64,000 bases of DNA. Origin: Pseudomonas alcaliphila JAB1 (GTDB lineage Bacteria > Pseudomonadota > Gammaproteobacteria > Pseudomonadales > Pseudomonadaceae). A model generated the notes under the pieces. That model made no database searches. It had not been told where the DNA came from and saw nothing but the letters and a program-made list of their open reading frames with translations. The position numbers were made by a program, and so were the translations under genes. This document shows, in pieces, positions 1-64,000 of the stretch (position 1 is its first letter; each line of letters opens with the position of its first letter). Where the stretch lies: the NCBI RefSeq assembly GCF_001941865.1, contig NZ_CP016162.1, forward strand, positions 5,142,501-5,206,500, written 5' to 3'.

Positions 1-901
1 GCAGCGGGATCAGCTCGGCACGATGGGCAACCCGGGCCTTGTTAGTGACAAAGCGCGGGTCATCGGCAAGGTTCGCAATACCCGCCACTTCGCAGAACTT
101 ACGGAACTGCCCATCGTTACCCACCGCAAGGATGAAGTTGCCATCGGCACTGGGGAAATCCTGGTAGGGCACGATATTGGGATGGGCATTGCCCAGGCGC
201 TTGGGTGATACACCTGTCGCCAGGTAGTTCATGGCCTGATTGGCCAGGCAGGCGACCTGCACATCAAGCAAGGCCACATCTATATGCTGACCCACACCGG
301 ATTGCTCACGCTGATTCAGCGCGGCCAGCACACCCACAGTCGCGTAGAGACCAGTGAGGATATCGGTCAGCGCCACGCCGACCTTCATCGGGCCGGCACC
401 CTCCTCGCCTTCCGGGCGCCCAGTCAGACTCATCAGACCGCCGAGGCCCTGGATCATGAAGTCATAGCCGGCACGCTTGGCATAGGGGCCGCTCTGACCG
501 AAGCCGGTGATGGAGCAGTAGATCAGACGCGGGTTGATCGCCTTCAGCGACTCGTAATCCAGGCCATAGGCCGCCAGGCCACCAACCTTGAAGTTCTCCA
601 GCAGCACATCGCACTGCGCGACCAACTCACGCACCAGGCGCTGGCCTTCGGGCTGGGTGAAATCCAGGGTCAGCGACTGCTTGTTGCGGTTGGCACTTTG
701 AAAGTAGGCTGCCTCACGCGAGTCATTACCCTCGGCATCCTTTATATAAGGAGGCCCCCAGTGCCGGGTGTCGTCGCCCGAGCCCGGACGCTCGACTTTG
801 ATCACCTCAGCACCGAGGTCACCGAATATTTGTCCGGCCCAAGGGCCAGCTAGCACGCGAGATAGATCAAGCACGCGGATATGAGACAGTGCACCGGACA
901 T
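1..901 (-). CDS. gcdG: CaiB/BaiF family CoA-transferase, probable succinyl-CoA:glutarate CoA-transferase (3' end outside window)
   Basis: The reading frame starts at the ATG complement of 899-901 (MSGALSHIRVLDLSRVLAGP) and runs off the left edge, so about 300 residues are visible. The opening LSRVLAGPWAGQ segment, EVIKVERPG and the GYDFMIQ segment with the catalytic aspartate are typical of class III CoA-transferases. In Pseudomonas the homologue next to glutaryl-CoA dehydrogenase activates glutarate to glutaryl-CoA in lysine / 5-aminovalerate breakdown. It lies 56 bp downstream of gcdH on the same strand, so co-transcription is likely. The family is certain from sequence; the substrate is inferred from gcdH and gcdR beside it. 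Confidence 0.9.
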   Translation of the reverse strand, partial: MSGALSHIRVLDLSRVLAGPWAGQIFGDLGAEVIKVERPGSGDDTRHWGPPYIKDAEGNDSREAAYFQSANRNKQSLTLDFTQPEGQRLVRELVAQCDVLLENFKVGGLAAYGLDYESLKAINPRLIYCSITGFGQSGPYAKRAGYDFMIQGLGGLMSLTGRPEGEEGAGPMKVGVALTDILTGLYATVGVLAALNQREQSGVGQHIDVALLDVQVACLANQAMNYLATGVSPKRLGNAHPNIVPYQDFPSADGNFILAVGNDGQFRKFCEVAGIANLADDPRFVTNKARVAHRAELIPL

Positions 902-957
902 GAGCTTCTCCGTAGGGTGCGCCACGCGCACCATGGATCAGTGAGAGGCGCGAGCCT

Positions 958-2136
958 TCAGAAGAACGCCTGGATGCCGGTCTGCGCGCGACCGAGGATC
1001 AGCGCATGCACGTCATGGGTGCCCTCGTAGGTATTGACCACTTCAAGGTTGACCAGGTGACGGGCAATGCCGAACTCGTCGCTGATGCCGTTACCACCGA
1101 GCATGTCGCGCGCCATGCGGGCGATATCCAGCGCCTTGCCGCAGCTGTTGCGCTTCATGATCGAGGTGATTTCCACCGCTGCAGTGCCTTCGTCCTTCAT
1201 TCGTCCGAGGCGCAGGCAGCCTTGTAGAGCCAAGGTGATTTCGGTCTGCATGTCGGCCAGCTTCTTCTGGATCAGCTGATTAGCCGCCAGCGGCCGGCCG
1301 AACTGGTGGCGATCGAGCACGTACTGGCGCGCGGTGTGCCAGCAGAACTCGGCGGCGCCCAGTGCGCCCCAGCTGATGCCGTAACGGGCGGAGTTCAGGC
1401 AGGTGAACGGGCCGCGCAGGCCGCGTACATCCGGGAAGGCGTTCTCTTCGGGGCAGAACACGTTGTCCATGACGATCTCGCCGGTGATCGACGCGCGCAG
1501 GCCGACCTTGCCGTGAATCGTCGGAGCGGAGAGGCCTTCCCAGCCCTTTTCCAGGACAAAGCCACGGATCTCGCCGGCATCGTCCTTGGCCCAGACCACG
1601 AAGACATCGGCAATCGGGCTGTTGGTGATCCACATCTTGCTACCGCTCAGGCGGTAGCCGCCGTCGACCTTCTTGGCGCGCGTGACCATGGAGCCGGGAT
1701 CGGAGCCGTGGTTCGGCTCGGTCAGGCCGAAGCAACCGATATACTCGCCACTTGCGAGCTTGGGCAGATACTTCTGCTTGGTCGCTTCATTACCGAACTC
1801 GTTGATCGGCACCATCACCAGCGAGGACTGTACGCTCATCATCGAGCGGTAGCCGGAGTCGATACGCTCCACTTCACGGGCGATCAGGCCATAGCACACG
1901 TAGTTCAGGCCACTGCCACCATAGGCCTCAGGAATGGTCGCACCCAACAAGCCGGTTTCGCCCATTTCGCGGAAGATCTTCGGATCGGTCTGCTCATGAC
2001 GGAAGGCTTCCAGCACGCGGGGCGCCAGCTTGTCGTCAGCGAACTGCTGGGCGCTATCACGCACCATGCGCTCTTCTTCGGTCAGTTGCTGATCGAGCAG
2101 CAGCGGGTCGATCCAGTTGAAGCTTGCCTTGGCCAT
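958..2136 (-). CDS. gcdH: Glutaryl-CoA dehydrogenase
   Basis: A 392-residue acyl-CoA dehydrogenase beginning [14 protein letters not shown], the usual size for GcdH. The FAD/substrate motif [15 protein letters not shown] is at about residue 155 and the C-terminal [17 protein letters not shown] carries the catalytic glutamate (YEGTHD). The enzyme oxidatively decarboxylates glutaryl-CoA to crotonyl-CoA in the cytoplasm. An upstream in-frame codon exists, but the ATG at 2136 has a GAGG ribosome-binding site about 9 nt before it and matches the family N-terminus. The gene is divergent from the LysR gene and directly upstream of the CoA-transferase. Confidence 0.95.
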
Positions 2137-2316
2137 TGCGAGAAACCTCGAAGCGGTGAAGTGAGCGGTCGGTCCAGCCAACCCCGAATGGTTTTGATCC
2201 TAGGCCGGCTTCGAGCAGAGGACAAACGCAGAATCTGCACAGACCTGTGCATTTTTCTCACTCCGAGATAGTTTATTCATCTAGATTTATCGCTTACGAG
2301 TGAGGCTTTTGCATAC
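2137..2316. promoter_or_regulatory. Divergent gcdH / gcdR control region
   Basis: A 180-bp gap between head-to-head gcdH and gcdR. It is more AT-rich than its surroundings near 2255-2290 (tagtttattcatctagattt). LysR regulators usually bind T-N11-A sites in such gaps and control the divergent operon; I see AT-rich candidates but no unambiguous site. Confidence 0.45.
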
Positions 2317-3213
2317 ATGCGTCGCAAGATACCCAGCACCGCTGCCCTGGTCGCCTTCGAATCCGCCGCTCGCCACCAAAGCTTCACCAAGGCCGCCGAC
2401 GAGCTGAACCTGACGCAGAGCGCGATCTGCAGGCAGATCGGCGGACTGGAGAGCTTTCTCAATGTCGAACTGTTTCGCCGCTCCCGGCGCGGCGTCGTGC
2501 TGACCGAAGCGGGCGTCGCCTACAGTCGCAAGGTGGCAGCGCAACTCGATGCAGTGGAACGCGACACCCTGGCACTGATGGGCAACCAGGGCACCACCAG
2601 CATCGAGCTGGCGGTGGTACCGACCTTTGGCACGCAGTGGCTGTTGCCACGTTTGCGTGCCTTTCAGCAGCTGCACCCGGAGGTGACGGTGCACCTGACC
2701 AACCGCACACGCCCCTTCCTGTTCGCCGACACTCACTTCGATGCCGCCATTTATTATGGTGACGCCGAATGGTCGGGCACCGAAGCCCATTTCCTGATGC
2801 ACGAACATCTGCTGCCGGTGTGCAGCCCGGCGCTGCTGGGCGATGCCCCAGTCGACGCCGAAAGCATCGCCAACTTGCCACTGCTGCAGCAGACCACACG
2901 CCCCTATGCCTGGCGCCAGTGGTTCGCCGCCCAAGGCATGAATGTGGCCCGCGACATGACCGGCCCGCGACTTGAACTGTTTTCCATGCTGGCGCAGGCC
3001 GCTCAACATGAGATGGGCATCGCCCTGATCCCACCCTTTCTGATCCAGCGCGAACTGGAAGAGGGCAGCCTGGTGATTGCCCTCGACCGCGCCGTACCAA
3101 ACAACGACCGCGCCTATTATCTGATGGTGCCGGAACGCAAGGCCGAGTCAGCGGCACTGAAGGCCTTTCGAGACTGGCTCCTGGCTCAGGCCGATGCCTA
3201 CCGAGGCGCATGA
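2317..3213 (+). CDS. gcdR: LysR-type regulator of glutarate catabolism
   Basis: A 298-residue LysR-family protein. The N-terminal winged helix-turn-helix covers about residues 5-65 (SFTKAADELNLTQSAICRQI); the rest is a periplasmic-binding-protein-like effector domain. Divergent placement from gcdH-gcdG is the arrangement in other Pseudomonas, where GcdR responds to glutarate and activates gcdHG. The role is inferred from family and context. Confidence 0.85.
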   Translation: MRRKIPSTAALVAFESAARHQSFTKAADELNLTQSAICRQIGGLESFLNVELFRRSRRGVVLTEAGVAYSRKVAAQLDAVERDTLALMGNQGTTSIELAVVPTFGTQWLLPRLRAFQQLHPEVTVHLTNRTRPFLFADTHFDAAIYYGDAEWSGTEAHFLMHEHLLPVCSPALLGDAPVDAESIANLPLLQQTTRPYAWRQWFAAQGMNVARDMTGPRLELFSMLAQAAQHEMGIALIPPFLIQRELEEGSLVIALDRAVPNNDRAYYLMVPERKAESAALKAFRDWLLAQADAYRGA

Positions 3214-3681
3214 TCATCGCCGGAGCAAGATCGCTTTTAGCCCGCAGCGAATAGTTACGCCCAGAGACAGAACCCGTAGCGAACAAGCGGTCACACTACA
3301 TATTCCTTTCCAGGAAAAGTGCACAGCAACCACTACTTTCGGGCTACAGCACTATTCTGAACGGGTTGTTCGTTACTCTCCACACTCCTCCCGATTCGAC
3401 CAGCGGTCATCCAGCGCGTGACTGCCTATACTGCCCTACAAGCTGCGCAGAATCTGCTGTCGGCCCGAATCTGCGCGGGCTGCACACAGTATAAAAATCC
3501 CTCATAGACCCATTACTTGTAGTAATGCATTTTTTTTACTCCATAACTTCTTGTAAGGGTTTGCGTTCGATTGCACAATCGCCGCGCTCGCCACCTCCGG
3601 CGGGTTATGTGCTGATCCCCAATCGCCGGCGCGCCAGCGCAGTGCCCCGGTTCACAAAAAAGATCACGCAGGAGATTAGAA
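3214..3681. other. Intergenic region upstream of pntAA
   Basis: 468 bp without a convincing gene. It holds a short perfect inverted repeat, CATTAC (3511-3516) and GTAATG (3522-3527), followed by a T run (3530-3537), which could be a weak terminator or an operator. TATACT at 3427-3432 and TATAAA near 3491 resemble -10 elements, but neither has a good -35. The pntAA ribosome-binding site (GGAG at 3671) is at the right end. Confidence 0.4.
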
Positions 3682-4803
3682 GTGCACATCGGTGTTCCTC
3701 TCGAAACCCATGCCGGGGAGACGCGGGTTGCCGCGACCCCCGAGACCATCAAGAAGCTCGTCGGCCAAGGTCATCAGGTGACCGTCCAGGCCGGCGCCGG
3801 CATCAGCGCCAGCATTCCAGACAGCGCTTACGAGGCTGCTGGCGCGACCATTGGCAACGACGCTGCCGCGTTTGGCGCAGACCTCGTGCTCAAGGTGGTC
3901 GCACCGACCGACGCCGAGCTCTCTCATATGAGAGCCGGAGCAGTGTTGGTTGGCATGCTCAACCCGTTCTGCAACGAGACCATCGCGCGCATGAATGCTC
4001 GCGGCGTCACTGCCTTCGCTCTGGAGGCCGCACCGCGCACCTCCCGCGCGCAAAGCCTGGACGTACTGAGCTCGCAGGCCAATATCGCCGGCTACAAGGC
4101 CGTGCTGCTGGCAGCCCATCACTATCCACGCTTTATGCCGATGCTGATGACTGCTGCTGGCACCGTTAAGGCCGCGCGCATTTTGATTCTCGGTGCCGGC
4201 GTTGCCGGTCTGCAGGCCATCGCCACGGCCAAGCGCCTGGGTGCGGTGATCGAGGCCTCCGATGTGCGTCCGGCAGTCAAGGAGCAGATCGAGTCGCTCG
4301 GCGCCAAGTTCGTCGACGTGCCTTTCGAGACCGATGAAGAGCGTGAATGCGCCCAAGGCGTGGGCGGTTATGCCCGACCGATGCCGCAGTCCTGGATGGA
4401 ACGTCAGGCCAAGGCCGTGCACGAGCGCGCCAAGCAGGCCGATATCGTCATCACCACTGCGCTGATTCCGGGCCGTAAGGCACCGACCTTGCTGCATGAA
4501 GCCACCGTCACCGAGATGAAGCCTGGCTCCGTAGTGATCGACCTTGCAGCTGCGCAAGGCGGCAACTGCCCGCTGACCGAGGCCGACAAGGTAGTGGTCA
4601 AGCATGGCGTGACCCTGGTCGGCCACACCAACCTGGCTGCACTGGTGCCGGCAGACGCTTCCGCCCTGTACGCACGCAACCTGCTGGACTTCCTCAAGCT
4701 GGTGATCGACAAGGAAGGCCAGTTCCAACTCAACCTCGAAGACGACATCGTCGCGGCCTGCCTGATGTGCAATGCCGGCGAAGTCGTGCGCAAGAACGGC
4801 TAA
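3682..4803 (+). CDS. pntAA: NAD(P) transhydrogenase subunit alpha part 1 (domain I)
   Basis: A 373-residue soluble NAD(H)-binding domain I of proton-translocating transhydrogenase, starting at a GTG with GGAG 8 nt upstream. The AlaDH/PNT N-terminal domain is followed by a Rossmann fold with [21 protein letters not shown] (about residues 168-188). It transfers hydride between NADH and NADP+ coupled to proton movement, supplying NADPH. It is the first gene of pntAA-pntAB-pntB; the split alpha subunit is usual in Pseudomonas. Confidence 0.95.
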
Positions 4804-4814
4804 GGAGTAGGGAC

Positions 4815-5129
4815 ATGGATCTGATTTCCGACGGCATCTACAACCTGATCATCTTCGTGCTGGCCATCTATATCGGCTACCACGTGGTGTGGAACGTCAC
4901 CCCGGCCCTGCATACCCCGCTGATGGCCGTGACCAACGCCATCTCGGCGATCGTGATCGTCGGTGCCATGCTGGCTGCCGCGCTTACCGTCACCCCGCTG
5001 GGCAAGACCATGGGCACCCTGGCCGTGGCCCTCGCTGCGGTCAACGTGTTCGGCGGCTTCCTGGTAACCCGGCGCATGCTGGAAATGTTCAAGAAGAAGG
5101 CGCCGAAAGCGCAGGCGGAGAAGCACTGA
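4815..5129 (+). CDS. pntAB: NAD(P) transhydrogenase subunit alpha part 2 (membrane domain)
   Basis: A 104-residue membrane protein starting [17 protein letters not shown], with AAGGAGTAGGG just upstream of the ATG. It has three hydrophobic helices and a basic, cytoplasmic C-terminus (FKKKAPKAQ). It corresponds to the membrane helices carried at the C-terminus of one-piece PntA subunits. It is spaced 11 bp from pntAA and 2 bp from pntB, so translation is probably coupled. Confidence 0.95.
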
Positions 5130-5131
5130 CC

Positions 5132-6568
5132 ATGAGCATGAACCTGATCACTGTTCTCTACCTCGTCGCCTCGGTGTGCTTCATCCAGGCGCTCAAGGGC
5201 CTGTCGCACCCGACTTCGTCGCGACGCGGCAATGTCTTCGGCATGGTCGGCATGGGCATCGCCATCGTCACCACGGTCGGCCTGATCCACAAGCTGGGCA
5301 GCGAACTGGCCGTGCAGGGCCTGGGCTTCGTCATCGCCGGCCTGCTGGTCGGCGGCAGCATCGGCACTGTCATGGCCAAGCGCGTGGAAATGACCAAGAT
5401 GCCGGAGCTGGTCGCTTTCATGCACAGCATGATCGGCCTGGCGGCAGTGTGCATTGCCATTGCCGCGGTGGCCGAACCACAGTCTCTGGGCATCGTCGCC
5501 GGCATGGCCGACCCGATCCCGGCCGGTAACCGCCTGGAACTGTTCCTCGGTGCAGCCATCGGCGCCATCACCTTTTCCGGGTCGGTGATTGCCTTCGGCA
5601 AGCTGTCGGGCAAGTACAAGTTCCGCCTGTTCCAGGGCGCGCCGGTGGTCTTCAAGGGCCAGCACCTGCTCAACCTGGCCGTCGGGCTGGCCATTCTCGG
5701 TCTGGGCCTGGTCTACACCTTCACCGGTGACATCACCTCGTTCGCCATCCTGGTGGCGCTGGCGTTCGTCATCGGCGTGCTGATCATCATCCCTATCGGC
5801 GGCGCCGACATGCCGGTGGTGGTGTCGATGCTCAACAGCTACTCGGGCTGGGCAGCTGCCGGTATCGGCTTCTCGCTGAACAACTCGATGCTGATCGTCG
5901 CCGGTTCCCTGGTCGGCTCTTCGGGCGCCATCCTCTCGTACATCATGTGCAAGGCGATGAACCGTTCGTTCTTCAACGTCATCCTCGGTGGCTTCGGCGC
6001 CGATGCAGATGCCGGTGCAGCCAGCGGCAGCCAGGAGCAGCGCAGCGTCAAGTCGGGCTCTTCCGACGACGCCGCCTTCCTGCTGACCAACGCCGACACC
6101 GTGGTCATCGTGCCCGGTTACGGCCTGGCCGTGGCGCGTGCCCAGCATGCACTGATGGAACTGGCCGAGAAGCTGACTCATCGCGGCGTGACCGTGAAGT
6201 ATGCGATCCATCCGGTCGCCGGGCGTATGCCTGGCCACATGAACGTACTGCTGGCCGAGGCCGAGGTGCCGTACGAGCAGGTGTTCGAGATGGAGGACAT
6301 CAACTCCGAGTTCGGTCAGACCGACGTGGTGCTGGTGCTGGGTGCCAACGACGTGGTCAACCCGGCGGCGAAGAACGATCCGAAGTCGCCGATCGCTGGT
6401 ATGCCGATCCTCGAGGCCTACAAAGCCAAGACCGTGATCGTCAACAAGCGCTCGATGGCCAGCGGCTACGCGGGCCTGGACAACGAACTGTTTTACATGG
6501 ACAAGACCATGATGGTCTTCGGCGACGCCAAGAAGGTGATCGAGGACATGGTCAAGGCTGTGGAATAA
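5132..6568 (+). CDS. pntB: NAD(P) transhydrogenase subunit beta
   Basis: A 478-residue protein starting MSMNLITVLYLV. About 270 residues of membrane helices precede the NADP(H)-binding domain III, with VVIVPGYGLAVARAQHAL at about 325 and a conserved GANDVVNP segment at about 405. It forms the proton channel with PntAB and binds NADP(H). A strong hairpin follows 16 bp after the stop, closing the operon. Confidence 0.95.
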   Translation: MSMNLITVLYLVASVCFIQALKGLSHPTSSRRGNVFGMVGMGIAIVTTVGLIHKLGSELAVQGLGFVIAGLLVGGSIGTVMAKRVEMTKMPELVAFMHSMIGLAAVCIAIAAVAEPQSLGIVAGMADPIPAGNRLELFLGAAIGAITFSGSVIAFGKLSGKYKFRLFQGAPVVFKGQHLLNLAVGLAILGLGLVYTFTGDITSFAILVALAFVIGVLIIIPIGGADMPVVVSMLNSYSGWAAAGIGFSLNNSMLIVAGSLVGSSGAILSYIMCKAMNRSFFNVILGGFGADADAGAASGSQEQRSVKSGSSDDAAFLLTNADTVVIVPGYGLAVARAQHALMELAEKLTHRGVTVKYAIHPVAGRMPGHMNVLLAEAEVPYEQVFEMEDINSEFGQTDVVLVLGANDVVNPAAKNDPKSPIAGMPILEAYKAKTVIVNKRSMASGYAGLDNELFYMDKTMMVFGDAKKVIEDMVKAVE

Positions 6569-6584
6569 GCCCTGACCGGTCAGA

Positions 6585-6615
6585 CAGGAAACCCGGCCAT
6601 GTGCCGGGTTTCCTG
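6585..6615 (+). terminator. Terminator hairpin after pntB
   Basis: A perfect 13-bp inverted repeat (CAGGAAACCCGGC at 6585-6597 and its complement at 6603-6615) with a 5-nt loop, just after the pntB stop. The trailing T content is low (CTTAT). Confidence 0.75.
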
Positions 6616-6704
6616 CTTATGTAACCAGCAAAAAAACTGATTTTCAGGTCAAGCATCGCGGCAAATCAATTTCAAACTGTACTGCTTGAAAGACCAATAT
6701 AATT

Positions 6705-6750
6705 GGGTTGCACCCAGTGAAAAATCTCGCTCAAGTCGGTTGCACCCAGT
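6705..6750. promoter_or_regulatory. Two direct copies of GGTTGCACCCAGT
   Basis: The 13-mer GGTTGCACCCAGT occurs at 6706-6718 and again at 6738-6750, 32 bp apart (about three helical turns). The first copy lies in a larger palindrome TGGGT-TGC-ACCCA. This looks like a pair of operator sites upstream of the DUF1127 gene, whose nearest -10-like hexamer is GATAAT at 6869-6874. The regulator is unknown. Confidence 0.45.
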
Positions 6751-6926
6751 CTTTTCACTTATGGCCAGTACAGTAATATCGATTACTGACCGAACAGTTA
6801 CAAAGCAACCTATCTAATGGCACGACAATTTCATCCAGCTGTGACTACTGAGCCAGCACTGCGCTAGGGATAATTTGCCCATCGAAAGCAAACACCAGCG
6901 CCGCCACAAGCGGAAGGATGACCACC

Positions 6927-7142
6927 ATGGAACGTACCCTCAGTTCCGCCCTGCTTCAAACTCACAGCGTTGCCAGCGACAAATCGGCCTGGCTGCTCCG
7001 CGTTATCGCCACCCTCAGTCTGTGGCAGCGCCGCATCGTCAGCCGTCGTCAACTGGCTCGACTGGATGCCCGCCTGCTCGCTGACGCTGGCATTAGCGAA
7101 AATCAGCGTTACGTCGAACTGCAGAAGCCGTTCTGGCGTTAA
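6927..7142 (+). CDS. DUF1127 (YjiS-like) small protein
   Basis: A 71-residue protein (MERTLSSALLQTHSVAS...). The C-terminal half has the DUF1127 pattern: a tryptophan/arginine-rich helix (LSLWQRRIVSRRQLARLD) then LLADAGISENQ and a final PFWR. The start at 6927 is preferred over an ATG at 6918 because the GAAGGA ribosome-binding site lies 8 nt upstream of it. DUF1127 proteins are small, arginine-rich and in some bacteria bind RNA or affect phosphate and carbon metabolism. A paralogue follows at 7367. Function here is unknown. Confidence 0.8.
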   Translation: MERTLSSALLQTHSVASDKSAWLLRVIATLSLWQRRIVSRRQLARLDARLLADAGISENQRYVELQKPFWR

Positions 7143-7160
7143 CACCCCCGCTTTGCTCCA

Positions 7161-7219
7161 TCCCAAGTTGGGATCTTCTGAGAGCTCCACCGTCTCTGCT
7201 GCGGTGGGGCTTTCGTTTT
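7161..7219 (+). terminator. Palindrome plus terminator after the first DUF1127 gene
   Basis: A 13-bp palindrome TCCCAAGTTGGGA (7161-7173) is followed by AGCTCCACCG (7183-7192) pairing with CGGTGGGGCT (7202-7211, one G-U pair) and a T-rich tail. The second hairpin is a normal intrinsic terminator. Confidence 0.75.
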
Positions 7220-7366
7220 ATCTGCAACAGTCATCGCCCGAGCGAGCAGTACAGTTGCCATAAAACCGCCACTGCCCCCGCACAATTTCCCCCGGTTGTA
7301 TCTGCTCGCCTAAGAGCGCTTGCGGGAACATGAGCTGCCACCCTTGTCTCTCGACAGGAGAACGCC

Positions 7367-7570
7367 ATGGACCGCACTCACGAACCACTCTCGCAACTTG
7401 CATACGGCAAGTCCCTGCACTGGCTCGGCCTCTACTCGACGCTGCGTTACTGGCAGCGCAACCGCCGTACCCGTCGCCAGCTTGCCTTGCTCAATGAGCA
7501 ACAACTGGCTGACGCCGGCATCAGCACAGCTCAGCGTGAGCAGGAACTGGCCAAGCCCTTCTGGCGCTGA
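7367..7570 (+). CDS. DUF1127 small protein, paralogue of the preceding gene
   Basis: A 67-residue protein. LYSTLRYWQRNRRTRRQLALLN, then QQLADAGIST and terminal KPFWR, repeat the layout of the protein at 6927, so the two are tandem paralogues separated by a terminator. The ATG has a GACAGGAGAA ribosome-binding site. The N-terminal 25 residues differ between copies. Function unknown; the basic helix suggests nucleic-acid binding. Confidence 0.8.
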   Translation: MDRTHEPLSQLAYGKSLHWLGLYSTLRYWQRNRRTRRQLALLNEQQLADAGISTAQREQELAKPFWR

Positions 7571-7653
7571 GCCAGTAATGGAGCTAGGAATGCCGTTGGG
7601 CTAAGCTGCGGATGCGGGCAGAACAGCGCCCCGCCCTACCGGAGTTACCCCAT

Positions 7654-7977
7654 ATGCACCTGAAGAAATCCCTGATTGCAGCGCTTCTTTCATTAGGGCT
7701 GGCAGGCACCGCCTGCGCCAGCAGCCTGGTCGCGACGACCGATACCCTGGGAGGCGCCTTGGCCGGCACTGCCGAGGGCACCTCGGACGCGACCAGCTCG
7801 TTGCGCGACATGAAACAGCTGCGCGCGGCCCGCGATGACGCCGCCAGTTTCGTCGCCAGCGCTGGCGCGATCCGCAGCGTACGACTCGAAGCGGCCCTGG
7901 CGCACATTCGCCGTCATGACGCCGCGCTGGCGACGGCGGATGACCTAGCCCTGGCTCAGGCCATCCTCAGCCTGTGA
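7654..7977 (+). CDS. DUF2388 exported small protein
   Basis: A 107-residue protein starting MHLKKSLIAALLSLGLAG with a cleavable signal peptide ending near ACAS. The mature part carries TSSLRDMKQLRAARDDAASFVASAGAIR, the DUF2388 core, and ends LAQAILSL. The ATG at 7654 has GGAG upstream and opens the signal peptide; a longer frame back to 7612 adds no plausible sequence. This Pseudomonas-restricted periplasmic family often occurs as tandem copies; function unknown. Confidence 0.8.
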   Translation: MHLKKSLIAALLSLGLAGTACASSLVATTDTLGGALAGTAEGTSDATSSLRDMKQLRAARDDAASFVASAGAIRSVRLEAALAHIRRHDAALATADDLALAQAILSL

Positions 7978-8122
7978 AAACTTTGCACACGTCTATCGAT
8001 CAGCTCGCTGCTGACCGACGCTGCCTGGCCCCGTAAACTTCGCCTACCTGCCTGGTCGCGGGGAACCGCGCCGGCCTGTCCACGTCAAATCGTCCGTTCT
8101 GCAGTTCTCGGAGCTCCTTATC

Positions 8123-8443
8123 ATGCGTCGTTCATTCGTCATCGCCGTCGCCGCCTGCGCCCTGTTCAGCGGTATCGCTCAGGCGCAAACCGTGGTCGCC
8201 ACCAGCAACATCGTGGTGCGCGCCCTGGATCGCAGCATCAACTTCACGTCCGATACCACCACCTCGCTGCGCGATATGAAAGCCGTGGTGCAGGCCCGTG
8301 ACGATGCCGCCAGCTTCGTCGCCAGCGCCGGTGAGATTCGCGGCGCGCAACTGGAAGCTGCGCTGCAGACCATCCGCCAGCAGTTGCCGCAAGCGCAGGC
8401 TGCCAGCGATCTGCAACTGGCCGAAGCCATTCTCGCTCTGTGA
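8123..8443 (+). CDS. DUF2388 exported small protein, second copy
   Basis: A 106-residue paralogue of the preceding gene, with signal peptide MRRSFVIAVAACALFSGIAQA. It has the same core, TTSLRDMKAVVQARDDAASF, and a matching C-terminus (LAEAILAL). A 145-bp gap separates the copies, but the stop overlaps the GTG start of the following DUF4105 gene, so this copy is translationally coupled to it. That suggests the two act together in the envelope. Confidence 0.8.
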   Translation: MRRSFVIAVAACALFSGIAQAQTVVATSNIVVRALDRSINFTSDTTTSLRDMKAVVQARDDAASFVASAGEIRGAQLEAALQTIRQQLPQAQAASDLQLAEAILAL

Positions 8444-10395
8444 CCCACCTCGCCGCCTGGTGCTGCGGCGCGCTGCTGGCGCTGGCCGCAGGCTTCGCCC
8501 AGGCGCAGTTGCGTCTGACGCTGGACGACAGCGCTCTAGGCGCAGCCGAACGCCAGGCGAGCCAGGCCCTGCTGGACGAGGCGATGGCCGCATTGCCCCC
8601 GCACTTCGTCCAGCAACTGGACCGAGAAGTGAGGGTCAGCTGGCGCGCTGGACTGCCCTCGGAGATCTACGGCCAGGTCGGTCGTTTCAGCGGCATCGAG
8701 CTCAACGCCGAGCTGCTGCCGAAGCTGGTCGATGGCTCGGCGGCAGAAAATCGCACCGGTCGCCCGCACGGCACCCAGCGCCAGGAACTGCTGGCCACCC
8801 TGCTGCATGAACTGACCCACCTCTACGACCGCGCCCGCCTCTGGTCTGCGGCCGAGCGCCGCCACATCAGCCAATGCCGACAGCACGTCAGCTCCATGGG
8901 CCCGGTTGGGCTGCCAGAGGATTGTCGTGGCCAGACCGAGCGCCGCTTCACCCTCAGCGACGACCCGCGTCTGCTCGATCTGGCCGGCTGGCCGCAACGG
9001 GTTGGCCAGCGTGGCGCACGCGATCTGAACAACGGCCAGGTCGCACGCAGCCCGGACAGCTACGAGCTGACCAATGCGCTGGAGTTCGTCGCGGTCAACC
9101 TCGAATACTTTCTGCTCGACCCCAGCTATGCCTGCCGCCGCCCCTCGCTGGCGCGCTATTTCCGTGAGCACTTCAACTGGACGCCGCCCAGCGAGAACTG
9201 CAGCAACGACTATCCCTACCTCAATGCCGGGCGCGACTTCGCCCTGCAGCCACTGGGGCGGCTCGACCCTGAGCGCGTGTATGAAGTCGACTACCTGCTC
9301 GCTGAAGCCAACGATGCCTGGATGAGCCGCTGGGGCCACAGCATGCTGCGCCTGGTGGTCTGCGCACCGGGCCGGCCACGTGGCCCGGACTGCCGCCTGG
9401 ATCTCGACCACCATCTGGTGCTGTCCTACCGTGCCTTCGTCGGCGACCTGCAACTGTCGAGCTGGGATGGCCTGACCGGCGTCTACCCCTCACGCCTGTT
9501 CGTGCTGCCGCTGGAGCAGGTGATTGATGAATACACCAAGGTCGAGCTGCGCAGCCTGGCCTCGGTACCGCTGCGCCTGTCGCGCGACGAGGTCGAACAA
9601 CTGGTGGTACGCGCCGCCGAACAGCACTGGAGCTATGACGGCGACTACTACTTCGTCTCCAACAACTGTGCGGTGGAAACCCTCAAGCTGCTACGCAGCG
9701 GTACCGGAAATCCGCGCCTGCATGCCCTCGACAGCATCCTGCCCAACGGCCTGCTGGAACTGATGGATGCGCGCGGGCTGGCCGACACCACAGTGCTCGA
9801 CGATCCGCGCGAGGCGCTGCGCCTGGGCTATCGCTTCGACTCCTTCCGCGAGCGCTACCAGGCGATGTTCCGCGTCCTGCGCGAACGCCTGCCGATCACT
9901 CAGGACAGCGTCGAAACCTGGCTGGAACAACCTGCCGAAACGCGACGCAACTGGTTCGCCAAGGCCGACCTGCGCGCCAGCGCCGCCCTGCTGTTGCTGG
10001 AGCAAGCCGCGCTGCGCAGGCAACTGCTGCTGGCTCAGGACGAACTCAAGCGTCGCTACCTGACCGGCCGCGCCGCTGGCGATCCGAGCCTGAACAAGGC
10101 CGGTGCCGCGCTGGAACAGATCCTGGCCAACAGCGGCTTCCTCAGCCGTCCGGCCGAACTGCTCGAAGGCGGTTACGGCTTGCCGCAACAGCAGGAGTGG
10201 GAGCGCCTCGAAATCAGCAGCCGTGAGCGTCAGCAGCAACTGCGCCAGCTCAGCGACGAGCTCGATGGCGAAGTGCGCAACCTGCTGCAACCCGAGCGCC
10301 TGGCTGAGCTGGAGGCCAATGAGGCCAATCTGGTGACGCTGGGCGAACACCTGCGGGTCTTGCACAAGGCCAGTGGCGGGCTGGAGCTGCCGTAA
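8440..10395 (+). CDS. DUF4105 (Lnb N-terminal-like) periplasmic protein with HExxH motif
   Basis: A 651-residue exported protein. It starts at a GTG overlapping the previous stop and has a signal peptide ending AGFAQA. The N-terminal domain holds a zinc-protease-like LLHELTH at about residues 124-130. The central DUF4105 domain (about 280-430) has WGHSMLR and SNNCAVETL, the conserved His and Cys expected of a permuted papain-like fold. The C-terminal 200 residues are helical and glutamine-rich, with coiled-coil character. DUF4105 has been linked to lipoprotein N-acylation in Bacteroides; whether this protein is an acyltransferase or a protease is not decidable here. Confidence 0.75.
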   Translation: MTHLAAWCCGALLALAAGFAQAQLRLTLDDSALGAAERQASQALLDEAMAALPPHFVQQLDREVRVSWRAGLPSEIYGQVGRFSGIELNAELLPKLVDGSAAENRTGRPHGTQRQELLATLLHELTHLYDRARLWSAAERRHISQCRQHVSSMGPVGLPEDCRGQTERRFTLSDDPRLLDLAGWPQRVGQRGARDLNNGQVARSPDSYELTNALEFVAVNLEYFLLDPSYACRRPSLARYFREHFNWTPPSENCSNDYPYLNAGRDFALQPLGRLDPERVYEVDYLLAEANDAWMSRWGHSMLRLVVCAPGRPRGPDCRLDLDHHLVLSYRAFVGDLQLSSWDGLTGVYPSRLFVLPLEQVIDEYTKVELRSLASVPLRLSRDEVEQLVVRAAEQHWSYDGDYYFVSNNCAVETLKLLRSGTGNPRLHALDSILPNGLLELMDARGLADTTVLDDPREALRLGYRFDSFRERYQAMFRVLRERLPITQDSVETWLEQPAETRRNWFAKADLRASAALLLLEQAALRRQLLLAQDELKRRYLTGRAAGDPSLNKAGAALEQILANSGFLSRPAELLEGGYGLPQQQEWERLEISSRERQQQLRQLSDELDGEVRNLLQPERLAELEANEANLVTLGEHLRVLHKASGGLELP

Positions 10396-10497
10396 GGCAC
10401 ATGCTGGCGCAGACCGGAATTGACCGTAGCGCGAGGGTGAGCAGGCACGTCGCAATACAAGCCTGGCCTCGCTCTCCCTTTGCGCCCGCCCTGGTTC

Positions 10498-12135
10498 TTA
10501 GCGCTTGCAGTGTGCTGGCGGCAGCACGTCCTGCGCTGCCTGATTGGTCATGATCTGCAGCTCATTGACGTTGCGCGCGGTGAACACCTTGCCCCCGGTC
10601 GCCGCCGCCAGGCAATTCCCGGCACCGGTGCCGAGAATATCGACCACGTTGATCTTCAAGTGCGGTTTGCTGCGCGCCAAGGCCTGGGCTATCGCACAGG
10701 GATCCTGGTTGCAACTCTCCTCGCCATCGGACACCACCAGCATCACCGACTCGCGGTTGACCCCATCGAGCATCTGTCCGGCCTTGGCGATGCCATCGGC
10801 CAGAGGCGTGCCTTGTACCGGTGTCACGGTGCGCAGGCGTGACAGCAGATCTGCTCGTTGGTCAGGACCGAAGTAGCCGACGCTGCGGGCGCCCGGACAG
10901 CTCTCCACCAGCACCAGTCCGGCGTTGGCATCACTGGGCAGCTGTTGCACCACGCCAATAGTCGCCTCGCGCGCCGTGGTAATGCGCTTGGGTTCACGGA
11001 ATACATGGCCCATCGTGTTCGGGGCATTGGTTCCAAGCAGCAGCTGCGTGGCGATATTGGCAACCCCTTGCACCATCGTTGCCTGTTCGATTTCCTTGGG
11101 TGTGGCCAGCATGCTGATATCCATGGAACCGGAAGCATCAAAGACGATGACCATCTCCGGCGCCAACTCCTTCGGACGCTCATCGGGGCAAAGGTTCTTG
11201 GCATTAGTGATCAACTGCTCCTTGCAGTTCTTCGCCAAGTTCTGCTCGACCTGCTCGCGCAGGGCGGCGTTGTCCTTGAGCAACGGCTCTTCGCGCTGCA
11301 TCTTCTGCAGGGCCGAACAGTCTCGGGCGATGCCATCGATACGTTTTTTCAGCAGCTCGGCAGGATCCGGCTTGGGCTCGGGTTTTGGTTCAGGCTTGGG
11401 CTCGGGAATCGGCGGTGGCAGCGGAATTTCCGGCTCGGGTTCGGGCTCCTCGACCACCGGATCCTCTTCCACTGGCTCCTGCTCGGATGGAACCTCCTCA
11501 GGCACGGCCGGCTCTTCGGCCACCGGAGACTCGACCGGTACAGGCGGGGTTTCCGGCTCGCGACAGAACAGCCACCACCAGAGCGCCGCCAGTAGGGCCA
11601 GCAACAGCAGGGCAAGCAGCAGCCACAACCACCAGCGCCGCTTGCGTGGCACCTCGCTGACCACGGCTGCTGCACCTGGCGGTAACGCACCAGCTTGCGC
11701 GGTAACAGGCGTGATCGGTGGCGCTGGGGGTTGGCCACCGCCCCAGAAGGTCACCAGCGGCTGGCCATTGAGCGAATACAGGGTCGAGGTGTCGGGATAA
11801 CGGGCCGCTTCACGCAACAGAGCCGCCTGGCGTACACCATCGCCACCCTGTGCATCGAACTGGCTGGCCAGTTGTTCGATAGAAGCCAGTCGCTCGTCGA
11901 GCAGGTGGCGCACCTGCGCCGCCTCCTTCTCATCCAACTGACTGAACGGTACCGGCTGGCCGCCAAGATCCGAATACCATTCGACGATATCACCCTCGGC
12001 CTGCTTCGGCTTGGCGTACAGGGTCGCCGTGCTCGGCGGCAGGTGCCGGCGCAGGATCTGCGTGAGTTCGCCATGACCGGCCAGGGCATCTGCCGCGCTA
12101 CGGGTTTGGGAGGACAGGCGGGAGATTCGCTTCAT
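10498..12135 (-). CDS. VWA-domain single-pass membrane protein with SrfA-like N-terminus
   Basis: A 545-residue protein, last gene of the srf operon. The ATG at 12135 (MKRISRLSSQT) has AGGAAG upstream. Residues 1-130 form a cytoplasmic domain with GDIVEWY and GQPLVTFWG, repeated in the SrfA-like protein at 25842. A transmembrane helix (about 165-190) follows RKRRWWLW, then a proline/glutamate-rich linker and Ala-Pro-Lys repeats. The C-terminal VWA domain has an intact MIDAS, VFDASGSMD (about 332-340), and later VVSDGEESC. It is probably an inner-membrane protein with a periplasmic metal-dependent protein-binding domain. Partners are inferred to be products of the same operon. Confidence 0.75.
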   Translation of the reverse strand: MKRISRLSSQTRSAADALAGHGELTQILRRHLPPSTATLYAKPKQAEGDIVEWYSDLGGQPVPFSQLDEKEAAQVRHLLDERLASIEQLASQFDAQGGDGVRQAALLREAARYPDTSTLYSLNGQPLVTFWGGGQPPAPPITPVTAQAGALPPGAAAVVSEVPRKRRWWLWLLLALLLLALLAALWWWLFCREPETPPVPVESPVAEEPAVPEEVPSEQEPVEEDPVVEEPEPEPEIPLPPPIPEPKPEPKPEPKPDPAELLKKRIDGIARDCSALQKMQREEPLLKDNAALREQVEQNLAKNCKEQLITNAKNLCPDERPKELAPEMVIVFDASGSMDISMLATPKEIEQATMVQGVANIATQLLLGTNAPNTMGHVFREPKRITTAREATIGVVQQLPSDANAGLVLVESCPGARSVGYFGPDQRADLLSRLRTVTPVQGTPLADGIAKAGQMLDGVNRESVMLVVSDGEESCNQDPCAIAQALARSKPHLKINVVDILGTGAGNCLAAATGGKVFTARNVNELQIMTNQAAQDVLPPAHCKR

Positions 12136-12213
12136 GGCGGTCAGCTTCCTGCTTAGGTAGTCAGGGAAAAGCCTGCTGGCGGAACGACCGGCATGCAGGT
12201 GTAACGGCAATGA

Positions 12214-12705
12214 TCAACGCAGGCCAAGATCGCTTTCCAGGCTGGAAACCTTGCTACGCAGCTTCTGCAGCTCAACCTGTTTCTGCAGCACGGCCGGATT
12301 CTCCTGCTGGTTGATATTTTTCAGGTCGTTCTCCAGCGCAGCAATTTCTGCCTCGATGCGCCGGTTGCCCTTGGCCTTATTCTTGAGTTCACCAAGCAGG
12401 GCGTTCAGCGACTTGTTCAAGGAGGCGTACTGCGCCTGCTGGGTCGCCAGATCCTTGCCGACCGACGCTTTCTCCTGCTCGATAGCGGCATAGACATCAC
12501 GGAACAACTGGTTGGTTTTCTGCTCGTCGAGCAGGATCTTTTCCTTCTCCTCGACACGCTGGGCGTAGACGCCCTGGGTCTTGCAACCGAATTTGGTGGC
12601 GAACCCGGCATCGGCATTACGCGGGTCGCATTCCTGCGAACTGACGGCACAACCGGCGAGCATGGCGACGCCAGCCAGTAGGACAAAAGAACGAAGTGGA
12701 GGCAT
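12214..12705 (-). CDS. Coiled-coil lipoprotein
   Basis: A 163-residue lipoprotein; signal MPPLRSFVLLAGVAMLAGC has a clear lipobox (LAGC). The ATG at 12705 has AAGGA upstream. The mature part is mostly heptad-rich helix (EEKEKILLDEQKTNQLF and KQVELQKLRSKVSSLESDL). It lies between the second VWA gene and another coiled-coil lipoprotein in the srf operon, so it is probably an envelope scaffold of the same complex. A counterpart of the T6SS lipoprotein TagQ is possible, but I see no sequence proof. Confidence 0.7.
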   Translation of the reverse strand: MPPLRSFVLLAGVAMLAGCAVSSQECDPRNADAGFATKFGCKTQGVYAQRVEEKEKILLDEQKTNQLFRDVYAAIEQEKASVGKDLATQQAQYASLNKSLNALLGELKNKAKGNRRIEAEIAALENDLKNINQQENPAVLQKQVELQKLRSKVSSLESDLGLR

Positions 12706-12850
12706 GGACGTATTCCTTGGAGCCTGAATAGGCTGTCGCTGCAGAGTGTGCCGCGCACACCGAAAAGGTCGGTAAAGGTGCGCACAGCGCACCCTACCTG
12801 TCATGTTGACCGAGAGTTTCCCGGAGCCTGTTCAGGTCGCGAACAGACTC

Positions 12851-13573
12851 TTAACCGAGCCGGATCGAAGAACGCTGCTGGTACAGCTGGTCGATTTCCG
12901 ACTCCAGTTGCGCGATCTGCTTCTGCATCTTGCCGATCTCCGCATCCAAGGTATCGGTACGGGCACCATTGTTGCGCTCGGCGGCGGCAACCTTGGTCCA
13001 CTCCTGCTGCTTGGAGCGTACGTCGGCCAGGGATTTCTTCAGGTAGGCGGTATTGGCATCGATCTCGGCGAGCTGCTTCTGCGCCTGGGCGCTCTGCACC
13101 TTGTTGGCGGCGATGTCTTGCTTGATCTGCTCGATCTTGCGCTTGTCATCGGCGATCACGCTACGCGCGGTATCGCTGAGCATCTGCAGCTCCTGGTTGT
13201 CCTTGCGCACGTCGGCGATGGTCGCATCCAGACGGTCTTCCGCGTTGGCATACTGGCTGCGCTGGTTATCCAGATAGTAGTTGGCGCCCATGCCCACGCC
13301 ACAGCCAGCCAGACCGGCAGCGACCATGCACTGAGCCTTCTTGCTCGGGTTACCCAACTGGCAGGCGAGCATGCCGACCACCGCGCCACCGGCACAGGCT
13401 TGCCAACCCGACTTGCTGAAGAACTGCGCCGAACTGCTGTTGGCCAGCCGTGGGTCGACCGGCGCCTGATTGGCAGCCGGCGTCGTGCCGGTGGTCTGAC
13501 AGCCAGTCAATACGAGAGCGAGACCCAGAACGACCCATTTCATCCGTTGATCCAACAACGCTACTGCTTTCAT
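12851..13573 (-). CDS. Glycine-zipper, coiled-coil lipoprotein
   Basis: A 240-residue protein. The ATG at 13573 has GAAGGG 7 nt upstream. A lipoprotein signal ends LVLTGC. Residues 60-100 are glycine/alanine-rich with paired cysteines (GGAVVGMLACQLG, AAGLAGCGVGMGANYYLD), a glycine-zipper segment likely to associate with membrane. The C-terminal 130 residues are a long predicted coiled coil. It starts 15 bp after the SUMF1-like gene. Inferred to be an outer- or inner-membrane-anchored part of the srf/Tag-like complex. Confidence 0.7.
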   Translation of the reverse strand: MKAVALLDQRMKWVVLGLALVLTGCQTTGTTPAANQAPVDPRLANSSSAQFFSKSGWQACAGGAVVGMLACQLGNPSKKAQCMVAAGLAGCGVGMGANYYLDNQRSQYANAEDRLDATIADVRKDNQELQMLSDTARSVIADDKRKIEQIKQDIAANKVQSAQAQKQLAEIDANTAYLKKSLADVRSKQQEWTKVAAAERNNGARTDTLDAEIGKMQKQIAQLESEIDQLYQQRSSIRLG

Positions 13574-13588
13574 GTCCATGCCCTTCGC

Positions 13589-15178
13589 TTAAATGGATTT
13601 ACAGGATTCCAGCCACTGACTGCGCGCCACTTTGCCGCTTTTCATGTAGCTATTCAGATTCTTCCAGTGGGTGTCGAGGTAACTGCGCAGGTTGCTTTTG
13701 CTGCGCGCCGCCATTTGTTGAGCCACCACACTGACTTGCGGCTCGACGGTGGCCGAGGTGTAGTTGAGAGCACCACTGACCACCGTGTCGGCATAGTAGT
13801 TGAGCATGAAGTCGAGCACCTTGCGATGACCTTCGAGCTGCTCTTTGCGCGCATCGCAGCGGCTCATCTGGTCATCTTCACCTGCTCCACAACTACGCTT
13901 GTAGTTGCCTTCCAGAGTATCGAGGAACATACCGTCGTCCTTGAGCTTGGTGCAGAGGAAAGCACCCAATTGCAGTTCGGAGCGGATCGCCTGGTCGCGT
14001 TGCTCGTCACGTGCCTGGGTGTTGGCACGCAGATCGCCACGCAGCTTTTCCAGTTGCTGCTTGAGCGCGTCATCCTGCACGCCGCTGGCGATGCTGGCGA
14101 TTTCCGCGACTGGATCCTTGTTGTCCTTGCTGCCTGTGGCCTTGCTCGCTGCCGGAGTACCGAGTTTCTTCCAGTCCTGCTCGACCTGCTTGATGCGCTC
14201 GCGCGAGGTCAGCACCGGAGCCACCAGGGCCAGGCGCACACCGCCGGTCTTGAGCTTGTTCTGCTCGCCAGCGCTGGCGTAGTAAGGCTGTTCCTGACGC
14301 AATGCGGTGCGCAGCTCAGCCTGCGGCGTCAGGTAGTTACCGCCACGCACGATATAGCCGCCAGCCTGGCCATGCTGGCGATCGAGCTTGTTCAGGCGGA
14401 AGGGTTCGAAGAGCATCTCATCGACGTTGCCCAGAACGTCATGCAGGCCCAGCGGATTTGGCTTGAGCAAACCGGTCAGTTGCAGCTTGCCATTGGCCGA
14501 CTGCGCACCAGCGAACCACGCATAAGCACCGAGCCCACCATCCGGCGTGGGGAAACGAATATCGCGAAACTCGGACTGGGAAACGGCCATGCCGCCACGT
14601 GCGGCAAACTCCCACTCGGCCTCGGTCGGCAGGCGCAGGAAGCCCGCTGCGCCATCCTCCTTGGGCAGCTTGGCAGCGGCATTCTTACGTAACCACAGGC
14701 TGTATTTGTCGGCAAAGGCAGTGGCGTCGAACCAGCTGACGCCGACCTGCGGCAGGCGCAGCTTGGTCGAAGGCGTCGGGCAGGTATCGTTCATCACGGC
14801 CTGGTATTGCAGCTCGCTCAACTCGTACTTGGCCAGCAGGTAATAGCGCCCCGGTTCCGGTTTCTGCACCGTGAAACTACCGGCGATATAGCTGGGGCGG
14901 GCCTGCTCGATGTAGCCCCACTCGTCGCTGTCCTGACCGAGGGTCACGCCATAGTCACCCATCGGGCTGGCGACTGGAACCTGTACCTTGCGCAGCACCA
15001 ACGAACCCTCGCACGGCATCGGCAGGATCACGTCATCGGCCAGCGGTTTGGGGTTGTAGTACTTCTCCTCCCAAGCGGCCTGGGCCGGCAGACTGCCCAG
15101 CGCCAGCAACGTCGCCGCTGCCAGCAAGGCCTGCTCAGAGGTCACGCAGGCTTTCAGCCGGTTGAATATGGATCGCAC
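13589..15178 (-). CDS. SUMF1/FGE-fold exported protein, TagR-like
   Basis: A 529-residue exported protein. The start is a GTG at 15178 with GGAGGG 5 nt upstream; it gives a basic signal peptide and overlaps the permease gene by 44 bp. Residues 75-330 show the formylglycine-generating-enzyme fold: YELSELQYQAVM, VSWFDATAF, LRLPTEAEWEFAARGG, GLHDVLGNVDEML and GGNYLT. The usual C-terminal GFRCA-type motif is GGVRLAL here, so the copper-binding cysteines of true FGE appear absent. In the P. aeruginosa H1-T6SS the FGE-like TagR acts with TagQST upstream of the kinase PpkA; position next to TagST-like and PpkA-like genes supports that analogy. Confidence 0.75.
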   Translation of the reverse strand: MRSIFNRLKACVTSEQALLAAATLLALGSLPAQAAWEEKYYNPKPLADDVILPMPCEGSLVLRKVQVPVASPMGDYGVTLGQDSDEWGYIEQARPSYIAGSFTVQKPEPGRYYLLAKYELSELQYQAVMNDTCPTPSTKLRLPQVGVSWFDATAFADKYSLWLRKNAAAKLPKEDGAAGFLRLPTEAEWEFAARGGMAVSQSEFRDIRFPTPDGGLGAYAWFAGAQSANGKLQLTGLLKPNPLGLHDVLGNVDEMLFEPFRLNKLDRQHGQAGGYIVRGGNYLTPQAELRTALRQEQPYYASAGEQNKLKTGGVRLALVAPVLTSRERIKQVEQDWKKLGTPAASKATGSKDNKDPVAEIASIASGVQDDALKQQLEKLRGDLRANTQARDEQRDQAIRSELQLGAFLCTKLKDDGMFLDTLEGNYKRSCGAGEDDQMSRCDARKEQLEGHRKVLDFMLNYYADTVVSGALNYTSATVEPQVSVVAQQMAARSKSNLRSYLDTHWKNLNSYMKSGKVARSQWLESCKSI

Positions 15179-16361
15179 GAAACCCTCCTACAGCCGCCAC
15201 GACGATGGCGATCAGCAATGCACTGGCGAAGGCCAGCAAAATATGAATGTTTTCCAACTTGCAGACGAAGCCGTCGTCGGCCAGGTTGGCGCCCAGCGCC
15301 GTATTGAATACATGGCTGCCGACCAGGTAGGCAGCGTAGCCCAAAGCAAAAGCCAAACAGGTGAGCAGCGCCGCCTGAACCATCACGTAGGCGCCAGCAG
15401 CCGAACGCTGAAAACCAAGCAGACGCAACAGCGCCAGATCCTTGCGCTTGCGGTCGATATTGGCGAGAAAGGCCCCGGCCAGCGAGGCCACGCAACCGAT
15501 CACCGCGGTCCAGGCGATCACCGCGAAAATCAGGCCGAGCACATGGCTGATGGCCTTGACCGACTCGATCTCACGCGCCCGCGTGCTGCTCTCTATGCGC
15601 TCGCCATCAAGCCAACTGGCAATGCTGGCCACATCATCCAGGCCCCGGGCGTAGATGCGCGCACGGGCATAGCGCTCGCGCACCGGCGCCACCTCGCCGG
15701 TGAGGAAGCCGAACATCGGCACGGCATAACCATCGCGAAAATTTTCCATCGCCACCAGCAGATCAAGGTGCACCAGCACCGCCGGCCGGGTAAAGGCGCT
15801 GTTCTCCAGCACCCCACCCACGGTCACCGTCAGTTCGCCACGCTCGTTGCTGCCATCGAGCTTGCGCAGCACCAGCAGACGCAACGTATCGCCGACCTGC
15901 ACGCCGAGTCGGCTCGCCGCACTGGCGCTGAGCAGTACCTGCTCCAACGTCGCGGGCGACGGCAAGGCGGCGATCAGCGGATCGCCACTGGCTGTCGGGA
16001 TGACTTCGGCATTAGCAACAAAATGCTGACTGTCGCGCTGCAGGTCGGCCTGGGTGTTCAGCGAACGTGTCAGCGGGATGACGAAGCCTACGCCGGGCTG
16101 GGCACGCAAACGCTCGAACCAGCCGCCGGCCAAGTCATAGTTGCCGAGCATGCGCACTTCGAGGTTGCGCGGGTCGCTGAGCAGCTCATCATTGAGCTGC
16201 GAGACCACGCCATGCTTGAGGCCAAACAACAGCAGCAGGGGCGCGATCACCGCTACCAGCGAGGCGACGATGCACAGCGACACCTTGCGGTCGTGCCACA
16301 GGTCACGCGCTGCCAATTCGATCAGCAAACGCAGACGGGGGCGAGTCTCAGGCCGCGTCAT
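15135..16361 (-). CDS. MacB/FtsX-type ABC transporter permease, TagS-like
   Basis: A 408-residue permease. TM1 is at about residues 31-50 (IVASLVAVIAPLLLLFGL), followed by a 200-residue periplasmic domain and three C-terminal helices. The start MTRPETRPRLRLL overlaps the end of the ATPase gene by 14 bp. Proteins of this topology usually act in mechanotransmission or lipoprotein handling rather than solute transport. With the ATPase upstream and the SUMF1 protein downstream it matches the TagT-TagS-TagR order of T6SS threonine-phosphorylation pathways. Confidence 0.75.
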   Translation of the reverse strand: MTRPETRPRLRLLIELAARDLWHDRKVSLCIVASLVAVIAPLLLLFGLKHGVVSQLNDELLSDPRNLEVRMLGNYDLAGGWFERLRAQPGVGFVIPLTRSLNTQADLQRDSQHFVANAEVIPTASGDPLIAALPSPATLEQVLLSASAASRLGVQVGDTLRLLVLRKLDGSNERGELTVTVGGVLENSAFTRPAVLVHLDLLVAMENFRDGYAVPMFGFLTGEVAPVRERYARARIYARGLDDVASIASWLDGERIESSTRAREIESVKAISHVLGLIFAVIAWTAVIGCVASLAGAFLANIDRKRKDLALLRLLGFQRSAAGAYVMVQAALLTCLAFALGYAAYLVGSHVFNTALGANLADDGFVCKLENIHILLAFASALLIAIVVAAVGGFRAIHIQPAESLRDL

Positions 16362-17061
16362 GGAACACCGTGCCGTCGGCGCTGGCATCGACGGCGCTAC
16401 CCTGCAGCGTGCCGACGATGTTGCGGATCGCACAATCGCGCACCAGATCCCAGTCGTGGGTAACCAACAACGCGGCGATCTGGAAACGCTGGACGATTTC
16501 GATGATCAGCTCGAACAAGCGTTGCGCCTGCAGAGGATCGAGCGCTGCGGTCGGCTCGTCGGCCAACAGCAGGTCGGGCTCATGGGCAATCGCGCGGACG
16601 AAAGACACACGCTGGCGCTCGCCGATAGACAGCTGCGCTGGCAACTTGCCCAGCAAGGGTTGCAGGCACAGACGAGAGATGGCCTCGTCGACCAACTCGC
16701 TCTTGCCAGGTAGACCAAGCATGCGCCGGGGCAACTCGATATTCTGCCGCACACTGAGAAACGGCAGCAGACCGCCGCTCTGCAACACGAAGCCCAAACG
16801 CTGAGCGCGAATATCAGCCAATTGCGCCTGGCGGTCATCGCGCAGCAGCGCGGCAACATCCAGCCCATCGGCATCTCCCAGACGGAACTGGCCGAGCCCA
16901 TCGGGACGCAGGATCAGACCAATCATTTCCAGCAGCGTGCTCTTGCCACAACCGCTGGCGCCGGTGATTGCCGCCACCTCGCCACGGCCAAGAATCAGGC
17001 GCGGCAAGACGATCTGGTAGTCGCTACCCCGGCGAATGCGCATGTCCTCGATATGCAACAT
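16348..17061 (-). CDS. ABC transporter ATP-binding protein, TagT/LolD-like
   Basis: A 237-residue ATPase starting MLHIEDMRIRRG with AGGA 8 nt upstream. Walker A GASGCGKST is at 34-42, the signature LSIGERQR at about 140, Walker B LLLADEPTAALDP at about 160 and the switch histidine in LVTHDWD at about 193. All catalytic elements are intact. It overlaps the permease gene and follows the VWA gene by 10 bp. Size and motifs match LolD/MacB-type ATPases, and the neighbours suggest a TagT-like role. Confidence 0.85.
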   Translation of the reverse strand: MLHIEDMRIRRGSDYQIVLPRLILGRGEVAAITGASGCGKSTLLEMIGLILRPDGLGQFRLGDADGLDVAALLRDDRQAQLADIRAQRLGFVLQSGGLLPFLSVRQNIELPRRMLGLPGKSELVDEAISRLCLQPLLGKLPAQLSIGERQRVSFVRAIAHEPDLLLADEPTAALDPLQAQRLFELIIEIVQRFQIAALLVTHDWDLVRDCAIRNIVGTLQGSAVDASADGTVFHDAA

Positions 17062-17071
17062 GACCCAAGTC

Positions 17072-19060
17072 CTAAGGCAAAGCCTCCAGCGGCACAGGGT
17101 AAACGTGCTCGCGTGGGTCACTGCCCGGCGCCAGGGATACCCAGCGGTCGGCATCGGCGTTGTAGCGTTGGTAGTACTTGAGCTTGGTGTTCAGGCGCCG
17201 AATGAATTTCTCCTGCTCAAGCCCTTCCATGCCTTTCCAGGTTTCCTCGTCGAGGCTGAGCACCTCGCTGAGATAAGGCAGGCCATCAAGGTATTCAGCC
17301 ATCAGGCCCATGTCGGCGACCTTGACGGTCTTGTCCTTGAGCTGGTTGGGATCCTTGCCCATGGTCGCGGCCACCGAACGCAGGCGCTCGAACATGTCGC
17401 TGGGCGAGATCAGGCCTTCGTTAGCAGCATCGGCGATCTGCTTGACCACATCGCTAAGGTCGCTGAGCTGACTCTTGGTCATCAGCACACGCACGTCGGT
17501 AGTGGGTACATCCTGACGCACGAAGTCACGGTCACTGATCCACGCCTGAAACACCGGCGGCGCACTGGCACCGGTCTTTTCGCCGAGGTAGGCCAGGCGC
17601 ATGGCGTGTCCGAGCAGCTCGGCATCCTCGGCCAGGGCGGTATCGCCACCTTTGCCGGATTTCGCCTTGGCGTACTCCGCATCGGCACCCAGCGCGCTAC
17701 CGGCCGCCATGTCGCCGCGATAGGCCGCCTTGACCTGTGCAGTGATGGCATCGCCAAGGCTGTCGACCATCTTGCCGAAGCTCTCGACGTTGCCGGCATC
17801 CACCGGGTAGTACAGCGGCTTATTGAGGAAAGCGTTGGTCGACAAATCCGTGTACTGCGCCTCGGCCGAGGCATGGTTCTTCGAACCGCTCGGGGTCTTC
17901 AGGTGCAGGCTGTAGATCGCCACGCCACGGTACTTGGCCTCCAGGCGCACCTGCTCGGCGTTCAGGCCAGTGGACGACAGCTTGCTGTCACCATCGACTG
18001 CGCCCGCATCGGTAACCAGTACGATGTAGCGTGCACCGAACTCATTCCACTTGACCTGATCCAGCGCCTGCATCACGCCGGCGTAGGTGTCTTCGTCGTA
18101 ACTGCTGCTGGACGCAGTTGCCGGTTTGAGCTCGGCGACCTTGGCCAGGAAGTCTTTACCGTCCTTGACCGTGCTCGGGTCGACGTACATCTTGCTGACG
18201 TATTCAAGCTTGGGCACTTCCTTGGTGCTGGAGCGGTAGGCGACTAGACCGAACTTGACCTGATCCAGCAGCTTTTCCTGCTCGACGTGGTCGTAGATAC
18301 GCTTGACCGCCTCACGGGTACGGTCGATGTACGGCCCCATGGAAATGGTCGAGTCGATGACGAACACCACGGCGGCGCTGAACCCCTTGAGGGTGTTGGC
18401 ATCGGCCGTGGCGTTCTTGTCCGCGCCCTGCTTGTCGGCCGACTCCGCCGCACTCACCGAAGCGACGTTGAGCAGGCGCACCTGGAAACCCTTCTCGGTG
18501 AAGGTTTCCTCGGCTTCCAGCACCGGCAACAGGTAGAAATTCTTCGTCAGATCCACCGCGTAATCCGGCTCGCGGGCAGCCACCGCCGGATCACGGCCAT
18601 TGGCCTTCATGTTGGCCAGGATCGGCTTGAGCAGTGGCGCCGGGTCGTCCTTGGCAAAGAGCTGTTCGAGGCTGTCCTTGTTGCGGAAGAACAGCAGCGG
18701 ATCACGGCCGGCCGGGTTGGTCAGGGCCAGGGTCATCTGCATCTTCCACGGTACGGCGCAGTCGCCCTTAATCCAACCGACGGTCTTGCCATAGCTGTCA
18801 GGGCCGACCTTCAGCCACTCGGCGTTGCCTGCCTGCTCACGCTGGTACACGTAAAAGCGGGTGAATGCTGGCTGCGCCTTACCGCCACTAGCGCCAGCGC
18901 TATCGCCAAGCTGGCAGGTCGGCGTGGTCAGCACGCGCTGGTAGAGGGTCTTCTTGCCTTCCTGCAGCAGCGGTTTGTCTGCCGCCATCAGTGGCGCTGC
19001 TGCGCTCAGCAGCAGGCCGGCAAACAACAGTTTGACGCCCGGGGCGGTGCGCACGGTCAT
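17072..19060 (-). CDS. Exported VWA-domain protein resembling the PpkA C-terminal region
   Basis: A 662-residue protein whose ATG overlaps the previous stop (ATGA). Signal peptide MTVRTAPGVKLLFAGLLLSA is cleaved near PLMAA. Residues 25-160 may be an SH3-like/GYF-like region (VGWIKGDCAVPW). The VWA domain starts at about 228 with VVFVIDSTISMGPYIDRTR; its MIDAS is DSTIS, with Thr in the third position instead of Ser. This wording resembles the VWA region at the C-terminus of the T6SS kinase PpkA, but no kinase domain is present here or nearby. The final 200 residues are helical with LAPGSDPREHVYPVPLEALP at the end. Confidence 0.75.
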   Translation of the reverse strand: MTVRTAPGVKLLFAGLLLSAAAPLMAADKPLLQEGKKTLYQRVLTTPTCQLGDSAGASGGKAQPAFTRFYVYQREQAGNAEWLKVGPDSYGKTVGWIKGDCAVPWKMQMTLALTNPAGRDPLLFFRNKDSLEQLFAKDDPAPLLKPILANMKANGRDPAVAAREPDYAVDLTKNFYLLPVLEAEETFTEKGFQVRLLNVASVSAAESADKQGADKNATADANTLKGFSAAVVFVIDSTISMGPYIDRTREAVKRIYDHVEQEKLLDQVKFGLVAYRSSTKEVPKLEYVSKMYVDPSTVKDGKDFLAKVAELKPATASSSSYDEDTYAGVMQALDQVKWNEFGARYIVLVTDAGAVDGDSKLSSTGLNAEQVRLEAKYRGVAIYSLHLKTPSGSKNHASAEAQYTDLSTNAFLNKPLYYPVDAGNVESFGKMVDSLGDAITAQVKAAYRGDMAAGSALGADAEYAKAKSGKGGDTALAEDAELLGHAMRLAYLGEKTGASAPPVFQAWISDRDFVRQDVPTTDVRVLMTKSQLSDLSDVVKQIADAANEGLISPSDMFERLRSVAATMGKDPNQLKDKTVKVADMGLMAEYLDGLPYLSEVLSLDEETWKGMEGLEQEKFIRRLNTKLKYYQRYNADADRWVSLAPGSDPREHVYPVPLEALP

Positions 19061-20076
19061 TTCTTCAGCTCCTCCAGCCGCTGGCTGGCGTCCTGATTGT
19101 CCGGGTCGTTGTTCACGGCAATCTCGTACCAATACATCGCAGTCTCAGCGTCAGCCGCTTCGATGCAACCACCGCTGGCATAATGCGCCGGGTCGTACTC
19201 GCGGGCATAGGCATAGGCAATGGCGGCATCGCCCGACTGCGCCTTGTGCGCATACAGACGCTGCACCACGCCACAGCGCTCGGCATCCTTGGCAACGGCG
19301 ATCACCTCCAACACCTGTTCGCTGGACGGATTGGACTTCAGGCAGGCCTGGATGAAAGACAGATCCTCCCTGGCATCAGATAGGGCTTGCGAACTGCACG
19401 CGGCCATTGCCCCTACCACTGAAGCCGGCGTGTCGCTTGGTGCGATAGCGGTCGACGGCGTGCGCAGCAGGAACCACCAGGCCGCAACCGCCAGGGCCAG
19501 GATGAGCAGTATGGTGATCAGGATCAGCGGCAGCTTGCTGCCTTTCTTTGCCACCGGGGTCTGAGGTGATGGAGCAGGCGGCGCTTCGACAACCACCGGC
19601 TCAGGCACGGGTGCTGAAATCACCTCGGGCTCAGGCGCAGGCGGCTCGGGCAGTACTTCTGGCAAAACCGGCACGATGACCGGCTCGGCCTTGCGCTCAA
19701 CCTTCTTCTCGTCATGCGTCGAGTTACCTGCTGCCTTGGAGGACAGAATGCTGCCAAGGATGCGCAGCACACCCTTGTCGCTGCCGTCCTCGTTACGCAG
19801 TTGCAGCATGTAGGCCATCTGAGGATCAAGCATCAACGGGTCGATCAGCCAGGGGCCGACCTCGCCACTGAGTTTTTCATCAACCAGGTTCAAGCCATCG
19901 AGCGTATGCCAGGATGGGCTCGTATCCCATTCGCCGTTTTCACCGAGGTAGCGGCCATCCTGATTGCGCTGCACGGTCAGTTCGAGGGCGTCACTGCCCT
20001 CCTGCCAACCATGTACGGTCAGCTCTCCATGACCAGGTTGGCCGCTCTGCGCTGCCTTCAGTTCGATTCTCAACAT
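19057..20076 (-). CDS. Single-pass membrane protein with SEL1/TPR-like C-terminus
   Basis: A 339-residue protein, 3 bp downstream of srfC and overlapping the next gene by 4 bp. Residues 1-105 are a soluble domain (GRYLGENGEWDTSPSWHTLD). A proline-rich linker (PEPPAPEPEVISAPVPEP) follows, then a transmembrane helix at about 180-203. The C-terminal 120 residues are helical and SEL1/TPR-like (AIAYAYAREYDP, AETAMYWYEIAVNNDPDNQ). The predicted topology is N-terminus in the cytoplasm and TPR-like domain in the periplasm, linking SrfB/SrfC to the exported partners. No known name recognised. Confidence 0.7.
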   Translation of the reverse strand: MLRIELKAAQSGQPGHGELTVHGWQEGSDALELTVQRNQDGRYLGENGEWDTSPSWHTLDGLNLVDEKLSGEVGPWLIDPLMLDPQMAYMLQLRNEDGSDKGVLRILGSILSSKAAGNSTHDEKKVERKAEPVIVPVLPEVLPEPPAPEPEVISAPVPEPVVVEAPPAPSPQTPVAKKGSKLPLILITILLILALAVAAWWFLLRTPSTAIAPSDTPASVVGAMAACSSQALSDAREDLSFIQACLKSNPSSEQVLEVIAVAKDAERCGVVQRLYAHKAQSGDAAIAYAYAREYDPAHYASGGCIEAADAETAMYWYEIAVNNDPDNQDASQRLEELKK

Positions 20077-20079
20077 GAC

Positions 20080-22794
20080 TTATTCCGTCCGATCCGCATG
20101 CAGGGTGGCGAGCACCTTGCCCAGCGTCTCGTTCTGCTCCGGTGTGATTTCTCGGCCGGCACTGTGACCGGCGTTGTCTTCAGCGATCTTGGCCAGCGCC
20201 ACCAGCCAGTCGCCCACATAGTTGCGCGTGTGTTCCAGGGGTTGCGCCGGTAGTTGCGGCAGCTTGCCCGGGACGATAACCGGCGGTGCCTGGAACAGCT
20301 TGGCGCCACGCTCGATGCGGCTGTCGGGACGCTGCTCCAGCGGTGACTCGATGAACCCTAGCCAGCCGATGAAATCGCCCAGCACGGTTTTCGCGGTGAG
20401 CACCTGACGTCCGGCCAGCTGCTCGCGTTTGGTGCCAATCTGCTCGGTACTGACGATGGCCTGCAGCAGGCGTGTTTGTAGGTCGAGGCGATTAGCGCCG
20501 GTGATGAGCTCATCAACCAGAGCCTCGACCGCTGGCTTGGAGAAGCCCAGATAGGTCATCAGACGCATGTCTTCAGGCAGGTGGCGCAGGTGGCTTATCC
20601 ACTCACGCAGTACGGCCTGGGCGAAACGTGCATCGCTACCGCTGGAGCGCAGCGGTAAGGCATTGCTCGACGAGCGAGGCGCCGACTCGCTGTCGCCGAA
20701 CAGATCAAAACCATCGTCGTGTCCCAGGTCATCACCCAGGTTGAGCGCACCCCCGCTCACAACACCGCTGCTTCCACTATCGCTCACCAGAGCAGTAGGT
20801 TCTTCGTCATCGGCGCGCAGGTACAGACCCCGAACCAGATCGTCAGGCAATTGCATTCTCTGCAACAGTTCACCCAGCAGAATGCGCCGCGGCCAGACCG
20901 CGTCGAAGATCTGCTTGGCGATCTTGCGCTTCTTCTCCAGCTCGCCGGCGCCTTCTGCCTGATACCAGTGGCCAAGCCGGTTATCCAGCAGATGCAGTAC
21001 ATCATCGAGCTGTTCACGAATACGCCCCAGCTTGACCTCGCGCAGCGCCACGCCACGCAGGTAATGGCTGATACGGCCCATGCCGCCATCGTTCAGCTCC
21101 AGCATCGCGTCCCAGGCCTGCTGCGGCTGGTTGACGTGGCGCTGTACAGTTTCGTCTTCGACGAAGGTACTGCGCATCAGCCCCAACGAATCCTGGGCAG
21201 CGGCGTTGATACCGATCTCTTCACCAGCCTGCACGTCGAGGAAGGTCACCTTCATGCGCGGTTTGCGCACCAGGAAGGTGTTATCGAAGGGCTGACCGGC
21301 CGTCCACTCCTGCAGCCAGGTGTACTGGCCGAAGCGTTCGAGCATGGTCATCTTCATCATGCCGCCGCTACCCCAACCGAGGCGCAGCAAGTCTTCGCCC
21401 TTGTCCAAGTCGCTACCAATGCGCATGTCGAACATGGTGATGGCCCACAGCAGCCCCGGCTTACGCAGAGCACGCTCTTCGGGCTTGGCGCCCTGGGTCT
21501 TGTCGATCCAGCGGGTCAGTACCGGACCGACAGCGGTGACGTCGGACTGCTTGTTCGATGGCGTACAGACGATCAGCACGTTCATTTCCTGGCTGTCGGT
21601 GTAGCGCTCGAACAAATAGGCAACCTTGCCGCGCAGGATCAGTTGCGCCACCGGGCTGGCTTCGTCGCTGCTCACCGCGCGACGCACGTCGTCCAGCGAC
21701 TCGACCGACAAGCGGCCGCGATAGCCGGGAAAATCGAGCAGATCGACATGCTCGAACAGCGGCTCGCTAGTAGGCTCAACCAACGGGAACACCAACTCGA
21801 CGGTGAGTGCGGCCAGTTGCGCCAGGGACAGCTCGACCGACGCACGCAGCTCGCCGTCGATGAATGGGCGCACGCCGATGCGCTTGTCGCTGTCCTTGCC
21901 CAGGCGTTCGAGCATGTCGACGTTCATGATGCTGTCGGCCTGCGACAGGCCCTTGTCGGTCTGCCGCACCAGGGCATCGAGCGGAGCGAATACGCGATCG
22001 GCGTTACCCAAGCTGCTCAGGGTTCTGGCGAAGCTCTGGTAGGCCTCGCTCAACTCGTTGATCTCACCCCAGAAGATCGAGAACAGCCGGGTGCGATCCT
22101 CCACCGCCAGCCAGGGCGCCAGCTCCACGGCCACGGGCCAGTAGTACCCAGCCAGACCACTCAGCGACGCCGGGAAACTGCCTTGCAGGTAGTCCCACAG
22201 GGCCACCACGTCGTCCTCGCTGACTCCGGGCACCGGCTTGAGCTGGCGGCGCTGGCCGAGTTCCTTGAGCAGTTGGCGGATGGCCGCTTCGTCGAAACGA
22301 TAGGACACCTTCTCGGTGTTGAAGTCGTTGAAAAAGGAGTTGGCCAGCACCTTGGCCACTTCCACTTCGCCGAACAGCTTCAGCTCCAGCGGGAAATCGT
22401 CCGGGCCGGGGCGCGCAGTACGGCTGAAACGGGTGACCAGGCCGGTGGCCTCTTTGCCTCCACCCGGCGGATTGACATGGGTGAGGAAGTCCAGACGACT
22501 GCCACCGAAATCAGTCTCCAGCTTGCCGTTGGCACCGGCAGCCAGGGTCGAGATCAGGTACGACTTGCCGGCCTGGGACAGACCGAAGAAACCCACGGTC
22601 ATCGGCAGGCCGGAAACGCCGCCCAGGCGTCGGGCGGTATTGCGCACGCGACGCAGGCTGAGGATCAGGTCGTCCGCTTCGTTATCCAGGCGTGGCGCGC
22701 TGCGGCGCACGTCGCCGATCCAGCGGATCGCCTCGCCGGCACCGGCATGAATGGCGGCCCAGTGTCGGGTCAGTTGCTCAGGCGAGTTACTCAT
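20080..22794 (-). CDS. srfC: SrfC family dynamin-like GTPase
   Basis: A 904-residue protein of the SrfC 'virulence factor' family. The ATG at 22794 overlaps the srfB stop (ATGA). A P-loop GLSQAGKS is at residues 71-78 and a G3-type LLDFPGYRGR at about 347, followed by LIVCTPSNKQ. These are features of a large GTPase; the rest is helical, as in dynamin-like or septin-like proteins. srfC was named from Salmonella srfABC, a set regulated with virulence genes but of unsettled function. It probably works with the ATPase SrfB at the inner membrane. GTPase activity is inferred from motifs. Confidence 0.85.
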   Translation of the reverse strand: MSNSPEQLTRHWAAIHAGAGEAIRWIGDVRRSAPRLDNEADDLILSLRRVRNTARRLGGVSGLPMTVGFFGLSQAGKSYLISTLAAGANGKLETDFGGSRLDFLTHVNPPGGGKEATGLVTRFSRTARPGPDDFPLELKLFGEVEVAKVLANSFFNDFNTEKVSYRFDEAAIRQLLKELGQRRQLKPVPGVSEDDVVALWDYLQGSFPASLSGLAGYYWPVAVELAPWLAVEDRTRLFSIFWGEINELSEAYQSFARTLSSLGNADRVFAPLDALVRQTDKGLSQADSIMNVDMLERLGKDSDKRIGVRPFIDGELRASVELSLAQLAALTVELVFPLVEPTSEPLFEHVDLLDFPGYRGRLSVESLDDVRRAVSSDEASPVAQLILRGKVAYLFERYTDSQEMNVLIVCTPSNKQSDVTAVGPVLTRWIDKTQGAKPEERALRKPGLLWAITMFDMRIGSDLDKGEDLLRLGWGSGGMMKMTMLERFGQYTWLQEWTAGQPFDNTFLVRKPRMKVTFLDVQAGEEIGINAAAQDSLGLMRSTFVEDETVQRHVNQPQQAWDAMLELNDGGMGRISHYLRGVALREVKLGRIREQLDDVLHLLDNRLGHWYQAEGAGELEKKRKIAKQIFDAVWPRRILLGELLQRMQLPDDLVRGLYLRADDEEPTALVSDSGSSGVVSGGALNLGDDLGHDDGFDLFGDSESAPRSSSNALPLRSSGSDARFAQAVLREWISHLRHLPEDMRLMTYLGFSKPAVEALVDELITGANRLDLQTRLLQAIVSTEQIGTKREQLAGRQVLTAKTVLGDFIGWLGFIESPLEQRPDSRIERGAKLFQAPPVIVPGKLPQLPAQPLEHTRNYVGDWLVALAKIAEDNAGHSAGREITPEQNETLGKVLATLHADRTE

Positions 22795-25772
22795 TTGCGA
22801 AACACGCTCCCGCTGTCGAGCCAATATTGGGATTCACCCAGCCCGGCGTCGGACAGGGTGTTGAGGCGCAGGCGAATGTGCGAGCGGCTGACCGAACCAC
22901 TGTTGGATTCGGCACCAAGAAATTCGAAGCTCTCGCTGCCTTCAGCCGGATTGCGCGAAGGCTTGATGCCCAGGCGCACCTTGAGCACCAGCCCCTGGGA
23001 AGCGACCTGCTCGCGCAGCTTCTGGTTCTCGATGCTAAGGATGTACAGCGGCGCTGCAGACCAGCGTTCGTTGGCCAGTTGGCGGAAGCCCAGGCGCATG
23101 GTGCCGCGCATATCGAAGGTCAACTCGGGTAGCTCGTACTCGGGGTCGTCGAGATCGATATCGCGGAAGTAGACGTTACCGTCCTTGATCACGTTGTTAT
23201 TGTCGATCAGACCGAGGAACTTCAACGTCGAGTAGGGTTTGAACGCCGCCGAACGGAAGAAGAAGTTGGGCAGCCGCAGGCTGCGGCTGAGCAGACAGAG
23301 CATGGCGCCGACTGCGGCCGTGGTCTTCGGGTCCTCGATACGGTCGAGCTTGTTGAACGGGTACCAGCCACCGGTGCGGTACTGGTTGAGCGGCAGGATG
23401 CGTCCCGGCGGCAACGGCAGCAGCTTGCGAAACAGCGCCTGCACACCGGGCAGACGCGACGGACGCCCAGTGAGCAGGAGCACATCGCAGGGGTAGCTGT
23501 GGACAACTTCGCACAGCGCCTGAATGGTCTTGCCGATGTTCATGCGATCGCCGATAAACGCCTCGTGAATGCGCCGCAGACTGACGTTGAGCGTTGTCGC
23601 CAGCAGGTCGAACGGCTCGCTGCCGTTACCCAGTTGGCGGCGTACGGCACTGCTGAAATAGTCAAGCACATCGTCGGTGGGACGCTCGTCGCCAAGCAGT
23701 TCACCGAAAGTGCCTCTGACCAGGGTGCCGGCATCCAGCGGGTCATATTGTTCGTAGGCCTTGAGCAGGCGCAGACCGATAGGGCTGAACAGTTGCAGAG
23801 TCAGTTGCTGGCGCAGCACGGCGTCCTGCACGGCCAGCGGCTCGCTGCCGATCAGCTTGGACAGCAACGCATCAGGGTTGTCGACACCCGCATCACGCAG
23901 CGCCGAGCCCAATGCCGGCAGGACGAACTGGCGGATCACGTCGAGCAGGATGTCGTCACCGGCGACCTTGAAACCATCGCGAAAACGCTGCGAGGGGGTG
24001 ATATAGACGTTGCTGCCCACGCCATCATCGAGCCGATATTCGGTGATCACCAGGTCGGTGGTGCCACCACCGATATCGATCGAAGCGATGGTCAGACGAT
24101 CCTTGTGCGGCTGATCCGGACGCGCCATGGTGGCAAAGAACTCCTCCGGACGACCGGCGAAGTTGTTCTGCGTTTCGTTGAACAGGTAGACGACCTGGCC
24201 GCAGGTGGCCTCGTCCCACTGCACATGCACTTCCGGCAGGAATGGCCAAGCGGTCTCGCGGCTCTTGGCGTCCTTGATGTTGATCGGATCGTCCTCAGGG
24301 TGCCAGCCAAGGCTCTTCCACACCAGGCCGATGGCCTGCTCCATGCACTTGGCGAAGATTTCGCGCTCGGGCTTGGGCATCGACGGCGGCACGGTGAGGA
24401 TGATCGAGCGCAAGTGGCGCGGCACGCGCGAATGGCTCATGCGCAGACGCTGCGACGGGCTGTTTATCTGCATCAATGCCTGGCCGAGCACTTCGCAGAG
24501 CATGAAGGTCATCAACGAGCTGCGCGAATAGTGCGGGTGGAACACCGGCATGCGTTCGTCGAAGGGCAGGCTGTAGAGCGCCTGACCTTTCTCGTTGATC
24601 AACCCGGCGACTGGCGCAGCAGTGGCGTGCGGCTCGCTTTCGGATTTGACGTAGGCGCAGTTGAAGCGCCAGCCCGGCTCGTAGTTGTCCTCGTCCCACA
24701 GGTAACGCTTCGGGCTGGACAGGCCGGTCGAGCCTTCGGTTCCACGCCGGCGACTGGCCAGACGTCCGGCCTCGCGACCAATGCGGGCGATGGTCGGCCA
24801 CTGGAAGGCCTCGCGACGGCCACTTTGCACCGAAAAGTGATCCTTGCCGAATACCGCCTGAGCGAACTCGATACGGCTTTCGAAAGGTTCCGGATAAACG
24901 TGCTCGGGCTGGGTCAGGTCACGCAGTTCCAGCTCATAGCGCTTGCTCAGGCCATCGTTCTCCTGCGGGTGATCCTCGATCAGGATGCCGCAGGTGCGCG
25001 AGTTGCCGACATCGAGCACCATGTCCACCGGAATCGCCTTGTGCAGGTCGCTGTCGCGGTTGGACACCACCTTGAGCTCCGGCACCAGCAACGCCGTACC
25101 GAGCAGGTGCAGCAAGTTGAGGTAGTGCGCCTGGTGATAGAGCTCCTGACACTCGTGCTCGATGTCATCGAACTGCATGCGTATCGGCGGCAGTTGCGCC
25201 TGCTCGGTGAACACTTCGCGTAGCCAGCCATCGACCCAGGCCAGGTCGAGGAACCAGCCCATCTCGTCGGCCTGATGTGCCAGGGCAAATGCCGCGCCGG
25301 CTCGCACATCGTCACTGGTCGGCGCCAGATAGGCGGTATCGCTGCGGCTGGCGAATACTTTGGTATCGAAGGCCAGGGTCACCCGGTGAGTATGACCATC
25401 TGGATCCTCACCCTCCTTGAGCTCGATGATACGCATACGCGCCCAGTTCGACGGGCCATCGTCGAAACGCCGAGGTGGGCTGAAGCGAAAGAATGGCAAG
25501 GGTAGCCAGAGCCCTTTGAGCAGACGCACCGACTGGTCGACCGCTACGCTGTAGGCCGGGCTCACAGGACTGCCCGGGGCTGCCGGATGGAAAAAGCTGT
25601 TGCTGCGTTCATCGAACATCAGCCGCGCCAACGGGCCATCGTTGCGCTGGCGCACGAACTCGCCAGGTAGTTCGCGGCGCAGTTCAAGGGTCACGGCGAA
25701 ATCCAGGAACTGGACACCGCTGCCCATGATCAGGGTGATCTTATCTTCGTAGTCGGTCTTTTCTGGAAACAT
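22791..25772 (-). CDS. srfB: SrfB family actin/Hsp70-like ATPase
   Basis: A 993-residue protein of the SrfB family. The ASKHA nucleotide-binding signatures appear in order: phosphate-1 VLDVGNSRTCGILIE (about 252), phosphate-2 SIDIGGGTTDLVITEY (about 565) and an adenosine motif LLLTGRPSRLPGVQALF (about 767). They imply an ATP-dependent actin/Hsp70-like fold with a long N-terminal extension. The start MFPEKTDYEDK is 69 bp after srfA. Family function is not established; the pairing with a large GTPase is conserved as srfBC. Confidence 0.85.
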   Translation of the reverse strand: MFPEKTDYEDKITLIMGSGVQFLDFAVTLELRRELPGEFVRQRNDGPLARLMFDERSNSFFHPAAPGSPVSPAYSVAVDQSVRLLKGLWLPLPFFRFSPPRRFDDGPSNWARMRIIELKEGEDPDGHTHRVTLAFDTKVFASRSDTAYLAPTSDDVRAGAAFALAHQADEMGWFLDLAWVDGWLREVFTEQAQLPPIRMQFDDIEHECQELYHQAHYLNLLHLLGTALLVPELKVVSNRDSDLHKAIPVDMVLDVGNSRTCGILIEDHPQENDGLSKRYELELRDLTQPEHVYPEPFESRIEFAQAVFGKDHFSVQSGRREAFQWPTIARIGREAGRLASRRRGTEGSTGLSSPKRYLWDEDNYEPGWRFNCAYVKSESEPHATAAPVAGLINEKGQALYSLPFDERMPVFHPHYSRSSLMTFMLCEVLGQALMQINSPSQRLRMSHSRVPRHLRSIILTVPPSMPKPEREIFAKCMEQAIGLVWKSLGWHPEDDPINIKDAKSRETAWPFLPEVHVQWDEATCGQVVYLFNETQNNFAGRPEEFFATMARPDQPHKDRLTIASIDIGGGTTDLVITEYRLDDGVGSNVYITPSQRFRDGFKVAGDDILLDVIRQFVLPALGSALRDAGVDNPDALLSKLIGSEPLAVQDAVLRQQLTLQLFSPIGLRLLKAYEQYDPLDAGTLVRGTFGELLGDERPTDDVLDYFSSAVRRQLGNGSEPFDLLATTLNVSLRRIHEAFIGDRMNIGKTIQALCEVVHSYPCDVLLLTGRPSRLPGVQALFRKLLPLPPGRILPLNQYRTGGWYPFNKLDRIEDPKTTAAVGAMLCLLSRSLRLPNFFFRSAAFKPYSTLKFLGLIDNNNVIKDGNVYFRDIDLDDPEYELPELTFDMRGTMRLGFRQLANERWSAAPLYILSIENQKLREQVASQGLVLKVRLGIKPSRNPAEGSESFEFLGAESNSGSVSRSHIRLRLNTLSDAGLGESQYWLDSGSVFRK

Positions 25773-25841
25773 GATGCGTTTTTCCGCCCTGTTCTCGGGT
25801 CGTGGCAGGCCGTTGGAACTGCCTGGAATTTCAAGGGCCTG

Positions 25842-27182
25842 TTACTCGACGCCCTGCCTCATGGACATGGGGAATTGCTTGTTCTCATAACTACCCGTGC
25901 AGTCAGCAGCGCTACGGCTATCCGGGCTGCACACGACTTCCGGCAGCTTGTAGCTGCTGCCATCGTTGCAGGCAGCCTGCCCCTGGTTGTTGATCGCCAG
26001 CTTGCCGCCCTGCATCGCGGCATTCACCGCACCCGAGCACTCGACACCATCACCACGTCGCACCTTGACCTGCCCCTTGCCATCCTTGAAGTCATAGTCG
26101 AGTTGCATGGGCTTGCCGGTCTGCGCATCCTGAATACCGGCACCCGCTTTCCAGTTACCGTTGAGGAACTCAGTGGAGCCGGTTTCCAGTGCCTGCGGGG
26201 GAATGCTCAGGTCTTGTGGTACGTCCCGACCCGGCGGTTGCTTGCGAGGTTCCTGCTGCTCCTGTGGCGGGTCGGCTGGTGGCTCCTCAGCGGCTGCATC
26301 TTCAGGCGCGGACGGCGGCGGTTCTTCGCCCGGTGCATCGAGCTCGTCGTGTGCAGCAGCGCCCTCCTCCTGCTCGGCAGCGGGAGACTCTTGTCCGTCC
26401 GGCAGTTGACCATCGATAGCAGCACCCGACCCGGCGCCATCGACCGACCCACCACGACCGAACACGCCGATATCACGCTCATGCACCGGCAATCCCGGCA
26501 GATCGATGCGATCGAGGCCGAGTGGCAACTCGACCGTTGGCGCACAGGCGCGCAGCAAGAACAACAGCAACAGCAGGAGCAGTGGCAGGAGCAACAGCCA
26601 CAGCCAGCGCCACCAACGCGACTTCTTCACCACCTCAACCGGCACGGCGGCGGCCAGCGGGGGCGGCGCGAGCGGTGCTACTGGCGCAGCGCTGGGCACA
26701 GGCGGACGCAGACACAACAGCGGGTCGTGATCATAGGTTCCCGCGTGATCGGTGAACCCCCAGAAGGTGATGACGGGCTTGCCATCGACCAGGTAGACAT
26801 GGTCGCTGTCGGGAAAGTGAATGGTTTTTTCCAGCAGGCGACCGAATATCTGCTTTTCCCGGTTCTGCGCGTCAGCACGCATGCTTTCGCTGGTAGCACC
26901 CAGTTTGGCGTGCATCACCTCAAGCTGAGCATAGGCATTCGCGCGCTCCTCAACCGTGGCCGCCGACCAGGGGATCACGTCGCCCTCTGCAGGCGCGTAC
27001 CAATCGATGCGGTCACCGGTTTCGTTGGGCTGCGGAATGGCTAGGCAACTGGAGGCTTCGCGCCCCATCTTCAGGCGAATGGCCTCGCGCAGTTGCAGCG
27101 CGGCGCTGTACACCGGCTGACCATCGACACCCAGCGCCTTGAATTCCTGAAGGTTACCCGTGCGGAGCAATGCGCCTGACAT
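25842..27182 (-). CDS. srfA: SrfA family single-pass membrane protein
   Basis: A 446-residue protein and first gene of the operon; ATG at 27182 with GGAAAGGA upstream. The N-terminal cytoplasmic domain (1-150) ends YLVDGKPVITFWGF. A transmembrane helix follows RWWRWLWLLLLP (about 190-215). Next comes a long acidic proline/glutamate-rich linker and a C-terminal domain (about 330-446) with four cysteines (VECSG, AACNDG, EVVCSPD, ADCTG), probably periplasmic and disulfide-bonded. The N-terminal domain and helix are repeated in the VWA protein that ends the operon. Named by position and family resemblance to SrfA. Confidence 0.75.
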   Translation of the reverse strand: MSGALLRTGNLQEFKALGVDGQPVYSAALQLREAIRLKMGREASSCLAIPQPNETGDRIDWYAPAEGDVIPWSAATVEERANAYAQLEVMHAKLGATSESMRADAQNREKQIFGRLLEKTIHFPDSDHVYLVDGKPVITFWGFTDHAGTYDHDPLLCLRPPVPSAAPVAPLAPPPLAAAVPVEVVKKSRWWRWLWLLLLPLLLLLLLFLLRACAPTVELPLGLDRIDLPGLPVHERDIGVFGRGGSVDGAGSGAAIDGQLPDGQESPAAEQEEGAAAHDELDAPGEEPPPSAPEDAAAEEPPADPPQEQQEPRKQPPGRDVPQDLSIPPQALETGSTEFLNGNWKAGAGIQDAQTGKPMQLDYDFKDGKGQVKVRRGDGVECSGAVNAAMQGGKLAINNQGQAACNDGSSYKLPEVVCSPDSRSAADCTGSYENKQFPMSMRQGVE

Positions 27183-27418
27183 GTGCGGTCATCCTTTCCC
27201 TGGCCATCTGAAAATAGAAATTACGGCACAATCATTCCAAATGACGTTGGAAGATCGCGTCAGTCAGCAAGGCTAAAAAGCCTTTTGTATTCAAACGTTA
27301 GCTGCACTTAATTTTTCGAAATGTGACATAGACATCGCTTCATGGGAATGCTTTTCGGCGCAAAAATCAATCTGCGATTAACTCTGAATCGATCCCTTAT
27401 GCGTTTATGTTGAGCTAC
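27183..27418 (-). promoter_or_regulatory. srf operon promoter region
   Basis: An AT-rich 236-bp gap between the GFA gene and srfA. On the minus strand TTGGAA (complement of 27235-27240) and TATTTT (complement of 27211-27216) are 18 bp apart, a moderate sigma-70 candidate about 30 bp before srfA. A hairpin AAGGCT-AAAA-AGCCTT at 27269-27284 lies upstream and may separate it from GFA transcription. No other promoter is evident inside the following 17 kb, where gene gaps are mostly below 80 bp. Confidence 0.45.
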
Positions 27419-27823
27419 CTAATCTATCTCTTCTTGCCACTCTTCCGGCAATTGCGGATCGACCGTCAACCAGGACAGCCGGCTGCTCACCCAGATATGC
27501 CGATCCGCCGGGGCTTGCTCCGGCTTGTCCAGCGTGGCGACGGTTACATCCAGCGTATCCGGGCTGAGCGAAGTGAGCAGCGCCAGATGTGCACCGCAGT
27601 CCGCACAGAAATAGCGTGTACAGCTGGCTGATGAGGCGAACGCCTTCGGCGTGCCGCGCAGCCAGTGAAATGCCTGGCGCGGTACCGTGGCCCAGGTAGT
27701 GAGAATGCCGCCACTGCTGCGCCGGCAGACCGAGCAATGGCAGTGCGCGATATCCGTCAGCGGCGCATTGATCCGATAGCGCAGTGCACCACACTGGCAG
27801 CCGCCCTGATGTTCGACCTTCAT
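27419..27823 (-). CDS. GFA family (glutathione-dependent formaldehyde-activating enzyme / CENP-V fold) protein
   Basis: A 134-residue protein starting MKVEHQGGCQCGALRY with GGAGG upstream. The zinc-binding cysteines GCQCG, CHCSVC and CADCG are all present. The Mss4-like fold binds one or two zincs; members are annotated as glutathione-dependent formaldehyde-activating enzymes, but most are uncharacterised. It starts 69 bp from the divergent AEC transporter. Confidence 0.85.
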   Translation of the reverse strand: MKVEHQGGCQCGALRYRINAPLTDIAHCHCSVCRRSSGGILTTWATVPRQAFHWLRGTPKAFASSASCTRYFCADCGAHLALLTSLSPDTLDVTVATLDKPEQAPADRHIWVSSRLSWLTVDPQLPEEWQEEID

Positions 27824-27891
27824 CTTGCCTCCGCCTTGCATTGCCCCGCGCCGCTGACCAAGATGGGCGCTCACCACCACCGGGGGTTCCC

Positions 27892-28797
27892 GTGATAGAC
27901 CTGTTGCTGGCCTTGTGGCCGCTGTTCGCCATGATAGTCGCCGGCTACTGGCTGCGCCTGCGCGAGTTCCCCAGCGAGGCTTTCTGGCCGGGTGCCGAGC
28001 GCCTCAATTACTTCATTCTGTTCCCTGCCCTGCTGTTCTCCAGCCTGGCCCGTGCGCCGCTGAACAATCCGGCACTGCCGCGCCTGGCGCTGGCCGTGCT
28101 GCTCGGCCTGGGCATCGCCTGGCTGGCGCTGCTGCTGGTGCGGCGCCTGCGCGGCTGGCCCGCTGGACGTTTTGGCGCATTCACCCAAGGCATTCTGCGC
28201 TTCAACACTTACCTGGGCCTGGCTGCGGTCGGCAGCCTGTTCGGTCAGGAAGGCCTGACCCTCGCCGCGCTGATGCTGGCCCTGATGGTGCCGACGGTGA
28301 ACGTGCTGTCGGTGTGGTCGCTGACCGCCGAACGTGGCGTCAGCGCGCGCAGCCTGCTGCTGCCGATCATCAAGAATCCGCTGATCCTCGCCTGTGTCGG
28401 CGGCGCGCTGTTCAACCTCACGGGCATCGGCCTGCCAGGCGGCACGGATCGCCTGCTCAGCCTGCTCGCTGCAGCCAGCCTGCCGCTGGGCCTGCTCTGC
28501 GTTGGCGCGGCGCTCAAGCCGGCACAGCTTGGCGGTGAAATCCCTGCACTGACCTGGAACAGTGCGCTGCGTCTGCTGGCGATGCCGCTGCTGGCCTGGG
28601 GCGTGGCCTGGGCGCTGGCCCTGCCGGCCATGGAGAGCGCCGTGCTGGTGCTGTTCTTCGCCCTGCCCACCGCACCGACCGCCTACGTGCTGACCCGCCA
28701 GCTCGGCGGCGATAGCCAGCTAATGGCCGGCATCATTACCCTGCAGACGCTGTTGGCGGCCGGCAGCCTGGTGGCGATCATGATGTTGTTGGCCTGA
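27892..28797 (+). CDS. AEC (auxin efflux carrier) family transporter
   Basis: A 301-residue membrane protein with about ten helices, starting at a GTG with GGGGG upstream (first residues MIDLLLALWPLFAMIVAGYW). The two-repeat layout with breaks, for example GILRFNTYLGLAAVGS and the C-terminal FFALPTAPTAYVLTRQLGGD, is typical of the AEC/Mem_trans family, which exports organic acids or related anions. Substrate not predictable. Convergent with the next gene. Confidence 0.85.
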   Translation: MIDLLLALWPLFAMIVAGYWLRLREFPSEAFWPGAERLNYFILFPALLFSSLARAPLNNPALPRLALAVLLGLGIAWLALLLVRRLRGWPAGRFGAFTQGILRFNTYLGLAAVGSLFGQEGLTLAALMLALMVPTVNVLSVWSLTAERGVSARSLLLPIIKNPLILACVGGALFNLTGIGLPGGTDRLLSLLAAASLPLGLLCVGAALKPAQLGGEIPALTWNSALRLLAMPLLAWGVAWALALPAMESAVLVLFFALPTAPTAYVLTRQLGGDSQLMAGIITLQTLLAAGSLVAIMMLLA

Positions 28798-28813
28798 TTG
28801 ACCAGCACGGGCG

Positions 28814-29599
28814 CTACTCCACGTAGCTCTCGATCAGCCGCTGATATTCACCGCGTGCCTTGAGCGCCTCGAGCCCGCGATTGAAGCGCTCGATCAACTC
28901 GGTAGCACGCGGATGCTGCCGCGAGACGATGAAGTGCAGCGTACTGCTCTGAAACGGCACCCGTGACCGGTGAAACTGCGCCAGATCAGCGCCAGCGCTG
29001 TGCAAAGCACTGTCCCCCAGGTTACGGTCGGCAATGAACAGGTCGTCACGTTCGAGCAGCAGCAGCCGTGCGCATTCCTGCAGACCCAGTGGAGAATGAC
29101 GGCGCAGTACGCCCTGCTCGACCATTTGCTGGATCGCCGCCGGCGGCTGCCAGCCCAGCGGATAGCAGAGTCGCCGGCCGATCATGGTGGGCAGATCGTC
29201 GAGCTCGATGTGATCACCGGCCCGGCTGAAGATGTATGGTTCGGCCACATAAATGGGCGCCGAGTAGAGAAACTCCGCCTCGCGCTCGGCAGAACGGACG
29301 TAGGGAAAGGTGGCGTCGTACTCAACGCGCTTGGCTTTCAGGTAACCGCGGTTCCAGGGCAGCCAGTCGAGCGTGATTGCCGCCCCCTGCTCAGCCAGCG
29401 CCGCCCGCACCACCTGGGTGAGCATGCCCTGACCAGGTAATGCCTTGCCAGTGAACGGCGCATAGTCATCGCCCGTAGCCAGGTGCAGCACCTCCGCTCG
29501 CGCCGAGACGCACAACAGCAGACTCAGCAGAGCCGCCCCCCATAATCCCACCATCAATCTCCAGTCACTGGCGCGCAATCGCCTTGCTGCCCCGATCAT
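28814..29599 (-). CDS. Periplasmic solute-binding protein (SBP_bac_3 type)
   Basis: A 261-residue exported protein with a signal peptide ending VSARA. ATGDDYAPFTGKALPGQGMLTQ opens the binding domain, as in family 3 amino-acid-type binding proteins. No permease or ATPase gene lies nearby, so it is an orphan and could be a sensor-type binding protein. A second start at 29554 has GGAG upstream but would remove the basic residues of the signal peptide. Confidence 0.75.
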   Translation of the reverse strand: MIGAARRLRASDWRLMVGLWGAALLSLLLCVSARAEVLHLATGDDYAPFTGKALPGQGMLTQVVRAALAEQGAAITLDWLPWNRGYLKAKRVEYDATFPYVRSAEREAEFLYSAPIYVAEPYIFSRAGDHIELDDLPTMIGRRLCYPLGWQPPAAIQQMVEQGVLRRHSPLGLQECARLLLLERDDLFIADRNLGDSALHSAGADLAQFHRSRVPFQSSTLHFIVSRQHPRATELIERFNRGLEALKARGEYQRLIESYVE

Positions 29600-29741
29600 T
29601 GACTCTTGCTCTCACAAGCACGGCTGTCCAGTGCAACCAGGCTATAGGGCGACAATTCATGCTGTTCTCTTGATACGAAGCAACGAGCTGGGCAGGGCGC
29701 CGTCTATTCTTGTCGCAACACGAACGAGATGCGGCAAGCCG

Positions 29742-30872
29742 ATGAATGACACCAACGCCAACGATCAGCCTGACGTTTTCCCCTATCTGCAGCTGATCCA
29801 CCAGCACGGCGGCTCGGACCTGTTCTTCAGCGTCGGCGCACCGCCGCACATGAAAGTGGAAGGACACAGCCAGCCGGTGGGCCAGCACATCTTGAAGGCC
29901 GGCGAAGTGCAACAGCTGGCCTATCAACTGATGACGCAGAAGCAGATCGCCGAGTTCGAGCGCGATCTGGAGATGAATCTGGCGGTCAGCCTGCAGGGCG
30001 CCGGACGTTATCGGGTCAACCTCTATTACCAGCGCGGCGAAGTGGCCATGGTGGTGCGCCTGATCAAGAGCCAGATTCCCAGCTTCGAGGCGCTCGGCCT
30101 GCCAAAAATGCTGGAAAAGCTGGCCATGCAGGATCGCGGGCTGATCCTGGTCACCGGCGCAGCCGGTTCGGGCAAGTCCACCACCCTGGCGGCGATGCTG
30201 GATTTCCGCAATCGCCACAAGAGCGGGCATATCGTCTGCATCGAAGACCCCATCGAATTTCTCCACAGCCACCAGCGCTCGATCATCGACCAGCGGGAAG
30301 TCGGCCTCGATACCCACAGCTTCGACGACGCCCTGCGCAACGTGCTGCGCGAGGCGCCGGACGTGATCATGCTCGGCGAGATCCGCGACGCCGCGACCAT
30401 GCAGCACGCGCTGCATTACGCCGAAACCGGCCACCTGTGCGTGGCCACGCTGCATGCCACCAGCAGCAGCCACGCCATCGAGCGTATCGCCCGCTTCTTT
30501 CCCGACGAAGCCCGCAAGCAGGTGCTGGCCGACGTGGCGCACAACCTGCTCGCGGTGATCGGCCAGCGCCTGGTACCGGGCATCGCGCAAAAACGCGTGG
30601 TAGCGGTGGAGCTGATGCTGGGCACGCCCTACATCCGCGACCTGATCCAGCGCGATGAGTTGGAGGAGTTGCGCGAAGCCACGGCACGAGCGGCCGAACA
30701 AGGTCTGCAAACCTTTGACCAGCACCTGTTCGCCCTGCTCGAAGCCGGCCGTATCAGCCTGGCCGAAGCGCTCAAGTTCGCCGACTCGCGGACCGACCTC
30801 AGCCTCAAGTTCAAGCTCGAGCGCGGCTTCTCCGCCGACGACGCCGAACTCAAGGTACTGCGCGACGGTTGA
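29742..30872 (+). CDS. PilT/PilU-like type IV pilus retraction ATPase (extra paralogue)
   Basis: A 376-residue secretion-type ATPase. GGSDLFFSVGAPPHMKVEG opens the N-terminal PAS-like domain. Walker A GAAGSGKST is at about 143-151, the Asp box IEDPIEF follows, Walker B VIMLGEIRD is at about 210 and the His box HLCVATLHA at about 231. It resembles PilU more than PilT in length and N-terminus. No other pilus genes are present, so it is an orphan paralogue that may modulate twitching through PilT/PilU. Confidence 0.8.
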   Translation: MNDTNANDQPDVFPYLQLIHQHGGSDLFFSVGAPPHMKVEGHSQPVGQHILKAGEVQQLAYQLMTQKQIAEFERDLEMNLAVSLQGAGRYRVNLYYQRGEVAMVVRLIKSQIPSFEALGLPKMLEKLAMQDRGLILVTGAAGSGKSTTLAAMLDFRNRHKSGHIVCIEDPIEFLHSHQRSIIDQREVGLDTHSFDDALRNVLREAPDVIMLGEIRDAATMQHALHYAETGHLCVATLHATSSSHAIERIARFFPDEARKQVLADVAHNLLAVIGQRLVPGIAQKRVVAVELMLGTPYIRDLIQRDELEELREATARAAEQGLQTFDQHLFALLEAGRISLAEALKFADSRTDLSLKFKLERGFSADDAELKVLRDG

Positions 30873-30960
30873 CTGGCTTTATCAGCGATTTCGGCCGATG
30901 CTCATCTATACAGGCCGAAACCATAATTCCTCATCGGCCGTCTTTCAGGGGGGCCGATTT

Positions 30961-32601
30961 ATGCTGACCCTGCTGCATTTGCTGTCAGCCATTGCCTTGT
31001 TGGTCTGGGGCACACACATCGTACGTACCGGCATCCTGCGCGTGTTCGGCTCGCAGTTGCGCAAGGTGCTCAGCCACAATATCGGCCGCCGGCCGCTGGC
31101 GTTCGTCGCCGGCATCGGCGTCACGGCGCTGGTGCAGAGCAGCAACGCCACGGCTTTGCTGGTCACCTCCTTCGTCGCCCAGGGCTTGATGGCGTTGGCG
31201 CCGGGCCTGGCGATCATGCTCGGTGCCGACGTCGGCACGGCGCTCATGGCCCGCGTGCTGACGCTCAATCTCAGTTGGCTGAGCCCGCTGCTGATCTTTC
31301 TCGGGGTGATCTTCTTTCTCTCGCGGCGGCAGACCCGTGCGGGCCAACTCGGCCGGGTGGCCATCGGCCTGGGCCTGATGCTGCTGGCGCTGGAGCTGAT
31401 CGTCGCCGCCGCCACGCCGATCACCGAAGCGCGCGGGATTCGCGTGCTGTTCGCGTCATTGACCGGCGACCTGCTGCTCGACGCGCTGGTCGGTGCGTTG
31501 TTCGCCCTGCTCACCTATTCCAGCCTGGCTGCCGTGCTGCTCACCGCCACCCTGGCCGGTGCCGGGCTGATCAGCCTGCCGGTGGCAATCGGCCTGGTGA
31601 TCGGTGCCAACATCGGCAGCGGTCTGCTGGCCTTTCTCACCAGCAGCCTGCAGAACCCGGCCGGACGTCGCGTGGCGCTGGGCAGCCTGATCTACAAGCT
31701 GATCGGACTGTTGCTGGTGCTGCCAGTGCTGCAGCCATTGGCCGACTGGCTGGACAGCCTGAACTGGCGTCCTGCGGAGCTGGTGATCTTCTTCCACCTG
31801 CTCTACAACGGTTTGCGCGCCCTGCTGATGCTACCCACCGTCGGCTGGATGGCGCGCTTCTGCAACTGGCTGATGCCGGACCGTGCCGATGACAGCGGCA
31901 TCGCTCGCCCGCGCCACCTCGACCCCACGGCCCTGGCCACGCCGAGCCTGGCACTGGCCAATGCGGTGCGTGAAACACTGCGCATCGGCGACCTGATCGA
32001 GGCCATGCTCGGCCACCTGCTGCCGGTGCTGGAACACAACCAGCCGGCGACGAGCAAGGAGCTGCGCCTGCTCAATGACGACGTCGCCAGCCTGTGCCGG
32101 GCGGTCAAGCTGTACCTGGCGCAGATCCCGCGCGAGGCGATGAGCGAACACGAGAGCCGGCGCTGGGCCGAGGTGCTCGAGCTGGCGGTGAACCTGGAGC
32201 AGGCCGGCGAGCTGATCGAACGCATGCTCGGCAAGATCCAGAACGAGAAGACCGCGCAGCGCCGCGCCTTCTCCGACAAGGGCCTGGAGGAGCTGACCAG
32301 CCTGCACGGACAGCTGATGGCCAACCTGCGCCTGGGCCTGAACGTGTTCCTCAGCGCCGATCACGCCAGCGCCAGCCAGTTGCTGCGCGAGAAGCGCCGC
32401 TTCCGCGCGCAGGAGCGGCGCCTGGCGCACGCGCATATCGGCCGCCTGCAGCGCCAGGTGCTGCAGAGCATCGAGACCAGCTCATTGCATCTGGAGCTGA
32501 TCGCCGACATGAAGCGCCTCAACTCGCTGTTCTGCTCCAGCGCCTATGTGGTGCTGGAGGGCCAGGAGACCGGCGCGCTCAGGCTCGAGGGTGGCGAGTG
32601 A
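30961..32601 (+). CDS. Na/Pi cotransporter family protein with PhoU-like C-terminus
   Basis: A 546-residue protein. The first half has two Na/Pi repeats with the diagnostic VQSSNATALLVTSF and the second-repeat LLTYSSLAAVLLT. The C-terminal 200 residues are helical and PhoU-like (LELAVNLEQAGELIERML). Probable sodium-coupled phosphate uptake or efflux of the YjbB type. The ATG at 30961 has a G-rich ribosome-binding site; an imperfect inverted repeat (30889-30896 / 30913-30920) lies between it and the ATPase gene. Convergent with the next gene, 1 bp apart. Confidence 0.85.
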   Translation: MLTLLHLLSAIALLVWGTHIVRTGILRVFGSQLRKVLSHNIGRRPLAFVAGIGVTALVQSSNATALLVTSFVAQGLMALAPGLAIMLGADVGTALMARVLTLNLSWLSPLLIFLGVIFFLSRRQTRAGQLGRVAIGLGLMLLALELIVAAATPITEARGIRVLFASLTGDLLLDALVGALFALLTYSSLAAVLLTATLAGAGLISLPVAIGLVIGANIGSGLLAFLTSSLQNPAGRRVALGSLIYKLIGLLLVLPVLQPLADWLDSLNWRPAELVIFFHLLYNGLRALLMLPTVGWMARFCNWLMPDRADDSGIARPRHLDPTALATPSLALANAVRETLRIGDLIEAMLGHLLPVLEHNQPATSKELRLLNDDVASLCRAVKLYLAQIPREAMSEHESRRWAEVLELAVNLEQAGELIERMLGKIQNEKTAQRRAFSDKGLEELTSLHGQLMANLRLGLNVFLSADHASASQLLREKRRFRAQERRLAHAHIGRLQRQVLQSIETSSLHLELIADMKRLNSLFCSSAYVVLEGQETGALRLEGGE

Positions 32602-32602
32602 C

Positions 32603-34111
32603 TCAGTCGGCGCTGCTTACTCGCTCGGGCGCGGCCGGCTCCACGCCGCGCCAGGCATACCAGGCGAAGAACAGCGCCATCAGCAGATAGCCGTGGACGA
32701 AGTCCGGCGCGGCGTACCAGGCCAGTTTCGGTGCGTGCATCAGGCCAACGAAGGCCATGCCGGCCGCCACCAACGCGAAGACGGTGGCCTGGCGGAACTG
32801 GCGATCGATCACCGCCACGCACATGGCACCGAGCAGGATGGCGCTGAACATGGCGCCCTGCCCCAACGCGCCGATGGCACTGGAAATGCCCTCGACCACC
32901 TCAGGGGCGCCACGGTTGAAGCGGGTCATCAGGTAGTTGGCGAAATACGGCAGCATTGCCAGCGCCACTGCCGGGTAGTAACGGGCGTGGTTGCTGTTGA
33001 ACGCCGTGGCGATCATCGACATGCCGACGAATACCAGGATCGGCGCCACCACCGATACCGGAATCAGCGCGGCGATGAAGGCGATCAGGCCGAACATGGT
33101 CGCCAGGCCGTACACCGCGCCATTGAGCAGACTGTAACCACGCCCGGCGCCCATCCACTTCGAACCCACGGTGGCGATGTACACGGTGGTCGGGAACACA
33201 CCGCCGAACAGCGCGCCGAGCGAGGTGCCCAGTCCGTCCACGGCTTGGCACTCGCGCACGCTGTAGCTGTCACCGGCGGCGCTCATGGCCTCGACGTTGT
33301 TCATGGTCTCGATCGCGTTGTACAGGGTGATCGGCAGGATCACCGTCATCAGCGCCAGCAGGCTGGTGAACAGCAGGCCCAGGCCTTCGTACCAGGCCAG
33401 GTTGGGCAGCAGCGGGTAGAAACCCAGGTGGGTGAAGGCATCGCTGAACTTGCCGCTATCGGCGGCGCCGATCAGGTAGGCCAGCGCCGTACCGACGACG
33501 ATGGCGAACAGCGAAGCCGGCAGGCGAAACGGCATGCTCACCCGCGCCACTAGGCCGACGATGGTGATGGCCAGCACCAGCAGGCCGATCACCGGGATTT
33601 CCAGGGTCTTGAATAGCATCTCGCCAGCGATGAAGGTCAGCGCCACGCCGGCCACCGCACCGAGCATGGCGGCACGCGGCAGATGCCGCTGTACCCAGTT
33701 GCCGATCAGGCTGATGACCGCCTCGATCAGACCACTGATGAAGCACGCGGCCACCGCCACCTTCCAGGCCAGCTCGGCATCGCCGGTGAGGTTCTTCGCC
33801 GGCAGCAGCACGCCGAACAGGAAGACGAACATCACCGGCGTGCTGATGCCGTAGGAAAGCGCGGTGACGTCGGCGCGGTTCTCACGGCGCGCCAGACGCG
33901 CGGCAGTCCAGGCGTAGTAGAAGTTACCGGCCATCACCGCCACCGCCGCCCCCGGCAGTACCTGGCCGAACACGATTTCGGCAGGGAAGCCCATGCCCAG
34001 CATGCTGATGGCGATGATCACGAAGTTGGCGATGTTGTTCTGGAACAGGGCGAAGAAGGCGTCGGTGTCTTCCTTCTTGTACCAGGGGTAATGCACGCGC
34101 GGCGTCGACAT
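32603..34111 (-). CDS. NCS2-type purine/xanthine-uracil permease family protein
   Basis: A 502-residue membrane protein with about 12-14 helices, starting MSTPRVHYPWYKKEDTDAFF. The layout resembles NCS2/AzgA-like permeases (FQNNIANFVIIAISMLGMG, TALSYGISTPVMF, ITLYNAIETMNNVEAMSAAG). The substrate cannot be read from sequence and the assignment to a purine carrier is by family only. Transcribed alone. Confidence 0.75.
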   Translation of the reverse strand: MSTPRVHYPWYKKEDTDAFFALFQNNIANFVIIAISMLGMGFPAEIVFGQVLPGAAVAVMAGNFYYAWTAARLARRENRADVTALSYGISTPVMFVFLFGVLLPAKNLTGDAELAWKVAVAACFISGLIEAVISLIGNWVQRHLPRAAMLGAVAGVALTFIAGEMLFKTLEIPVIGLLVLAITIVGLVARVSMPFRLPASLFAIVVGTALAYLIGAADSGKFSDAFTHLGFYPLLPNLAWYEGLGLLFTSLLALMTVILPITLYNAIETMNNVEAMSAAGDSYSVRECQAVDGLGTSLGALFGGVFPTTVYIATVGSKWMGAGRGYSLLNGAVYGLATMFGLIAFIAALIPVSVVAPILVFVGMSMIATAFNSNHARYYPAVALAMLPYFANYLMTRFNRGAPEVVEGISSAIGALGQGAMFSAILLGAMCVAVIDRQFRQATVFALVAAGMAFVGLMHAPKLAWYAAPDFVHGYLLMALFFAWYAWRGVEPAAPERVSSAD

Positions 34112-34173
34112 GCTGGCTGCGTCCTTGTTGTCCGAATGGTCAGGCCGGCGAGTCTAGCAATCCGCGCCCAGGG

Positions 34174-34361
34174 CATAAACGAACAAGGCAGCCGAAGCTC
34201 AATGCCTGTCAGATAGGCTTCGCAAATCCCCTCTTGCGTATGAGCCCCGCCCCGGGGCGAAGCTTTTGAGTCTGCGCCGCCCAGGTTAGCGGCGGGGCGC
34301 CGCTCCTACACAAATGGGGGCATGGTCAATAAACGAACAAGGCAGCCGAAGCTGCCTTGTT
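34174..34361 (-). terminator. TRAP operon terminator plus a truncated upstream copy
   Basis: At 34336-34361 an 11-bp perfect stem (AACAAGGCAGC / GCTGCCTTGTT, loop CGAA) lies directly after the TRAP gene stop; on the minus strand it is followed by CGTTTATT. The left arm and loop with flank (ATAAACGAACAAGGCAGCCG onward) occur again at 34175-34199 without the right arm. The segment between holds a REP-like piece ending GCGCCGCTCCTACAC. Confidence 0.8.
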
Positions 34362-34377
34362 GTCAGTGCCAAGCCCG

Positions 34378-36936
<2,559 letters not shown>

Positions 36937-36972
36937 GGGGCGAACCTGCATTTGAGTAAACGGAAAACGGCA

Positions 36973-37000
36973 AAACCCGCGGGCCTGAGCCTGCGGGTTT
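36973..37000 (-). terminator. Hairpin between the TAXI and TRAP genes
   Basis: AAACCCGC (36973-36980) pairs with GCGGGTTT (36993-37000), with an inner GGC/GCC pair; on the minus strand it ends GGGTTTTG. It probably attenuates transcription from the binding-protein gene, giving more binding protein than permease. Confidence 0.6.
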
Positions 37001-37082
37001 GTTTAACACTAGAAGCGAAGCGAGTGATGCGCCTGGCGACGCATCACCAATGGCCCTGACCGGCTGGCCGACAGGGCCCGAA

Positions 37083-37232
37083 GAGGGTGTTTACAAAACA
37101 GCGAGCGAAGGCAAGGCGAAAGCCGTCGAAAAAGCGCAGTGTACGAGTTGTACATGAGCATTTTGATCGGACTCGCGCACGAGAATGCTTTCAACGCAGC
37201 ATGGCCGAGCGCAGCAATTTGTAGACACCCTC
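37083..37232. repeat. 150-bp MITE-like interspersed element
   Basis: The 15-bp ends GAGGGTGTTTACAAA (37083-37097) and TTTGTAGACACCCTC (37218-37232) are inverted copies with one mismatch. The interior contains TGTAC-GAGTT-GTACA and no reading frame. The right end stops 7 bp before the TAXI stop codon complement. The interior resembles interspersed non-coding repeats I recall from Pseudomonas genomes. Confidence 0.65.
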
Positions 37233-37238
37233 GAAGGC

Positions 37239-38210
37239 TTACAGCCAGCCGCGTTCTTTGTAGTAACGCTCGGCACCCTCATGCAGAGGGGCAGTCAGAC
37301 CGACCTTGATCATGTCCTCTTCCTTCAGGTCAGCGAAGGCCGGGTGCAGACGCTTGAAGCGGTCGATGTTGTCGAACACGGACTTGACCAGTTGGTAGAC
37401 CACTTCCGGATCGGCCTTGGCGCTGGTGGACAGCACGGCCTTGCCACCGATGGACGGCGTCGGCTGATCGTTGCCCTTGTACAGACCGCCAGGGATGTCG
37501 GCCTTGGTGTAGTAGGTCTTCTCGGCCAGCAGTTTGTCGATCTCGGCGCCGGTCACCGGAACCAGAACGGCGTCGGTGGTGGTGGTGGCTTCCTGGATCG
37601 CGCCATTCGGATGACCGACGAAGTAGGTCATGGCATCGATGTTGTTGTCGCCCAGAGCGCTGGCCTGTTCGGCCGGCTTCAGCTCGGCAGCCAGAGCGAA
37701 GGCAGAGCGATCCCAGCCTTTGACAGCCATGATCTCTTCCAGGGTGTCACGCTGACCGGAACCCGGGTTGCCGATGTTGACGCGCTTGCCCTTGAGGTCA
37801 TCGAAGCTGGCGATATTGGCGCTACGACGGGCAAGGACGGTGAACACTTCACTCTGCAGCGAGAACACCGCACGGATATCGCTCATCGCACCTTCGGCTT
37901 CGAACGGCGCAGCGCCGTTGAGGGCCTTGAACTGGTGGTCGGACTGCATGATGCCGAAGTTGAATTCGCCGCTGCGAATGCCATTCACGTTGGCCACACC
38001 GCCGCCGCTGGCCGGCGCGTTGCACTTGATGCCGTGCTCAGCCGAGCCACGGTTGAGGAAACGGCAGATGGACTGGCCGGCAACGTAATAGACGCCGGTC
38101 TGGCCGCCAGTGCCGATGGTGACGAATTTCTCTTCAGCCTGTGCCATACCACTCAGGGCAGTGCCCGCGAGTGCGGCGGACAGGACCCATGCCAAGGATT
38201 TGCCTTTCAT
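37239..38210 (-). CDS. TAXI family TRAP transporter solute-binding protein
   Basis: A 323-residue exported protein. The ATG at 38210 has AAGGAGATTTCCC before it. Signal peptide MKGKSLAWVLSAALAGTALS ends near MAQA. The TAXI signature TIGTGGQTGVYYVAGQSICRFLN and SGGGVANVNGIRSGEFNFGIMQSD are present. It delivers substrate to the fused TRAP permease downstream. Divergent from an AraC regulator. Confidence 0.9.
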   Translation of the reverse strand: MKGKSLAWVLSAALAGTALSGMAQAEEKFVTIGTGGQTGVYYVAGQSICRFLNRGSAEHGIKCNAPASGGGVANVNGIRSGEFNFGIMQSDHQFKALNGAAPFEAEGAMSDIRAVFSLQSEVFTVLARRSANIASFDDLKGKRVNIGNPGSGQRDTLEEIMAVKGWDRSAFALAAELKPAEQASALGDNNIDAMTYFVGHPNGAIQEATTTTDAVLVPVTGAEIDKLLAEKTYYTKADIPGGLYKGNDQPTPSIGGKAVLSTSAKADPEVVYQLVKSVFDNIDRFKRLHPAFADLKEEDMIKVGLTAPLHEGAERYYKERGWL

Positions 38211-38380
38211 GGGAAATCTCCTTTTTCTGTTGTTTTGAGCGAGCGCGCCTTGTGAGCGACGTCCGGGTGGGAAGTCTAACTGCTTGCGACGAATATGCAC
38301 GCCTTGTTGACCAACCGGTCGTAACTCATTGTGTGGGGCGCAGGCTATCGTCCAACCCCGGCATTGGGCAGAATCGGCCA

Positions 38381-39409
38381 ATGTCGAACGTCCTTCATGA
38401 ATCATCGCAGGCCTCGGTCAGCGCCAGTCTGACCCAGGCTGTGCTGCACGCAGCCAGTCGCCTCGGCCTCGACCGTCAGGCGCTGCTCAGCGTCTGTAAC
38501 CTGACTGACCAGCAACTGGCTGACCCCGACGCACGCATTCCCTTCAGCGTCCAGCAGACCCTCTGGCACGAGCTGGATTCACGCCTGCAGCACCCGGAAC
38601 CCGGCCTGCTGCTCGGGCGCAACCTCACCCCAGGCCCATTCAGCGTCCTCAGCTATCTGCTGCAGAGCAGCGCCACCCTGGGCGATGCGCTGAACGCCGC
38701 ACTACGCTATCAGCGCCTCGGTGGCGAGGGCGGCGAACTGCATATCGAGACGCGCGACGACAGCCTGTTGCTGCTGTATCGCCCATTGCATCCGCAGCAT
38801 CCGGCAACCCGCATCCGCGTACTGGCGATGATGGCCTGCTGGGTGCAGATGACCATGCCGCTGCTCGACGACTTCCGCCTGCTCGGTGCGCAATTTCGTC
38901 ACGCTGCACCAGCCGACCTTGCGCCCTATCAGGACGTGTTCGCCTGCCCACTGCAGTTCGCCAGCGACGACTACGCCATCGCCCTGCCCCGGACCCTGGG
39001 TCAGGCGCCCCTGATCCAGGCCAACCCGCCGCTGCAGCAACTGCTGCGCCAGCATGCCGAAACCCTGCTCGCCCGCTTGCCCAGCGCCAGCCTCAGTGCG
39101 CGGGTCATCGGCCTGCTCGGCGAGCAACTGGCGCACGGCGAACCCGACCGCGCCGAACTGGCCCGCGCATTGAACCTGAGCGAACGCACCCTGCAGCGCA
39201 GGCTGGCCGAAGAGGGCTGCAGCTATCAGCACCTGCTGGCCGACACACGCCGCCAGCTGGCCGAACAACACCTGCGCGACGGACGCCTGCCTGCGGCGGA
39301 AATCGCCCTGCTGCTGGGCTACTCCGAACCCAGCGTATTCTTCCGCGCCTTCCGCCAGTGGACCGGCCTGACCCCTGGCGAATACCGCGCCCAGCACGGC
39401 ACTGCCTGA
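38381..39409 (+). CDS. AraC family regulator with arabinose-binding-type N-terminus
   Basis: A 342-residue protein. Residues 20-200 resemble the Arabinose_bd ligand domain (LLQSSATLGDALNAALRYQRL). The C-terminal AraC helix-turn-helix pair is clear: ELARALNLSERTLQRRLAEE and AAEIALLLGYSEPSVFFRAF. It is divergent from the TAXI binding protein across 170 bp, so it probably controls that TRAP operon; this is inference. Confidence 0.85.
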   Translation: MSNVLHESSQASVSASLTQAVLHAASRLGLDRQALLSVCNLTDQQLADPDARIPFSVQQTLWHELDSRLQHPEPGLLLGRNLTPGPFSVLSYLLQSSATLGDALNAALRYQRLGGEGGELHIETRDDSLLLLYRPLHPQHPATRIRVLAMMACWVQMTMPLLDDFRLLGAQFRHAAPADLAPYQDVFACPLQFASDDYAIALPRTLGQAPLIQANPPLQQLLRQHAETLLARLPSASLSARVIGLLGEQLAHGEPDRAELARALNLSERTLQRRLAEEGCSYQHLLADTRRQLAEQHLRDGRLPAAEIALLLGYSEPSVFFRAFRQWTGLTPGEYRAQHGTA

Positions 39410-39605
39410 GGCACAGGTTCGCTCGCCAACACGGCGGTCCTGGGCACCATTCGCCACGCTCATCACCGAGCATCCCGCGGCGCAAACCAACCACGTCGGC
39501 ATCAGCGCATCACCCGTATCGATGATGACTATGCCTGTGCCTGACGTGCGCTGCCTGGACCCGAGGGGTTAGAGTGGCCGGCCATGCAACGAGGAGAATT
39601 CCCCA

Positions 39606-40607
39606 ATGAGCCGACTGGCCTCCATCAAGCTCTCCACCCTCGACCTGGCGCCGATTCGCGACGATGGCGATGCCGCTCAGGCCCTGCACAATTCGCTGGC
39701 GCTGGCCCGACATGTCGAGAGCCTCGGCTTCGAGAGATTCTGGGTGGCCGAGCACCACAACATGGACGGCATCGCCAGCTCCGCCACCTCCGTGCTGATT
39801 GGCTATCTGGCCGCCGGCACCTCGAAAATCCGCCTGGGCGCTGGCGGCGTGATGCTGCCCAACCATGCGCCGCTGGTGATTGCCGAACAGTTCGGCACCC
39901 TCGCCACGCTCTATCCCGGGCGTATCGAACTGGGCCTGGGCCGCGCGCCCGGCGCCGATCAGTACACCGCCCATGCCCTGCGCCGTAGCCGCGATGGCAG
40001 CGCCGACGACTTTCCCAATGATGTCGAGGAACTGCAGGCCTACCTCGGCCCGCGCCAGGAAGGCCAGCGGGTGATCGCCATGCCCGGGGCGGGGACCAAT
40101 GTGCCGATCTGGCTGCTCGGCTCCAGCCTGTTCAGCGCCCAGCTGGCCGGCATGAAGGGCCTGCCTTACGCCTTCGCCTCGCACTTCGCACCGCGCTACA
40201 TGCACGAGGCGATCCGCATCTACCGCAACCACTTCCGCCCCTCGGCGGTGCTAGACAAGCCTTATGTGATGCTTGGCGTGCCGCTGCTGGCAGCCGACAG
40301 CGACGAGCAGGCGCAGTACCTGGCCACCTCCGCGTTCCAGCGCATCCTGGCGCTGATCCGCGGCCAGAGCCTGGTGCAACGCAAGCCCGTACCGAGCATG
40401 GACGGCCTGTGGCTGCCGCACGAGCGCCAGGCCGTCGGCGAGTTCTTCGGCCTGGCTACCATCGGCGGGCCACAGACCGTGCGTCAGCGCCTGGAACAGT
40501 TGCTGGAGCAAACCGAAGCGGACGAGCTGATCTTCACCTGCGACATGTACGACTTCGCCGACCGCCTGCACGCCTTCGACATTCTTGCCGAGCTGCAACA
40601 CGGCTAA
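39606..40607 (+). CDS. LLM class flavin-dependent oxidoreductase (MsnO8 type)
   Basis: A 333-residue luciferase-like protein starting [40 protein letters not shown], the [20 protein letters not shown] core and [11 protein letters not shown] are typical of the MsnO8 subgroup. It binds FMN/F420-type flavin; the substrate is unknown. GAGGAG is upstream of the ATG. Confidence 0.9.
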
Positions 40608-40689
40608 GTGCGAACTTGTACGCGTGACTGCCCTCTGAACAGAACAGGCCGCCAGATCGGTGGCCCCGTTCATACGATGGGAGACGCAT

Positions 40690-41115
40690 ATGAAGAAGAC
40701 AGCTTCGGCCCACTGGCAAGGTGGTATCAAGGACGGCAAAGGCACCATCTCTACCGAAAGTGGCGTCCTCAAGGACTCGCCCTACGGTTTCAACACCCGC
40801 TTCGAGGACAAGCCCGGCACCAACCCCGAAGAGCTGATCGGCGCCGCTCATGCGGGCTGCTTCTCCATGGCGCTGTCCAAGGAGCTGGGCGACGCCGGCA
40901 TGACCGCCGAGAGCATCGACACCAAGGCGCAAGTGACCCTGGAAAAGGTCGAAGGCGGCTTCGAGATCAGCGCCGTGCACCTGACGCTTCGTGCGAAGAT
41001 CCCCGGCGCCGAACGCACTGCCTTCGAGAAAGCCGTGGAAGCGGCCAAGACCGGCTGCCCGGTATCCAAGGTACTGAACGCCACGATCACCCTGGAAGGC
41101 ATACTCGAAGCCTGA
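40690..41115 (+). CDS. osmC: OsmC organic hydroperoxide-reducing protein
   Basis: A 141-residue protein very similar in layout to E. coli OsmC: KGTISTESGVLKDSPYGFNT, EELIGAAHAGCFSMALS with the peroxidatic cysteine, and TGCPVSKVLNATITLEG with the second cysteine. It detoxifies organic hydroperoxides using dithiols and is usually osmotically or stationary-phase induced. The start MKKTASAHWQGG was chosen over an upstream frame by family length. Confidence 0.95.
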   Translation: MKKTASAHWQGGIKDGKGTISTESGVLKDSPYGFNTRFEDKPGTNPEELIGAAHAGCFSMALSKELGDAGMTAESIDTKAQVTLEKVEGGFEISAVHLTLRAKIPGAERTAFEKAVEAAKTGCPVSKVLNATITLEGILEA

Positions 41116-41127
41116 CCTTGCACCCGC

Positions 41128-41156
41128 GGCGCACCCATTGATCAGTGGGGTGCGCC
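41128..41156. terminator. Bidirectional hairpin between osmC and a convergent gene
   Basis: GGCGCACCC (41128-41136) pairs perfectly with GGGTGCGCC (41148-41156) with an 11-nt loop, between two convergent stops. No strong T tract; it may act as a REP-like RNA-stabilising hairpin. Confidence 0.55.
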
Positions 41157-41174
41157 GTGCGGATCAGCCCTGGC

Positions 41175-41597
41175 CTAGATGGCCGTCCCGCAACGCAGCA
41201 CTTCGCCACGCGCCAACACGTTGCGTTGCTCGTCATACAGCCAGGCCTGCGCTTTCATCAGTTGTTGGCGCGCCTCGATTCGATAGCGTTGACCGGCTGC
41301 GAAGTCGTCGTAGCGCAGGCGAATCTCGCAGGTCATGCGCAATGGCTCGCTCTGCATCCCTATCGACCCACCGCTACGCACCTCGAACTGGAAGCGTGTT
41401 TCCAGCTCATGCTGGCCGGGCGTCACCTGAAAGTAGCGGCCATCCGGCCAGCGCTTGCCGTCCAGGCGGTCGGCCATCAGCAAGGTATCGGCGGTGGAAT
41501 ACAACTCGACCCAGGCCTGCTGCGGGTCGGGCTTGGGCAGGGGGGAAGCACAGGCCCCGAGCATCATCAGGGCGGGAGCGAGAAACAGGGCGCGCAT
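41175..41597 (-). CDS. Small lipoprotein of unknown function
   Basis: A 140-residue lipoprotein; MRALFLAPALMMLGAC has the lipobox LGAC. The mature part is predicted beta-rich (WPDGRYFQVTPGQHELETRF, MTCEIRLRYDDFAAGQRYRI), suggestive of a small immunoglobulin-like or PEGA-like envelope domain. The start at 41597 fits the signal peptide. No family recognised. Confidence 0.65.
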   Translation of the reverse strand: MRALFLAPALMMLGACASPLPKPDPQQAWVELYSTADTLLMADRLDGKRWPDGRYFQVTPGQHELETRFQFEVRSGGSIGMQSEPLRMTCEIRLRYDDFAAGQRYRIEARQQLMKAQAWLYDEQRNVLARGEVLRCGTAI

Positions 41598-41721
41598 GGC
41601 GACCTCCACGGTAGGGTTCAGGCACCAGCCTACATCGGGAGGCGGGCAAAACCGAGGCGAAACGAGCGTATTCACACGCACGGGGCTGGAGACAAGCAAC
41701 GCGATCAGCTAGCGTGACGGC

Positions 41722-42783
41722 ATGCCCAACGCCTCTTCTAAAGACCTGCTGCGCCGCTGCGCGGTTCCCCTGCTTGCCCTGCTGCTGGGCGGCTGCTCGA
41801 CCCTCGACTATTACGCCCATCTCGGTCAGGGCCAATGGCAACTGTTGCAGGCACGCCAGCCAGTCGAACGCCTGCTCGACGACTCGGCCACCGACCCCGA
41901 CCTGGCCAGGCGCCTGACGCTGAGCCAACAGGCGCGGGACTTTGCCAGCGCCAGCCTGCAGTTGCCAGAGAACCGCAGCTATCGCCTCTACGCCGACCTG
42001 GAGCGCCCCTTCGTGGTGTGGAATGTGTTCGCCACGCCAGAGTTCTCCCTCGACCCCGAGCTGCACTGTTTCCCCATCGCCGGTTGCGTCGCCTACCGCG
42101 GCTACTACCAGCAGGGCCGAGCCCGCGGTGCTGCCGCGCTGCTGCGTCAGCAGGGCCTGGACACCTACATCGGCGGTGTCGAGGCCTATTCCACCCTGGG
42201 CTGGTTCGACGACCCGCTGCTCAACACCATGCTGCGCTGGAGCGACGAGCGTTTCATCGCGGTGATCTTCCACGAGCTGGCGCACCAGCAGTACTACCTG
42301 CCCGGCGATACCGCCTTCAACGAGTCCTTCGCCACCTTCGTCGAACGCGAGGGGCTGCGTCAGTGGCACGCGGCCCGTGGTGAAACGCCGCCGGCCAGCG
42401 ACGACCGCCAGCGCCAGCAGTTCATCGAACTGGTGCTGGCCAGCCGCGAGCGTTTGCGTCAGCTCTATGCCAGCAATCTGTCAGAAGAAGCCATGCGCGC
42501 CGCCAAGCAAACCGAGTTCGAGCGCCTGCGCCGCGACTACCGCGCCTTGCGCCAGCGCGAATGGGGCGGCCAGGGTCGTTATGACGCCTGGATCGAAAGC
42601 CCGCTGAACAACGCCAAGCTGCTGCCCTTCGGCCTCTACGACCAATGGGTGCCGGCTTTCGCGGCACTGTTCACGCGCGAGGGCCGGGATTGGCGAGCGT
42701 TCTACGCCGCCGTGGCCGCGCTCAGTCGGCTGCCGGAAGCGGATCGTCGGGCCGCGTTGGAAAGCCTGATGCAAAACGACTAG
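41722..42783 (+). CDS. Putative aminopeptidase (Aminopep family) lipoprotein
   Basis: A 353-residue lipoprotein with LLALLLGGC as lipobox. The metal site FHELAHQQYYLPGDTAFNESFATFVE at about residues 183-208 gives HExxH (His at about 184) and the downstream glutamates of a zinc metallopeptidase. The whole length matches the Aminopep family, common in Pseudomonas but poorly studied. Probably faces the periplasm. Confidence 0.85.
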   Translation: MPNASSKDLLRRCAVPLLALLLGGCSTLDYYAHLGQGQWQLLQARQPVERLLDDSATDPDLARRLTLSQQARDFASASLQLPENRSYRLYADLERPFVVWNVFATPEFSLDPELHCFPIAGCVAYRGYYQQGRARGAAALLRQQGLDTYIGGVEAYSTLGWFDDPLLNTMLRWSDERFIAVIFHELAHQQYYLPGDTAFNESFATFVEREGLRQWHAARGETPPASDDRQRQQFIELVLASRERLRQLYASNLSEEAMRAAKQTEFERLRRDYRALRQREWGGQGRYDAWIESPLNNAKLLPFGLYDQWVPAFAALFTREGRDWRAFYAAVAALSRLPEADRRAALESLMQND

Positions 42784-42846
42784 AACTGCGGGGCAAATTG
42801 CCAGTCCAACCTACTCAGGTTTCGCCCAACACCGGAGGTACAAGCG

Positions 42847-43077
42847 ATGCAACGACTGATTCCCGCCCTGGCCCTGATGCTCCTTGCTGGCGGCGCGCTG
42901 GCCGCGCCCAAGCCCTGCGAAGAACTCAAGCAGGAAATCGAAGTGAAGATTCAGGCCAACAACGTGCCCAGCTACACCCTGGAAATCGTGCCCAACGACG
43001 AAGTTCAGGATCAGAGCATGGTTGTCGGCAGCTGCGACGGCGGCACCAAGAAGATCGTCTATCAGCGCAACGGCTGA
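42847..43077 (+). CDS. DUF1161 exported small protein
   Basis: A 76-residue protein with signal peptide MQRLIPALALMLLAGGALAA. The mature part has two cysteines (KPCEELK, GSCDGGTKKIVYQR), the DUF1161 pattern of small periplasmic proteins. CCGGAGG is upstream of the ATG. Function unknown. Confidence 0.8.
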   Translation: MQRLIPALALMLLAGGALAAPKPCEELKQEIEVKIQANNVPSYTLEIVPNDEVQDQSMVVGSCDGGTKKIVYQRNG

Positions 43078-43085
43078 TACACCCC

Positions 43086-43149
43086 TGTAGGAGCGAGCTT
43101 GCTCGCGAAGCTTTCGCTTTCATTCGCGAGCAGAGCTCGCTCCTACAGT
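43086..43149. repeat. REP-type inverted pair
   Basis: Two inverted REP units, each related to TGTAGGAGCGAGCTTGCTCG, face each other (43086-43108 and 43126-43149) around a short loop. This is a common Pseudomonas repeat found after genes, and may stabilise or end the two convergent transcripts. Confidence 0.85.
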
Positions 43150-43151
43150 TT

Positions 43152-43799
43152 TCAGCAGATGAAGGCCTGACGCATTTCTTCCAGCGTCTCGAAATGAAAG
43201 TCCGGCGTCTCGCCGAGCAACTCCTCACGACTACCGAAGCCGTAACCGACCGCCACCGCCTGCAAACCGTTGCTGCGTGCGCCGATCAGGTCGTGCTTGC
43301 GGTCGCCGATCATCAGCGCCGAACCGGGCGCCAGTCGTTCCGAGTCCAGCAGATGCGCCAACAGCTCCACCTTGTTGGTGCGGGTGCCATCCAGCTCACT
43401 GCCGTAGATGCGCTTGAAGTAGCGGTCGAAGCCGAAGTGCCGGGCGATTTCCTCGGCGAACACCGTCGGCTTGCTGGTCGCGATATAGAGCGTTCGGCCC
43501 TGCGCCACCAGCGCCTCGAGCAGAGTTTCCACGCCGTCGAACACACGATTTTCGTACAGCCCGGTAACCCGAAAGCGCTCGCGGTAGTGGTTGACCGCCT
43601 GCCAGCCGGTGGCCTCGTCCAGCGCGTAGGTGGCCATGAAGCACTGCAACAGGGGCGGGCCGATGAAGTGCTCCAGCGCGGCCAGGTCCGGCTCATCGAT
43701 GCCCAGCTTGGCCAGGGCGTACTGCACCGAGCGGGTAATGCCCTCACGCGGGTCGGTCAGGGTGCCGTCGAGGTCGAAGAGGATGGTGGAGTGATGCAT
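43152..43799 (-). CDS. HAD family hydrolase, phosphoglycolate-phosphatase-like
   Basis: A 215-residue HAD enzyme. Motif I FDLDGTLTD is at residues 8-16, motif III lysine in ATSKPTVF and motif IV GDRKHDLIGARSNG are present. The cap size matches Gph-type phosphatases. Substrate not determinable. Confidence 0.9.
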   Translation of the reverse strand: MHHSTILFDLDGTLTDPREGITRSVQYALAKLGIDEPDLAALEHFIGPPLLQCFMATYALDEATGWQAVNHYRERFRVTGLYENRVFDGVETLLEALVAQGRTLYIATSKPTVFAEEIARHFGFDRYFKRIYGSELDGTRTNKVELLAHLLDSERLAPGSALMIGDRKHDLIGARSNGLQAVAVGYGFGSREELLGETPDFHFETLEEMRQAFIC

Positions 43800-43858
43800 G
43801 GCGGGCGCCTATTCGCAATCGGAACGGCCGCGAAGGATACCCGCCTTTGCCCGCCGGT

Positions 43859-44830
43859 TCACGCCTGGGCGGCCTGCGCGCGATAGCCCCAACGCAGCCC
43901 GAGGCGAGTGAATGGCCACAGCAGCGCCAGTTGCAGGAGGCTGAAGAACAACATCAATACGAGACGGTCTCCCAGTCCAAACCAAAGCAGCGCCAGCAGC
44001 ACAATGCCGCAGAGCAGTGCACTGCCTATCCACAATGACAGGGTGATCGCCACCGCCGCTGCCAGCCGTCCGCCATTGAATCCTCGCACCTGCGCTGGCA
44101 GTGCCGCACGTGCGGTGAAGAACGCGACCAGCAGATACAGCCCGGCATTCACCAGGTTGACCAGTCCCTCCCAGCCCTGCAGCTCGTACCCGTAGGCCAT
44201 CCCGCTCAGCAATTGGGTGGTCATCCCGGCCAGTTGCAGGGATGCCACCACGACGGCCAGCGCGAAGCACCAGGCCAGTGTCGCCCCCGGCACCTGCAAG
44301 TCGTCAGCGACTACTTCGGCCTGGTGTCGAAACAGGTGCAGCAGCAGCCATAGCGGTAGCAGCGCCTCGAGGCAGAAGATCAACAAACCGATGCCCCACC
44401 AACCGAAACCAAACAGCAGGCGCACAGTGCCGTAGACATCCAGTTGCTGGTACAGCCATACGTAGAGTTGCCCAGAGGCAAAGCCCAGAGCCCAGGACAA
44501 CAGCAGGTAGGCCAGGCCATAACCGATCAGCAACCCCGCCGGCTGCCGGTAGCTCGCCAGGCGATGACGCTCCATGTAGGCATTGGTCAGCCAGTAAACC
44601 CCCAGCCCGGCCATCAGCAAATGGGTTAGCCAGTAGCTGGCGACGTAACGCAGCCAGAACGTGGCATCGGTGGCGACATCGCTCATCAGCCACCCGATCA
44701 GCGTGACCGCGATGCTGACCACGCTCATCAGCAGCGCCACGCCCACCAGATGCAGCGGCAACACCGGCAGTTGCCTTGCGGCCAATGTCGGCGCGAGCGG
44801 TTCCGGGGCGAAGGGATTGGGCTCGGTCAT
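43859..44830 (-). CDS. Multi-pass membrane protein of unknown function
   Basis: A 323-residue protein with about eight hydrophobic helices after a short soluble N-terminus (MTEPNPFAPEPLAPTLAA). It ends RLGLRWGYRAQAAQA. The ATG at 44830 was chosen because residues from an upstream frame are not hydrophobic or conserved-looking. I recognise no family; it looks like an integral membrane protein of the kind often annotated as hypothetical in Pseudomonas. Confidence 0.6.
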   Translation of the reverse strand: MTEPNPFAPEPLAPTLAARQLPVLPLHLVGVALLMSVVSIAVTLIGWLMSDVATDATFWLRYVASYWLTHLLMAGLGVYWLTNAYMERHRLASYRQPAGLLIGYGLAYLLLSWALGFASGQLYVWLYQQLDVYGTVRLLFGFGWWGIGLLIFCLEALLPLWLLLHLFRHQAEVVADDLQVPGATLAWCFALAVVVASLQLAGMTTQLLSGMAYGYELQGWEGLVNLVNAGLYLLVAFFTARAALPAQVRGFNGGRLAAAVAITLSLWIGSALLCGIVLLALLWFGLGDRLVLMLFFSLLQLALLWPFTRLGLRWGYRAQAAQA

Positions 44831-44966
44831 GGGGCGATCCTTGTCGTCGATACAGTCCGTTGGGAGGTAGTCGGAGAATAACGACCTCGTTGACGCAGGA
44901 AAGTGCGAAAGCCCGTTTGCGTGCCGCAGTCGATGCAAGGGAGAGGATTTATCCACCTTCATCAAC

Positions 44967-45098
44967 ACCCCTTTTTTCTCGCCGCAACTCTCACATCTTT
45001 AAAATCAGACACTTAACTAACGACCAGAAAAAAGGGTAGAAACGCCTCCAGCCGGGCTTTGATTTTGATAAACAACCACTTGCCCGCTATCTTCCCTA
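44967..45098 (+). promoter_or_regulatory. Leader of CRISPR array 1
   Basis: AT-rich DNA before the first repeat. An inverted pair ACCCCTTTTTTC (44967-44978) and GAAAAAAGGGTAG (45027-45039) lies 48 bp apart, and the second element ends 59 bp before repeat 1. Leader 2 has the same pair at nearly the same distances, so this is probably the integration/IHF signal used in spacer acquisition. Confidence 0.7.
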
Positions 45099-45906
45099 CT
45101 TCACTGCCGAGTAGGCAGCTCAGAGAAGGCCGCGGCACCGCAGAGCAGCGAGGCTATGCTTCACTGCCGAGTAGGCAGCTCAGAGACAGGTGCTGGACTG
45201 CATACGAACGCAAGAGGCCTTCACTGCCGAGTAGGCAGCTCAGAGATTGCCGTCGACCACCGTCACACCCGCCAGCCCCTTCACTGCCGAGTAGGCAGCT
45301 CAGAGAAGGTAGGCGCGGGCGGTGGCGTTGGGCTGCTGCTTCACTGCCGAGTAGGCAGCTCAGAGAGTGGAAAAACGGACGAATCGGCACACCGCCGACT
45401 TCACTGCCGAGTAGGCAGCTCAGAGAAGACGCCGCCGGTGTCCTGATAGGCCGTCAGCCTTCACTGCCGAGTAGGCAGCTCAGAGAAGGTACACGTCACG
45501 GCTGCGCGGCACGTAACCCTTCACTGCCGAGTAGGCAGCTCAGAGAATGAAAGAGCATGGGAAGTGGGGGTTTCGTTACTTCACTGCCGAGTAGGCAGCT
45601 CAGAGATACGCGCCGCGCTGGAGTTACGGCCCGTGGACCTTCACTGCCGAGTAGGCAGCTCAGAGATGGAACACTTCCATGAAAGTGCGCTCGATGGTCT
45701 TCACTGCCGAGTAGGCAGCTCAGAAATCCACAGGGTCGGTGAAGCTGTTGCCATCCCTCTTCACTGCCGAGTAGGCAGCTCAGAAATCGGTGACGGCGTC
45801 CTGGATTCGCTGCAGGGCCTTCACTGCCGAGTAGGCAGCTCAGAAAAAGGGCGACGTGCCAACCATCGGCCACGGCTCCTTCACTGCCGAGTAGGCAGCC
45901 CCACAC
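45099..45906 (+). CRISPR. Type I-F CRISPR array 1: 14 repeats, 13 spacers
   Basis: The 28-nt repeats recur every 60 bp with 32-nt spacers. The repeat starts CTTCACTGCC, has stem CTGCC/GGCAG with loop GAGTA, and ends GCTCAGAGA in repeats 1-10. Repeats 11-13 (45699, 45759, 45819) end GCTCAGAAA. The last (45879) is degenerate after its first 22 bases. The degenerate end on the right puts the leader at the left, and transcription runs toward cas1. Confidence 0.98.
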
Positions 45907-45960
45907 TTGGCACCCACAAGCAAAAGGGCTTAACTGCCAGCATTGTTTCAGGAGCCCCTC

Positions 45961-46929
45961 ATGGACGACATCAGCCCCTCCGACCTCAAGACCATCCTCC
46001 ATTCCAAACGCGCCAACCTCTACTACCTGCAGCACTGCCGGGTGCTGGTCAACGGTGGGCGGGTGGAGTACGTCACCGATGCCGGCAAGCAGTCGCTGTA
46101 CTGGAATATCCCCATCGCCAACACCACCACTATCCTCCTCGGCACCGGTACCTCGATCACCCAGGCGGCGATGCGCGAGCTGGCCAAGGCCGGTGTGCTG
46201 GTGGGCTTCTGTGGCGGTGGCGGCACACCGCTGTTTTCCGCCAACGAGATGGACGTGGAGGTCGCCTGGTTCTCGCCGCAGAGCGAGTACCGCCCCACCG
46301 AGTACCTGCAGAAGTGGGTAGGGTTCTGGTTCGATGACGGCAAGCGCCTGGAGGCGGCCAAAGCCTTTCAACTGGCGCGCCTGCAACGTATCCGCCAGGG
46401 CTGGCTGCATAGTCGGCCCTTGAAGGATGCCGGCTTCCAGGTCGATGCCACTGCCCTGGAAAATGCCCTCGATGCCTCGCAGCGCGCCATCATGGCGGCA
46501 CCGGATAACACCTTCCTGCTTACTGAAGAAGCCCGCCTGAGCAAGCAACTGTTCGCCATCGCCGCCCGTGCCGTCAGCTATGGCGACTTCACCCGCGCCA
46601 AGCACGGCTCCGGCGGCGACCCGGCCAACCGTTTTCTCGACCACGGTAATTACCTGGCCTACGGCCTGGCCGCCAGCGCCACCTGGGTGCTCGGCATCCC
46701 TCATGGTCTGGCCGTGCTGCACGGCAAGACGCGCCGTGGCGGCTTGGTGTTCGACGTGGCCGATCTGGTCAAGGACGCGACCATCCTGCCGCAAGCTTTC
46801 GTCAGCGCCGTGCGCGGCGACGAGGAACAGGAGTTTCGCCAGGCCTGCATCGAAAACCTCACGCGTGGCGAGTCACTGGACTTCATGATCGACACCCTCA
46901 AGGCCGTGGCCGAGCGGGTCGGCGGATGA
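45961..46929 (+). CDS. cas1: Type I-F Cas1 integrase
   Basis: A 322-residue Cas1f starting MDDISPSDLKTILHSKRANL, 54 bp after the array 1 terminal repeat. IANTTTILLGTGTSITQAAM and IPHGLAVLHGKTRRGGLVFDVADLVKD contain the conserved metal-site region. With the Cas2 domain of Cas2-3 it inserts new spacers at the leader ends. Its stop overlaps the cas2-3 start (ATGA). Confidence 0.97.
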   Translation: MDDISPSDLKTILHSKRANLYYLQHCRVLVNGGRVEYVTDAGKQSLYWNIPIANTTTILLGTGTSITQAAMRELAKAGVLVGFCGGGGTPLFSANEMDVEVAWFSPQSEYRPTEYLQKWVGFWFDDGKRLEAAKAFQLARLQRIRQGWLHSRPLKDAGFQVDATALENALDASQRAIMAAPDNTFLLTEEARLSKQLFAIAARAVSYGDFTRAKHGSGGDPANRFLDHGNYLAYGLAASATWVLGIPHGLAVLHGKTRRGGLVFDVADLVKDATILPQAFVSAVRGDEEQEFRQACIENLTRGESLDFMIDTLKAVAERVGG

Positions 46930-49900
46930 ACGTGCTGCTGATCGCCCAGTGCGACAAACGCGCCCTGGTGGAGAGCCGGCGCATCCTCGACCAGTTTGCC
47001 GAGCGCCGCGGCGAGCGCACCTGGCAAACGCCGATCACCCAGGCCGGGCTGGATACCCTGCGCAAGCTGTTGAAGAAGAGCGCCAGGCGCAATACCGCCG
47101 TGGCCTGCCACTGGATACGCGGTAAGGACCACAGCGAACTGCTGTGGATAGTCGGCGACGCCAGCCGCTTCAACGAACAGGGCGCGGTGCCGACCAACAG
47201 CACCCGCCGCGACGTGTTGCGCAAGGATGACGAGAACGACTGGCACAGCGCCGAGGATCTTCGCCTGCTCAGCACCCTGGCCGCGTTGCTGCATGATCTG
47301 GGCAAAGCCAGCCTGGCCTTCCAGAACCGCCTCAAACCCGGCGCGCCCATGGAGCGCAACCTGTATCGCCATGAATGGACATCGCTGCGTCTGTTCCAGG
47401 CCTTCGTCGGCAACGACGACGACCCGACCTGGCTGGCGCGCCTGGCCAACCCCAGCGAGCAGGATGACGCCAGCTGGTTGAGCCGCCTGCAACGCGACGG
47501 CCTCGACCCCGACTGCGACAAGCCCTTTCGCCACCTACCGCCCCTGGCCGCCGCCCTGGCCTGGCTGGTACTGACCCATCACCGCCTGCCCCTGATGCCC
47601 AGCGAGGACACGCGCCTGGGCAGCAAGATCCGCCACTTCCAGCTCGGCATGCTGAAGAACCTGCCAGGAGATATCGACGCCAGCTGGAACGAGCACTGCA
47701 CCACCCAGGACAGGGCGCAGATCGAACCTTACTGGCACTTCCCCCACGGCCTGCCCGTAACCACCGAGCGCTGGCGCAAACGGGCCAGCAAGCAGGCCCA
47801 ACGTCTGCTCGTCCTGCTGCCACGCCGCCCACAGCGAGACTGGCTGGGCAGCCCCTACCTGATGCACCTGGCACGCCTGAACCTGATGCTCGCCGACCAC
47901 CACTATTCCAGTCTCACCGGCCCAGGCCGGGTGCAGGGCGAGACGGGCTATCCGCTGTGGGCCAATACCGAGCGCAAAAGCGGCAAGTTCAACCAGGGCC
48001 TCGACGAACATCTGCTGGGGGTCGAGGCCAATGCCGGGCTGATCGGCCATCGCCTGGCCGACTTCGAGCGCAGCCTGCCACGCCTGAGCCGGCACAAGGG
48101 CTTGAAGAAGCGCAGCGGCAACGAACGCTTTCGTTGGCAGGACAAGGCCTTCGACCTGGCCGCCGGCATGCGCGAACAGGCTGCTCGGCACGGTGCGTTC
48201 ATCGTCAATATGGCCTCCACCGGTTGCGGCAAGACCCTGGGCAATGCACGCATCATGTATGCCCTGAGCGACCCCGAGCGCGGCATGCGCTGTGCCTTCG
48301 CCCTTGGCCTGCGCAGCCTGACCCTGCAAACCGGGCGCGCCTTCCGCCAACGCCTTCGACTGGACGAGGATGACCTGGCCATTCGCGTCGGTGGCGCGGC
48401 CAACAGCACCTTGTTCGAGCACCAGCAGGCGCTCGCCGAACGCAGCGGCTCGGCCTCCAGCCAGGCACTATTCGAAGACGATGGTCATGTACGCTTCGAC
48501 GGCAATGTGGACGCCCATCCGCTGCTCAACAAGGTGATCCACGAACCCCAGGTGCGCGCCCTGCTGATCGCGCCGGTACTGGTCTGCACCATCGACCACC
48601 TGACCCCTGCCACCGAGAGCCAGCGCGGCGGGCGACAGATAGCGCCCATGTTGCGCCTGATGAGCGGCGACCTGGTGCTCGACGAGCCGGACGATTTCGA
48701 TATCGCCGACCTGCCTGCCCTGGCGCGTCTGGTGCATTGGGCCGGGCTGCTGGGCAGCCGCGTGCTGCTGTCCTCAGCCACCCTGCCGCCCGCCCTGATC
48801 CAGGGTTTGTTCGAGGCCTATCGCGCCGGGCGTGTCGAGTATCAGCGCCACCGTGGCGAACGCCCTGGCGAGCTGCCGGCCATCGCCTGTGCCTGGGTCG
48901 ATGAACAGAGGCAAAGCCGCCTGGACTGTAGCGACAGCGCCAGTTTCAGCGCCGCCCACCTGGACTTTGCCCAGCGCCGCCACGCCTGGCTCGCGACGCA
49001 GCCCGCGCGACGCCAGGCGCAACTGCTGCCCCTGCGCTTTGCCAGCCAACGCCCGGAGGAGATTCGCCAGGCTTTCGCCGAACAGATACTGACCGCCGCC
49101 CGCAGCCTGCACGACACCAACGCCACAACCGACCCGCACAGCGGCAAGCGCGTAAGCTTCGGCCTGGTACGCATGGCCAATATCGAGCCCCTGTTCGACG
49201 TGGCGCTGGCCCTGTTTCGCCTGGGCGCCGCCGAAGGCACTCGCATCCACCTCTGTGTGTACCACTCGCAGTTCCCGCTGCTGCTGCGCTCGGCCATCGA
49301 AAACCGCCTGGACACCACCCTGCAACGTGAACAGCCGGAAGCGGTATTCGCCCTGCCGGAAATCCGCCAGCGCCTGCAGCGCCACGCCGAGCCGGATCAA
49401 CTGTTCATCGTGTTGGGCTCGCCCGTGACCGAAGTGGGCCGCGACCATGATTACGACTGGGCACTGGTCGAACCCTCGTCGATGCGCTCGCTGATCCAGT
49501 TGGCTGGGCGCGTACGGCGCCATCGCCCCGAGCCCTGGAACGCAACCAATGTGCAGATATTCGGCAGTAACCTGCGCCATGCCGAACGGCGCGACCAGCC
49601 AGCCTTCTGCAAACCCGGTTTCGAGACGGAACACCCCTGGCGGCTGAACAGCCATCGTCTGGACAAGCTGCTGAATGCTGAGCAGTACCAGCAGATTGAC
49701 GCCCGCCCGCGCATTCTCGAGCGCCCCGCGCCACTGGATGCCAAGGGCAACCTGGTCGATCTGGAACACGCGCGCCTGCAAGGCTGGATGCTGCAACCCG
49801 CCGCCCCCGACCCGGCCACGCTGTCGGAGCGCGAACGGCGGCGGCAAAGCAGCCAGCCGCGTGAAATGAATGCCCATGACGGCTGGAGCCAGCCGCTGTT

Positions 49901-50276
49901 GCACCTCACGGCCCTGGCCCAGCAGCAACAACCCTTCCGCCTCGACACCCAGCCAAGGGTCGAGCTGATCTTGCTGCCGGACGAAGACGATGAGGATTAC
50001 CAGCTACACCGCATCGACCCCGGCCAGCGCCGCTACGAGCAGATCTACGTGCCGGTGGAAAACAGCCTGCTCCAGCACATCGCCGACCACGAACTGGCCG
50101 GCCCGCGCATCAGCCCCTGGGGTGCTACCGACTACCTCCAGGCCTTGTCTGAACTGGCGCAGGAGCTGGACATGAGTCTGGAGGGCTGCGCCAAGCGCTT
50201 CGGCACCGTCAGTCTGCCCGAGAGCGAGCGAGGCTGGCGCTTTCACCCCGCGCTGGGCTTTGCCAGGCGCAGATGA
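46926..50276 (+). CDS. cas3: Cas2-Cas3 fusion nuclease-helicase
   Basis: A 1116-residue protein. The N-terminal 90 residues are the Cas2 part (MNVLLIAQCDKRALVESRRI). The HD nuclease motif LLHDLGKA follows at about 123, the helicase Walker A STGCGKT at about 430, DEPDD at about 585 and SSATLPP at about 617. The fusion is diagnostic of type I-F. It degrades DNA recruited by the Csy complex and takes part in adaptation. All motifs look intact. Confidence 0.97.
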   Translation: MNVLLIAQCDKRALVESRRILDQFAERRGERTWQTPITQAGLDTLRKLLKKSARRNTAVACHWIRGKDHSELLWIVGDASRFNEQGAVPTNSTRRDVLRKDDENDWHSAEDLRLLSTLAALLHDLGKASLAFQNRLKPGAPMERNLYRHEWTSLRLFQAFVGNDDDPTWLARLANPSEQDDASWLSRLQRDGLDPDCDKPFRHLPPLAAALAWLVLTHHRLPLMPSEDTRLGSKIRHFQLGMLKNLPGDIDASWNEHCTTQDRAQIEPYWHFPHGLPVTTERWRKRASKQAQRLLVLLPRRPQRDWLGSPYLMHLARLNLMLADHHYSSLTGPGRVQGETGYPLWANTERKSGKFNQGLDEHLLGVEANAGLIGHRLADFERSLPRLSRHKGLKKRSGNERFRWQDKAFDLAAGMREQAARHGAFIVNMASTGCGKTLGNARIMYALSDPERGMRCAFALGLRSLTLQTGRAFRQRLRLDEDDLAIRVGGAANSTLFEHQQALAERSGSASSQALFEDDGHVRFDGNVDAHPLLNKVIHEPQVRALLIAPVLVCTIDHLTPATESQRGGRQIAPMLRLMSGDLVLDEPDDFDIADLPALARLVHWAGLLGSRVLLSSATLPPALIQGLFEAYRAGRVEYQRHRGERPGELPAIACAWVDEQRQSRLDCSDSASFSAAHLDFAQRRHAWLATQPARRQAQLLPLRFASQRPEEIRQAFAEQILTAARSLHDTNATTDPHSGKRVSFGLVRMANIEPLFDVALALFRLGAAEGTRIHLCVYHSQFPLLLRSAIENRLDTTLQREQPEAVFALPEIRQRLQRHAEPDQLFIVLGSPVTEVGRDHDYDWALVEPSSMRSLIQLAGRVRRHRPEPWNATNVQIFGSNLRHAERRDQPAFCKPGFETEHPWRLNSHRLDKLLNAEQYQQIDARPRILERPAPLDAKGNLVDLEHARLQGWMLQPAAPDPATLSERERRRQSSQPREMNAHDGWSQPLLHLTALAQQQQPFRLDTQPRVELILLPDEDDEDYQLHRIDPGQRRYEQIYVPVENSLLQHIADHELAGPRISPWGATDYLQALSELAQELDMSLEGCAKRFGTVSLPESERGWRFHPALGFARRR

Positions 50277-50327
50277 CCGTGGCGTGCTTTAAATGGCGGC
50301 CCTTGGCCAACCCCGACATGCTTGCCT

Positions 50328-50352
50328 CTGTAGGAGCGGCTTTAGCCGCGAG
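50328..50352. repeat. REP-like palindrome between cas2-3 and hipA
   Basis: TGTAGGAGCGGCTTTAGCCG includes the stem GCGGC-TTTA-GCCGC. It sits between convergent cas2-3 and hipA stops, a typical REP location. Confidence 0.7.
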
Positions 50353-50381
50353 CCACGTGCAATGGATGACGTCTCTATGAG

Positions 50382-51647
50382 CTAGCTGGCGATCCGAAAG
50401 TCCGAATGCAACGCCCGCCAGTGCTCACGCAATGCGGCCTTGTGCGCCTCGTGCATGGGGCTGTCGCGCAGGGCTGCCGGCCATAGCGCGCGAGCCTTAT
50501 CGAGGGCGGCCTTGAGGTTGTAGAGAATCGGCGACTCCGGCAGATCCGCGCGCTTGGCCCAGCGCCGGAAGTGCTCGAGCGATACCTCATACCACTGCTT
50601 GGTCTGCGCCATGTTCAGCGCGTAGTGCTGCTCGGCAGGGATATAGGCCTTGGTGAAGAGGATGTCGTAGGCCGGCGACAGCACCGGGTTCACGCCATCG
50701 GGATAGAGAATGCTCCAGTTCTTCAGATGCGCATCGCCGTTGCCCAACAGGATGTTGACCAGCAAGCGCACAGCCATCTGCACCACGTCACGCTGGCCGC
50801 TGTAAGTGTTCTGATAGATCAGCCGGGCGATCTGTTCGTAACTGGCCCTCTGGTACTTGTCCGCCGCATAGGCGAACAGCACCTGGGCGAAGTCCTCGGC
50901 ATGCACGCGCTTGCCCTCGGCCCGATCAAAACGGCGGATGCCATAGGCATAGCCTTCATCCGGCAGCTTGATCTGCGGCAGACGCTCGAGCTTGTCGAGT
51001 TCTACCAGACGGATTTCCGGTATATCCACGCCGGCCAGCGCCGCAAGGTGCATGCAGGTGTATTCGTTGAGCGGTACATGATCATGCACCGTGGAGGGCG
51101 TCTTGATGATCCAGTCACCGGGCGCCGCCGTATCCCCCAATTGGTAACGGCCATCGCGCTGGTGCATGGAAAACTTCATCTGCACCCCCGCCAGGGAAAA
51201 ATGCGCCACCCGGTCCACGGTAGCCACCGCCACTCGGTCGAGCCGCCCACGGTCACCGAAGGCCGCATCCGGGATAGCCTCGGCAGCGACCGGCTCGGCG
51301 ATTAGCGCACCGGGCAGGTCGCCGCCCAGGTGTACCAACAGCGGGAACTCGTTGTGCTCATGGACCTTCAAGCGCTGGGCCAGCAGTTGGCGCAGCGCGC
51401 CTTCGGGCAGCAGGTTGCTCAGCAGCGGGTGCAACTGCATATTGGTCGCCACCGGGAAACTCTTGCCAGCACGGGCCGCGAAGGTGGCCGGGTTGGCCAG
51501 TGACAGGGTCAGCGCGGGGCGGTTGGCATCCTCAACAAACGACGGCGCCAGCGACAACACCGTGCGGTTATGTGCATAGCCGGCCACGTAACCCACCAAC
51601 TGCCCATGCAGCGTCAACCTGAGTGCCGAAACCTGCTCGCCGGCCAT
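50382..51647 (-). CDS. hipA: HipA-type serine/threonine kinase toxin
   Basis: A 421-residue HipA. The N-terminal subdomain LRLTLHGQLVGYVAGY, the P-loop region LAGVQMKFSM, the catalytic NGDAHLKNWS and metal-binding AYDILF are all present, so the kinase appears intact. Its ATG shares one base with the hipB stop (TGATG), giving coupled translation. HipA toxins phosphorylate targets such as glutamyl-tRNA synthetase and cause dormancy. It lies in reverse orientation inside the cas operon, which is unusual. Confidence 0.9.
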   Translation of the reverse strand: MAGEQVSALRLTLHGQLVGYVAGYAHNRTVLSLAPSFVEDANRPALTLSLANPATFAARAGKSFPVATNMQLHPLLSNLLPEGALRQLLAQRLKVHEHNEFPLLVHLGGDLPGALIAEPVAAEAIPDAAFGDRGRLDRVAVATVDRVAHFSLAGVQMKFSMHQRDGRYQLGDTAAPGDWIIKTPSTVHDHVPLNEYTCMHLAALAGVDIPEIRLVELDKLERLPQIKLPDEGYAYGIRRFDRAEGKRVHAEDFAQVLFAYAADKYQRASYEQIARLIYQNTYSGQRDVVQMAVRLLVNILLGNGDAHLKNWSILYPDGVNPVLSPAYDILFTKAYIPAEQHYALNMAQTKQWYEVSLEHFRRWAKRADLPESPILYNLKAALDKARALWPAALRDSPMHEAHKAALREHWRALHSDFRIAS

Positions 51648-51988
51648 CAGTCGTCACCCAGGTCTTGCCAGGGGTCTTCGATGGTTTCCTTGACACCCGC
51701 GCCAGGCGCAGACGATGGCGAGCGGTCCACGGCGTAGTTCTGTTGCGCCCTGGCGGGGCCGGCCTCCAGCAGTTGCTCGACCTGACGTGCCAGCTCCTTG
51801 GGGATCAGCATCAGAGTGGCGTCCAGGCCTTCGGCGATCTTGTCCAGGGTAGCCAGGCTGGGGTTACCGTCTTTCTCGATCTTGCCGTACTGCTGACGAT
51901 TCAACCCCACCCGCAACGGCATATCCGTACCTTTCAGGCCAAGCTGCAGGCGTCGACGTTTGATCTGGGTCAGCACTGTGCTGCGCAT
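51647..51988 (-). CDS. hipB: HipB-type antitoxin / XRE repressor
   Basis: A 113-residue protein with an XRE helix-turn-helix (RRRLQLGLKGTDMPLRVGLN, RQQYGKIEKDGNPSLATLDKIAEGL) and a disordered acidic C-terminus (KETIEDPWQDLGDD). HipB neutralises HipA and represses its own operon. Six palindromic boxes upstream (52018-52178) are the likely operators. Confidence 0.88.
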   Translation of the reverse strand: MRSTVLTQIKRRRLQLGLKGTDMPLRVGLNRQQYGKIEKDGNPSLATLDKIAEGLDATLMLIPKELARQVEQLLEAGPARAQQNYAVDRSPSSAPGAGVKETIEDPWQDLGDD

Positions 51989-52017
51989 GGGCTACCTCAC
52001 TCGCTCTATCCAGGCAT

Positions 52018-52178
52018 GCAGCATATAAGACTCTATTGGATATGAAGAGCCTTAAAAGCTTCAAAATCAACCAGAAGAATCTTATATGCTTCACTTAAAA
52101 ATGAAGCTTATAAGCCTCATAAAATTTAATTTGCAGCATTAATACTTCAGATGCGAACGATTGAAGCATAAAAGCTTC
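52018..52178. promoter_or_regulatory. Array of six 16-bp palindromic operator boxes upstream of hipB
   Basis: Boxes fit GAAGC-N6-GCTTC with AT-only N6 and start at 52018, 52047, 52077, 52103, 52133 and 52163, i.e. steps of 29, 30, 26, 30 and 30 bp. The last (GAAGCATAAAAGCTTC, 52163-52178) is a perfect match; 52103-52118 is GAAGCTTATAAGCCTC; 52047-52062 is GAGCCTTAAAAGCTTC; 52077-52092 is GAATCTTATATGCTTC; 52133-52148 is GCAGCATTAATACTTC; 52018-52033 is GCAGCATATAAGACTC. Three-turn spacing puts the boxes on one DNA face, as for cooperative HipB binding. Confidence 0.7.
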
Positions 52179-52220
52179 TTTGCGCAAATGGCTAGGCTTG
52201 AGCTGAGAGAAACGGGAGTG

Positions 52221-52250
52221 ATGGCAAAATAGTGATTTCCGTTTTGCCAT
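52221..52250. terminator. Hairpin between hipB operators and the mini-CRISPR
   Basis: ATGGCAAAA (52221-52229) and TTTTGCCAT (52242-52250) are perfect inverted copies with a 12-nt loop. It could insulate the minus-strand mini-CRISPR transcript from hipBA. Confidence 0.5.
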
Positions 52251-52305
52251 TCCAGCCTGCTGGCGAAGTAGAAAAGCAGGAAGGACAGTACTAACAGGAA
52301 AGGGA

Positions 52306-52410
52306 AGCCGGCCCGGAGGCCGGTGGATCTAAGCTGCCTATTCGGCAGTGAAGTTTCTAGGCCAAGGCCAATAGCTCATATTTCTAAGCTGCCTTTGCGG
52401 CAGAAGACTG
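52306..52410 (-). ncRNA. CreA/CreR-like crRNA-like regulator: two degenerate CRISPR repeats around a 27-nt guide
   Basis: On the minus strand a first degenerate repeat (52408-52381) has stem CTGCC/GGCAG, loop GCAAA and ends GCTTAGAAA, giving a near-normal 5' handle. The guide (52380-52354) starts TATGAGCT. A second degenerate repeat (52353-52326) starts CTTCACTGCC with an intact stem and matches array 1 repeats at 24 of 28 bases. A hairpin CCGGCC/GGCCGG (52308-52323) and pyrimidine-rich tail follow. Both stems should be cut by Csy4. There is one guide and no leader, so this is not an adapting array. Known analogues are CreA antitoxin RNAs and Cas-regulating RNAs of type I systems. Confidence 0.82.
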
Positions 52411-52515
52411 CACCTACTGTTCTCACAGCTAGTAGCTAGAGAAGGGTAAGTGATCCCCCAAGGAATTTGCCAGTTGCACCGTATCGATTCTCTGAGCTAG
52501 TCTAATCGAAAGACA

Positions 52516-52549
52516 CAAAAATCATAGACTAAGACTAAAAGTTCATAGG
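52516..52549 (-). promoter_or_regulatory. Predicted Cascade target of the crRNA-like regulator, with CC PAM
   Basis: On the minus strand CC (complement of 52548-52549) precedes TATGAACTTTTAG. Against the guide, positions 1-5, 7, 8, 10, 11, 13, 15-17, 19, 21-23 and 26 match (18 of 27). Mismatches at 6, 12, 18 and 24 are the bases that type I-F guides flip out, so they do not count against binding. Mismatches beyond the seed should allow binding without Cas2-3 cleavage. The site lies just upstream of the mini-ORF transcript and csy1. Confidence 0.78.
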
Positions 52550-52560
52550 TGTAAAAAATT

Positions 52561-52745
52561 CAGTAACCAGATCTCACCCTGGTTACTGATGAAGCAACGC
52601 TTGGTTGCGAGCCGAGCATCCATCTGCAGGAACGATGCAGAAAGGAGGGTACGAAGGTGATGGGCTGCCACTCTGTTAGGAGGGATAGCTGAGGGCACGA
52701 ATGCCCATTTACACCCCGAGGTAGCGATGCTTCGGGGTGCATCTT
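52561..52745 (+). ncRNA. Structured leader upstream of csy1, candidate CreT-like toxin RNA
   Basis: A perfect 10-bp hairpin CAGTAACCAG/CTGGTTACTG (52561-52588) is followed by an AGGAGGG Shine-Dalgarno, a mini-ORF, a GGGC/GCCC hairpin (52693-52706) and an 8-bp hairpin CACCCCGA/TCGGGGTG (52712-52739). This arrangement is that expected for a small stable RNA. It starts directly downstream of the predicted Cascade target. It may instead be the csy1 5' untranslated region. Confidence 0.6.
52657..52692 (+). CDS. 11-codon mini-ORF with tandem AGG codons (candidate CreT)
   Basis: GTG ATG GGC TGC CAC then TCT GTT AGG AGG GAT AGC TGA encodes MMGCHSVRRDS. AGGAGG lies 8 nt before the GTG, an ideal spacing. 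Codons 8 and 9 are AGG AGG, both rare in GC-rich Pseudomonas. Known CreT toxins are mini-ORFs with strong ribosome-binding sites that trap rare tRNAs, often arginine. The AGGAGG could instead be a second Shine-Dalgarno, though the next ATG is 17 nt away. Confidence 0.5.
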   Translation: MMGCHSVRRDS

Positions 52746-52783
52746 ACCTCTAGCTGTTTCTCTCAGCACAAGGATTTGTTGCT

Positions 52784-54145
52784 ATGAATGCCCCCTCCTC
52801 CAGCCGACAGCAGGCCATCCGCAGCCTGATCGAGCGCTTTATCGCCGAGCGTCTGGCCACCAAGCTCGAAGGCCTGGCCGATGATGACCCCAAGCGCGCC
52901 ACCCTGCTTGCCCAATACGCCCCGGACGTATGGCTGGAAGATGCCGCTCGCCGCGCCGGGCAGATCCAGGCGGTGACCCATACGCTCAAGGCGATTCACC
53001 CGGACGCCAAGGGCACCAACCTTTATTGTTTGCCGAACAGCTTGCCGCAACATGCGCTGGTCGGCAGCCATTGCCTGGGCGACGACTTTGCCGGCGATGT
53101 GGTGGGCAATGCCGCCGCGCTGGATGTCTACAAGCTGCTCAAGCTGGAGCACGACGGCCAGACACTGCTCGACCTGCTGCTGGCCGCAGATGCCGATGCC
53201 ATTGCCGCGCTGCATACAGATGACGAGCAGGCCCGGAGTCTGGCCCCAGCCTTTACCGGCATCACCCGTGCGCGCGACGGCCTGGCCTCCCACACCCACG
53301 GCAAGCAGCTGTACTGGCTGGTCGGTGATGATCCGCGCAACGATGAGCACTACCATCTGCTCGCCCCGCTGTATGCCAGCTCGCTGGCACATCGGGTGTA
53401 TCAGGCGATCCAGGCCGACCGCTTCGGCGAACCAGCCAAGGAAGCGCGTCAGGCGCGCCGCGACAAGCAGTTTCACCCTGGCGTGATTCACGAGTACCCC
53501 GACCTGGCGGTGCAGAAGCTCGGCGGCACCAAACCGCAGAATATCTCCCAGCTCAACAGCGAACGGCGTGGCAACAATTACCTGCTCGCCTCCCTGCCGC
53601 CAAGCTGGCAGCCGCGCGATGTACGCCTGCCGATCCGCACCCGTGACGGCTCGATCTTCCCGGCCTTCGGCAAGCGCCCGGCGGTGGCCGAGCTGGTGCG
53701 CAGCCTGCGCGACTTTCTGCTCAGCGGCCCACCAGCGAACGTGCACACCCGCAACAGCCGCGATGAACTGCTCACCGAGCTGATCGACGAATTGCTGTTG
53801 TACGCCGTCGAGCTTTGGGCCTTCGAGCCCGGCTGGTCGGCCAAGCCCGAGTGCAACCTCAACCGCGCCGAGCAGCTGTGGCTGGATTTCCGCCGCGCCG
53901 AGCACGACGCCATCTTCGCCAGCGAATGGCGACGCATGGAGTGGCTCACGGAAGTTCGCGAGCGCTTCGCCAACTGGCTCAATGCGCGGCTGGTCAGCAA
54001 GCTTTCGGTCGGCGATGTGGAGAACAGCTACTGGGTCAAAAAGGCCGGCGGCAATGCCCTGTGGCTCGACCTCGACTGGCTGAACCGGGCCTGGGTCGAA
54101 CAATTCGAGCGCGAGCAACGCGACCTGGAGGCCGAACATGAGTGA
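52784..54145 (+). CDS. csy1: Csy1 (Cas8f), large subunit of the type I-F Cascade
   Basis: A 453-residue Csy1 starting MNAPSSSRQQAIRSLIERFI, with AAGGA upstream. GTKPQNISQLNSERRGNNYLL is the diagnostic Csy1 segment near residue 250. With Csy2 it forms the tail that binds the crRNA handle and the PAM. Its end overlaps csy2 by 8 bp. Confidence 0.97.
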   Translation: MNAPSSSRQQAIRSLIERFIAERLATKLEGLADDDPKRATLLAQYAPDVWLEDAARRAGQIQAVTHTLKAIHPDAKGTNLYCLPNSLPQHALVGSHCLGDDFAGDVVGNAAALDVYKLLKLEHDGQTLLDLLLAADADAIAALHTDDEQARSLAPAFTGITRARDGLASHTHGKQLYWLVGDDPRNDEHYHLLAPLYASSLAHRVYQAIQADRFGEPAKEARQARRDKQFHPGVIHEYPDLAVQKLGGTKPQNISQLNSERRGNNYLLASLPPSWQPRDVRLPIRTRDGSIFPAFGKRPAVAELVRSLRDFLLSGPPANVHTRNSRDELLTELIDELLLYAVELWAFEPGWSAKPECNLNRAEQLWLDFRRAEHDAIFASEWRRMEWLTEVRERFANWLNARLVSKLSVGDVENSYWVKKAGGNALWLDLDWLNRAWVEQFEREQRDLEAEHE

Positions 54146-55139
54146 ACTTCCCTCCTCCAACGGCCTGCTGATCGTCCCCCACCTGCGGGTGCAGAACGCC
54201 AACGCCATTTCCAGCCCGCTGACCTGGGGCTTCCCCGCCATCAGCGCGTTCATCGGCCTGATGCAGGCCGTCGAACGCAGGCTCGAGGGTCGCTTCGCCC
54301 TGATGTTCGACAGCGTCGGGGTGGTCTGCCATAGCCATGACGCCCAGGTCACCGGGGGCTATCAACGCGCCTTGCGCCTGACCCGCAACCCGGTCAACGA
54401 GCGCGGTGAAACCGCCGCCATCGTCGAAGAGGGGCGCATCCACCTGGATATCACGCTGATCTTCGGCGTCAGCGGCTATAGCGAAGACGGCCAGCCAGAC
54501 CCGGTGCAGGGCGACTGGCAAAAGCGCCGCACGATCGCCGCTGAAATCGCAAATCTGCTGGGCAGCATGCGTATCGCCGGCGGTAGCGTGTTCCTCGATC
54601 CGCAGCACCAGCCGGTACTGGAGCCATTGGCACAAGGCGAGGAACGCAGCAAGCAGTTCCGCCGCCTGCGTCGCCGCTGGCTGCCGGGCTTCGCCCTGGT
54701 CAGTCGCGACGACCTGCTACAAAACCACCTGCAGCAACTGCGTGGCGAGAACGCCAGCGCCGATCTGCTCGATGCCTGGCTCGACCTTTCACGCCTGAAC
54801 CTGCGCGTCCAGGAAGCCCGCCCAGCCAGCGAAAGCCAGCCTGCCAAAGTCGAGTGGCGCGCCCAGCGCGTGGTGCCCAATGGCTGGCTGGTGCCGATCC
54901 CCGTCGGTTACGGCGCCCTCGGCCCGCTGCAGGCCGCCGGCTGCGTGGCCAACGCGCGGGACGGACAAACCCCGCTGCGTTTCGTCGAAAGCCTCTACTC
55001 CATCGGCCAATGGCTCAGCCCGCACCGGCTGCGCGATGTCGATGACCTGCTCTGGTATGCCAGCGCCGCCCCCGAGGCCGGCCTGTACCGCTGCCACAAC
55101 CTTTACAGCCAAACCCTCTGCACTGATGACATGGAGTGA
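54138..55139 (+). CDS. csy2: Csy2 (Cas5f)
   Basis: A 333-residue Cas5-family protein starting [41 protein letters not shown] and GYGALGPLQ are typical of Csy2. It binds the 5' handle of the crRNA with Csy1. Translationally coupled to csy1. Confidence 0.96.
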
Positions 55140-55144
55140 CCATC

Positions 55145-56164
55145 ATGACCACCGCCCCTCTGAAAACCGCTTCCGTCCTGGCCTTCGAGCGCAAGCTCGA
55201 CCCTTCCGATGCGCTGTTTCATGCCGGTGACTGGCAGACGCGCGACAACTGGCAGCCGCTCGCCGTGCGGGAAAAATCCGTGCGCGGCACCATCTCCAAT
55301 CGCCTCAAGGCCAAAGACCAAGACCCAGCCAAGCTCGACGCCGCCATCGAGAACCCCAACCTGCAGACCGTCGACGTCGCGGCCCTGCCGCATGACGCCG
55401 ATACCCTGCGTGCCAGCTTCACCCTGCGCGTACTCGGTGGCGCCGGCACACCCTCGGCCTGCAACGATGCCGATTACCGACAGAAGCTGCTGGACACCGT
55501 GCAAGGCTATGTCGCCAGCCACGGCTTCGCTGAACTGGCACGTCGCTACGCACACAACCTGGCCAATGGTCGCTTCCTGTGGCGCAACCGTATCGGTGCT
55601 GAACAGGTAGAGGTACAGATTGCCCACCTGGTCGATGGCAAGGCGGCCAAGCAGTGGAGCTTCGATGCGCTGAGCCTGTCCCTGCGCAACTTCGACGCCA
55701 GCGGCCCGGCGGCCACGGCGCTGGACGAACTGGCCAAGCTGATCGCTGCCGGCCTGAGCGGCGAGCGTCACCTGCTGCTGGGCATCACGGCTCATGTACG
55801 CATGGGTGCTGGCCAGGAGGTATTCCCCTCCCAGGAGCTGATCCTCGACCGGGGCAAGGGCGACAAAAGCAAGACCCTGTACAGCGTCGACGGCGTCGCC
55901 GGCATGCACTCGCAAAAGCTCGGCAATGCCCTGCGCACCATCGACACCTGGTATCCGGACGCCGGCGAACTCGGCCCCATCGCCGTCGAACCCTACGGTT
56001 CGGTCACCACCGAAGGCCGCGCCTATCGCCAACCCAAGGCCAAGGCGGACTTCTACAACCTGCTGGACAACTGGCTGCTCAAGGACAAAGTGCCCAGCAT
56101 CGGTGACCAGCACTTCGTCATGGCCACCCTGATTCGCGGTGGCGTGTTTGGCGAGGCGGGCTAG
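55145..56164 (+). CDS. csy3: Csy3 (Cas7f), backbone subunit
   Basis: A 339-residue protein starting [24 protein letters not shown] is 8 nt upstream of this ATG, preferred over an upstream GTG at 55136. [21 protein letters not shown] is the Csy3 N-terminal signature. Six copies coat the guide; Csy3 causes the every-sixth-base flip of type I-F guides. Confidence 0.97.
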
Positions 56165-56166
56165 CC

Positions 56167-56730
56167 ATGGACCACTACCTCGACCTAAAACTGCTGCCCG
56201 ACCCGGAATTCCCGGCCACGCAGTTGATGAGCGCACTGCTGGCCAAACTGCACCGCGGCCTGCATGACCTGCGCCGCACGGACGTGGGCATCAGCTTTCC
56301 GGATGTGGAAAGCGCCAGCCACGGCCTAGGCGCGCGCCTGCGCCTGCATGGCAGTGCCGAAGCGCTGGATAAGTTGCTGGCGCTGAACTGGCTCAGCGGC
56401 ATGCGCGACCACTTGAACCTGGGTGAACTGGCGCCTATCCCGGCGCAGGTGCGCTGGCGTTGCGTCAGCCGCGTGCAGGTGGACAGCAACCCGGAGCGCG
56501 CCCGCCGCCGCCTGATCAAACGCCACGGCATCAACGAGGCGGAGGCGCGCCAGCGCATCCCCGACAGCGCCGGCAAACGCTGCGACCTGCCTTATGCCAC
56601 CTTGCGCAGCAACGGCAGCGGTCACAGCTTCCGCCTGTTTATCCGCCACGGCCCGCTGCTCGACAAACCCACCCCCGGCACCTTCGGCGCCTACGGCCTT
56701 AGCGCCCAGGCCAGCGTGCCCTGGTTCTGA
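56167..56730 (+). CDS. csy4: Csy4 (Cas6f) crRNA endonuclease
   Basis: A 187-residue Csy4. The catalytic histidine is probably that of LAKLHRGLHDLR near residue 29, and the C-terminal GTFGAYGLS is the family signature. It cuts each repeat 3' of the hairpin and stays bound to it. The leader of array 2 begins at its stop codon. Confidence 0.97.
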   Translation: MDHYLDLKLLPDPEFPATQLMSALLAKLHRGLHDLRRTDVGISFPDVESASHGLGARLRLHGSAEALDKLLALNWLSGMRDHLNLGELAPIPAQVRWRCVSRVQVDSNPERARRRLIKRHGINEAEARQRIPDSAGKRCDLPYATLRSNGSGHSFRLFIRHGPLLDKPTPGTFGAYGLSAQASVPWF

Positions 56731-56860
56731 CCCTTTTTCCCAGCCCAAAACGGAGCCCTTGCAAAATCAAGCACTTGCAAGCGGCTCCGAAAAAAGGGGT
56801 AGCGCCGGAAAAATCGGGCAGGTTCTTTAACAATTAAGGCGTTAGGGTTATTAGGCTCTA
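56730..56860 (+). promoter_or_regulatory. Leader of CRISPR array 2
   Basis: It contains ACCCTTTTTCC (56730-56740) and GAAAAAAGGGGTAG (56789-56802), 49 bp apart, the second ending 58 bp before repeat 1, mirroring leader 1. Between them CGGAGCC...GGCTCCG forms a long stem that could end csy transcription. Confidence 0.7.
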
Positions 56861-58022
56861 GTTCACTGCCGTGTAGGCAGCTCAGAAAATACCGCGGCCC
56901 GCGTGAAGCCGCCGAAAAGCGTTCACTGCCGTGTAGGCAGCTCAGAAAAGATCAGGCGGGAATCGACCGCATCATGGTTAGTTCACTGCCGTGTAGGCAG
57001 CTCAGAAAGTCGACGTGTGCCCCATCTGGTCTGCAATCCAGTTCACTGCCGTGTAGGCAGCTCAGAAATCGATACAGTTGCCGCCCGGCATGTAGTGGCC
57101 GTTCACTGCCGTGTAGGCAGCTCAGAAAATCGCCAACCTCATCGACCCCTGGCACCGCAAGTTCACTGCCGTGTAGGCAGCTCAGAAACGACGATGAGCC
57201 ATGACCCCGAGGTGTATATCGTTCACTGCCGTGTAGGCAGCTCAGAAAAAGCGCAAAACCCAATTTTCCCCCGTCAACTTAGTTCACTGCCGTGTAGGCA
57301 GCTCAGAAAACCATGTCGGGCAGCGAGGCCGCGACGAAGTAGTTCACTGCCGTGTAGGCAGCTCAGAAAGCGTCCATGGTCTTGACCACGACTTTCGGCA
57401 GGTTCACTGCCGTGTAGGCAGCTCAGAAAATTTCCGACTACCCGGAGAAGGTGACCGACTTGTTCACTGCCGTGTAGGCAGCTCAGAAAACGCTGCCGCC
57501 ATACAGCAACTCAAACTCAGTGTTCACTGCCGTGTAGGCAGCTCAGAAAATGGCATGCAGCGCCTGCAGCGCCGGCTTGAGGTTCACTGCCGTGTAGGCA
57601 GCTCAGAAAAGGTTTCCCGCACAGCATTCAGTGGCCAGTGCGTTCACTGCCGTGTAGGCAGCTCAGAAAGGTGTGCCGCAGCAAACCTACACCCCGCTTG
57701 GGTTCACTGCCGTGTAGGCAGCTCAGAAATCGACGAACGGGTGAACGTGGTGGAGGTAGACGTTCACTGCCGTGTAGGCAGCTCAGAAAAAGCGGGGTAA
57801 TGCTCACACCGGCCGCGTTCGGTTCACTGCCGTGTAGGCAGCTCAGAAAGCGCGATTTCCGCGTCGAGGCGCCGGAGATCGGTTCACTGCCGTGTAGGCA
57901 GCTCAGAAATGCCAGCGATCCTGCTCGCGCAGGTTCACCACGTTCACTGCCGTGTAGGCAGCTCAGAAATGATAACGGCGCCCGTTCCATTCCATCACGT
58001 CGTTCACTGCCGTGTAGGCAGC
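56861..58022 (+). CRISPR. Type I-F CRISPR array 2: 20 repeats, 19 spacers
   Basis: Repeats start GTTCACTGCC, have stem CTGCC/GGCAG with loop GTGTA and end GCTCAGAAA. Spacing is 60 bp except between the repeats at 57221 and 57282, where the spacer is 33 nt. The last repeat (58002) is cut after 21 bases. Compared with array 1 the repeat differs at positions 1, 12 and 27. The leader is on the left. Confidence 0.98.
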
Positions 58023-58136
58023 AATTTGCGGGCTGTTCGCTTCGCTCCTGAGCCCGTCCTACGCAAAATTCCGTGTCCGGAACCAAGCAGCCGGTCTAAG
58101 CGGAATCGCAGATACGACTCGCTGCCGCACGGACTT

Positions 58137-58637
58137 TCAGGCGTCCAAACTACGAAACATCACATGGCAATCCACCAGGCCATACCGGGCGTGGCGGTAG
58201 GCCTTGGGCAAGGTGCCGACGATGGCAAAGCCGAGCTTCTGCCATAGCGCCACGGCCACCGTATTGGTCGCCACCACACTGTTGAATTGCATGGCGCTGA
58301 AACCCAGTTCGCGCGCCACCTCCAGCGAGTGAGCGCAGAGCTGACCGGCGACGCCGCGCCCGCGTGCAGCAGGAGCGGTCATATAGCCGCAGTTGCACAC
58401 GTGATCGCCAGGGCCGGCGGCGTTGGCCTTGATGTAGTAGGTGCCGAGAATCTGCCCGCCCTGCTCGGCAACGAAGGGCGCGCGCGGCAGTTCAACCCAG
58501 GTTTTCCAGGCCGTTTCGCGATCCATGTTCGGGTCGAAGGCGTAGGTTTCCTGCGCCTGCACCACGTCACGAATGATCGGCCAGACCTGGTCGAAATCGG
58601 CCGCCTCGATGGGCCGGATGATCAGTTCGTCGCTCAC
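58137..58637 (-). CDS. GNAT family N-acetyltransferase
   Basis: A 166-residue acetyltransferase, starting at a GTG overlapping the previous stop (GTGA). The acetyl-CoA loop TAPAARGRGVAGQLC is at about 87-101, followed by GFSAMQFNSVVATNTVAVALWQ. Substrate unknown; some relatives acetylate antibiotics or amino acids. Confidence 0.85.
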   Translation of the reverse strand: MSDELIIRPIEAADFDQVWPIIRDVVQAQETYAFDPNMDRETAWKTWVELPRAPFVAEQGGQILGTYYIKANAAGPGDHVCNCGYMTAPAARGRGVAGQLCAHSLEVARELGFSAMQFNSVVATNTVAVALWQKLGFAIVGTLPKAYRHARYGLVDCHVMFRSLDA

Positions 58638-59176
58638 TGGTCGTAGCCTTCGGCCAGGTGCAGATCCTTGAGTTTCACGTAGTTGCCGGCGGTATAGCTG
58701 AAAAAGTTGCGCTCCTTGTCAGTCAGCGGGCGCGCCTGTTTCACCGGGCTGCCGACGTACAGGTAGCCGCTTTCCAAACGCTTGCCGGGCGGCACCAGCG
58801 AGCCGGCGCCGATGATCACCTCGTCCTCGACCACCGCTCCGTCCATGACGATGCTGCCCATGCCGACCAGAATCCGGTTGCCCAGGGTGCAGCCGTGCAG
58901 GGTGACCTTGTGCCCGACGGTCACTTCGTCACCGATGATCAGCGGGTAACCATCGGGGTTGAACGGCCCGGCGTGGGTGATGTGCAGCACGCTGCCGTCC
59001 TGCACGCTGGTGCGCGCGCCAATGCGGATGCGGTGCATGTCACCGCGGATCACGGTCATCGGCCAGACCGAACTGTCCTCACCCAGTTCGACGTCGCCGA
59101 TGACCACGGCAGAAGCGTCGACGAAGGCACGCTCGCCCAGTTGTGGAACGTGCTGCTGGTATTTGCGAATCGCCAC
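58634..59176 (-). CDS. Gamma-carbonic anhydrase family hexapeptide protein
   Basis: A 180-residue left-handed beta-helix protein starting at a GTG with AGGAG 9 nt upstream. Hexapeptide repeats run through IGDVELGEDSSVWPMTVIRG, and the metal histidines lie in HITHAGP and TVGHKVTLHGC. Members bind zinc or iron; activity in this subgroup is uncertain. Operon with the GNAT gene. Confidence 0.88.
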   Translation of the reverse strand: MAIRKYQQHVPQLGERAFVDASAVVIGDVELGEDSSVWPMTVIRGDMHRIRIGARTSVQDGSVLHITHAGPFNPDGYPLIIGDEVTVGHKVTLHGCTLGNRILVGMGSIVMDGAVVEDEVIIGAGSLVPPGKRLESGYLYVGSPVKQARPLTDKERNFFSYTAGNYVKLKDLHLAEGYDQ

Positions 59177-59305
59177 GATAGAAGCTCCTGAGCTGCGGGA
59201 AAGCTTGATTCTAATTAAGATGGCCCCCATGTCGGTTGCTATCGCGCCAGAATTATTACCGCTCTGCGCCGCAACCCCACATTCATTCGCCACAGGTGCC
59301 TCGTC

Positions 59306-61354
59306 GTGACCGCGAACAATCCCCTGCTGCAAGACTTCGACCTGCCGCCCTACTCGCAGATCAAACCGGAACACGTCGAGCCCGCCGTCGACCAGATCCT
59401 GGCAGACAGCCGCCTCGCCATCGCCAAACTGCTCGAACAACAGCAGGCCAATCCGAGCTGGGACGGCCTGGTGCTGGCGCTGGACGAACTGGGTGCGCGC
59501 CTGGGTCGGGCCTGGAGCCCGGTGAGCCACCTCAACGCCGTGTGCAACAGCACCGAGCTGCGCGCGGCCTACGAGGCCTGCCTGCCCAAGCTGTCGGAAT
59601 ACTGGACCGAAATGGGCCAGAACAAGCCGCTGTTCGAGGCCTATGACGCGCTGGCCAAGAGCCCGGCTGCGGCCAATTTCGACGTGGCGCAGAAGACCAT
59701 CCTCGAACACGCCCTGCGTGACTTCCGTCTGTCCGGCATCGATTTGCCGGCCGAGCAGCAGAAGCGCTATGGCGAAATCCAGATGCGCCTGTCCGAGCTG
59801 ACCAGCAAGTTCTCCAACCAGTTGCTCGACGCCACCCAGGCCTGGACCAAGCAGGTCACCGACGAAGCCCTGCTGAGCGGCCTGACCGACTCGGCCAAGG
59901 CGCAGATGAAACAGGCCGCAGAGGCCAAAGGCCTGGACGGCTGGCTGATCACCCTGGAATTCCCCAGCTACTACGCGGTGATGACCTACGCCGATGATCG
60001 CGCCCTGCGCGAAGAGGTCTATGCCGCCTACTGCACCCGCGCCTCCGACCAGGGGCCGAACGCCGGGCAGAACGACAACGGCCCGCTGATGAGCGAGATT
60101 CTCGACCTGCGCCAGGAACTGGCGCGCCTGCTCGGCTTCGCCAACTACAGCGAACTGAGCCTGGCCAGCAAGATGGCCGAGAACACCGACCAGGTGCTGA
60201 GCTTCCTGCGTGACCTGGCGGTGCGCAGCAAGCCTTTCGCCGAGCAGGATCTCGCCGAGCTGAAAGCCTTCGCCGCCGAGCAGGGCCTGGATGACCTGCA
60301 GAGCTGGGACGTCGGCTACTACAGCGAGCGCCTGCGCCAGCAGCGCTACAGCATCTCCCAGGAAGAAGTGCGCGCCTGGTTCCCCGTGGACAAGGTGCTC
60401 ACCGGCCTGTTCGCCATCGTGCAGAAGCTCTACGGCATCGAGATTCGCGAGCTGAAAGACTTCGACACCTGGCACCCGGACGTGCGCCTGTTCGAGATTC
60501 AGGAGAACGGCCAGCATGTCGGGCGCTTCTTCTTCGACCTCTATGCCCGCGCCAACAAGCGCGGCGGCGCCTGGATGGACGGCGCGCGCGACAAGCGCCG
60601 CGCCGCCGATGGCAGCCTGATCAGCCCGGTGGCCAACCTGGTGTGCAACTTCACCCCGCCGGTCGGCGGCAAGCCGGCGCTGCTGACCCACGACGAGGTC
60701 ACCACCCTGTTCCACGAATTCGGCCACGGTCTGCATCACCTGCTGACCCGCGTCGAGCATGCCGGCGCCTCGGGCATCAACGGCGTGGCCTGGGATGCGG
60801 TCGAGTTGCCGAGCCAGTTCATGGAAAACTGGTGCTGGGAGCCGGAAGGCCTGGCGCTGATCTCCGGCCATTACCAGACCGGCGAGGCGCTGCCACAGGC
60901 CATGCTGGACAAGATGCTGGCGGCGAAGAACTTCCAGTCCGGGCTGATGATGGTGCGCCAGCTGGAGTTCTCCCTGTTCGACTTCGAACTGCACGCCACC
61001 CACGGCGACGGCCGCAGCGCCCTGGACGTGATCGAGGCGATCCGCAGCGAGGTCTCGGTGCTGCGCCCGCCGGCCTATAACCGCTTCGCCAACGGCTTCG
61101 CGCATATCTTCGCCGGTGGCTATGCGGCCGGTTACTACAGCTACAAGTGGGCCGAAGTGCTCAGCGCCGATGCCTTCTCCAAGTTCGAGGAAGAAGGTGT
61201 GTTCAACGCCGATACCGGCCGCGCCTTCCGCGAAGCGATCCTCGCCCGTGGCGGTTCGCAGGAACCGATGGTGCTGTTCGTCGACTTCCGCGGCCGTGAG
61301 CCGAGCATCGACGCCCTGCTGCGCCACCTCGGCCTGAGCCAGGAGGCCGCATGA
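59306..61354 (+). CDS. prlC: Oligopeptidase A (M3 family)
   Basis: A 682-residue peptidase starting at a GTG. TTLFHEFGHGLHHLL at about 470-485 gives the HExxH zinc site and ELPSQFMENW the following glutamate. It degrades short peptides, including cleaved signal peptides, in the cytoplasm. Its stop overlaps the yheV start. Confidence 0.95.
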   Translation: MTANNPLLQDFDLPPYSQIKPEHVEPAVDQILADSRLAIAKLLEQQQANPSWDGLVLALDELGARLGRAWSPVSHLNAVCNSTELRAAYEACLPKLSEYWTEMGQNKPLFEAYDALAKSPAAANFDVAQKTILEHALRDFRLSGIDLPAEQQKRYGEIQMRLSELTSKFSNQLLDATQAWTKQVTDEALLSGLTDSAKAQMKQAAEAKGLDGWLITLEFPSYYAVMTYADDRALREEVYAAYCTRASDQGPNAGQNDNGPLMSEILDLRQELARLLGFANYSELSLASKMAENTDQVLSFLRDLAVRSKPFAEQDLAELKAFAAEQGLDDLQSWDVGYYSERLRQQRYSISQEEVRAWFPVDKVLTGLFAIVQKLYGIEIRELKDFDTWHPDVRLFEIQENGQHVGRFFFDLYARANKRGGAWMDGARDKRRAADGSLISPVANLVCNFTPPVGGKPALLTHDEVTTLFHEFGHGLHHLLTRVEHAGASGINGVAWDAVELPSQFMENWCWEPEGLALISGHYQTGEALPQAMLDKMLAAKNFQSGLMMVRQLEFSLFDFELHATHGDGRSALDVIEAIRSEVSVLRPPAYNRFANGFAHIFAGGYAAGYYSYKWAEVLSADAFSKFEEEGVFNADTGRAFREAILARGGSQEPMVLFVDFRGREPSIDALLRHLGLSQEAA

Positions 61355-61638
61355 GCGACGCCCCGGTGAACAGCACGCCAAAACGCTTTATCGCCGGCGC
61401 CGTGTGCCCGGCGTGCAGCGAGACCGACAGCATCAAGATGTGGAACGTCGACGGCGTGCCGCACCGCGAATGCGTCAAGTGCGGCTATGCCGACACCCTC
61501 GACGCACGCGGTAATTCGGTGCCCAAGGAGATCCCCACACGGGTCAACGTCAGCGGCCTGAAGCCCAAGGCGGCCGCCCCCAATGTGCAGGCCGTGCAGT
61601 TCTTCCCCAATCCGAAGCTGAAGAAGCCGAAGGAATAG
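61351..61638 (+). CDS. yheV: YheV family zinc-ribbon protein
   Basis: A 95-residue protein. CPACSETD and CVKCGYAD form a four-cysteine zinc ribbon in the first 50 residues; the tail is basic (NPKLKKPKE). It is coupled to prlC by an ATGA overlap, as in other gammaproteobacteria. Function unknown. Confidence 0.9.
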   Translation: MSDAPVNSTPKRFIAGAVCPACSETDSIKMWNVDGVPHRECVKCGYADTLDARGNSVPKEIPTRVNVSGLKPKAAAPNVQAVQFFPNPKLKKPKE

Positions 61639-61641
61639 CGC

Positions 61642-61702
61642 GTAGCCCGGATGCAATCCGGGGAATGCTTGGCACGCTGCCCCGGATTGCATCCGGGCTA
61701 CA
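61642..61702. terminator. Long perfect palindrome after yheV
   Basis: A 22-bp arm beginning GTAGCCCGGATGCAATCCGG is repeated in inverted form up to 61702 around a 16-nt loop. It is a common interspersed palindrome of Pseudomonas and relatives and may end the prlC-yheV transcript. Confidence 0.7.
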
Positions 61703-61724
61703 CAACGGCCGCTCAGTAGTTCCA

Positions 61725-61806
61725 GGTGGGTTAGCGGCGCAGAACGCCGATTTCGCAAGCGCCAATAAAGGTGGCGCGCTCGGATGGCCGCCCCACGTAA
61801 CCCACC
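61725..61806. repeat. 82-bp element with inverted ends
   Basis: GGTGGGTTA (61725-61733) and TAACCCACC (61798-61806) are perfect inverted ends. The interior is rich in GGCGC/GCGCC pieces and codes for nothing. It resembles a small MITE or repeat unit. Confidence 0.55.
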
Positions 61807-61860
61807 AGGCGATGGATCGTGTTGCGCCGATGGTGCAGGCGAGTTGCTCTCACCTCGACC

Positions 61861-62652
61861 TTACTCGCGGAAAAACTCCCCTGGCGTTGCGCCGAACTGG
61901 CGGCGAAAGGCGGCGATAAAGGCCGATAGCGAGTCATAGCCGCAGGCCAACGCCACGTCGGTGACGCGCTCGCCCTGCTCCAGCGGACTCAGCGCATCGA
62001 GCAGGCGTTGGCGCTGGCGCCAGACGCGAAAACTCAGACCCGTCTCGCGCAGAAACAAGCGGCTCAGGGTCTTTTCCGAAACCCCCAGGCGCTCGCCCCA
62101 TTCGCCCAGACCGAGCTGGCGCAGCGTCGCATCCTCCAGCCCCTGACAGACCTCGCGCAGCCGTGCGTCTTGCGGCAGCGGCAGCATCAACGCCACCTCT
62201 GGCGCAGCGCGCAGTTCGTCCAGCAACACTGCCGCCAATCTACCCGGCGCGCCCTGCTCGTCGTATTCGGCCGGCAACGCACTGAAACCGCGAATCAGCT
62301 CGCGCAGCAGCGGGCTGACCGCCAGCACCCGGCACTCGGCCGGCCCCCAGGGCACCGCGCTGCCGTCGATGTACAGGCTGCGCATCTCGGTGCGTGGCGA
62401 GCTGAAGACCTGATGTTCAACACCCGCCGGCACCCACACCGCGCGCTGCGGCGGGGCGACGAAACGGGCGCCAGCGGTCTGCACCTCGAGCACCCCGGCG
62501 ATGGCGTAGGACAGCTGCACCCAGGGGTGCATATGACGAAAGGTCAGGGCGCGGTTGGTCAGCGATTCGGTGCGGCCATACAGCGGCCGAGGCAGGCTGG
62601 GCAGCTCGGGCAGGCTGCGATGCAAGGTGGCGGGATGTCTGTTTAGCGACAC
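61861..62652 (-). CDS. AraC family regulator with cupin N-terminus
   Basis: A 263-residue protein. The cupin-like N-terminus (HMHPWVQLSYAIAGVLEVQT, APPQRAVWVPAGVEHQV) precedes the AraC DNA-binding domain (LGVSEKTLSRLFLRET, VTDVALACGYDSLSAFIAAF). It is divergent from the SBF-type transporter gene and probably regulates it. Confidence 0.88.
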   Translation of the reverse strand: MSLNRHPATLHRSLPELPSLPRPLYGRTESLTNRALTFRHMHPWVQLSYAIAGVLEVQTAGARFVAPPQRAVWVPAGVEHQVFSSPRTEMRSLYIDGSAVPWGPAECRVLAVSPLLRELIRGFSALPAEYDEQGAPGRLAAVLLDELRAAPEVALMLPLPQDARLREVCQGLEDATLRQLGLGEWGERLGVSEKTLSRLFLRETGLSFRVWRQRQRLLDALSPLEQGERVTDVALACGYDSLSAFIAAFRRQFGATPGEFFRE

Positions 62653-62733
62653 TTGCTGGCTCTTTAGCGTTAGCCGGAAATTTTCGAAGACGATAGTCTG
62701 GCGCCCTCCTGTATCGCAAGTCCGAGATTCGCC

Positions 62734-63720
62734 ATGTTCCTGCGCCGCCTGCTGCCCGACAATTTCACCCTGACTCTGCTCGCCGTTGTGCTCGCCGCCA
62801 CACTGCTACCCGCCAGCGGCCAGGTCGCGACGATCTTCGAGTGGATCACCAACCTGGCCATCGCCCTGCTGTTCTTCATGCACGGCGCCAAACTGTCGCG
62901 TCAGGCGATTCTCGCTGGTGCCGGGCACTGGCGTCTGCACCTGCTGGTGTTCGCCTGCACCTTCATCCTCTTTCCGCTGCTCGGCCTGGCGCTCAGGCCG
63001 GCACTGGAGCCGCTGCTGGGTAAGGAGTTGTACCTGGGCATGCTCTACCTGTGTGCGCTGCCGGCCACCGTGCAATCGGCCATCGCCTTCACCTCGCTGG
63101 CGCGCGGCAACGTCCCGGCGGCGATCTGCAGCGCAGCGGCCTCCAGCCTGCTCGGTATCTTCGTCACCCCGCTGCTGGTAGCTTTCCTGATGGGCGTGCA
63201 GGGCGACAACGGCTCGACCCTCGATGCCATCGGCAAGATCAGCCTGCAGTTGCTGCTGCCATTCGTTCTCGGCCAGATCGCTCAGCGCTGGATCGGCGGC
63301 TGGGTCAACCAGAACAAGAGCTGGCTGAAATACGTCGACCAGAGCTCGATCCTGCTGGTGGTCTACACCGCCTTCAGCGCCGCGGTGATTGGCGGCCTGT
63401 GGCAGCAGGTACCGCTGACCACCCTGCTGCTGGTGATTGCCGCCTGCTGCGTGTTGTTGGCGCTGGCCCTGGTGCTGACCCACCTGCTGGGCAAATGGCT
63501 GGGCTTCAGCCTGGAAGACCGCATCACCATCCTCTTCTGCGGCTCGAAGAAGAGCCTGGCCACCGGTGTACCCATGGCCCAGGTACTGTTCGCCGGCGGC
63601 GCCATCGGCGTACTGATCCTGCCGCTGATGCTGTTCCACCAGATCCAGCTGATGGTCTGCGCGGTGCTGGCGCAGCGTTATGCCAAGCGTGAGGAAGCGC
63701 CGCAAATCGCGGCCGTTTGA
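62734..63720 (+). CDS. Bile acid:sodium symporter-like transporter (YfeH type)
   Basis: A 328-residue membrane protein with about ten helices. ITNLAIALLFFMHGAKLSRQ, YLCALPATVQSAIAFTSLARGN and FCGSKKSLATGVPMAQVLF are typical of the YfeH/PA-type SBF-like family. Substrate unknown. Confidence 0.85.
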   Translation: MFLRRLLPDNFTLTLLAVVLAATLLPASGQVATIFEWITNLAIALLFFMHGAKLSRQAILAGAGHWRLHLLVFACTFILFPLLGLALRPALEPLLGKELYLGMLYLCALPATVQSAIAFTSLARGNVPAAICSAAASSLLGIFVTPLLVAFLMGVQGDNGSTLDAIGKISLQLLLPFVLGQIAQRWIGGWVNQNKSWLKYVDQSSILLVVYTAFSAAVIGGLWQQVPLTTLLLVIAACCVLLALALVLTHLLGKWLGFSLEDRITILFCGSKKSLATGVPMAQVLFAGGAIGVLILPLMLFHQIQLMVCAVLAQRYAKREEAPQIAAV

Positions 63721-63761
63721 TCGACGCCGCGACAGAAGGGACTTGCCCGGGCCCCAAATAA

Positions 63762-63777
63762 CTGTATTTTTATACAG
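63762..63777. promoter_or_regulatory. LexA (SOS) box
   Basis: CTGTATTTTTATACAG fits the LexA consensus CTGT-N8-ACAG exactly, with an AT-only centre. It ends 19 bp before the radical SAM start, so LexA would cover that promoter. Confidence 0.88.
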
Positions 63778-63796
63778 TATATTTTGGAGTCCGAGC

Positions 63797-64000
63797 ATGT
63801 CCGTCAGCCTGCCGCCACGTGGCCGTGGTACCGCCAGCAATCCGCACAACCGCTATGCACCGACCCGTTCGGAGCAGGAAGACGACGGCTGGTATCAGGA
63901 CGAAACGCCGCCAAGTCGCGCTACCGAAGTGCGCAAGGAGCAGGCGAAGACGGCGATCACCCGCAACAACTCACCGGACGTCGGCTTCGACCGCTCGGTG
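63797..64000 (+). CDS. PA0069-type radical SAM protein (N-terminal part)
   Basis: The first 68 residues only; the gene runs off the right edge. MSVSLPPRGRGTASNPHNRY and ITRNNSPDVGFDRSV are the N-terminal features of the PA0069 radical SAM family; the CxxxCxxC cluster motif would follow outside the window. The LexA box upstream predicts SOS induction, in line with the P. aeruginosa homologue. Confidence 0.85.
   Translation, partial: MSVSLPPRGRGTASNPHNRYAPTRSEQEDDGWYQDETPPSRATEVRKEQAKTAITRNNSPDVGFDRSV

Follow-up and report, generated by a model that had tools for sequence, protein, structure and literature searches.

The gap upstream of csy1 in the window, the whole 64-kb stretch of DNA analyzed here, holds an inserted block that very probably constitutes a CreTA module of some kind, as judged from its sequence. 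Granted such a module, capture of a rare tRNA is the likely action of its toxin gene, creT. The best explanation of the block as a whole, which we hold with somewhat better than even confidence, is that a Csy complex guided by CreA represses a creT that ties up a rare Arg-tRNA.

An inserted block upstream of csy1

The block and its cas neighborhood contain the following features.

52257..52763: inserted block of 507 bp (creA, target and creT), flanked by the older csy leader and the csy1 ribosome-binding region, from alignment to relatives
52308..52323, minus strand: terminator-like hairpin past psiR2, predicted creA terminator (terminator scan)
52326..52353, minus strand: psiR2, degenerate repeat, 22/28 identical to the array repeat (Rfam CRISPR-DR4, 35.4 bits)
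52354..52380, minus strand (read 52380-52354): psiS guide, predicted CreA spacer, 27 nt, TATGAGCTATTGGCCTTGGCCTAGAAA (direct reading)
52381..52408, minus strand: psiR1, degenerate repeat, 21/28 identical to the array repeat, with 5' handle CTTAGAAA (repeat comparison)
52521..52547, minus strand (read 52547-52521): target (protospacer) of the psiS guide, TATGAACTTTTAGTCTTAGTCTATGAT, 18/27 matches
52548..52549, minus strand: CC PAM of the target (direct reading)
52784..54145, plus strand: csy1 (TIGR02564)
54138..55139, plus strand: csy2 (TIGR02565)
55136..56164, plus strand: csy3 (TIGR02566)
56167..56730, plus strand: csy4 (cas6f) (TIGR02563)
56861..57969, plus strand: type I-F CRISPR array, source of the reference repeat (repeat comparison)

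Alignment to P. composti L004 follows the window up to 52256 (L004 2984) and restarts at 52764 (L004 2981), with a four-base overlap in L004; 52257-52763 is therefore an inserted block, and the insertion point lies about 20 bp ahead of the csy1 start. The block is missing from five Pseudomonas relatives (P. composti L004, P. guguanensis L009 and, among L002, L003 and L005, P. oleovorans, P. indoloxydans and P. alcaliphila), so that the two degenerate repeats, guide, target, Shine-Dalgarno (SD) sequence and mini-ORF that can be read in it are absent together from these strains. When 398 genomes of the genus were searched at the DNA level, the block turned up solely in the window's own genome, and 11 others answered with repeat-like or other short stretches. 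The cas1, cas3 and csy1-4 genes gave type I-F family matches across almost their full lengths.

Both psiR1 and psiR2 retain the CTGCC/GGCAG stem, and together they form a degenerate mini-CRISPR with Cas6-type hairpins, located outside the arrays. We rejected an ordinary CRISPR array, since psiR1 and psiR2 are only 20/28 identical to each other and enclose one 27-nt spacer, whereas ordinary arrays have near-identical repeats and 32-nt spacers.

Other elements share this neighborhood. The minus strand at 50382-51988, between cas3 and csy1, carries a HipA-like gene and a small putative HTH gene, followed by the leader. The putative HTH gene has a weak, sub-cut-off match to mobile mystery protein A, and its DNA is retained in the five relatives without the insert. 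The leader (52020-52170), upstream of the insert, is AT-rich and contains repeated, partly palindromic GCTTATAAGC-like pieces that are possible operator sites. Plasmid matches of the leader were set aside as ordinary arrays, with repeat-spacer units repeated many times in Acinetobacter lwoffii and Photobacterium plasmids. In P. guguanensis L009 and L056, which are without the module, the csy1 match covers residues 1-180 of 453 and a frame check found stops, so that csy1 looks truncated or broken there.

The guide-target match

The original prediction held that the guide matches the minus strand from 52547 down, with 7/8 seed positions and 18/27 overall, beside a canonical CC PAM; direct reading bore this out, with the PAM at 52549-52548, and also the tandem TTGGCC of the guide facing tandem TTAGTC in the target. 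Seed matches fall at positions 1-5, 7 and 8, and the nine mismatches at 6, 9, 12, 14, 18, 20, 24, 25 and 27. The claim of mismatches at every sixth base thus stands for all of positions 6, 12, 18 and 24, while five other positions mismatch too. The target was also described as lying directly upstream of csy1, which does not hold, as 234 bp including the mini-ORF separate its PAM from the gene.

That the match is hard to explain by chance was upheld by several counts. The window has 10,345 CC-flanked sites, and the target ranks first among them at 18/27 (runner-up 16), and at 17/20 (runner-up 13) when the first 24 positions minus every sixth are counted. Dinucleotide shuffles of 52411-52783, the 373 bp from the mini-CRISPR to csy1, reached 17/20 in 0 of 20,000 rounds and 18/27 in 7 of 20,000. 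A whole-genome search for the PAM plus the bases common to guide and target, allowing at most three mismatches, matched the target (none, by construction), the guide itself (two, with AA where the CC PAM would stand) and one further place (three); the same pattern reversed matched once. One could still suppose a stray ordinary repeat-spacer unit with a spacer of phage origin and a chance match, and the CRISPR-like repeats on both sides of the spacer would suit such a unit. However, the window statistics and the whole-genome pattern search speak against this reading and the recurrence at 55 loci described below contradicts it; we regard its probability as negligible. A phage-derived guide was dropped as a candidate, the viral contigs holding no exact match to 21 guide bases, which is weak evidence by itself.

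Recurrence of guide and target upstream of csy1

To survey csy1-upstream regions, csy1 was sought via Pfam PF09611 in 398 genomes of the genus, 390 of the order, 369 of the class, and 161, 17 and 100 of the families of three hits, and eight further loci were added. Most of the listed places were taken in, leaving out three rows of the order draw (one a locus already included), four of the class draw and eleven of the draw from the family of G629. Before counting we removed L057, which fell short of the family cut-off, L119, which had 272 bases, and six near-identical duplicates. This left 155 distinct regions, among them L111 despite its interrupted csy1. A hit comprised an I-F-like hairpin and handle, then a guide, and a CC site no more than 520 bp away that matched at 13 or more of 17 counted positions, a cut-off chosen after the first results were seen.

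A mini-CRISPR with a CC-PAM target occurs in 55/155 regions at this threshold and in 53 when at least 14 of the 17 positions must match; these counts are not independent, because each family contributes related loci. With each of the other 15 dinucleotides in place of CC, 0 to 5 regions were found at 13 (17 summed), and one summed at 14. The own-locus target beats all 54 others for 49 of the 55 guides, and for the other six guides a locus carrying a similar guide scores as high or higher. Positions 1-5 match in all 55 pairs, and positions 6, 12, 18 and 24 match in 12, 13, 18 and 14 of them, about chance level. The scan ignored positions 6, 12 and 18 and all positions past 20, and the match counts there are therefore unbiased. 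Published work reports CC as the type I-F PAM (PMC7305327, in the text available) and, in the available parts of PMC7305327 and PMC6868142, that every sixth base does not count in guide pairing. The 55 pairings suggest that every sixth Csy guide base is free of selection in nature, agreeing with the reported structure.

Some loci depart from the common arrangement or resemble one another. L118 and L127 are distinct loci with the same 20 guide bases and slightly different targets, L061 and L081 have the target on the strand opposite to the usual one, and L116 and L117 have a mini-CRISPR oriented like csy1.

This recurrence supports the part of the original prediction that proposed RNA-guided repression; the main gene repressed, however, is probably not csy1, since an SD-led mini-ORF with tandem rare codons, a candidate toxin gene, intervenes between target and csy1.

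The creT mini-ORF and its surroundings

The plus strand between the target and csy1 contains the following features.

52531..52559, plus strand: weak promoter-like pair AAGACT-17-AAAAAT over target and PAM, uncertain candidate creT promoter, score 7
52560..52589, plus strand: strong hairpin, possibly close to the 5' end of the creT RNA (terminator scan, folding)
52641..52648, plus strand: SD sequence of creT, AAAGGAGG, strong (direct reading)
52657..52692, plus strand: creT mini-ORF, GTG ATG GGC TGC CAC TCT GTT AGG AGG GAT AGC TGA (direct reading, survey scan)
52657..52671, plus strand: predicted start-codon hairpin, with the start codon GUG (1-3) opposite its complement CAC (13-15) and 4-12 mismatched (survey scan)
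52678..52683, plus strand: tandem rare AGG codons, creT codons 8-9 from GTG (survey scan)
52712..52739, plus strand: GC-rich inverted repeat in the creT to csy1 gap, no T run, possible terminator or attenuator (direct reading)

The mini-ORF, divergent from creA and downstream of the PAM-flanked, partially complementary target, has 11 codons from GTG; starting from the ATG at 52660 gives a 33-bp form of 10 codons. Of the start-codon hairpin known from Acinetobacter sp. WCHA45, pairs 1-15, 2-14 and 3-13 form in the window and 4-12 does not. A 145-nt piece (52556-52700) folds with a z of -3.1, and for a 52-nt creT piece (z -1.1) the minimum-energy fold differs from the start-codon hairpin. The hairpin at 52560-52589 is terminator-like on the minus strand too, where it is directed at the target.

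The AGG AGG pair consists of two consecutive host-rare codons. In 23 long window ORFs, AGG makes up 2.25 of every 1000 codons, compared with 0.78 for AGA and 0.54 for TTA, and is thus uncommon, yet not the rarest codon; the long window ORFs retained by our script contain one further tandem AGR-AGR. ARAGORN, run on stretches over the 65 tRNA hits of the genome, gave Arg tRNAs ACG (3), CCG (1), CCT (1) and TCT (1), and tRNA-Arg(TCT) may be an additional reader of AGG.

The window's poor promoter candidate is the weak point of the CreTA reading. A strict scan of both strands of 52000-52800 passed no sigma-70 promoter. Elsewhere, 29 of the 51 loci in the usual orientation have a promoter-like pair (score at least 8) starting at most 7, mostly 2-4, bases from the protospacer end (14 of 24 loci with CreT, 15 of 27 without); the window is without such a PAM-abutting pair, its promoter score being 5 at that position, and its best pair (7) lies within the target, starting 17 bases ahead of the PAM. 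This, together with the nine guide-target mismatches, could indicate a decayed relic, an old creTA or mini-array whose toxin or promoter has been lost. Yet the seed, PAM, SD, ORF and codon pair are intact and the CTGCC/GGCAG stem is kept in both repeats, and we judge a relic very improbable.

Another reading takes the guide as a CreR-type autoregulator that brings Csy to the csy1 promoter, lowers csy1-4 and senses free crRNA and anti-CRISPR proteins, with the mini-ORF incidental or a leader peptide. The target does lie upstream of csy1, and its end is 236 bp from the gene, like most of the 18 listed CreT-bearing loci (mostly about 235-290 bp, 675 in L230, with some csy1 starts ambiguous); five other loci (L006, L118, L127, L243 and L245) have it 59-72 bp from csy1. 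The insertion parts csy1 from its older leader and the terminator scan called no plus-strand terminator between creT and csy1; therefore a promoter at the target may also feed csy1, in which case repression of csy1 would hold in addition. Guide and target occur with no tandem-codon mini-ORF in the scanned 440 bp at 31/55 loci (L230 has one farther upstream), and direct cas repression may fit some of these. For the window, however, the distance of the target, the SD and tandem rare codons in a fixed register and the conserved hairpin speak against this reading, which we consider unlikely.

L006 (Malikia spinosa), L118, L127, L243 and L245 are CreR-like type I-F units, and in L006, L243 and L245 the target abuts a -35/-10-like pair (in L006, 72 bp from csy1).

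Tandem rare codons in a fixed register

The tandem-codon mini-ORFs were first spotted by eye and then counted, the four codons being picked after they were seen. We scanned the 440 bp before csy1 for SD-led ORFs, 5-16 codons long, in which AGA, AGG, ATA or TTA stands twice in tandem. Of the 55 target-bearing regions, 24 contain such an ORF (the window and 23 others), as do 3 of the 100 without a target; the reverse strand gave 0/155, and 100 shuffling rounds gave a mean of 0.08 (maximum 1) of 55. Among these 27 mini-ORFs the pair starts at codon 8 in 23 and at codon 6 in four, and is AGA in 14, ATA in nine, AGG in three and TTA in one. Three SD-led mini-ORFs had another identical pair (GAT at codon 2, AAA at codon 9, CAC at codon 14). 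For the 19 of 27 hosts readable by script, the chosen codon is rare in csy1, with AGG at 0 (3 hosts), AGA at 0.8 (11), ATA at 0 (4) and TTA at 0 (1) per 1000 csy1 codons. A role of the pair as a decoy SD was rejected, being possible for AGGAGG alone and not for AGAAGA, ATAATA or TTATTA at the same place.

The start-codon hairpin is conserved along with the register. In the 22 distinct ORFs with the pair at codon 8, pairs 1-15, 2-14, 3-13 and 4-12 form in 21, 22, 22 and 21 cases, the window being the sole case with a mispaired 4-12, and A/G exchange at position 1 is accompanied by a change at position 15, with A-U and G-C pairs replacing each other. If the partner is shifted by one or two bases, 22 to 43 pairs remain, against 97/110 in register, and the pairing total was reached by 0 of 5,000 shuffles.

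These data bear on the possibility of a CreTA module whose toxin is the hairpin only, the start-codon hairpin and initiating ribosome acting as in Acinetobacter WCHA45 and the tandem AGG not being the toxic principle. The same spacing of start codon, nine bases and complement and the same 33-bp ORF length speak for it. Against it, the pair can be AGA, AGG, ATA or TTA while its place is fixed and it stays host-rare, which a codon-blind toxin does not predict, and the window is without the 4-12 pair. We treat a hairpin-only toxin as possible though rather unlikely.

We return to tRNA capture as the favored reading of creT. We predict that Csy4 processes the CreA RNA and that this RNA is loaded in the manner of a crRNA; the Csy complex carrying it would sit on the CC-flanked target and block creT transcription. 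Loss or inhibition of Csy1-4 would let creT be expressed. Less certainly, efficient initiation on the mini-ORF may then bring ribosomes to stall at AGG AGG and tie up the single-copy tRNA-Arg(CCT), and the start-codon hairpin known from Acinetobacter CreT may help this capture. The cell would be addicted to its own type I-F system, and one that loses the CRISPR system would probably poison itself. Slightly above even, in our estimate, is the wider proposal that a type I-F addiction-RNA family in Gammaproteobacteria joins the Acinetobacter start-codon hairpin to the haloarchaeal tandem rare codons, with the pair swapped among Arg, Ile and Leu at a fixed register to fit a scarce host tRNA; each lineage's tRNA would be hostage to Csy, and the window guide may check both toxin and csy1.

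Comparison with known systems

CreTA and CreR are already known; the comparisons that follow draw on the available portions of the cited papers. The closest system is the type I-F CreTA of Acinetobacter sp. WCHA45, a CRISPR-repressed RNA toxin-antitoxin (Nat Commun 2023, PMC10097628). Like the window, it has a gap before csy1 with a divergent creA whose two repeats are degenerate, a target that has a CC PAM and mismatches the guide at position 6, and an SD-led 33-bp mini-ORF whose start codon pairs with a complement nine bases on. The window differs in its guide of 27 nt (20 in WCHA45), in the HipA-like and putative HTH genes also present between cas3 and csy1, and in its target, which possibly overlaps the promoter, whereas that of WCHA45 lies downstream of it. 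The tandem AGG at codons 8-9 also sets the window apart, with codons 8-9 of WCHA45 not stated in the available text of PMC10097628. In WCHA45, CreT toxicity was mapped to the hairpin and loop bases, and pairs 1-15 and 4-12 of the Acinetobacter CreT are supported by compensatory mutations (PMC10097628). Among synonymous changes, only those to codons 2, 3 and 5 did away with toxicity in the part of that study available, and rare codons are therefore not the toxic principle there. A search of our loci for the few published Acinetobacter CreT codons, which scanned minus-strand loci on the opposite side of csy1, found none.

The tRNA-sequestering CreTs of the haloarchaea H. hispanica and H. hubeiense (type I-B; NAR 2021, PMC8501985) share with the window translation-start signals, a short ORF, two consecutive minor codons (theirs AGA or AUA), a stem-loop and Cascade-guided repression. 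One homologue has AGA replacing AUA (PMC8501985), resembling the codon switching seen here. They differ as archaeal type I-B systems with the codons at or near the start and the stem-loop downstream, compared with codons 8-9 and a start-codon hairpin in the window. In Citrobacter rodentium, a type I-E CreTA (Nat Microbiol 2025, PMC12055562) likewise places a toxin and a crRNA-like antitoxin in the gap from cas3 to the first Cascade gene; unlike creT, its toxin is a 96-bp ORF that must be translated and, in the text available, has no rare codons. The WCHA45 and C. rodentium CreTs, both bacterial, act by means other than tRNA capture as their accessible descriptions have it.

CreR RNAs, which regulate cas genes, are reviewed in PMC12737573 and PMC13131331. 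They resemble the window in being crRNA-like with partial complementarity to their own cas operon promoter, and differ in having no toxin gene in the available accounts. The types given in the available text of PMC13131331 are I-B, I-E and V-A, with I-F absent.

New in the literature searched are a bacterial type I-F CreT family that combines a start-codon hairpin with a rare-codon pair that can be switched, and type I-F units resembling CreR, of which the list in the accessible part of PMC13131331 has none. Some of our loci may be among the modules of the Science 2021 CreTA paper, which predicted several bacterial ones (as cited in the available text of PMC8501985), or of the PMC10097628 supplement. 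CreT toxins are described as hard to find, being tiny and poorly conserved (PMC10097628, available text). A fixed rule of SD, start codon-complement pairing, identical rare codons 8-9 and a CC-PAM guide beside csy1 makes them searchable. If it exists, a type I-F family that captures tRNAs through a switchable codon pair would bring the archaeal mechanism into bacteria. It would also help to account for the retention of csy genes and predict the outcome when an anti-CRISPR protein disables them.

Three loci have small proteins with one hydrophobic stretch between the CC-PAM target and csy1: L075 (1097-1300, 67 aa), L081 (1156-1299, 47 aa) and L218 (about 1134-1313, turned round, 59 aa). These resemble protein toxins controlled by a crRNA-like guide, and are CrePA-like in the sense of the available review text.
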